From the IMG/VR virus record IMGVR_UViG_3300042731_005992, positions 1-27,424 of that record: DNA of 27,424 bases. One strand, written 5' to 3'. Below the pieces are notes generated by a model. The model did no database searches. It was not told the DNA's origin and saw only the letters and a list, made by a program, of their open reading frames with translations. Origin of the DNA: a virus. This document shows positions 1 through 27,424 of this stretch, in pieces. A program made the position numbers and the translations under genes. Numbering within the stretch: position 1 is the first letter of the stretch; each line of letters starts with the position of its first letter.

Positions 1-123
1 AAAACGACGATAACAGCAATTAATTCTATGCAGTTGAATGACAAAGTCATCACAGATAAAATGCTTAAAAACAAGGCTGATCCGGGTGACGGGATGCGGC
101 CGTTAAGGAGGTTTAGAAAATGA
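1..123 (+). CDS. C-terminal end of an unidentified gene (5' truncated by window)
   Basis: An open frame runs from the first base to a TGA at 121-123 and gives 40 residues ending in a basic RPLRRFRK tail. The start lies left of the window. The stop overlaps the ATG of the next gene (ATGA), so the two are probably co-transcribed and translationally coupled. The last codons also carry the AAGGAGG ribosome site (105-111) of the next gene. I do not recognise the family from this short piece and assign no function. Confidence 0.55.
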   Translation, partial: KTTITAINSMQLNDKVITDKMLKNKADPGDGMRPLRRFRK

Positions 124-284
124 CAGAGTTAGGATTCTTAATAGGTATATCACCAATATTAATAGGATTTATGATGTTATTAATTTATATTTATTGTGAA
201 TTTTACAGACCTAAATATAGAAAGTTTAGGATAAAAAATGAAGATGGTACATATGAGGATATTGAAATAAATATAAATGAATAA
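120..284 (+). CDS. Small single-pass membrane protein, unknown function
   Basis: This is a 54-residue ORF. ATG at 120 is preceded by a perfect AAGGAGG at 105-111 with 8-nt spacing, and it overlaps the upstream stop. Residues about 4-25 form one continuous hydrophobic stretch rich in Ile, Leu, Phe and Met. A basic segment follows (RPKYRKFR), then an acidic tail, so a membrane anchor with a cytoplasmic tail is the simplest reading. It sits just before the sugar dehydratase. It could be a membrane partner of the glycosylation cassette or an unrelated small phage membrane protein. No family recognised. Confidence 0.6.
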   Translation: MTELGFLIGISPILIGFMMLLIYIYCEFYRPKYRKFRIKNEDGTYEDIEININE

Positions 285-293
285 GGAAATATA

Positions 294-1277
294 ATGATTG
301 ATGGCAAAGAATTTCTTATAACCGGAGGTTCCGGGACACTCGGAAAAGAGCTGGTATATCAGATTAAGAAAGATTACAATCCCCGGGGAATACGTATATA
401 TTCCAGGGATGAATACAAACATCTGCTTGCCAAGGAATGGTTTTTGAGCCGGGGGATTAATCTTGAAAAAATAGAATTTATAATTGGGGATATAGCAGAT
501 TATACCCAGTTAAAACGGGTGATGTCCGGGGTTGATATAGTAATTCATACCGCAGCACTAAAACAAGTACTTGCTTGTGAGGATAATCCAATAGAAGCGA
601 TACGGGTAAATATCATAGGCGCTGAAAATGTTGTAATGGCAGCATGGGAAAATCAGATTGAACAAGTGATAAATATTGCAACTGATAAAGGGGTATACCC
701 GGTAAACCTGTATGGAATGGGAAAAGCTATTGCAGAAAAGTTGATGGTTTTCGGTGCAGTTTATACTGGGGGCCGGAAACCTTTTTTTAAATCTTGTCGT
801 TATGGAAATGTAATCGGTTCTCGGGGTTCAGTAGTTCCCGTATGGAAAAGGCAAGTGAAGGATACTGGAAAGATAACGATTACAAACAGAGAAATGACAC
901 GGTTTTTCATTCCCCTTGAAAAAGTGGCAAAGTTTATATTGGAAAGACTTCAGGAAAATGAAACCGGAAAAATATATGTGCCTAAAATGAAGTCAATACA
1001 AATGGGTGAGTTTGCAGACATGCTTTTTCCTGGGGTGCCACAGCAGGAAATAGGGATACGGCCAGGGGAAAAAATACATGAGATTATTATCACTGGGGAA
1101 GAAAACATATTCACGCAGAAAGTCAACAAGCATTATGTAATAGATGCATATCGAATGAAAATAGACCGCTTTCCCTCGAAGGATTGGGAATCAGGACTTA
1201 CCAGTTATGGTCTTGATTCTTATAATAACCCTGAAAGATGGGGGGAAGAGATTTTGAAGTATTGCAAAGGAGAATAA
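294..1277 (+). CDS. PseB/FlaA1-like UDP-N-acetylglucosamine 4,6-dehydratase (extended SDR)
   Basis: Predicted nucleotide-sugar 4,6-dehydratase of 327 aa, the usual size for the PseB/FlaA1 group, whose known members convert UDP-GlcNAc to the 4-keto-6-deoxy sugar that starts pseudaminic acid synthesis. The Rossmann dinucleotide loop GGSGTLG is at residues 11-17. The catalytic block has T130-D131-K132 followed by Y140-x3-K144, at nearly the same positions as in characterised FlaA1. Further family signatures are GNVIGSRGSVVP, MTRFFI and IRPGEKIHE near the C-terminus. The start follows a weak AAGGAAA (283-289), 10 nt after the previous gene. Inverting (PseB) rather than CapD-type activity is inferred from length and motif spacing. 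The exact substrate is not proven. The Maf-like gene downstream supports a glycan role. Confidence 0.88.
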   Translation: MIDGKEFLITGGSGTLGKELVYQIKKDYNPRGIRIYSRDEYKHLLAKEWFLSRGINLEKIEFIIGDIADYTQLKRVMSGVDIVIHTAALKQVLACEDNPIEAIRVNIIGAENVVMAAWENQIEQVINIATDKGVYPVNLYGMGKAIAEKLMVFGAVYTGGRKPFFKSCRYGNVIGSRGSVVPVWKRQVKDTGKITITNREMTRFFIPLEKVAKFILERLQENETGKIYVPKMKSIQMGEFADMLFPGVPQQEIGIRPGEKIHEIIITGEENIFTQKVNKHYVIDAYRMKIDRFPSKDWESGLTSYGLDSYNNPERWGEEILKYCKGE

Positions 1278-1278
1278 G

Positions 1279-1422
1279 ATGGAATATAGAAATGATCTGG
1301 AAGAATTACAAAAAGAGATAGATGCTTTAAAGAAAGAAATACAATTCATGTGGAAATATATAGAAGGAGATCAATCAGCAATAGGAGCAAGAAAGATATC
1401 TAAAATTTTGGATGGAAAATAA
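1279..1422 (+). CDS. Small helical protein, probable coiled coil
   Basis: A 47-residue ORF starting one base after the stop of the dehydratase gene, with AAAGGAGA (1266-1273) at correct spacing before ATG. Residues about 4-30 are a charged amphipathic helix (LEELQKEIDALKKEIQF) with heptad-like spacing of Leu, Ile and Phe. This suggests a small oligomerising or partner-binding protein. Codon use (AGA, AAA, ATA) is more AT-rich than that of the dehydratase. Function unknown. Confidence 0.55.
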   Translation: MEYRNDLEELQKEIDALKKEIQFMWKYIEGDQSAIGARKISKILDGK

Positions 1423-1445
1423 ATAAAGTATTGTGAGGTGAAGGA

Positions 1446-1673
1446 ATGAGAATTGAAAAGGATAAATTGATTTTTGAAAGTGGTAAAATAGTACAGCCAT
1501 ACCAAGGAATTGTAGGAATCAATAATAGATTTGATATAACAGAGGGATATGATGGATATATAAGGGACACTCAGCTTGAATCTGAAACTGAATTATCGAA
1601 AGAAGAGTTAATAGAATTAGCTGATTATATGATAGGTTTATGGAAAAGATTTAAAGATGAGGTGAAAAAATGA
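1446..1673 (+). CDS. Hypothetical 75-aa protein
   Basis: ATG at 1446 is preceded by a GGTGAAGG-type ribosome site. The stop overlaps the next ATG (ATGA at 1670-1673), so it is coupled to the acetyltransferase. The N-terminal half looks beta-rich (KDKLIFESGKIV). The C-terminal third is a charged helix (KEELIELADYMIGLWKRF). No known domain recognised. It is AT-rich, with no CCGG sites, unlike the large genes around it. Its place between dehydratase and acetyltransferase suggests cargo-module membership but not a specific role. Confidence 0.6.
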   Translation: MRIEKDKLIFESGKIVQPYQGIVGINNRFDITEGYDGYIRDTQLESETELSKEELIELADYMIGLWKRFKDEVKK

Positions 1674-2248
1674 TTTACCAGAAAGATAATATAATATTAA
1701 GCCCATTTACAGATTTAGATGCATGGGATAGATATGCAACCTGGTTTGAAAAACCGGAAGTTGTAAAACTTACCAGCCACGGAATATTTCCGAAAAATAT
1801 AAAAGATTTTGAAGAATATACAAGCAATAATGGTAATGGATATATTGTCTATAAAATTGAATGTGATATTGAAAAAGATAATCCAGAATATAATGCAAAT
1901 TGGGAACATGTTGGTAATATATCCCTACAACAAATAAACTGGATTAACCGATCTGCTGAACTTGCAATAATTATAGGTGAGAAGGATTACCATGGGAAAG
2001 GTATTGGAACCTATGCGGTAAAGTGCATGTTGTATCATGCTTTTATGAAGATGGGACTTAACCGGATATGGTCCGGGACAAGTGAAAAAAATATAGGTAT
2101 GCAGAAGGTGTTTGAAAAGTGTGGTTTGGAAAGGGAGGGGATATTTCGACAGGCTAAGTTTTTGAACGGTGAGTTTTCAGATATATGGGAATATGCCATT
2201 TTGAAGAATGATTTTGATTTAGGAAAGGAATTTTTATTTGATGAATAA
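1670..2248 (+). CDS. GNAT-family N-acetyltransferase (possible PseH-like sugar acetyltransferase)
   Basis: A 192-aa protein of the RimJ/RimL-like GNAT class, which moves acetyl from acetyl-CoA to an amine. The acetyl-CoA pyrophosphate loop is H108-G-K-G111-I-G113, following the beta4-strand AELAIIIGEKDY. Downstream is the family pattern of a helix, SEKNIGMQKVFEKCGLEREGI and a final strand SDIWEYAIL. Generic GNATs look alike, so substrate cannot be read off. However, the dehydratase one or two genes upstream and the Maf-like gene downstream match the context of PseH, which acetylates the 4-amino sugar in pseudaminic acid synthesis. An aminotransferase (PseC) would be needed between them and is not in this window. 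Starts at an ATGA overlap. Confidence 0.8.
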   Translation: MIYQKDNIILSPFTDLDAWDRYATWFEKPEVVKLTSHGIFPKNIKDFEEYTSNNGNGYIVYKIECDIEKDNPEYNANWEHVGNISLQQINWINRSAELAIIIGEKDYHGKGIGTYAVKCMLYHAFMKMGLNRIWSGTSEKNIGMQKVFEKCGLEREGIFRQAKFLNGEFSDIWEYAILKNDFDLGKEFLFDE

Positions 2249-2435
2249 GAAATTGGAAAATAAAATAGATATAATATGTAAAATAAGTGAAATAAGAAAT
2301 AAAAATAATGAATGTTGGATGAGTATACTAAAGGTTGCCTTTAAATATGCCCCAGAAGAAGCAAAAAAGATTTTTCAGAAAATAACAAAAAATGACCGGA
2401 AAATAAATGAACTATCAAAGGAGTTATGTGAATGA
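2241..2435 (+). CDS. Small helical hypothetical protein between acetyltransferase and Maf genes
   Basis: I choose ATG 2241 (64 aa) over the in-frame TTG 2238 because AGGAAAGGAA (2221-2230) is well spaced from it. The start overlaps the upstream gene's end, and its stop overlaps the next start (ATGA at 2432-2435), so it is a tightly coupled operon member. It is all-helical and charged, with a central NNECWMSILKVAF segment and a second amphipathic helix (KIFQKITKNDRKINELSKEL). No catalytic motif visible. Conserved position within the cassette hints at an accessory or assembly role. Function not known. Confidence 0.6.
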   Translation: MNKKLENKIDIICKISEIRNKNNECWMSILKVAFKYAPEEAKKIFQKITKNDRKINELSKELCE

Positions 2436-5092
2436 TTAACTATAAAAAAAACATATCCATAATAGAATCATATAACCAGGAAATGGCAAAGAAAATTGAT
2501 GAAGCAAAACAGCCTGATTATATTAAGATTTTAAAAGCCCGTAATAAACAAGAGAATTTTCTATATAAACACGGATCTTCTTTTTTTGCTGCTTATGACA
2601 TGAATAATCCTAACAAAGTAATTCGTACAATTTTGAAAAAAGAAGAGTTTCATAAAGACAAAGGAAGTATTTTAATCGGAGCTGGGTTAGGACATTACGT
2701 ATATGAATTTTGCAGGCATAAGCAGAAAGAACACCGGCTTATAGTCCTGGAACCATATCCATGGTTTATTAAGAAAACCTTTGAAAATTATGATTTGTCA
2801 AAGTGGTTTTCAAATGGTACTCTCATGTTTGTAGGTCGGGAAATGGACCTTAACTATGCGGTGGGGGCCATAGATACTATTGCGGTTATTCAGGGATGGA
2901 ACGTGATCTGTTCAAATTATGCCTATAATCGGCCGAATGAATACGGGAGTTATATTGAATATGCAAATGGCCTGGTGAACCAGTTACATTGCAATATTGG
3001 GACGGTGATGGGGGCCGGTCCACAGATAGCGAAGAATGACATTATGAACCTGCCGTATATAATTAGACACCGGGGGGTGAATATACTTAAGGATGTATTC
3101 AAGGGATGCCCTGCCGTGATAGTAAGTACCGGGCCAAGCCTGGAAAAAAATGTATTCCATCTGAAAAAGATGGGATCCAGGGTAATTATAATTGCGGTTG
3201 CCCAGGCATTACGGGTATTATTGGCATATGATATCAAACCGGATTTTATATGCACGGTGGATTATGGAAAAGTGAATGAGGATCACTTTAAGGGACTATA
3301 TGACTGCAATGTCCCGTTGGTAGCACTTAATCGGACATATGCGCCTATACTGAAAAAATGGAAAGGTACAAAGTATATTGTATCAAGCCAGCCAGAAATA
3401 CAGGAATTTAAGGATACGGTAACCGGGATAATTGCACAAAAAGGTAGTCTTGCCCAGGGAGGTAGTGTGTCTCATATGGCTTTCAGTTTGGGAATGCATA
3501 TGGGATGTGATCCGCTTATTCTGATAGGGCAGGACCTGGGCTATCCGGATGACAAATCTCATATACCGCTTGCAGACGCTTCAGGAAAAATAATCGAAAA
3601 AGACGGCAGACTCGAATGGGACATAAAAGACGGGCGGTCTTCTTTAGGGAAGCAAAAATATCTTATGAGCAATACAGTGATGGCTCATGGGTATTATGGG
3701 GGATTCGTGAGAACAAACCGGGGGTTAGCATCGTTTATCATAACTTTTGAACGGATTATCGCAGATTTAAAAGATTCGAAAATTGTGATAAATGCTACAG
3801 AGGGAGGGGCCAGGATAAAAGGAGCTTTACAATATACTCTTAGAGAAGCAATAGAAAAATATGCAAAATTTAACATAAATAAAAAGCGAATTAAGAATTA
3901 TTCTGGATTGGTTGAAAATTCAGATAAAATAATTAAAGCGGTTATACCTTTATTGGATTATGAAATCGATATTATGAAAGAAGTGGCCGGGAATGCGAAA
4001 AAAGGATTAAAGACCGTTGAGGAAATGAAAAAGTTGAACAAAGGTAAGGAAAATAAAGAAGAGATTCAGGAATTACTAAAACAGAATAAAGAGCATTCAG
4101 TAAAAGCTCAGGAAAAGGCGCAAAAGTTACCTCTTCTCGGGTTGATGATATATCACGAAAGTCGGTTAATCCAGAATAAAGAATTGAAGGTGACAGGGAA
4201 AATCAGACATGTGTTAAAAAACCGGGATGATTTGGAGATCAGGCTAAACCGGAATAAAATTATCCTTACCGCAGCAAAAAAAGCCTGTGAGGAATTGATA
4301 GGGTTGTACAAAAAAACAAAGCAGATATTGCAAGATCACCTGAACGGAAAAGATGTATTGACTTCAAAAGAAAAATATATACCGGACATCTCGGACGCAG
4401 AGGAAATGTTTGATGCAGGGAATTGGGGACGGCCATTATTGGAAGCACAACAGCTATTGAAAATGAAAGGCTTAGAACAATTTGATATAAATAGAGCAAA
4501 TAGTACAATAGAAATAGCAAAACAAATGCGTAAAGAATCTATTGAGCGAAATAAAAAAGAAAATGTAGATAACTCACAGTTAATTCGGTATTTTCGATAT
4601 ATAGAAAAAGCCAGGAAGAAAGGACAGAAAGCAGAGTTTCAAGAAGCATTAACCCTGCTTAAAGAAGCGGTAGCATTGTTCCCGGATCGAGAAGAGGGAC
4701 TATGGGGATACGCTACAATACTCCATCATTGTAAAAGAATACAAGAGGCACTTAAGCAATACAAAAAGCTTATGGAAATAGCCCCGGATAATCTACAATA
4801 CAAGTTTGAATATGGCCAGGTACTGATGCGGGAAGATATACAGGCTGGTATGAAAGTTATTGGGGAGGTAATGGCAAAAACAGAGGAATTTGACCATTTC
4901 CTTGTCCGGGTAGGTGACCTATATTTTGAAAAGGGCATGTACGATCAGGCTATAATAGCATATGAGAACTTCCATAAGAAATACCCCCCGGACCCTGGAA
5001 GTTTGACAAATCTTGCGAAGTCGTATACAATGATAGGTAAGAAACGATTAGCCGATAAGCTGATTAGGAAATACAAGGCATGGGTGAAATAA
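2432..5092 (+). CDS. Maf-like protein: DUF115 (MAF_flag10) domain plus C-terminal TPR-like repeats
   Basis: Large 886-aa protein. An N-terminal Rossmann-like region has GSILIGAGLGHYVYEF (about 78-93) and LIVLEPYPWF. The central DUF115 domain spans about residues 205-390: CPAVIVSTGPSLEKN begins at 226, then KPDFICTVDY, and finally GGSVSHMAFSLGMHMGCDPL with IGQDLGY. This arrangement is that of motility accessory factors (Maf), which in Campylobacter, Helicobacter, Aeromonas and Clostridium put pseudaminic or legionaminic acid on flagellin Ser/Thr. A long helical middle (about 470-690) leads to TPR-like helix pairs (about 715-880; EALTLLKEAVALFPD, EALKQYKKLMEIAPD, QAIIAYENFHKKYPP), probably for binding a protein partner. 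DUF115 is often labelled MptE-like, but that enzyme is much smaller. Starts at ATGA overlap. Confidence 0.82.
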   Translation: MINYKKNISIIESYNQEMAKKIDEAKQPDYIKILKARNKQENFLYKHGSSFFAAYDMNNPNKVIRTILKKEEFHKDKGSILIGAGLGHYVYEFCRHKQKEHRLIVLEPYPWFIKKTFENYDLSKWFSNGTLMFVGREMDLNYAVGAIDTIAVIQGWNVICSNYAYNRPNEYGSYIEYANGLVNQLHCNIGTVMGAGPQIAKNDIMNLPYIIRHRGVNILKDVFKGCPAVIVSTGPSLEKNVFHLKKMGSRVIIIAVAQALRVLLAYDIKPDFICTVDYGKVNEDHFKGLYDCNVPLVALNRTYAPILKKWKGTKYIVSSQPEIQEFKDTVTGIIAQKGSLAQGGSVSHMAFSLGMHMGCDPLILIGQDLGYPDDKSHIPLADASGKIIEKDGRLEWDIKDGRSSLGKQKYLMSNTVMAHGYYGGFVRTNRGLASFIITFERIIADLKDSKIVINATEGGARIKGALQYTLREAIEKYAKFNINKKRIKNYSGLVENSDKIIKAVIPLLDYEIDIMKEVAGNAKKGLKTVEEMKKLNKGKENKEEIQELLKQNKEHSVKAQEKAQKLPLLGLMIYHESRLIQNKELKVTGKIRHVLKNRDDLEIRLNRNKIILTAAKKACEELIGLYKKTKQILQDHLNGKDVLTSKEKYIPDISDAEEMFDAGNWGRPLLEAQQLLKMKGLEQFDINRANSTIEIAKQMRKESIERNKKENVDNSQLIRYFRYIEKARKKGQKAEFQEALTLLKEAVALFPDREEGLWGYATILHHCKRIQEALKQYKKLMEIAPDNLQYKFEYGQVLMREDIQAGMKVIGEVMAKTEEFDHFLVRVGDLYFEKGMYDQAIIAYENFHKKYPPDPGSLTNLAKSYTMIGKKRLADKLIRKYKAWVK

Positions 5093-5761
5093 GTGGCAAG
5101 TAAAAAAGTAATCAAAATAAAGTGTGAAGGAACCCAATACGTAGATTTTCATAAGCTTAATGAATTTCAGGAAGACATTAAACAAAGCTCAAGAGAGGAT
5201 TTGGATAAGCTAAAAGAAGAAATTAAGAAAGCGTTTAAACTGCCGTTTAGTTTATGGAAAAATAAAGAAAAGTGGTGGATTTTAGACGGACATCAAAGAA
5301 AAAAAGCTTTAACAGAATTGGAAAAAGAAGGATGGTGTGTTCCTCTACTTCCTGCGGTAGAAATTAAAGCAGGTACAAAAGCAGAAGCAAAAAAAAATGT
5401 ATTACTTTTCATTTCTCAAACCGGGGAAGTAGATAAAGATAAGCTTAAAATATATGTTGAGCAATACAAAATTGAGTTGAAAAATATTGTGATTCGCCAT
5501 AAAGAAATGGAAATAGAGCCTATCAGATTAAATATAATTGAAAATACCGGGTTAATAGGAACTGATCAAAAAAGTAAATATCTACAAAATCGAATGATGA
5601 TTAAAGTAGGGGATATTGAGTTTTTTCTTAAAAAAAAGGATTATCCAGAATTTAAAATATTCTACAAAGCAAACAATCAAGAAAAAATTAAGACTCTTAT
5701 TATTAAATACTTGAAAAGGATTGTTAATGAAGTATGCATTAATAGAACGAAAAAAAAATAA
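5093..5761 (+). CDS. ParB/sulfiredoxin-fold N-terminal domain protein
   Basis: 222 aa, read from GTG 5093, which directly follows the TAA of the Maf gene. No better start lies near, and the ribosome site is weak. The N-terminus shows the ParB/Srx pattern: YVDFHKLNEFQEDIK, a helix DKLKEEIKKAF, LPFSLWKNKEKWWI, then the core D65-G66-H67-Q68-R69 followed by helix KKALTEL. This variant is one I associate with phage loci beside terminase genes, often with DNA methyltransferases. The C-terminal half is unassigned and lysine-rich. It overlaps the radical SAM gene by 35 nt, implying joint expression. A DNA-binding or base-modification role is inference. Chromosome partitioning is unlikely without ParA. 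Confidence 0.72.
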   Translation: MASKKVIKIKCEGTQYVDFHKLNEFQEDIKQSSREDLDKLKEEIKKAFKLPFSLWKNKEKWWILDGHQRKKALTELEKEGWCVPLLPAVEIKAGTKAEAKKNVLLFISQTGEVDKDKLKIYVEQYKIELKNIVIRHKEMEIEPIRLNIIENTGLIGTDQKSKYLQNRMMIKVGDIEFFLKKKDYPEFKIFYKANNQEKIKTLIIKYLKRIVNEVCINRTKKK

Positions 5762-6950
5762 CATTCTCCAGTATACTTATTATATCCTTAAATGGTTAAT
5801 TCAGATAAATAATCATGAATTAACTAATATTGATGATTGTGATTATATACTTTTTTCGATTTGTGATGTATCAGAAATAGGAGAATTGAAAAAAGCAAGG
5901 GAAGAAAATCCGGGAAAAAAAATTATTGTAGGTGGGCATTTTGCAGTATTTTATAGATTATGTTTATTGTTTAGTGATTATGTAAATATAGGGCAAGGAT
6001 TTGATTTTTTTGAATGTCAATCTATAAGAGCAATAAGAAAACTTGATTGCATTACCTGGAAAGGAAAGAATCAAAAAATTATTGCATCAACAAAAATTAA
6101 ATGGAATGAAGTACCAATTTGTAAAATAACAAAATCATCATATTATTATTGGGGTTCGGTAGGATGTAAGAATAAATGTGCATTTTGTTTAACATCCTGG
6201 ACAAATAAATATCAGAAAAATCGTATATTGAATATTGAAAAAGCTGTAGAATTAAAAAGAGTATCTATTGTCTCAAATGATAATATTGGGATGGAAGATA
6301 TTAAAGAAAGCAGAAAATCTATAAAGCTACGTGATTTTATAAGAATAAGAAATCATTATTGTAATTATTACAGGATTGGGCTTGAATTTGCAACTGAGAA
6401 AAATAGAAAATTGACTGGGAAGTTTTTTACAAATGAGGAATTGTATTATGCAGTTGTCAAAGCATGTAAGGAAAAGGTAAGGATTCAATTTTTTTGTATT
6501 TGTGGATTAGATTCTAAAGAAGAATGGGAAGAATTGATTAATAACATTCCTGATTTAGCGTATGGATGGGGAATCTATTTCAAATTTACAAATCTTGAAT
6601 ATCAGATGTTTACTCCAATTTATAAAAAAAGATATAATATTGATTTGTTAAAATATATGAATCAGGATGATATAAATAAGATTTATTATAATAATAGATT
6701 TAGATTAAAACCTTTAAGAACACGACCTATAAAATATCCTGCTCATGCTTTATGGAGAACAGGTATGACAAATTCTATAGATAGAAAACAATTTAGCATA
6801 TTCTGGAATTTGCGAAATAATAAAAATCTTGATATATTATATAAAGCAATTATAGAATCGGAAATATTTGAAAATGATTATTCCGATACAATTGACTTTC
6901 AACATAACCCTGTAAAACAGGGTAAAAGCAGGGCTTATGGCACAAAGTAA
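5727..6950 (+). CDS. Radical SAM protein with degenerate B12-binding-like N-terminus
   Basis: 407 aa from ATG 5727, chosen because AAAGGA (5715-5720) is 6 nt upstream. The in-frame TTG 5721 has no such site. The radical SAM [4Fe-4S] motif is C147-x3-C151-x2-C154 (GCKNKCAFC). The N-terminal part resembles the Rossmann fold of B12-binding radical SAM enzymes (DYILFSICDVSEIG, KKIIVGGHF, DYVNIGQGFDFF) but has no DxHxxG cobalamin ligand motif. Later blocks fit a radical SAM barrel (YRIGLEFATEKN; RIQFFCICGLDSKEEW). The gene is very AT-rich (mostly AGA arginine, a single CCGG site), unlike TerL next door, suggesting separate acquisition. Substrate unknown. Linkage to a ParB-like gene and terminase suggests DNA or virion modification, as inference. 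Confidence 0.85.
   Translation: MKYALIERKKNNILQYTYYILKWLIQINNHELTNIDDCDYILFSICDVSEIGELKKAREENPGKKIIVGGHFAVFYRLCLLFSDYVNIGQGFDFFECQSIRAIRKLDCITWKGKNQKIIASTKIKWNEVPICKITKSSYYYWGSVGCKNKCAFCLTSWTNKYQKNRILNIEKAVELKRVSIVSNDNIGMEDIKESRKSIKLRDFIRIRNHYCNYYRIGLEFATEKNRKLTGKFFTNEELYYAVVKACKEKVRIQFFCICGLDSKEEWEELINNIPDLAYGWGIYFKFTNLEYQMFTPIYKKRYNIDLLKYMNQDDINKIYYNNRFRLKPLRTRPIKYPAHALWRTGMTNSIDRKQFSIFWNLRNNKNLDILYKAIIESEIFENDYSDTIDFQHNPVKQGKSRAYGTK
6907..6923 (+). other. Perfect 7-bp hairpin before the DUF5681 start codon
   Basis: ACCCTGT and ACAGGGT form a perfect 7-bp stem around an AAA loop. It lies inside the 3' end of the radical SAM gene and 13 nt before ATG 6937. There is no U-tract, so it is not a standard terminator. 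It could tune translation of the packaging genes, or be a protein- or terminase-recognition palindrome. Confidence 0.5.
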
Positions 6951-7254
6951 GACATCCTGGAAACCTGGGCAATCAGGTAATCCGAAAGGGCGGGCAAAGA
7001 AAGATCAAACTCTCACGGCAGCATTAAAAAAGTTCGGGAAAAAGCGGGTTGTAGAAATAGATGGGAAAAAGTATTCCAGAAAAGATGCACTTGCTATTAT
7101 TATGTGGGAAATGGCTTTACGGCAGAGATATTTCCCGGCAATAAAGTATTTGTATGACAGAATGGATGGGCTGCCTAAGCAACAAATAGATGCAAATTTA
7201 GAGCATGGTGGAGAAATAATTATAAAAAGAATAAAGGCCGAAGATGAAGAATGA
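6937..7254 (+). CDS. DUF5681 domain protein, candidate terminase small subunit
   Basis: 105 aa. The N-terminus carries the DUF5681 signature KPGQSGNPKGRAKK (about residues 7-20), a short basic stretch found in many phage proteins encoded just upstream of large terminases. A central helical segment (SRKDALAIIMWEMALRQRYF) and KYLYDRMDGLPKQQ follow. Position directly before TerL with an ATGA overlap (7251-7254) supports a small-terminase or DNA-recognition role. No classical HTH is obvious, so the terminase assignment is contextual. The start overlaps the radical SAM gene by 14 nt and has only a weak AGGG site, consistent with translational coupling. Confidence 0.75.
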   Translation: MAQSKTSWKPGQSGNPKGRAKKDQTLTAALKKFGKKRVVEIDGKKYSRKDALAIIMWEMALRQRYFPAIKYLYDRMDGLPKQQIDANLEHGGEIIIKRIKAEDEE

Positions 7255-8567
7255 CAAAAACTATACATTTCCACGAAGATGTAATATGTCCTGTTTATCG
7301 GTCTTATCTTGATGATTATAAACGGTATAATGTATTTTATGGTGGGGCTTCATCTGGAAAAAGTTATTTTGCAGCTCAAAGAGATGTTTTTCGGTGTATA
7401 AGTGAACAGGGGCATAATTATCTTATTCTTAGAAAAGTTGACAGAACTTCAAAAGATTCTACTTTTGCGGATGTGAAGAAAATAATAACAGACTGGAATC
7501 TCTGGCCATATTTTAAAAAAAATGAAACCGAACAACGATTAAAATGTTTAATTACCGGAAATAATATGATTTTCAAGGGCTTGGATAATCCCGAGAAGAT
7601 CAAGTCAATAACCTTTGAGACAGGGCCGGTCACTGATATCAGGATGGAAGAGGCAACCGAGTTTACATATGATGATTTTAATCAGATAAAACTTAGATTA
7701 AGGGGAGAGGCAAGAGTTCCTAAACAAATAACTTTGACTTTTAATCCTATATCGGCATTGCATTGGGCTAAGAAATACTTTTTTGACATACCGTTACCAT
7801 TAGATAAATGCAGTATTTTGAAGACGACTTATAAAGATAATCCCTTTCTTGAACAGGAGGATATAGAAGAAATCGAACGGATAAAACAAGAGGATCCGAC
7901 TTATTGGAAGGTATATGGTTTAGGTGAATGGGGGGTACTCGGGAATCTGGTATTTCATAATTATGTGATTGAAGAGTTTGATTTCACGGTTAAGGAATTG
8001 CAGAATAATTGCTATGGTCAAGATTACGGGTTTAATCATGCTAACACTTTAATTCCTGTGGGGTTTTATGATGGGGAAATTTATATATGGAATGAAGTAT
8101 ATTTGCTTAAACATACGAATCCTGAGTTTATCCATGTAGTGAATAATACGCCTTGGTTCAGTAAGAAAAACAGGATTACTGCTGATAGTGCAGAACCGGA
8201 CCGGATAACAGAATGGAAAAAACAAGGATATAGGGTTTACCCGGCGAAAAAGGGGAAGGGTTCTTTGAAAACCGGAATTGATTATCTTAGAAGTAAAAGA
8301 ATTCATGTGCATAGAACAAAAGCACCAAATACAGCCAGGGAATTACAGTTATTCAAATATAGAGAGAATTCAGATGGAACTCCTATCGATGAATTTGTAG
8401 AATTATTTGATGATTGTATTGCGGGGATGCGATATGCTACAGAATGGTTATGGTCAAAGGGATTTGGCCGGGCCAGGGCATCCACAGTGAAGAAAAAAAA
8501 GTATGAGGGCAGCGTGTTAGATAAGATAATAGAGGCAGAGAATCGGAGACACGGGAAAAAGGCTTGA
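7251..8567 (+). CDS. terL: Terminase large subunit (PBSX/Terminase_3 family)
   Basis: 438 aa, normal for this family. The protein is the packaging ATPase and headful or cos nuclease. Walker A is G31-GASSGKS38 and Walker B ends in M132-E133-E134 (DIRMEEATEF), followed by the coupling motif LTFNPISALHWAKKYF. The C-terminal RNase H-like nuclease has likely metal ligands D258 (GQDYGF), D312 (TADSAEPDRI) and D387/D388 (ELFDDCIAGMRYA). The start overlaps the stop of the DUF5681 gene. The last codons contain the -35 of a downstream promoter. No sign of damage. Confidence 0.95.
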   Translation: MTKTIHFHEDVICPVYRSYLDDYKRYNVFYGGASSGKSYFAAQRDVFRCISEQGHNYLILRKVDRTSKDSTFADVKKIITDWNLWPYFKKNETEQRLKCLITGNNMIFKGLDNPEKIKSITFETGPVTDIRMEEATEFTYDDFNQIKLRLRGEARVPKQITLTFNPISALHWAKKYFFDIPLPLDKCSILKTTYKDNPFLEQEDIEEIERIKQEDPTYWKVYGLGEWGVLGNLVFHNYVIEEFDFTVKELQNNCYGQDYGFNHANTLIPVGFYDGEIYIWNEVYLLKHTNPEFIHVVNNTPWFSKKNRITADSAEPDRITEWKKQGYRVYPAKKGKGSLKTGIDYLRSKRIHVHRTKAPNTARELQLFKYRENSDGTPIDEFVELFDDCIAGMRYATEWLWSKGFGRARASTVKKKKYEGSVLDKIIEAENRRHGKKA

Positions 8568-8592
8568 CATTTACCGGGGAATTTAGTACTAT
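8564..8592 (+). promoter_or_regulatory. Strong sigma70-type promoter at the terL stop codon
   Basis: TTGACA (8564-8569), 17-bp spacer, TACTAT (8587-8592). The -35 is a perfect consensus match and overlaps the TGA of terL. Predicted transcription start is near 8599, giving a leader of about 44 nt before ATG 8643. The TTTAGTA block around the -10 recurs at the promoter at 27338. Confidence 0.7.
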
Positions 8593-8642
8593 TAGGTATG
8601 GTGTGTGAAATAACCAGAAAAATCTAACTCAAAGGAAAATAT

Positions 8643-8999
8643 ATGGAAACTACAAAGCAAAAATTATGTAGAAATTGTAAACATTATGATTATTCTAATT
8701 ATAGTGATTGGGCGCATGATATTGTTTTTCATACATGTAGGCACCCAAAAGCTCCAAAAGGAAAAAAATATAATTCAGATAATTGTTTTGAGATAAATAA
8801 AAATAATGATTGTACATTGTTTGAAGCAGGAGAACCTATTAACTCGCCTTATTATAAAAAAGAAATTGAAAAACAAGAAGGCGTTATGAGAAGAAGAGCA
8901 AGTGCTAATATTTTTATGGCAACAAGCAAATTTGTAAATCCTGATAAATTTAAGAAAAAAGGATTTTTAAAAAGAATGTTTAAATCTATATTTGGTTAA
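8643..8999 (+). CDS. Small cysteine-rich (zinc-ribbon-like) protein
   Basis: 118 aa, ATG after AAAGGAAA. The N-terminal half has C9-x2-C12 (CRNCKHYDY), then a TCRHPKAP segment and two later cysteines (DNCFE, NDCTLF), a spacing suggestive of a small metal-binding fold. The C-terminal half is basic and helical (KKKGFLKRMFKSIFG), plausible for nucleic acid or membrane contact. It is the first gene behind the strong promoter at 8564 and is followed by a hairpin element, so it may be a single-gene unit expressed apart from the structural operon. AT-rich, no CCGG. Function unknown. Confidence 0.65.
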   Translation: METTKQKLCRNCKHYDYSNYSDWAHDIVFHTCRHPKAPKGKKYNSDNCFEINKNNDCTLFEAGEPINSPYYKKEIEKQEGVMRRRASANIFMATSKFVNPDKFKKKGFLKRMFKSIFG

Positions 9000-9005
9000 A
9001 ACCAT

Positions 9006-9066
9006 AGCCCCCTGTCACCTTATCCTCCTAGGAGAAGGCACATCTTACACACACCAACAGGGGGCT
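9006..9066 (+). terminator. Long GC-rich stem with inner palindrome: terminator or structured RNA
   Basis: AGCCCCCTGT (9006-9015) pairs perfectly with ACAGGGGGCT (9057-9066), a 10-bp stem closing a 41-nt loop. Inside the loop is a second perfect palindrome CTCCTAGGAG (9025-9034). TTATTTG follows the stem, a poor U-tract. The outer stem placement right after a stop codon fits a terminator for the 8643 gene. The size of the loop and the inner palindrome also allow a small structured RNA or a DNA recognition site. Confidence 0.55.
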
Positions 9067-9085
9067 TATTTGAAAAGAGAAGGAA

Positions 9086-9313
9086 ATGGAAAAAGGCAAA
9101 TATGATCCGAAAGAACATGCAGAGTATATTTATAATATGGATTTGCATGAATGTTTAAGTTTTTCAGATGAATTATACGTAACACGAGTTCCAGGTGGAT
9201 GGATTTATGATAGAGCAATGCGTGGTGAAGATCATAGTCAAATAGGATTTTTACAATCTATGTTTGTCCCGTTTAATACTGAATTTCGAGAAATATCAAT
9301 AGAAGATTCATAA
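9086..9313 (+). CDS. Hypothetical 75-aa protein
   Basis: ATG 9086 follows AGAGAAGGA at good spacing, 19 nt after the hairpin element. Acidic and compact, with a central YVTRVPGGWIYDRAM block and a C-terminal FVPFNTEFREI. No cysteine pairs, membrane segment or known domain. It lies between the hairpin element and the promoter of the fibre-like gene, so it may be an independently expressed small accessory gene. Function unknown. Confidence 0.6.
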   Translation: MEKGKYDPKEHAEYIYNMDLHECLSFSDELYVTRVPGGWIYDRAMRGEDHSQIGFLQSMFVPFNTEFREISIEDS

Positions 9314-9336
9314 ATATCAGTAAAAGTAAAAAATCC

Positions 9337-9365
9337 TTGCAATATTTTATAAATAATGCTATACT
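9337..9365 (+). promoter_or_regulatory. Promoter placed right at the fibre gene start
   Basis: TTGCAA (9337-9342), 17-bp spacer, TATACT (9360-9365), with an extended -10 TG at 9357-9358. The expected transcription start (about 9371-9373) coincides with the ATG at 9373, predicting a leaderless or nearly leaderless transcript. Confidence 0.68.
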
Positions 9366-9372
9366 CTAAGAA

Positions 9373-10821
9373 ATGCCTATATTCACCCAACCCAGGGGAA
9401 CCTGGATAGATGAATCACTTATCGATCATAACCTATTAAACAATCTGCAAGGGGGGCAGGCCGGACAATACTATCATTTTACGGCTGCTGAATATGTAGA
9501 TTTCGGCAATATACCCACAACTTATTTAAAACTTGATGCTTCAAATGACCCGGTAACCGGACAATTAGATATGTCAAATCATATAATACCTACAACAAAA
9601 GCTTTATATGACCTGGGCAGCTCATCTCTTTTCTGGAGAACCCTTTACTTAAGTAATAACGGCGGGAATGTTGCTTTATGCGAAGGGGTTCAGTCCGGGG
9701 GTGGGCCTACTAATTACACTTTCAATTGTGGTGGTGGCCAGTTCGGAGGTGATCAAAATCAAGGTGGGACGTTTACTTTCAAGATGAATGATATTTCAAG
9801 TTCATTAGGTACATGCAGAAATTTTCTTGTATTAGATCCGGGCAGACCGGATGTTTTTGCAGCCGGGACAACCAATGATGTTATTTTCCAGGCTTATAAT
9901 GGGATAGCCACATATGGTTTTGTATCTAGCTTTGGCGGTTGGAATGATATTGAATACGGGCTTGAACTACGCAGGATATCAGGGACGGAAACCTTTGCGA
10001 AAACACTGATATTTGATAATCAAATTCCGGTAAGCGATTTTAGGCGGTCGATAGATTTTAGAATCGGCAGTGTAAATAAATTGACTATCGAAAATGATGG
10101 AACAGTCTTAGCTGTGGATAGGCTCCAAACTCCATTTTTAAATGCGACAGTGATTACAAATGGGTTCAGTATTGGTATAGAAGGAGCGGGCACTTCATCA
10201 TGGACTGGATATCCTAATTTTTTTGGACTTAATTGGTTTGATTATATAACAGTGTTTTCCACAACGACCAATCTACCAATGTGTTTGGGAATATTTCCAA
10301 ATGGAACAGGTAATGCTGGTTATGTAAATGTGTACAATAATGGTAATATAGGTGCAACCGCCTGGTTAGAAATGGGTGTAAGAGGGGCTATTGCTGAATT
10401 GGTCGTCCGGGATTTTTCACAAACTACAAATATCACAACGCTTAATATTGGAAGTGGCGGGAATGATTTTCCTACATTTGATGTCACCTGTACTACGCTG
10501 ACAGACATCAATCTGATTTTTGCCGGGGTAACATATTATAATTTTACTTCAACCTTATTGACTTTTTCAGATGCGGTGAATATGGCATTTAACACAGCAA
10601 CCGGAACAAAAATAGGGACAGCGACAAATCAGAAATTAGCTTTCTATAATTCAATACCTATCGTACAGCCTTCCAGTACTGGGCAAACAGCCGGACATAC
10701 CGGAGGTGTAGGAGCAAATATACAAGTGGATTCAACTTTTACTGGGGGTGTCGGAGCAATAGCATATACGATAGGGGATATAGTAAGACATCTAAAAAAC
10801 TTAGGTTTAATCGCTGCATAG
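9373..10821 (+). CDS. Tail-fibre-like virion protein
   Basis: 482 aa, Gly/Ser/Thr/Asn-rich and beta-strand-rich throughout. N-terminal features typical of fibre proteins: GGQAGQYYHFTAAEY, then LKLDASNDPVTGQL and the shaft-type repeat KALYDLGSSSLFWRTLYL. The C-terminal block ATGTKIGTATNQKLAFYNS plus VQPSS and IGDIVRHLKNLGLI is a module shared by many phage fibre and appendage proteins. The likely role is receptor contact or surface decoration. Fibre genes usually follow the baseplate genes. Here it precedes the portal gene and has its own promoter. No Shine-Dalgarno lies before ATG 9373. The start is kept because the N-terminal sequence looks complete and the promoter abuts it. Confidence 0.8.
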   Translation: MPIFTQPRGTWIDESLIDHNLLNNLQGGQAGQYYHFTAAEYVDFGNIPTTYLKLDASNDPVTGQLDMSNHIIPTTKALYDLGSSSLFWRTLYLSNNGGNVALCEGVQSGGGPTNYTFNCGGGQFGGDQNQGGTFTFKMNDISSSLGTCRNFLVLDPGRPDVFAAGTTNDVIFQAYNGIATYGFVSSFGGWNDIEYGLELRRISGTETFAKTLIFDNQIPVSDFRRSIDFRIGSVNKLTIENDGTVLAVDRLQTPFLNATVITNGFSIGIEGAGTSSWTGYPNFFGLNWFDYITVFSTTTNLPMCLGIFPNGTGNAGYVNVYNNGNIGATAWLEMGVRGAIAELVVRDFSQTTNITTLNIGSGGNDFPTFDVTCTTLTDINLIFAGVTYYNFTSTLLTFSDAVNMAFNTATGTKIGTATNQKLAFYNSIPIVQPSSTGQTAGHTGGVGANIQVDSTFTGGVGAIAYTIGDIVRHLKNLGLIAA

Positions 10822-10829
10822 GAGGAAAT

Positions 10830-11123
10830 ATGGCTTTACAGATGAGGCAAACAAGCTTTATTACAAAATTATCTTTATTTGTTAATAAAATGGAAGCATT
10901 ATGGTATGAAGGTATGTGTCTTGAGAAATGTTTTGATGAGGAATTTGATACTGAAAAAGACAACGCTTTAGATGAGGTAACGCAGGATATAGAAAATAGT
11001 TATGGTTTCAGCGCTACAAACATAGAAGATGCAATCACGGCGATAAAACAATTTAGAAATTATTATGAAGGAAATGCCGTTATTACCAATGAATATGGAA
11101 AGGATATACGCCGAATAAAATGA
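10830..11123 (+). CDS. Helical hypothetical protein downstream of fibre gene
   Basis: 97 aa with a strong AGGAGG site (about 10820-10825) before ATG 10830, 8 nt after the fibre gene stop. It is helical and acidic (CFDEEFDTEKDNALDEV; NIEDAITAIKQFRNYY). The stop overlaps the next ATG (ATGA at 11120). Adjacent small genes to fibres are often chaperones or virion accessory proteins, but nothing in the sequence identifies which. Function unknown. Confidence 0.62.
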   Translation: MALQMRQTSFITKLSLFVNKMEALWYEGMCLEKCFDEEFDTEKDNALDEVTQDIENSYGFSATNIEDAITAIKQFRNYYEGNAVITNEYGKDIRRIK

Positions 11124-11368
11124 GCGGAATAAATCAACAGATACAAGCAGCGCAATTACTCGGGAAGGAAATTATTGAAGAATACAAAATGATTGAAGGT
11201 AATTTTTGCGTTGTAGTCATAATAAAGGCTGGAAAAGATCAGTCGTTTCCTATCCCCATGAAAAAAGAAGAAGTTCTGAAAAAGCTTGAAAAGGAAAAAA
11301 CTGATTTACAAACCCGATTAAAAAAGGTAGAATCTGATATAAAAACGATTAAAGGAATGAAATGTTGA
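11120..11368 (+). CDS. Small protein with C-terminal coiled coil
   Basis: 82 aa, starts at an ATGA overlap. An N-terminal helix (QIQAAQLLGKEIIEEY) leads to a short beta segment (NFCVVVIIKAG), then a strongly charged coiled coil from about residue 48 to the end (EEVLKKLEKEKTDLQTRLKK). It could be an oligomerising accessory or chaperone. It overlaps the next gene by 7 nt. Function unknown. Confidence 0.6.
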   Translation: MSGINQQIQAAQLLGKEIIEEYKMIEGNFCVVVIIKAGKDQSFPIPMKKEEVLKKLEKEKTDLQTRLKKVESDIKTIKGMKC

Positions 11369-11787
11369 TAGTGTCATTCTTTACAGAGCAGGGAGCGCCG
11401 AAAATCGGATTATCACCAACCGTGGATATTGTAGATATAGAAGCGGATAGTCTGGTAGTGAATGGAGCTACTATGTCTGCATTAACTACTATGACTCATT
11501 GTTATACATATAATTTTACCGGGTATAATGAGTTAAAAAAATATGCAATTACCGTGGATGGAGGGGGAGCTTTAAATAATCTTGACCGGTATCAATATGC
11601 TGACAATATAGGCGGTGACGTGGAAATGGTACGAAAAAAAATTACGAATACCGGGGAACTGGATGGAAGTAATAATATATTTACTGACTATGATGATGAT
11701 CAAGTAACAGCTTTGCGGACCTTTATATTTAAGGACATCAACGGAAATCCGACAAATCGGAATGTGTTTAAAAAGGAACGTAATTGA
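11362..11787 (+). CDS. Probable virion accessory protein, beta-rich
   Basis: 141 aa, ATG 11362 behind AAAGGA inside the end of the previous gene. Beta-rich segments include KIGLSPTVDIVDIEADSLVV, YTYNFTGYNELKKYAITVDG and a C-terminal KDINGNPTNRNVFKKERN. The YNFTGYNE...YAITVDGG pattern resembles small beta-sandwich proteins seen in phage structural clusters, so a virion surface or adaptor role is likely by context. No enzyme motif seen. Confidence 0.58.
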   Translation: MLIVSFFTEQGAPKIGLSPTVDIVDIEADSLVVNGATMSALTTMTHCYTYNFTGYNELKKYAITVDGGGALNNLDRYQYADNIGGDVEMVRKKITNTGELDGSNNIFTDYDDDQVTALRTFIFKDINGNPTNRNVFKKERN

Positions 11788-11984
11788 GTTTTATAGTAAG
11801 CGAAGGATATGGACCGGAGGGCATGACAGACGATAGCGTAGGCGTAGATTTTGGCATAGATAACGAAATTACCATGACTATGAATTTAGCTGTGGATGAT
11901 AATGAAATAGCCATTAAAATTTCAGATGACAATATTGAAATAAGCCTGGATGTAATCAACATAGACGTGGATATAGGAGAATAA
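11784..11984 (+). CDS. Small, very acidic beta-rich protein (TTG start)
   Basis: 66 aa. The start is TTG at 11784, supported by AAAAGGAA (about 11771-11778) and by the TTGA overlap with the upstream stop, the same junction geometry as the ATGA overlaps elsewhere. The protein has many Asp and Glu and almost no basic residues, with alternating hydrophobic/acidic strands (NEITMTMNLAVDDNEIAIKI). It could be a small calcium- or cation-stabilised beta layer of a virion protein complex. Function unknown. Confidence 0.58.
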   Translation: MSFIVSEGYGPEGMTDDSVGVDFGIDNEITMTMNLAVDDNEIAIKISDDNIEISLDVINIDVDIGE

Positions 11985-11985
11985 C

Positions 11986-12327
11986 ATGGCAGATATAACG
12001 ATAAAAAAAGGTGAAGGTAAATGGTTGCAATTTACGATTACCCGGGATAATGATGTAATAGACCTGTCCGCAGCAACTTTCAAACTCGGAATAAAAGCTG
12101 ATATAGATGATGTGGCTTATCTTATTGAAAAGACAACGGTAGATTTCGACACATCACAAGCAGCCGTGGGAATTGTCCGGGTAAATCTTAGTGCTACGGA
12201 CACGGATGGATTGACCGGAGACACAACTTACAAAATGGAACTTAAGATTATCATAACAGCAGATGTTGACGTGGATAAATCTGTGACTTATGATTTGCGT
12301 ATAGAAAAATCTGTTATACATGATTAA
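11986..12327 (+). CDS. BppU-like N-terminal-type Ig-fold protein, probable virion component
   Basis: 113 aa, ATG 11986 after ATAGGAGAATAAC. The pattern IKKGEGKWLQFTITRDNDVI, LSAATFKLGIKAD, GIVRVNLSATDTDGL and TTYKMELKIII with a final strand VTYDLRIEKSV is that of the small beta-sandwich found in baseplate upper proteins and similar phage adaptors (strand, 'D(V)IDLS', 'A(T)F'). Assignment is by pattern and context, not certain. It belongs to the run of small genes behind the fibre gene. Confidence 0.6.
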   Translation: MADITIKKGEGKWLQFTITRDNDVIDLSAATFKLGIKADIDDVAYLIEKTTVDFDTSQAAVGIVRVNLSATDTDGLTGDTTYKMELKIIITADVDVDKSVTYDLRIEKSVIHD

Positions 12328-12336
12328 GGAGGGATT

Positions 12337-12711
12337 ATGAGTTGGCTTGAAAATAGAACGTTACCGGTAGCAAAACGCAAGCACTACCAGGTATATTACC
12401 GGGGTGCAAGCGGGATGAGCGATTACCTTAGTTTAGGAGTGCCATTCATTCTAAACGCTGTGATATTTATAATGTCTGCTGCTCATCCGAGTGTAGAATA
12501 TATGCATTGGTATCTTGTATATTCGCAGTTTTCGTTTGTATTGAAATTCTTTTCTACGGGAAACCTTAGCACTTCCTTTGCAGCAATATACAGGGCGGAA
12601 GGAAGTCAAATATATTTAGGAGCTTATGACCGGATACTGTTTTCTATGACGTTATCTGGGACAAATACAAACTGGAATATGATTGTAGATGGATGGTCGG
12701 TGATTGAATGA
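12337..12711 (+). CDS. Hypothetical beta-rich protein, probable virion accessory
   Basis: 124 aa with an AAGGAGG site (about 12326-12332). Aromatic- and serine-rich; segments such as KHYQVYYRGASGMSDYL, YLVYSQFSFVLKFFSTG and TNWNMIVDGWSVIE look like a compact beta fold, and the hydrophobic part (PFILNAVIFIMSAA) is short for a membrane span. The stop overlaps the next start (ATGATG). It may contribute to receptor binding or decoration with the preceding genes. I do not recognise the family. Confidence 0.55.
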   Translation: MSWLENRTLPVAKRKHYQVYYRGASGMSDYLSLGVPFILNAVIFIMSAAHPSVEYMHWYLVYSQFSFVLKFFSTGNLSTSFAAIYRAEGSQIYLGAYDRILFSMTLSGTNTNWNMIVDGWSVIE

Positions 12712-13016
12712 TGGAAAAATATCTAACTTTTTTAGTAAAAGAAAATAGAATTGGAATATTTAAGATTACACAGACTTTATTGGAAAATATTTCAAGAAAG
12801 AGAATAAATGCAATTTTCAAAGATGTTATAATAACCCATGCAAAAAGTTTTTATCATAATAAACAAATAGAATATGCAGGATATTCAATACATTTTGAGG
12901 CAATTAAAGAAGGTGATAAAATACCTGTTTACACATTTGAATGTGAAATTGATAAGAATTATAATATTGTAAAATCAAAATGGGTAAAAGTAGAAGGTGA
13001 ATATGGGTTTTCTTGA
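12708..13016 (+). CDS. AT-rich hypothetical protein before the portal gene
   Basis: 102 aa, ATG at 12708 (or 12711) at an ATGA junction. It mixes an N-terminal strand and helix (YLTFLVKENRIGIFKITQTL) with a C-terminal beta part (YAGYSIHFEAIKEGDKIPVY). Codon use is sharply AT-rich, with AGA for Arg and no CCGG sites, while its neighbours on both sides use CGG and contain many CCGG. This suggests a later insertion. It overlaps the portal gene start by 14 nt, so it did not break the operon. Function unknown. Confidence 0.58.
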   Translation: MMEKYLTFLVKENRIGIFKITQTLLENISRKRINAIFKDVIITHAKSFYHNKQIEYAGYSIHFEAIKEGDKIPVYTFECEIDKNYNIVKSKWVKVEGEYGFS

Positions 13017-14325
13017 TTGGTTCCGAAAAAAAGAGCCAGTATTAAAAAAACAATACTCTGGGGTTGCTACTACAAAGATGGGACAGGTAAAGTGGTCTGG
13101 TAAGGATTATGAAAACTTTGCTAAGGAAGCCTACATAAAAAATGTAATAGCTTTTCGATGTATATATGAGATAGCGAAATCCGGGGCGCAAGTTGAATGG
13201 AGTATTAAACGGGAAGTAAACGGAAAAAAGGAAAAAGTAACCGGGACACCTTACGACCATCTTATAAAACGACCAAATCATGAGGATTCATTTGGATTTC
13301 TTATGATGAAAACTATATCTTTCTGGGAAATAGCAGGCAATACATATCCCCGGCAAGTATTAAGGCAGACAGGTGAAGACAAGGGAATTCCCCTTGAATT
13401 GCATGTAATGCGGCCAGATAAAATGTCAATAATATGTAATGATAATGGTGTTATTACAGGATATAAATATACGAAAAGCTTTGGGAATGAAATAATTTAT
13501 CCTGTGGATCCAATAACAGGGGAATCAGAAATCCTGCAAATAAAATGGTTCAATCCAGTAGATGAGTTATACGGCCTTTCTCCGGTAGAACCCGGTAGCA
13601 TGTCAATAGACACAAATAACGAAGCGACAAAATGGAATATGCGGTTATTGCAGAATGAGGCCCGGATAGGGCTTATTTATTTATTCAACGGGATTCTAAG
13701 CGAAGATGATTACGATAAGGTTGTGGAAAATATCCGAGATTTTGAGGGTGCGGATAATGCCGGGAAATCTTTGGTGCTTGAATCAGAGAATGCGGTTGAT
13801 GTAAAACCTTATGCATGGAATCCGAAAGAAATCGATTTTATCGAAGGCTGGAGACAAACGGCCAGGTCTACATGTTTCGCTTTTGGTATGCCGCCGCAAT
13901 TGGTAGGAATACCGGGTGATAATACTTATAGCAATTATAAGGAAGCCAGACAAGCACTTTGGGAAGAGACAAATCTGTTTACACTTAATTTATTGAGAGG
14001 TGAATTGAATAATTGGCTTTTCAAAACAGATGAATCCGGGCTGATGATAGACTATGATACCGATAACGTCCCTGCCTTGGCAGAAAAACAGACTATGTTA
14101 TGGAAACGGGCGGAAGAGAGTAATTTTCTTACCATAAACGAAAAGCGAGAAATGGTAGGAAAAGATCCGGTTCCTGGGGGCGATGTATTACTTGTACCCG
14201 CAAATATGCTACCACTGGGTGGGGAGCCGGTCCCGCAAGAGCCGGAACCTGGACAGGCCGGAAAAATACTGAATATGGATGATAAGCAGGCCCGGGTATT
14301 AATGGGTATAGAAGGAAAAACTTAG
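13003..14325 (+). CDS. Portal protein (HK97 type, PF04860)
   Basis: 440 aa from ATG 13003. I reject the in-frame GTG 12997 because GAAGG (about 12994-12998) is properly spaced from 13003 and the protein then begins MGFLDWFRKKEP, a typical portal start. Twelve copies of such proteins form the DNA channel at one capsid vertex. Family blocks seen: LELHVMRPDKMSII, EILQIKWFNPVDELYGLSPV, NEARIGLIYLFNGILSEDD, DFIEGWRQTARSTCFAFGMP and PQLVGIPGDNTYSNYKEAR, then a proline/glutamate-rich C-terminus. Complete and in-frame. Confidence 0.93.
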   Translation: MGFLDWFRKKEPVLKKQYSGVATTKMGQVKWSGKDYENFAKEAYIKNVIAFRCIYEIAKSGAQVEWSIKREVNGKKEKVTGTPYDHLIKRPNHEDSFGFLMMKTISFWEIAGNTYPRQVLRQTGEDKGIPLELHVMRPDKMSIICNDNGVITGYKYTKSFGNEIIYPVDPITGESEILQIKWFNPVDELYGLSPVEPGSMSIDTNNEATKWNMRLLQNEARIGLIYLFNGILSEDDYDKVVENIRDFEGADNAGKSLVLESENAVDVKPYAWNPKEIDFIEGWRQTARSTCFAFGMPPQLVGIPGDNTYSNYKEARQALWEETNLFTLNLLRGELNNWLFKTDESGLMIDYDTDNVPALAEKQTMLWKRAEESNFLTINEKREMVGKDPVPGGDVLLVPANMLPLGGEPVPQEPEPGQAGKILNMDDKQARVLMGIEGKT

Positions 14326-14339
14326 AAAGGAAAAAGTAC

Positions 14340-14368
14340 TTGCATTTATTACAGGAAAGGTATAAACT
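14340..14368 (+). promoter_or_regulatory. Promoter before the minor head protein gene
   Basis: TTGCAT (14340-14345), 17-bp spacer, TAAACT (14363-14368). The -35 block CTTGCAT matches that of the promoter at 9337. The expected start (about 14374-14376) is only 2-4 nt before ATG 14378. An AGGAAAGG at 14353-14360 is too far (17 nt) from the ATG unless the GTATA/TATAC inverted repeat (14360-14375) folds. The -10 is a modest match, so this is less certain than the other promoters. Confidence 0.45.
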
Positions 14369-14377
14369 ACTATACAA

Positions 14378-15133
14378 ATGTTGAATATAATTGCAAATAA
14401 AGCACGTCGACAGTACTGGAGAGAATACAATCAAGGATTAATTAACTTTGAACGCAATATGTACAGGCGTATTTTTGCATCCCTAAAAAAACAATACCGG
14501 GCTGCCGCCAGGAATATAGAAGAAAACCAGCTAAATGAGATAGACTGGACTATTGATGACCATAACCCGGAAATGTATTTAATATATGTAGAAGAATTTC
14601 AGAGACTCGGGGCCGTGTATAATGAAGATGTACAGGACCGGGTAAATCAAAAAGCAGTTGATACGGTATTCTGGACCTTCTTTTTCGGATGGATAAGGCG
14701 GTATGCAGCCGAAAAAGTGGTACAAATAAGCCTGACTACAAAAAATATCCTGAAAAGATTAATAAAACTTGGTGAAGAAAACGGATTAAGCTACCGGGAA
14801 ATAGGAAAAGATATTCTGGAAAAAACGGAAATACTGACCATGTACCGGGCTGCTAAGATATCACGAACAGAAGTACACACCGGAACTAATACGGCAATAC
14901 ATGAATCAGTGCGGGCTTTGGGAACTATTGATGAGAAAGAATGGCTTGCAGCTATGGATATAAGGACACGGCAAGAACATATGGACGCAGATGGGGAACG
15001 GGTAGGCATGAATGAAATGTATATGATGACCGGGGAACCTATGCGGTACCCAGGGGATCCAGCCGGAAGTGCATGGAATGTAATACATTGCCGGTGTGCA
15101 GAACTTTTCCACACAAGGAGGTTGGTTGCATGA
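14378..15133 (+). CDS. Minor head protein, phage Mu gpF-like (PF04233)
   Basis: 251 aa. The Mu F C-terminal domain is clear: YRAAKISRTEVHTGTNTAIH (about 155-175), EWLAAMDIRTRQEHMDADGE, RYPGDPAGSAWNVIH and H237-C-R-C240. The N-terminal half is helical and basic. In Mu and SPP1-like phages this protein sits in the head near the portal and acts in head assembly or DNA ejection. It lies between portal and protease as expected. Its start has no adjacent Shine-Dalgarno and a promoter abuts it. The stop overlaps the protease start (ATGA at 15130). Confidence 0.9.
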   Translation: MLNIIANKARRQYWREYNQGLINFERNMYRRIFASLKKQYRAAARNIEENQLNEIDWTIDDHNPEMYLIYVEEFQRLGAVYNEDVQDRVNQKAVDTVFWTFFFGWIRRYAAEKVVQISLTTKNILKRLIKLGEENGLSYREIGKDILEKTEILTMYRAAKISRTEVHTGTNTAIHESVRALGTIDEKEWLAAMDIRTRQEHMDADGERVGMNEMYMMTGEPMRYPGDPAGSAWNVIHCRCAELFHTRRLVA

Positions 15134-16149
15134 GTGATTTAAGACAGATATTTATTCCTGTTGAGGATTTACCATATAGCGTGAAAGATGTAGCTTTAGC
15201 AGATTGTGAAATTAAAATACTTGAAGAGGGAATTGTAACTGGATATGCAGCAACTTTTCATAAAAAACCTGATTTGGGCGGGGACGTTATAGAACCAGGG
15301 GCTTTTCTTGAAACAATTAAAAATGGTGGTGTACATGGAAATGGTATAAAAGTTTTATGGCAACATCAGCATATGAAACCTATCGGGATTCCCTTGGAGA
15401 TGAAAGAGGACAAACGGGGATTATTTGTAAAAACACAATTGGGAATGGAAACGCAGGACGGCCACGATGCCTTTATTTGGGCAAAGATGGGCGCTATTGA
15501 CGGACATTCAATAGGTTATAAAATATATGATTTCAGAAGAAATGATGAAGACAAAAATAAAGTTAGTAGATATTTAAAAAAACTCGGATTATATGAATAT
15601 TCATTTGTTACCTTTGCCATGAATCCACGGGCAGGAATAACAAATGTTAAAACAGCTATAAAGACAGCAAAAACTGAGAGAGAACTTGAAAGAGCCTTGC
15701 GGGATGCAGGGTTGTCAAAATCGGAAGCTCAATACGTGGTTGCGCTTTGCAAACCTAAATTGAGACTGGCCGGTGAAGGAAACTTAAAGGATTTGCTGAA
15801 AACTATACAAAGTGTTAATGCAGACCTTCTATTAACACATATACTTAATTCTGCGGGAAGCGGAAAAGAGTATACATGGGAAGAAATGAAACCCTATGCA
15901 AATGAGCATTCATGCAGGTTGCAGGATCCAGGGAAATACAAAAAATTTCGTAGACAAAATAATGCAGCAACAGTAGATGGAAAACGGATTGATTTTATTT
16001 ATGGGATTTTAGCAGCTAACAAGTCAGAATTGCAGGCTATCAGATATCCGAAGGATATTTGGGAGGCTTCATCTGCACGGAGTCATTGCAAATCAAAAGG
16101 AGGTAATTTTGAACAGGCAAGCGGGAAGTTTGTTTGTAATTTAGAATAA
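15130..16149 (+). CDS. Prohead protease (HK97 family, peptidase S78) with C-terminal extension
   Basis: 339 aa from ATG 15130, chosen for the AAGGAGG at 15115-15121 with 8-nt spacing. A longer in-frame reading from 15073 would run inside the Mu F gene. The protease domain covers about 30-190: GYAATFHKKPDLGGDVIEPG, catalytic-type H79 in LWQHQH, S127 in DGHSIGY, and LYEYSFVTFAMNPRAGI. It matures the capsid by cutting the scaffold domain. The last ~90 residues form a separate domain (ANEHSCRLQDPGKYKKFRR, GKRIDFIYGIL, IRYPKDIWEASSARSHCKS), a module I associate with phage head proteins. Its role is unknown. Confidence 0.9.
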   Translation: MSDLRQIFIPVEDLPYSVKDVALADCEIKILEEGIVTGYAATFHKKPDLGGDVIEPGAFLETIKNGGVHGNGIKVLWQHQHMKPIGIPLEMKEDKRGLFVKTQLGMETQDGHDAFIWAKMGAIDGHSIGYKIYDFRRNDEDKNKVSRYLKKLGLYEYSFVTFAMNPRAGITNVKTAIKTAKTERELERALRDAGLSKSEAQYVVALCKPKLRLAGEGNLKDLLKTIQSVNADLLLTHILNSAGSGKEYTWEEMKPYANEHSCRLQDPGKYKKFRRQNNAATVDGKRIDFIYGILAANKSELQAIRYPKDIWEASSARSHCKSKGGNFEQASGKFVCNLE

Positions 16150-16168
16150 CAGAAAGGAAAACTCATTT

Positions 16169-17587
16169 ATGAGTGATACTATATTTACAGATCAAGAAGT
16201 TAATGATCTTATAAATAATTCTGATGAGAAAGAAGTTGTCAAAGCTGTAGTACGGGAATTGAAGCGGTTTGGTGATAATACGAAAGCAACCTATACCGGT
16301 TTAAGAGAAGATGTGAAAAAATTGCAGGATAAGATTGACCGGGATGGAACTGATAATGATACACAGCTTAAAAAGTTTATCGAGGACATCACAGTCAAAC
16401 AGACAGCACTTGACAAGCAATCAGCCGAGTTTGTTGAAGCAACAAAGAAACGGCTTGATGAATTCGAAGCTTATATTCAGCAACATGGAAAAGCTGTTGG
16501 TCAGAATTCAGAGCAGGATGAAAAACTGATTAAACAGTTTTATCTTGAATGTTTATCAGCCAGGAATCAGGACACCAAATTTCAGACTATGCAAAATTTC
16601 GAATACAATAAAGAAGCCGTTGAGGAATATAAAAAAGCGTTTGAAATCTACCTGAGAACTCCTGATAAAAGATTCAACACAATGAGTGATTCAATTAAGG
16701 CCCTTACAGTTGGAATGGACCCGCATGGAGGATATACAGTAACCCCTACGATGTCAAACCGGATGCTTCAAAGAATGTTTGAGATGGATCCAATTCGGCA
16801 GCTTGCTAATATCGAAACTATTTCAACCAGCGATGCATACGAAATACTTGTATCTTGGGGTGATTTTGGATTTGGATGGGTAGGTGAAACTGAAAGTCGG
16901 TCAGAGACCGAACACGGCGATTTGAAAAAAATTCGAATACCGGTTCATGAGATGTATGCAAATCCTTTTGCAACACAAATACTTGTTGAGGATTCAGGGA
17001 TTAACATTGAAAATTGGATTGGTGACCGGGTAGCAGATAGATTCGCACGTGGCGAAGGTGCTGCTTTTGTTTCTGGAAACGGGATTAAGAGGCCTCGTGG
17101 TTTTCTTACTTATCCCAATTATACCACAGCAGGGACAGATCAGTTTGGAGCTATTGAACGGATAGCTATGGGTGCTGCTGCTGCTGTTACGGCAGACGGC
17201 TATATTGACGTTAAGTTTTCGATGCTTGAGGAATTAATAGAAGCCGGCACATGGTTAATGAATCGCACAACCCTGCGTGATACCTTGAAACTTACCACTG
17301 GGACCGGTGAATATATTTGGAGTCCCGGGCTTGCTGCTGATCAGTATAGTACTATTCTGAACCGGCCAGTTCGTATGTCAACATCTATGCCTGCTGTTGC
17401 TGCAAATGCTCTTGCGGTAGTATATGCAGATTTTAGACGGGCTTATACGATTGTTGATAGACTGGGTATATCAGTAATTCGGGACCCGCTTACAAATAAA
17501 CCGTTTATTGAGTTTTATACTCGAAAACGTGTGGGCGGGGACATTACAGATTTCCAGGCTATGAAAATTGGTATCATAAGTACTTAA
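16169..17587 (+). CDS. Major capsid protein (HK97 fold, PF05065)
   Basis: 472 aa behind AGAAAGGAAA. Residues 1 to about 165 are a helical, charged delta-type scaffold region (coiled coil around REDVKKLQDKIDRD and VEATKKRLDEFEAYIQQHG), expected to be removed by the upstream protease. The HK97 core starts near DPHGGYTVTP (about 186-195) and shows DAYEILVSWGDFGFGWVGE, HEMYANPFATQILVEDSG, WIGDRVADRFARGEGAAFV, WLMNRTTLRDTLKL and the final FTRK-like EFYTRKRVGGDITDFQAMK. The cleavage site probably lies near 160-185. Complete. Confidence 0.95.
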   Translation: MSDTIFTDQEVNDLINNSDEKEVVKAVVRELKRFGDNTKATYTGLREDVKKLQDKIDRDGTDNDTQLKKFIEDITVKQTALDKQSAEFVEATKKRLDEFEAYIQQHGKAVGQNSEQDEKLIKQFYLECLSARNQDTKFQTMQNFEYNKEAVEEYKKAFEIYLRTPDKRFNTMSDSIKALTVGMDPHGGYTVTPTMSNRMLQRMFEMDPIRQLANIETISTSDAYEILVSWGDFGFGWVGETESRSETEHGDLKKIRIPVHEMYANPFATQILVEDSGINIENWIGDRVADRFARGEGAAFVSGNGIKRPRGFLTYPNYTTAGTDQFGAIERIAMGAAAAVTADGYIDVKFSMLEELIEAGTWLMNRTTLRDTLKLTTGTGEYIWSPGLAADQYSTILNRPVRMSTSMPAVAANALAVVYADFRRAYTIVDRLGISVIRDPLTNKPFIEFYTRKRVGGDITDFQAMKIGIIST

Positions 17588-17598
17588 GGGAGGTAGAG

Positions 17599-18102
17599 AT
17601 GAAAAGAGATATATATTCAAATTTTAGATTTTTACAGGCATTACCTCCGTTGATTTATCATAGCGGTACTTTTCCGGCAGGTGGTGAAATATCAGGACCG
17701 TCTATTGATACCCAGGGATTTGAAGGACTTACCTTTGCAATCGAAACCGGAGATGTAGATGTATCACAGGCTACCAGTCTTGTTGTAATCAGGATGATGC
17801 ACGCAGAAGATTCAGGAGTAGGACCATCCACTTACATCAATGTGAGTGCAGAGGATATCATACATAGTGCTTATTCATTTGGAGATGCTTTAACATCCGG
17901 GATTGTGTTCGATTTTTCTATATCCGGTACATCGGTTGCGGACTTGGAATCTACAACATTTTATGTTGGCTATATTGGAACACAACGATATGTGAAACTT
18001 TTCGTTGAATCACATGGAACTGCGGATGCTGGATCAACATACATTGGAGCCACAGCCATACTCGGATACCCCAACAATTGGCCCGTTACTGAACCAGGTT
18101 AA
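17599..18102 (+). CDS. Probable capsid decoration or head structural protein
   Basis: 167 aa with GGGAGG (17588-17593) 5 nt before ATG. The protein is beta-rich with segments IDTQGFEGLTFAIETGD, TTFYVGYIGTQRYVKLFVE and a C-terminal YIGATAILGYPNNWPV. This pattern (GF...VGYIG.QRYVKL...A.LG.P...PV) is one I associate with small proteins encoded just after HK97 capsid genes. Position and predicted beta-sandwich suggest capsid decoration. No cement-protein activity is shown by sequence alone. Confidence 0.7.
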   Translation: MKRDIYSNFRFLQALPPLIYHSGTFPAGGEISGPSIDTQGFEGLTFAIETGDVDVSQATSLVVIRMMHAEDSGVGPSTYINVSAEDIIHSAYSFGDALTSGIVFDFSISGTSVADLESTTFYVGYIGTQRYVKLFVESHGTADAGSTYIGATAILGYPNNWPVTEPG

Positions 18103-18114
18103 GTGAGGTGATGT

Positions 18115-18675
18115 ATGGCAGAAACAAGTAGTAATTATCAAACAAAAATTGGTATAGAAAAAGAGGCTGAAAGATTTTTCATGCGAGAAGATGGATATTT
18201 CAACTTTTTTGATGAAGAATTTCCAGGCGGAATATTACGATCACTCGCACAACAAACAAAAGTATATACGATTACAAATTATTCAACAGCAGGAACTACA
18301 TTGTCTGATCATGGAGGAAGTGCACCTCCTGTATTGCCGTCCGGTTATGGAACAATCAGAATAGAAGCGAGTGATGCCGGTACAAATCTTTCAGCACGAT
18401 TGGCAAGTGCTTATTCAGGACAAGAACTTAATCTTGTACTAATGGCCGGATCAGTTGCATCTGTGATTATATACTGTTCTGGACATGCATCCGGCATATC
18501 CGGGGTGAATGTAATTGGGTTACATCATTCGGCAGGCGCATCTGCATTATCATCAATCAGCATGAGACAATCAGCGGGAAGTTTTGCGAGAGTGAAACTA
18601 AGAGCATTAGATTCAGGCGATTGGGCTGTTGTAGAAATTGACTCCGTTGATAATGTAACTGAAAGAAGAGCATAA
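18115..18675 (+). CDS. Probable capsid-associated structural protein
   Basis: 186 aa, ATG 18115 after GTGAGGTG (18103-18110). A short charged N-terminal helix (GIEKEAERFFMREDGYFNFF) precedes a Ser/Ala/Gly-rich beta domain (QELNLVLMAGSVASVIIYC; SAGASALSSISMRQSAGSFA; GDWAVVEIDSV). It looks like a small surface or decoration protein of the virion. The gene is followed at once by a GC-rich hairpin, so it may close the highly expressed capsid section of the operon. Family not recognised. Confidence 0.62.
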   Translation: MAETSSNYQTKIGIEKEAERFFMREDGYFNFFDEEFPGGILRSLAQQTKVYTITNYSTAGTTLSDHGGSAPPVLPSGYGTIRIEASDAGTNLSARLASAYSGQELNLVLMAGSVASVIIYCSGHASGISGVNVIGLHHSAGASALSSISMRQSAGSFARVKLRALDSGDWAVVEIDSVDNVTERRA

Positions 18676-18678
18676 TTA

Positions 18679-18698
18679 AGGGGCCCCAGAGGGCCCCT
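18679..18698 (+). terminator. Short GC-rich hairpin after the capsid genes (attenuator or weak terminator)
   Basis: AGGGGCCC (18679-18686) pairs with GGGCCCCT (18691-18698) around a CAGA loop, a perfect 8-bp stem almost wholly G:C. It is followed by ATTTGG, not a full U-tract, and the next ribosome site starts 5 nt later. Best read as a partial terminator or mRNA 3'-end stabiliser that lowers expression of neck and tail genes relative to capsid genes. Confidence 0.7.
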
Positions 18699-18712
18699 AT
18701 TTGGAGGGCTAT

Positions 18713-18922
18713 ATGAAAATTGAAATGTTAACAAGTAAACCAGTTGCCCCGGACGGAATAAATATACAGTTATGGGGTAAAGGAAGTACACACGAAGTAA
18801 AAAAAGAATTAGGAGAAATGTTGGTCAAGGCAAAAATTGCGAAAAAAATAAGTAATCCAGTGGTGCAAACAGAAGAAATAAAAGAAGTGAAAGAAGAAAA
18901 GAAAAAGGCGAAGAAAAAATAA
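18713..18922 (+). CDS. Small head/neck-region protein with lysine-rich tail
   Basis: 69 aa from ATG 18713, preferred over the in-frame TTG 18701 because GGAGGG (18703-18708) is 4 nt upstream. The N-terminal part (EMLTSKPVAPDGINIQLW; GSTHEVKKELGEMLVKAKIA) resembles small proteins found between capsid and connector genes in HK97-type phages. The last 20 residues are almost only Lys and Glu (EVKEEKKKAKKK). The stop abuts the connector start. Function unknown. Confidence 0.62.
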   Translation: MKIEMLTSKPVAPDGINIQLWGKGSTHEVKKELGEMLVKAKIAKKISNPVVQTEEIKEVKEEKKKAKKK

Positions 18923-19519
18923 ATGATAAATCAACCTATTCTTGACATTAAAGGCAATCGCAAAATCAAGATTATAACAGAGCCATCTATCGAACCGGTT
19001 ACTGTGGCAGAAATAAAAGAATTTGCCAGGATAGATCATAGTTATGAGGATACGCTTATTTCCGGGTTTATTGTAGCTGCACGTAAACAGGTTGAGCGGT
19101 ATATGTCAAAAAAATTGATTGAGCAGACGATCCGGTTGACTATGGATGAATGGAATTCTTATATAATTGAATTGCCTTATCCCCCTTTAATTTCAGTAAC
19201 AGGTGTGTATTATGTATATGAAGATGATACAACAGAGGAATATGATTCTGACAACTATTATGTCGACGCAAATACAATTCCGGGAAGATTGTGTATAAAA
19301 GATGGACAAAGTCCGCCCATAAACGATGACAGGATATATGGAGGTTATCGAATTGATTATAAAGCCGGCTTCGGAAATAGCAGGGATGATATCTCGGATA
19401 ATGTGAAATCAGCAATCATGGTATGGGCTACAGATCTATATGAAGGCCGGGCAGATATCAAATCAGCACCACAGCGTGTGCGGGCATTGCTTATGCCGGA
19501 TTGGAACTTGAAACGATGA
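18923..19519 (+). CDS. Head-tail connector, HK97 gp6-like (PF05135)
   Basis: 198 aa. Hallmarks of the gp6/adaptor family: N-terminal EPVTVAEIKEFARIDHSYED, LISGFIVAARKQVERYMSKK, the beta part IIELPYPPLISVTGVYYV, RIDYKAGFG, then helices DNVKSAIMVWATDLYEGR and APQRVRALLMP. Such proteins form the ring under the portal. ATG 18923 directly follows the previous stop with only a weak ribosome site, so coupling is likely. Ends in an ATGA overlap with the head closure gene. Confidence 0.88.
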   Translation: MINQPILDIKGNRKIKIITEPSIEPVTVAEIKEFARIDHSYEDTLISGFIVAARKQVERYMSKKLIEQTIRLTMDEWNSYIIELPYPPLISVTGVYYVYEDDTTEEYDSDNYYVDANTIPGRLCIKDGQSPPINDDRIYGGYRIDYKAGFGNSRDDISDNVKSAIMVWATDLYEGRADIKSAPQRVRALLMPDWNLKR

Positions 19520-19953
19520 CATACATGGCCCCGAAACTTAAAAATAGAGTTCAATTTCAACAAGGTGTTGATACCCCAAACAATAATGGCGGTTTTGACC
19601 GAAGTTACACGGAATTGACATCATGTTGGGCAGAGGTAAAGAATGTTTCAAAATATATTGAAGCTGTAAGAAATGAGCAGATAAAAGATGAATATACCCT
19701 GGAAATTGTAGTAAGGAAATCATCTGTTGATAGATTGGGAACTGCGTTTAGTTCTGCGTTTTCAGGAGCATTTAATTCAATCCCGGATATTAACCCGATC
19801 AAGAGTGATTGGTATTGTTTCATAGAAGCCGGGGAAAGTTATAAAGGCCGATTATTCCGGGTGGCCGGAACTAAACTGGATGAACGGAATAGCGAATACC
19901 TGGTAATCCGATTAAGAGAAGTTGAAGAACATGGAACCGGAGGGAATGAATGA
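19516..19953 (+). CDS. Head closure / head-tail joining protein (SPP1 gp16-like)
   Basis: 145 aa from ATG 19516 (ATGA overlap). I prefer this over TTG 19501 further inside the connector gene. The start MTYMAPKLKNRVQFQQG, FDRSYTELTSCWAEVKNVSK, EYTLEIVVRKSS and GRLFRVAGTKLDERNSEYLVI match the head-tail joining family that seals the connector after packaging. A repeated insert GTAFSSAFSGAFNS near residues 77-90 is unusual for the fold and recurs as GAFSGAFSTAF in the tail-terminator-like protein. Stop overlaps the next start. Confidence 0.85.
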   Translation: MTYMAPKLKNRVQFQQGVDTPNNNGGFDRSYTELTSCWAEVKNVSKYIEAVRNEQIKDEYTLEIVVRKSSVDRLGTAFSSAFSGAFNSIPDINPIKSDWYCFIEAGESYKGRLFRVAGTKLDERNSEYLVIRLREVEEHGTGGNE

Positions 19954-20396
19954 TAGGTGTTGAAGTTAAAGGGTTAAATGAAACAAATCGGAAAATAAGC
20001 ATGATGCGTCGTATCATCCCGGATGAAGCAACAAAGGGACTTTTTGACGTGGCTATTGAGATACGGAATAATGCGATTGTAAGTATGCAAAATACAGTTA
20101 GAAGAAGTGACCGGGTATATACAAGGGGAACTGTAAGACACAGGCCGTCAGCCCCTGGCTGGCCCCCTGCTATAGACAGAGGCGATCTTGTTGGTTCACT
20201 CATTCCGGAAATATTATCGGATGGAACTGTAATTATGGGATCGAGAATCACAACACCACCTTATCCAGAATTCCTGGAAAAAGGAACTCGGAAAATGGCA
20301 GCCAGACCGTGGATGGATCCGGCGATTGATACGGTAGAGGAAGATATTGAGAATGGTGTAATGAATCGAATAATTGGAGGGATTGAGCGGTTATGA
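19950..20396 (+). CDS. Neck/tail completion protein, HK97 gp10-like (PF04883)
   Basis: 148 aa at an ATGA junction. Typical family blocks: GVEVKGLNETNRKISMM, AIEIRNNAIVSMQ, and the C-terminal PPYPEFLEKGTRKMAARPW followed by MDPAID, the segment most diagnostic of this family. It is expected to act at the head-tail interface or in tail completion. The neighbours (head closure upstream, tail-terminator-like downstream) fit. Stop overlaps the next ATG at 20393. Confidence 0.87.
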   Translation: MIGVEVKGLNETNRKISMMRRIIPDEATKGLFDVAIEIRNNAIVSMQNTVRRSDRVYTRGTVRHRPSAPGWPPAIDRGDLVGSLIPEILSDGTVIMGSRITTPPYPEFLEKGTRKMAARPWMDPAIDTVEEDIENGVMNRIIGGIERL

Positions 20397-20716
20397 AAAA
20401 TGAAGAAAGACTAATTGATTGTTTAAATAAACTTTTTCAGATAAGACCAATTACATATGGCGAATGGAATAAGTTAATAAGGTTTCCTGATAAAGAAGAT
20501 GATTTATTAAATCTTGAAAAGGAATATCCTGAATTAGGTCTTGCAGGGGAAAATAATAAAAGTATATCTCTCATTTCAATAATGGCTACTATTACAGATT
20601 TTTTGTGTAAAAAAAGGTTTGCTGTGATTATTGACAGTGATGAAGAAACAAATATACCACTTAAAAATAGAGTTATCAAAGGAGTATCTCTTGTAGATTT
20701 TAGGAGCGAAAAGTGA
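20393..20716 (+). CDS. AT-rich hypothetical protein inserted in the neck gene cluster
   Basis: 107 aa, ATGA junction upstream and GTGA junction downstream. No CCGG site, AGA for Arg, and strong A/T third positions, all unlike both flanking genes. Helical N-terminal part (RLIDCLNKLFQIRPITYGEW), then SLISIMATITDFLCKKRF and a VIIDSD segment. It separates two genes that usually adjoin, so it may be a moron-like insertion that kept operon coupling. Function not known. Confidence 0.58.
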   Translation: MKNEERLIDCLNKLFQIRPITYGEWNKLIRFPDKEDDLLNLEKEYPELGLAGENNKSISLISIMATITDFLCKKRFAVIIDSDEETNIPLKNRVIKGVSLVDFRSEK

Positions 20717-21390
20717 GAATAGGCTATCTTGCTACATTATTAAGAGCAGGTGAAACAACGTTCGGAAACTACGTTGCCGGGGCTGCGGAACTTGAAACTG
20801 CTATACGGGGTACTCTTAATTTTGATAGCGCTTTTGTCATTCCTCTTATTGACCGGGCAGACCGGAATCAATATTCCGGGTCTATCAATCAGGTATTGAC
20901 AGAACGGTTTGGCATAGTTGTCGCATTAAGAAATGACTCGACAGACAAGGATAGACTTGGTATAATAGCATATGATAGGCTGCATAATATAAGAAATGAA
21001 TTGTTTGGGGTTTTTCTTAATAAATCCATTTCGGAAGCAGAATCAGTCATATATTATGTAGGCGGTTCTTTGAAAGCAATCAATAATGGGTATATATGGT
21101 ATCAATTTGAATTTGAGTACAAAGCAATATTAGGAGATGAAGGATTGCAAACATTTGAGGTTGATGACACGGAAGTACCTACAAGCTTTGATACGATATA
21201 TGCTAATTACATATTAGCCCCGAGTGCTGAATTACCACATACAGGTGATTTGCCGTTGCCTGATGGATTTCCGGATGTAGCTATACCGGACATGGCACAA
21301 TGGATTGATTTGACCGATGATCCAAGAGCCGGGGCATTTAGTGGCGCTTTTTCGACAGCGTTTGATATATATGATGAGGACAGGAGGTAA
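20713..21390 (+). CDS. Tail terminator-like protein (Gp37-type)
   Basis: 225 aa. Starts at GTG 20713, supported by AGGAG (20702-20706) and a GTGA overlap with the previous stop. The core shows RFGIVVALRNDSTDKDRLG, AYDRLHNIRNELFGVFL and VIYYVGGSLKAINNGYIWYQ, the pattern of Gp37-type tail terminators, which cap the growing tail and join it to the head. A C-terminal extension (about 155-225) is Pro/Asp-rich and ends with GAFSGAFSTAF and DIYDEDRR, echoing the insert in the head closure protein. Confidence 0.75.
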   Translation: MRIGYLATLLRAGETTFGNYVAGAAELETAIRGTLNFDSAFVIPLIDRADRNQYSGSINQVLTERFGIVVALRNDSTDKDRLGIIAYDRLHNIRNELFGVFLNKSISEAESVIYYVGGSLKAINNGYIWYQFEFEYKAILGDEGLQTFEVDDTEVPTSFDTIYANYILAPSAELPHTGDLPLPDGFPDVAIPDMAQWIDLTDDPRAGAFSGAFSTAFDIYDEDRR

Positions 21391-21392
21391 TT

Positions 21393-21551
21393 ATGATTAT
21401 AAAAAAAATAATTGAAAAAATATTTTGGAGGAAAAAAATACAAAATGAAATTTTAAAAGAATTAAAATTATTAAATACCAATTTTGAAAAAATAATTAAT
21501 TGTATAGATCGTGCGGGAGGAACGGGAGAATATAGAATTAAAACTATGTAA
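21393..21551 (+). CDS. Small helical hypothetical protein
   Basis: 52-aa ORF with a strong CAGGAGG site (21381-21387) before ATG 21393, 2 nt after the previous stop. It is Lys/Ile/Asn-rich: an N-terminal amphipathic helix (MIIKKIIEKIFWRKK) that could touch membrane, then NEILKELKLLNTNFEKII and a GGTGEYRIK end. Very AT-rich, no CCGG. It sits between tail terminator and DUF2635 genes. A strong ribosome site argues it is translated. Function unknown. Confidence 0.58.
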   Translation: MIIKKIIEKIFWRKKIQNEILKELKLLNTNFEKIINCIDRAGGTGEYRIKTM

Positions 21552-21562
21552 TTGGAGGTAAT

Positions 21563-21784
21563 ATGAAAGAAATTGAAGTAAAGCCACAACCTGGATTAAT
21601 TGTACGGATTCCTAATACCAAACAGGCATTGCCAGAAAATAAATTTTCACGGGTGCCTTATAGCAGGTATTGGAGACGGCAAATAATGCAAGGTGCGGTA
21701 ATTCAGAAAGAAGAAACCGGGGTAAAATTACATGAGCCGGTATATGAAAATAAGGAATTTAAACCGGGAGGTAAAAAGAAATGA
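21563..21784 (+). CDS. DUF2635 family protein (Mu-type tail cluster)
   Basis: 73 aa, TTGGAGG site before ATG 21563. The DUF2635 pattern is plain: PQPGLIVRIPNTKQALPE, then YWRRQIMQGAVI and a basic Pro/Gly tail. In Mu-like phages this small protein is encoded immediately before the tail sheath gene, as here. Its job is not known. Its presence marks the switch from HK97-type neck genes to a Mu-type contractile tail. Stop overlaps the sheath start (ATGA at 21781). Confidence 0.85.
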   Translation: MKEIEVKPQPGLIVRIPNTKQALPENKFSRVPYSRYWRRQIMQGAVIQKEETGVKLHEPVYENKEFKPGGKKK

Positions 21785-23301
21785 TAACATTTAATAATAT
21801 ACCTGATACAATCAGGACTCCGGGAGTTTTTGCAGAAATTGATAATAGCCGGGCTTTGCAGGGCCTTGTCGCAAATCCGCATAAAGTATTAATCATAGGC
21901 GATGGGATTGTAGGCGAGGGAAGTAAACCGACTCTTACACTGGAAGCGATAACACGGGATAACCTGGCAGACGGATATTTCGGTGTAGGTTCACCATTGG
22001 CCCGGATGTGTAATTTCTTCAAGGATAACAATCCCAACACGGAATTATACGGTATTCGTATTTCAGGAGGGACGGCACAGGCCAGTGCAAGGATAAATTT
22101 TTCAGTACTTCTTTCCCACGCAGGAATTGTAAGCACAAATAATGAGGTCGTGAAAATGTTACTTAACGGGAAAAAAGCCCATGTAACCTTAACATCAAAT
22201 TGGTCAGCAGAAGACATCGCAAGTGCTTATGAAACCCTGATTAATGGTGATAGTACTTATGGATTCACGGCAACCCGGACAAGTGGCGTTGCTGAAAGTC
22301 ATATACTCCAAATATCTGCTGTGTTCTCTGGGGAACTCGGAAATTATGGGGATGTACGATTCAATTATTATGAAGGTGAAAGTTGGCCGACTTGTTTTGA
22401 TGATGTTGTGGCAATTGCAAGTGTGGTTTCTGGATTTGAAGGCGGTACAGGCAACCCAGACCTGGGTGATATATGGGCGGTAATTGAGAATGAACAGTTT
22501 CAACATATCATACAGCCTTATATAGACTCTGGAAATCTTACAGAGATTGAAGATGAAATGGCTGATAGATTCAAGCCGCTTGAGGATAAAGGTGGCCATG
22601 GGTACACATGTGTAAGAGGAGCCCAGGCAAGCTGTACGACACTCGGAAATCTTAGAAATAGTCCACACAATACAATCATGGGTGTATATAATTCACCGAC
22701 TCCCCCAGAAGAATGGGCGGCTGCTTTAGGTGCCCAGGCTTCTAAGAATTTAGAAAATGATCCAGCCAGGCCATTGCATTATTTAGTACTTGACGGAGTA
22801 TTACCACCCCCACAGGTGGACAGGTTTACACAAACAGAACGGAATATTTTACTCTATGATGGAATTGCAACTTATATTGTAGACGGGGCTGGGAATGTGA
22901 TGATAGAGCGATGTATTACAACATATCAGACAAATGCAGCCGGGGTGATTGATCCATCTTATCTTGACATCCAGACATTATTTACACTAATCGAAATTCG
23001 ATATCAATTTAAAGCCCGGATGTTGACACGGTTTATTATACCCAGATTCAAACTTGCAGATGATACTTTTCCAGTAAAGCCAGGATCTTATGTAGTAACT
23101 CCGAAAACAATTAAACAAGAAATAATTGCTTTATTTACATTACTTTATGCAAATGGATTAATTGAAAATATAGATGATTTTATCAACAATCTTGTGGTAG
23201 AACGGGATAGCGCAGATAGAAATCGAGTGAATGTATTATTACCGCCGGATTTGATTAATCAGTTTAGAATTCTTGCAGCCCAAATTGGGTTTATATTATA
23301 A
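21781..23301 (+). CDS. Tail sheath protein, Mu gpL-like
   Basis: 506 aa, close to Mu gpL. Forms the contractile outer tube. Seen: N-terminal FNNIPDTIRTPGVFAEIDNS, RALQGLVANPHKVLIIGDG, SPLARMCNFFKDNNPNTELY and GGTAQASARINFS. The middle has GVYNSPTPPEEWAAALGAQA and RPLHYLVLDGVLPPP. The C-terminus DPSYLDIQTLFTLIEIRYQF and RMLTRFIIPRFKLADD matches the conserved sheath core. Together with tube, chaperone and gpN-like genes this shows a myovirus tail. Intact, no frameshift. Confidence 0.92.
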   Translation: MITFNNIPDTIRTPGVFAEIDNSRALQGLVANPHKVLIIGDGIVGEGSKPTLTLEAITRDNLADGYFGVGSPLARMCNFFKDNNPNTELYGIRISGGTAQASARINFSVLLSHAGIVSTNNEVVKMLLNGKKAHVTLTSNWSAEDIASAYETLINGDSTYGFTATRTSGVAESHILQISAVFSGELGNYGDVRFNYYEGESWPTCFDDVVAIASVVSGFEGGTGNPDLGDIWAVIENEQFQHIIQPYIDSGNLTEIEDEMADRFKPLEDKGGHGYTCVRGAQASCTTLGNLRNSPHNTIMGVYNSPTPPEEWAAALGAQASKNLENDPARPLHYLVLDGVLPPPQVDRFTQTERNILLYDGIATYIVDGAGNVMIERCITTYQTNAAGVIDPSYLDIQTLFTLIEIRYQFKARMLTRFIIPRFKLADDTFPVKPGSYVVTPKTIKQEIIALFTLLYANGLIENIDDFINNLVVERDSADRNRVNVLLPPDLINQFRILAAQIGFIL

Positions 23302-23311
23302 GGAGGTAAAT

Positions 23312-23701
23312 ATGGCATATCCAAGATTAACAGGAGCGGTTGAAATAATCGTCAATGCTCAGCCAGTATTAAATAAAGAAGGTGCCACAGCAAGTGGAGT
23401 AGGTATTTCAGGAGAAGCATCATTTGAGAGAACGCCACAATATGGAGATACTGGATTGCATGGATATACAGAAGCTAATGTGGGCGCTATGTGTGAAGTG
23501 ACATTGTCCGATAGAGAAGATCAATTGTTAGATACTCTTGCCAGAATTAATGGGGATGGAACAATAATTTTTCGGGCATATCGTGGAGGAAAAGTATATA
23601 CTATGGAAGAAGCTACTTGTTTGGGTAATTTTTCTATATCCAACGGAGAAGTTACAAATGTAAGATTTCATGGCGAAAAATGGACGGAGACTGTTGAATG
23701 A
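23312..23701 (+). CDS. Tail tube protein, Mu gpM-like (PF10618)
   Basis: 129 aa from ATG 23312, chosen for the perfect AAGGAGG (23300-23306). Upstream in-frame codons lie inside the sheath gene. Blocks ISGEASFERTPQYGDTGL, NVGAMCEVTLSDREDQLLD, YRGGKVYTMEEATCLGNF and NVRFHGEKWTE fit the Mu-type tube family. It builds the inner tube beneath the sheath. The stop overlaps the next start (ATGA at 23698). Confidence 0.9.
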   Translation: MAYPRLTGAVEIIVNAQPVLNKEGATASGVGISGEASFERTPQYGDTGLHGYTEANVGAMCEVTLSDREDQLLDTLARINGDGTIIFRAYRGGKVYTMEEATCLGNFSISNGEVTNVRFHGEKWTETVE

Positions 23702-24003
23702 TATATATATTCAAGCATCCGCTTAAAATGGAAAATGATAAAGGACAAGATGTTGAATTAAGAGAAATATCTATACAACGTATGAAGGCTAAACATCTTA
23801 AGCTTATACCGGAAGAAATTTATAATATAAAAGATGCAAGAAAAAAAGTAAAAACTATAAATCCAGATAAACTATTACCACTTATAGCCGGATTGACTGG
23901 ATTGACTAATGAGCAAATTGATGAAGTTGATATTGAAGATCTTCTTATAATAACAGATAAGGTAATGGTAATAGTGGGGGAAGCTTTGGGCCAGACGGTT
24001 TAA
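23698..24003 (+). CDS. Tail assembly chaperone, short form (Mu gp41-like)
   Basis: 101 aa between tube and tape measure genes, the fixed place of tail assembly chaperones. Sequence fits the Mu gp41 type: IFKHPLKMENDKGQDVELRE, a helical middle with KLLPLIAGLTGLTNEQIDEV, DIEDLLIITDKVMVIVGE. Near its 3' end the G5 run at 23976-23980 allows a shift into a second frame that stays open through the otherwise empty 24004-24118. Zero-frame ends at TAA 24001-24003. Confidence 0.82.
   Translation: MIYIFKHPLKMENDKGQDVELREISIQRMKAKHLKLIPEEIYNIKDARKKVKTINPDKLLPLIAGLTGLTNEQIDEVDIEDLLIITDKVMVIVGEALGQTV
23974..23982 (+). other. Probable programmed frameshift site (G5 tract)
   Basis: The zero-frame codons GTG GGG GAA contain a run of five G (23976-23980). 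Backing up one base re-pairs Gly on GGG and continues in the -1 frame. The -1 frame is closed upstream by TAA at 23958-23960, so the shift must occur between 23961 and 24003, where the G run is the only strong slippery candidate. Mu itself shifts by -2 on a similar G-rich run. Confidence 0.62.
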
Positions 24004-24152
24004 AATTTGATGATTGGAAAAAAGCTGTCTGGCTAATTGCGAAAACTTATAATTTCTTTGAACATGAAATATGGGAAATGGAAATTGAAAAAATGAATTT
24101 CTGGATTGAAGGGATTGAATGGCTACACAATATTCAGTATCCGTCTTACTGA
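23976..24152 (+). CDS. Frameshift extension of the tail assembly chaperone (-1 frame)
   Basis: In the -1 frame an open stretch runs through the chaperone stop, fills the 115-nt gap, and ends at TGA 24150-24152, 34 nt inside the tape measure gene. It encodes WKKAVWLIAKTYNFFEHEIW, then EMEIEKMNFWIEGIEWLHNI, an amphipathic aromatic-rich helical region like the 'T' domains of long-form tail chaperones. With a shift at GGG 23977-23979 the fusion would be 151 aa. No ATG with a ribosome site starts this frame independently. This explains why no conventional gene occupies 24004-24118. Confidence 0.72.
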   Translation, partial: GGSFGPDGLKFDDWKKAVWLIAKTYNFFEHEIWEMEIEKMNFWIEGIEWLHNIQYPSY

Positions 24153-25966
24153 AACTAATAGATCAACTCACTAATCCTCTCGGAAAAATAAGTGATAAGA
24201 TGATGCGGTTTTCTGACCGACTGCGTAAAGTCGGTGAGAAAATGGCACAGGCTGGGAAAAAAATGACGCTCATGGTCACGGCACCGTTAGCATTATTGGG
24301 AAAACAGGCAATACAGACAGCCGGTGAATTCGAAAAAAATCAAATAGCTCTTGAGTCTATGTTGGGCAGTGCGGAAAAGGCAAAGGTATTATTACAGGAT
24401 CTGGTAGAATTTTCAGCAAAAACACCTTTTCAACTACCCGGATTAATCGAAGGCACAAAACAACTTCTTGCCTTTGGTATTCCGGCGGATGACATAATTG
24501 AAAAGCTGCAAAATCTTGGGAATATTGCCCAAGGTGATCAGGGAAAACTTACTGGATTAGTCCAGGCATTTGGGAAAATACGGGCCAAAGGTGTGGCTTC
24601 CATGCGTGAACTTAACATGATGATTAATGCAGGTGTACCGATTATGAGAGCACTTTCGGAAGAATTCGGGGTAGCAGAAGCCGAAATATTCGAGATGAGC
24701 AGACGTGGTGAATTAACTTTTGACCGGATAGACAAGGCTATAACAAATCTTACAACCGGGACTGGGATGTTTGCAGGAATCCTTGAAAAGCAATCTCAAT
24801 CACTGTTAGGGCTTTGGAGTACCCTGCTGGATAATTTTAGCCTATTAGGGAAAGAAATTGCCGAAACCTTTATGCCAGCTCTAAAAGGATTAATAAACGG
24901 GGTTATGGGAATTGTAAAATGGTTTCGTTCGCTATCAGAGGGTACTAAACATTTGATTGGTATTATAATTGCTTTGACTGCGGCGATAGGGCCGCTTATG
25001 ATAGTACTCGGTAAGCTATTTATTTTAATTGCCACTGGTATGGGACCAATCGGTCTTATATTAGCGGGATTGGCTGCATTAGCAGCAGCAATAATTGGTG
25101 TCGCAGTGGCTATTGATAGACATAATAATCGCTTTCGGATAGCTGCACAAAGATATAGAGATCAGAAAGAAAGAGTCAGTGATCTTGCAGACGAATACGA
25201 AGCATTACAGAAAAAAACAAATCGAACGAGGGAAGAGCAAGACAGATTTTTGAGTTTGCAACGTCAATTAAAAACGGCAATTGGGGATAATGCCTTTGTG
25301 CTTAATGAAATGACAGGAGAACTTGAATTAAATAGAAAAGAATTTGAGCGATGGAGTGAGGAATTAAGAATCCTTGAAGTAAAAAATTTACAAAGGGATT
25401 TAGAAAAATTAGAAAAAAGATTACAAAAACAAATAAAAACTACAGAATGGGCAAGAAAAGAAGTAGCAGAGGCAAAAAAAGAAGGTCCGCATATGTGGGG
25501 TCCAGAGGTATATGAAGCGCAATTAGAAAAATCTTTAAAAGCTGAATTAGCTATAGAAAGTCAAATTGAAACAACAAAATCACTTATTGAAGAAATTATG
25601 AAAGGCATGATAGGAATGGAGGATTTTGCAGAAGAAGAAGAAAAAATAAAAACTGAAACTGAAGAAACAAATAAAGAACTAAAAACTATGGCGGACCTTT
25701 TGGATGAAATAGATCAAAAAATGAAACAGCGGATTGTAGGAGAATTATTGAGAGGAAAAAGAGAAAGATTTTTCAGAACTACAGATGTGATTAAGCGATT
25801 TGAAAAAATGCAAAAAGAATCTAAGTCTAAAGTTGATGTATCAATAAAGGTTGAGGCAGAAGAGGGAACTTCTGCAAAAATTTCAAAAGTAGAAAAATCA
25901 GGAGAGGAAGCTGATGTATCTATTGAAGCTAAAAGTTATATAGGCATGCATCAGTTTACAATGTAA
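24119..25966 (+). CDS. Tape measure protein
   Basis: 615 aa. ATG 24119 has AAGGGA 4 nt upstream and overlaps the chaperone extension. The N-terminal part is the classic tape measure domain: TAGEFEKNQIALESMLGSAE, FSAKTPFQLPGLIEGTKQLL, MRELNMMINAGVPIMRALSE, FDRIDKAITNLTTG. Residues about 277-332 are strongly hydrophobic (several segments, HLIGIIIALTAAIGPLMIVL and on). From about 340 to 530 it is a charged coiled coil. By the usual ruler of 1.5 angstrom per residue the tail would be roughly 90 nm. TAATG junction to the next gene. Confidence 0.92.
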   Translation: MATQYSVSVLLKLIDQLTNPLGKISDKMMRFSDRLRKVGEKMAQAGKKMTLMVTAPLALLGKQAIQTAGEFEKNQIALESMLGSAEKAKVLLQDLVEFSAKTPFQLPGLIEGTKQLLAFGIPADDIIEKLQNLGNIAQGDQGKLTGLVQAFGKIRAKGVASMRELNMMINAGVPIMRALSEEFGVAEAEIFEMSRRGELTFDRIDKAITNLTTGTGMFAGILEKQSQSLLGLWSTLLDNFSLLGKEIAETFMPALKGLINGVMGIVKWFRSLSEGTKHLIGIIIALTAAIGPLMIVLGKLFILIATGMGPIGLILAGLAALAAAIIGVAVAIDRHNNRFRIAAQRYRDQKERVSDLADEYEALQKKTNRTREEQDRFLSLQRQLKTAIGDNAFVLNEMTGELELNRKEFERWSEELRILEVKNLQRDLEKLEKRLQKQIKTTEWARKEVAEAKKEGPHMWGPEVYEAQLEKSLKAELAIESQIETTKSLIEEIMKGMIGMEDFAEEEEKIKTETEETNKELKTMADLLDEIDQKMKQRIVGELLRGKRERFFRTTDVIKRFEKMQKESKSKVDVSIKVEAEEGTSAKISKVEKSGEEADVSIEAKSYIGMHQFTM

Positions 25967-27288
25967 TGAGTTGGAAAGATAATCTTTTACAGGCAAGTTT
26001 TAGGGGCATTCCGTTTCATGTTCAATCACATGAATATAGCGGGGGCCGGAGAACGTCTATATTCTACTTGCTCTATGGAGACAAAGATTTTGAGCCTGTT
26101 GTAGAAGATTCAGGCCCGGAAGCGGATGAGTTTTCTATTGAGGCTTATGTAATACAAAACGATGCAAGTGATCTTGATTATTTTCCAAGACGAGATAACT
26201 TAATTGCAGCCTTAAAAAAATTAGGCCCTGGACTTCTTATTCATCCTTATTTGGGTGAAATTAATGTTGCAGTACTCGGGCGTTTTTCTATGTCCGAAAC
26301 CTGGGAAGAGGGAGGAATTGCCAGGTTTTCAATTACTTGTGCCCGAACTGTAAAAGCAACACCTAAGCGTACATCTGAATCAGATTCAAGCATTGACGAT
26401 AAAGTAGATGACGTAAATGATATAACAGTGGATAATTTTTCTGATCAATATGAACCGGGAGGTGTTTTTCAGCAGAATACAGCAGATACTTTCACGGCAA
26501 ATTTAGAAAGTCTTTCTGAACAAATATACCAGATTCAAAGCATAATAAATACATATACATCGGAAGCAGTGGCAACAATAGCAGCAATAATACAGACTAT
26601 TGATAATATAATAGACGCACCATGTGATATAGCAATTGCCGGGCTAAATGCCATGAACCAGATGCTTAATGTTGTTGGGTTGGGTGTGGAAACGATTACA
26701 GGTGGTGTAGTAGGTGGTTGCTCAGGCGTAAGAAGAAATGCTGTAATTCTTGATGGATCATATGTAACGGAGAAAATTGGTATTACTACTGCAAAAGCAA
26801 TTGCCACAGTGGTTGAAAAGGATGCAACGGAAGGGATATATGTTACGGAAGAGCAGGCGACTAATGTATTAGCGTTGAAAGATATGAATGATATTTTTCT
26901 CATAGGGGTAGGTTGCAAAATCCTTATACGTACAGATTTTACAAGCCAGGAAAAACTTATTGAGTATATGAACTTTTTCAGCGATCTTATGGACTATGTT
27001 CTTGATCGGATAGGCGATGAGGACACAGACATTAAGACTACCGATATTTATAATGCCTTACAGGATTTAAGAAACTTATTTGTAAACGAAATGCTGGAAA
27101 AGAATACCAGTATTGCGAAAACAAACGATTATATAGTTCCTGCCGGAAATATGTCATTATTACAGCTTGCTTATGATTTGTATGAAGACTTGGACAGGTG
27201 CTGTGAAGTTTATGACCGGAATAAGCCCTTGGTGAAACATCCTGGATTTCCGCCCGGGGGAGAAACGTTGAAGGTATTAAGTGAGTAA
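25966..27288 (+). CDS. DNA circulation/tail protein, Mu gpN-like (DNA_circ_N)
   Basis: 440 aa, TAATG overlap with the tape measure gene. The N-terminal domain (1 to about 135) is the DNA_circ_N type: SWKDNLLQASFRGIPFHVQS, HEYSGGRRTSIFYLLYGD, EADEFSIEAYVIQNDASDLD, LGPGLLIHPYLGEINVAV and ARFSITCARTVKATP. In Mu the homologous gpN is a tail-hub or baseplate component. A helical middle and a helical C-terminus (about 310-440) follow. Mu-like order would next give gpP and baseplate genes, but a regulatory region follows instead. Confidence 0.88.
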   Translation: MSWKDNLLQASFRGIPFHVQSHEYSGGRRTSIFYLLYGDKDFEPVVEDSGPEADEFSIEAYVIQNDASDLDYFPRRDNLIAALKKLGPGLLIHPYLGEINVAVLGRFSMSETWEEGGIARFSITCARTVKATPKRTSESDSSIDDKVDDVNDITVDNFSDQYEPGGVFQQNTADTFTANLESLSEQIYQIQSIINTYTSEAVATIAAIIQTIDNIIDAPCDIAIAGLNAMNQMLNVVGLGVETITGGVVGGCSGVRRNAVILDGSYVTEKIGITTAKAIATVVEKDATEGIYVTEEQATNVLALKDMNDIFLIGVGCKILIRTDFTSQEKLIEYMNFFSDLMDYVLDRIGDEDTDIKTTDIYNALQDLRNLFVNEMLEKNTSIAKTNDYIVPAGNMSLLQLAYDLYEDLDRCCEVYDRNKPLVKHPGFPPGGETLKVLSE

Positions 27289-27291
27289 ACC

Positions 27292-27327
27292 TCCACAAAA
27301 TGTGGAACTACTTCCACAAAATGTGGA
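27292..27327 (+). repeat. Two tandem identical palindromes, 21 bp apart (operator-like)
   Basis: TCCACAAAATGTGGA occurs at 27292-27306 and again at 27313-27327. Each is a 6-bp inverted repeat (TCCACA/TGTGGA) around AAA. The 21-bp period is two helical turns, so a dimeric regulator could bind both on one DNA face. They lie just upstream of a -35 at 27338. The outer arms (CCTCCACA 27290-27297 and TGTGGAGG 27322-27329) could also pair as an 8-bp RNA stem. Confidence 0.7.
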
Positions 27328-27337
27328 GGTTGTTCCA

Positions 27338-27366
27338 TTGACTTTTTTTGTGATGTTTAGTAATAT
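27338..27366 (+). promoter_or_regulatory. Promoter downstream of the tandem palindromes
   Basis: TTGACT (27338-27343), 17-bp spacer, TAATAT (27361-27366). The -10 context TTTAGTAATAT closely matches TTTAGTACTAT of the promoter at 8564. The palindromes end 10 bp before the -35, a position suited to an activator or to repression by DNA wrapping. Confidence 0.6.
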
Positions 27367-27424
27367 AAAATAAGATCTGGTTACGGCAGGTTTAATAAAA
27401 GGCTATGAGATCGGGTGAGGTGCC
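27367..27424 (+). other. 5' leader of a gene beyond the window
   Basis: No convincing start codon lies in the last 58 bases. An ATG at 27405 has a ribosome site only 2 nt away and is unconvincing. GGGTGAGGTG (27414-27423) at the edge looks like the GTGAGGTG ribosome sites used at 1446 and 18115, so a gene probably begins just outside. Confidence 0.35.

Follow-up and report, generated by a model that had tools for sequence, protein, structure and literature searches.

The 27,424-nucleotide stretch of viral DNA analysed here (IMG/VR record IMGVR_UViG_3300042731_005992, hereafter the window) carries what may well be, though the case is finely balanced, the 3' half of a phage-encoded cassette for protein glycosylation with a nonulosonic acid (NulO). 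The genes, their families and order, their recurrence in other phages, the Maf fold and the retained residues are shown; catalysis, the sugar and its acceptor are inferred. The window belongs to a complete contractile-tail phage genome of 64.5 kb: positions 1-6185 are identical to the IMG/VR contig L002, and as the window spans the junction between the ends of this contig, the genome is circular. Portal, capsid, sheath, tape measure and terminase are all encoded in this single circular genome, in which no tyrosine integrase or resolvase was found. Upstream are genes for a DNA-methyltransferase-like protein and for a PAPS reductase that resembles SspD; tRNAs were also found and are uninformative as to host. 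The features discussed below are as follows (window coordinates):

1-123, + strand: 3' end of a NeuB/PseI-like synthase (274 aa whole; remainder upstream, L002:6868-7692; identity to L002, PF03102 E 9.3e-36)
294-1277, + strand: PseB/FlaA1-type UDP-GlcNAc 4,6-dehydratase, 327 aa (PF02719 E 1.8e-79; TIGR03589 309 bits; 2gn4 E 1e-65)
1279-1422, + strand: helical ORF, 47 aa (near-identical copy at G001 49248-49391)
1446-1673, + strand: ORF, 75 aa, no family
1670-2248, + strand: GNAT N-acyltransferase, 192 aa, proposed PseH-like role (PF13302 E 2.3e-20)
2241-2435, + strand: ORF, 64 aa, no family above cut-off
2432-5092, + strand: 886-aa protein of the Maf family (DUF115) ending in a TPR region, putative nonulosonate O-glycosyltransferase (PF01973 E 2.4e-44; 5mu5 profile and Foldseek matches)
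3035-3550, + strand: DUF115/MptE-like core of Maf, residues 202-373 (PF01973)
4613-5074, + strand: TPR part of Maf (residues 728-881, approximately), which by analogy with FlmG (PMC7591256) may bind the acceptor
5093-5761, + strand: ParB/GmrSD-N-like protein beginning immediately after the Maf stop (phrog_1033 E 1e-4; PF03235 E 0.0014)
5721-6950, + strand: weak radical-SAM protein (PF04055 E 4.6e-5)
6937-7254, + strand: small ORF in the terminase small subunit slot (position only)
7251-8567, + strand: terminase large subunit (PF04466 E 4.3e-51; phrog_3717 E 8.3e-73)
17599-18675, + strand: two Ser/Thr-rich proteins 3' of the major capsid protein, candidate acceptors only

The original prediction, made from sequence alone, placed a PseB/FlaA1-type dehydratase, a GNAT and a DUF115-TPR protein in one + strand array upstream of packaging genes, and this held: the profiles it named (PF02719, PF13302 and PF01973) all matched (E 1.8e-79, 2.3e-20 and 2.4e-44), the ORFs lie 5' of the terminase at the positions it gave, and neighbouring genes overlap (start 1670 with stop 1673, start 2241 with 2248 and start 2432 with 2435). 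It expected PseC, PseI and PseF to come from upstream or from the host, and upstream proved correct: NeuB/PseI-like, DegT/PseC-like, Gfo/Idh and CTP-transferase/SpsF-like genes sit directly 5' of the array in the same phage genome, giving the order CTP transferase, Gfo/Idh, DegT/PseC, NeuB/PseI, PseB, GNAT and Maf-TPR. Its statement that PseI is not in the window holds only in part, with the NeuB 3' end occupying positions 1-123. The terminase large subunit links the cassette to the packaging region, the GC content of the cassette (0.33-0.39) compares with 0.372 for the whole genome, and PADLOC gave no match for the cassette. Given the E-values, and because other phages retain this gene set, chance can be excluded. 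In contrast, the small helical genes (1279, 1446 and 2241), suggested as cassette partners, are not supported as such: the 47-aa ORF at 1279 was rejected, its near-identical copy lying 10.4 kb upstream and outside the cassette. The ParB-like and radical-SAM genes of the window were likewise rejected as cassette members, with no homologues in the other cassette phages tested.

The dehydratase exhibits a Polysacc_synt_2 domain with TDK and YxxxK motifs, T130-D131-K132 and Y140/K144 aligning with the corresponding motif in the solved structure of FlaA1/PseB (2gn4), and it groups with PseB/FlaA1/CapE rather than with unrelated SDRs, as predicted. The NCBIfam PseB model (TIGR03589) scores under its cut-off of 407.75 bits, yet remains the best family (FnlA 196). 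The same is true of the other labels in that PseB, PseC, PseI, PseH and PseD all fall under their NCBIfam equivalog cut-offs, for example 37.8 bits against 93.1 for the GNAT with the PseH model TIGR03585 and 99.5 bits against 670 for the PseD equivalog NF050051; a related pathway is therefore possible and the exact sugar is not fixed. The NeuB domain is well above threshold (PF03102, 123.9 bits against 22.1) and retains the conserved Lys and His positions, whilst the C-terminal SAF domain is absent from the phage protein, the tail of which is missing; a NeuB homologue on a Solidesulfovibrio plasmid has a similarly short tail. No PseG was identified in the 15 phages tested, leaving the canonical pseudaminic acid pathway incomplete: relatives of B, C, H and I are encoded, as is a CTP transferase, and PseG is missing.

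The assignment of the 886-aa DUF115 protein to the Maf family, which the original prediction had itself offered as refutable, is supported by both fold and profile: PF01973 scores 151.6 bits against a cut-off of 34.6, the profile matches the Magnetospirillum Maf 5mu5 (E 3.5e-12) and Foldseek returned this same structure as top match (E 1.4e-13, TM 0.33/0.44). The fold derives from a predicted model of moderate quality (pLDDT 75.6); nonetheless, the E-value of the match is low. Transfer of a NulO to Ser/Thr is inferred. The phage Maf is linked to NulO donor-synthesis genes and not to flagellin or flagellar genes.

At least three phage lineages carry the cassette, in most cases next to virion-building genes, and the expectation of linked sugar genes in related phages was met across IMG/VR; none of the outcomes named in advance as refuting the original prediction was observed. 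Single-protein queries of IMG/VR viral contigs returned only the identical contig, and alignment queries were needed for relatives; for bacterial genome contigs, a close alignment (A4) gave no relative and a broader one (A1) did. Three phage groups were found: Maf-TPR with the same gene order (11 contigs), a shorter Maf (12 contigs) and a NeuB-NeuC-NeuA variant (8 contigs). The order is shared with distant phages: within the Maf-TPR group, a GNAT homologue lies 5' of Maf in all 11 contigs, PseB is present in 10 of the 11, and DegT and Gfo/Idh occur in all eight with enough upstream sequence. As for the anticipated placement next to terL, the other Maf-TPR contigs keep the order, but seven meet convergent tail-fibre genes instead of terminase; in the second and third groups, TerL is the next recognised gene after Maf (11/11 and 8/8), and a terminase small subunit (PF16677) lies within the cassette of the second group. 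In the Maf tree, the phage sequences form two phage-only clades (SH-aLRT 100 and 97) and one lone row. Flagellin (PF00669) was not detected in any of the 44 phage contigs tested. An integrase or resolvase occurs in two phages of the second group; some may therefore be temperate, and a host target stays possible. Three Maf queries found no Maf among 50,697 GenBank phage records, and no paper on a phage Maf or phage NulO pathway was found in the literature searched; pseI appears in the abbreviation list of one review's table of phage genes.

In the mechanism that we propose, PseB would dehydrate UDP-GlcNAc in a Pse-type route, the DegT enzyme would aminate C4 and the GNAT would then acylate. Because PseG is absent, UDP removal is ascribed to a host or unrecognised enzyme. 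NeuB would join the six-carbon sugar with PEP, the CTP transferase would yield CMP-NulO, and Gfo/Idh probably adds a side modification of unspecified kind. Maf would then attach this sugar to Ser/Thr residues on whichever protein its TPR domain binds, most likely a virion protein that is also produced late. The catalysis is inferred, as are the nature of the sugar, the protein that receives it, the timing and any gain for the phage, whether through shielding or a change in adsorption. That the phage makes CMP-NulO and glycosylates protein appears likely; granted this, a virion acceptor is modestly favoured over a host one, although none has been shown, and the explanation as a whole could fall either way. 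The choice between host flagella and virion, both of which had been suggested, remains undecided, with the virion favoured over flagellin because of the cassette location and the absence of flagellin. The two proteins at 17599-18675 have the highest Ser+Thr content in the genome (19.8% and 19.4% against a median of 9.8%). A bolder reading, for which the arguments are equally poised, is that several phage lineages hold a dedicated virion O-glycosylation module producing a sialic-acid-like coat, in which the phage makes its own sugar via a PseB/PseC-type or NeuC/NeuA-type route and a phage-lineage Maf decorates during late morphogenesis.

The most serious rival, which remains possible, is that Maf re-glycosylates host flagellin with phage-made NulO, altering receptor access or blocking superinfection. 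In its favour, characterised Mafs modify flagellin (PMC4065374, PMC11339370), flagellin or FliD adjoins 20 of the 80 loci of the nearest bacterial Mafs, and some second-group relatives carry the integrase or resolvase described above. Against it stand the 44 phage contigs without a flagellin gene, the packaging or tail genes adjoining the cassette, and the complete genome, which lacks a tyrosine integrase or resolvase and would therefore gain little from a lasting change to host flagella. Conversion of a host surface glycan, with CMP-NulO entering capsule, LPS or S-layer and Maf as a side player, seems unlikely. It has a precedent in phage-encoded EpaA/EpaB, which act on the pseudaminic acid of host capsule (PMC12053666), but the cassette has no recognised polysaccharide polymerase, flippase or membrane glycosyltransferase, Maf is constant in all three phage groups whilst characterised Mafs act on proteins, and nearly the whole pathway is encoded rather than an edit of host sugar.

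That phage DNA rather than protein carries the sugar is very improbable: DNA glycosylation is known in phages (PMC12619734) and the methyltransferase-like and SspD-resembling genes upstream could be read in this sense, but no base-hydroxymethylation gene is present among the nameable genes, Mafs are a family of glycosyltransferases that act on proteins, and the TPR likewise points to a protein partner. An artefact can be all but dismissed. Bacterial flagellin islands (L010, L011) have a much similar gene content; however, a mis-binned island was rejected on the circular phage genome, the identical two-contig overlap, the phage-only Maf clades and the lack of flagellin, and a fresh functionless capture on the genome-like GC content of the cassette and the distance to bacterial Mafs. 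A gene order conserved over 34-46% identity also speaks against an artefact.

Mafs are familiar as enzymes that glycosylate flagellin, and nonulosonic acids as sugars of the bacterial surface. A near-complete route with its own Maf, without flagellin and with packaging genes adjacent, suggests a sialic-acid-like sugar coat on virions, which, if true, would bear on adsorption, host range and lectin or antibody recognition. Phage Mafs would also offer a natural set with probable non-flagellin acceptors.

Bacterial flagellin islands (PseB/C/H/G/I/F and Maf; Acetoanaerobium, Paenibacillus, Clostridium) contain the same enzyme families with Maf beside PseB. The phage cassette differs in having neither flagellin nor PseG, in sitting by packaging or tail genes, in its mostly SAF-less NeuB and in its Gfo/Idh, found in only 1 of 80 bacterial Maf loci. 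EpaA/EpaB of an Acinetobacter baumannii prophage (PMC12053666) are likewise phage-encoded and have a nonulosonic acid as their substrate, but merely epimerise host-made Pse in capsule, with no pathway and no Maf. Mycobacteriophage capsid and tail proteins are reported to bear glycans (Freeman 2023, PMC10527164, as cited in PMC12619734), a likeness in that phage structural proteins are glycosylated; that system uses other glycosyltransferases and is not known to involve a NulO pathway. The Magnetospirillum Maf (5mu5) shares 13% identity with the phage Maf, which differs in its TPR tail and lack of a flagellin neighbour. In Caulobacter FlmG, a TPR domain binds the acceptor for the Pse transferase (PMC7591256): although its TPR is N-terminal, its catalytic domain is GT-B rather than DUF115 and its acceptor is flagellin, FlmG joins a TPR to a Pse transferase, as we propose for the phage Maf-TPR.

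Three cassette genes had been predicted for the window: a dehydratase, a GNAT and a gene for a Maf-TPR protein, Maf (DUF115) being the family that bacteria use to fix nonulosonic acids (NulO) onto flagella. All three proved to be real and correctly placed. The dehydratase obtained its best NCBIfam score from PseB (309 bits, with the equivalog cut-off of 408 not reached), and among solved structures the closest is 2gn4, a FlaA1/PseB enzyme (E 1e-65), whose TDK and YxxxK motifs align with those of the dehydratase; the GNAT scored 37.8 bits against PseH, under the NCBIfam cut-off.

Genes of the cassette, in order
CTP transferase; upstream of the window, first; same strand as cassette; PF02348, E 9.3e-25
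Gfo/Idh oxidoreductase; upstream, second; same strand; PF01408, E 1.4e-10
DegT aminotransferase; upstream, third; same strand; PF01041, E 1.4e-73; PseC, 164 bits
NeuB synthase; upstream, fourth, its 3' bases opening the window; same strand; PF03102, E 9.3e-36
Dehydratase, PseB/FlaA1-type; 294-1277; + strand; PF02719, E 1.8e-79
GNAT; 1670-2248; + strand; PF13302 match
Maf-TPR protein, 886 aa; 2432-5092; + strand; DUF115/PF01973 core, E 2.4e-44, with TPR tail

The window is a virus record, and the end of a 64,542-base IMG/VR contig proved identical to window 1-6185, as did the start of that contig to window 6160-27424; since the window bridges both contig ends, the phage genome is circular as assembled. 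It encodes portal, capsid, tail sheath and tape measure, together with the four upstream cassette genes. The original prediction held that PseC, PseI and PseF, absent from the window, would be supplied from upstream or by the host: the upstream alternative was borne out, as the DegT, NeuB and CTP transferase genes place relatives of these functions in the phage itself. PseG was not found in the phage genome, and every Pse-pathway member falls under its equivalog cut-off, so that the exact sugar is not fixed by the gene families; the role of Gfo/Idh and the UDP-removal step without PseG remain unassigned, and a related pathway is conceivable. Cassette GC equals that of the genome. A perfect sigma-70-like match (TTGACA-16-TATAAT) lies ~90-115 bases upstream of NeuB (L002:6754-6781, in the stretch upstream of the window), as a consensus match only, without expression data.

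IMG/VR was searched with Maf and NeuB alignments and matches were annotated by sequence search using known members; ORF calling was simple, so small genes are uncertain, and contig counts are lower limits because the scans rely on short patterns. Group A comprises at least 11 contigs with Maf-TPR proteins of 860-970 aa (two sharing the same Maf region) that show 34-46% identity to the window Maf over the best segment; a GNAT lies upstream of Maf in 11/11, PseB in 10/11, and DegT with Gfo/Idh in all eight with sufficient upstream sequence. In group B (at least 12 contigs, Maf ~610 aa), PseB is the recognised gene directly upstream of Maf in 10/10 untruncated contigs and TerL is the next recognised gene after Maf in the 11 extending that far; TerL and capsid were confirmed (phrog_38, E 7.1e-74; PF05065, E 5e-44). 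Genes for a GNAT and for a terminase small subunit (PF16677) lie within the cassettes, commonly accompanied by one for a formyltransferase. Group C (at least eight contigs, Maf ~640-700 aa) also has TerL after Maf, and NeuB, NeuC (PF02350, E 7e-45) and CTP transferase in 4/4 with sufficient upstream sequence, a set from which a sialic or legionaminic type of route is inferred beside the Pse type. In a separate test, NeuB was present in 15 of 27 phage contigs retrieved by Maf alone.

Several further features were observed in these relatives. The group B formyltransferase (PF00551; L143:288-848 and relatives) may point, from sequence alone, to an N-formylated amino sugar, and a B12-radical-SAM gene lies in the same cassettes (L143:7990-9189). 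In group C, L151:2304-8475 carries NeuB, NeuC, CTP transferase, methyltransferase-like and lactate-racemase-N-like genes upstream of Maf. In one relative (G002; L138:4153-7395), genes for a CTP transferase and for a NeuB of full length (356 aa, ending in a SAF-like tail) are found ~13 kb from the Maf block, and at L247:1497-4503 the Maf gene occupies two frames, through a frameshift or assembly error.

Synthesis of CMP-NulO by the cassette and O-glycosylation of a protein by Maf would together form the proposed mechanism, which we consider likely, by inference from Maf fold, NeuB residues and a TPR parallel, without catalysis data. The phage Maf model found Magnetospirillum Maf as top fold match (E 1.4e-13, TM 0.33/0.44, pLDDT 75.6), and a profile built from phage Mafs retrieved the same entry (E 3.5e-12). 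Phage NeuB retains the Lys and His positions conserved in SpsE and PseI; its SAF tail is missing in all aligned phages except one, and because a Solidesulfovibrio plasmid NeuB has the same short ADPxDGxRPL tail, we regard this as a natural short form. The Maf TPR tail parallels that of Caulobacter FlmG, in which the TPR binds the acceptor and another domain adds pseudaminic acid (PMC7591256).

A rival reading is that the cassette is a flagellin island: the bacterial islands L010 and L011 are very similar in gene content. It was rejected since no flagellin N-domain was found in 44 phage contigs tested, while the same family does match in flagellated controls. When the 80 closest bacterial relatives of the window Maf were examined, 20 of their loci had flagellin or FliD within reach; phage structural queries gave 0 matches among those 80 loci, and Gfo/Idh occurred in one. 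In a Maf tree (99 rows, quick method, some long branches, only three group A Mafs included), the group A Mafs form one clade (SH-aLRT 100) and 16 group B and C Mafs another (SH-aLRT 97); one long phage row (G003) groups with bacteria, and hence the tree does not establish that phage Mafs arose only once.

If glycosylation does occur, we lean modestly towards the virion as acceptor, because Maf lies just upstream of terminase in two groups, seven other contigs of group A have it next to convergent tail genes, flagellin is never linked in the phage contigs tested, and no tyrosine integrase or resolvase was found in the complete phage genome; the acceptor is not shown and late expression was not measured. 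Two proteins encoded after the capsid gene have the highest Ser + Thr content (~20% vs a median of 9.8%) and are possible acceptors, as a lead only.

Around the cassette, a 47-aa helical ORF (window 1279-1422) occurs twice in the phage genome, its near-identical other copy lying 10.4 kb upstream and beyond the cassette (G001 49248-49391, in the complete genome). A ParB/GmrSD-N-like gene (window 5093-5761) directly follows Maf; upstream, a DNA-methyltransferase-like gene (L002:178-831) adjoins a member of the PAPS-reductase family that resembles SspD (PADLOC E 8.4e-19; L002:831-1523), and these genes could constitute a DNA-modification set. Between Maf and terminase, a 409-aa protein (window 5721-6950) matches radical-SAM only weakly (PF04055, E 4.6e-5) and differs from the group B gene. 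Three tRNA genes (Leu, Leu, Tyr) lie side by side at L006:13889-14126 of the phage genome.

Three Maf queries found no Maf in 50,697 GenBank phage records, and two NeuB queries returned 0 and 3 records; DegT and NeuB genes are adjacent in Marine virus AG-345-L05 (MH319754.1). Predicted DUF115 structures from uncultured phages are already held in a public structure library, so the domain alone is not new in phages. None of the papers searched reports a phage that carries such a pathway and its own Maf beside the packaging genes. Of the published phage systems that the search brought up, EpaA/EpaB (PMC12053666) comes closest; it edits a host sugar only, whereas the present cassette encodes a nearly whole pathway together with its own Maf; within the literature searched, the individual parts are known and their combination beside packaging genes is the new element.
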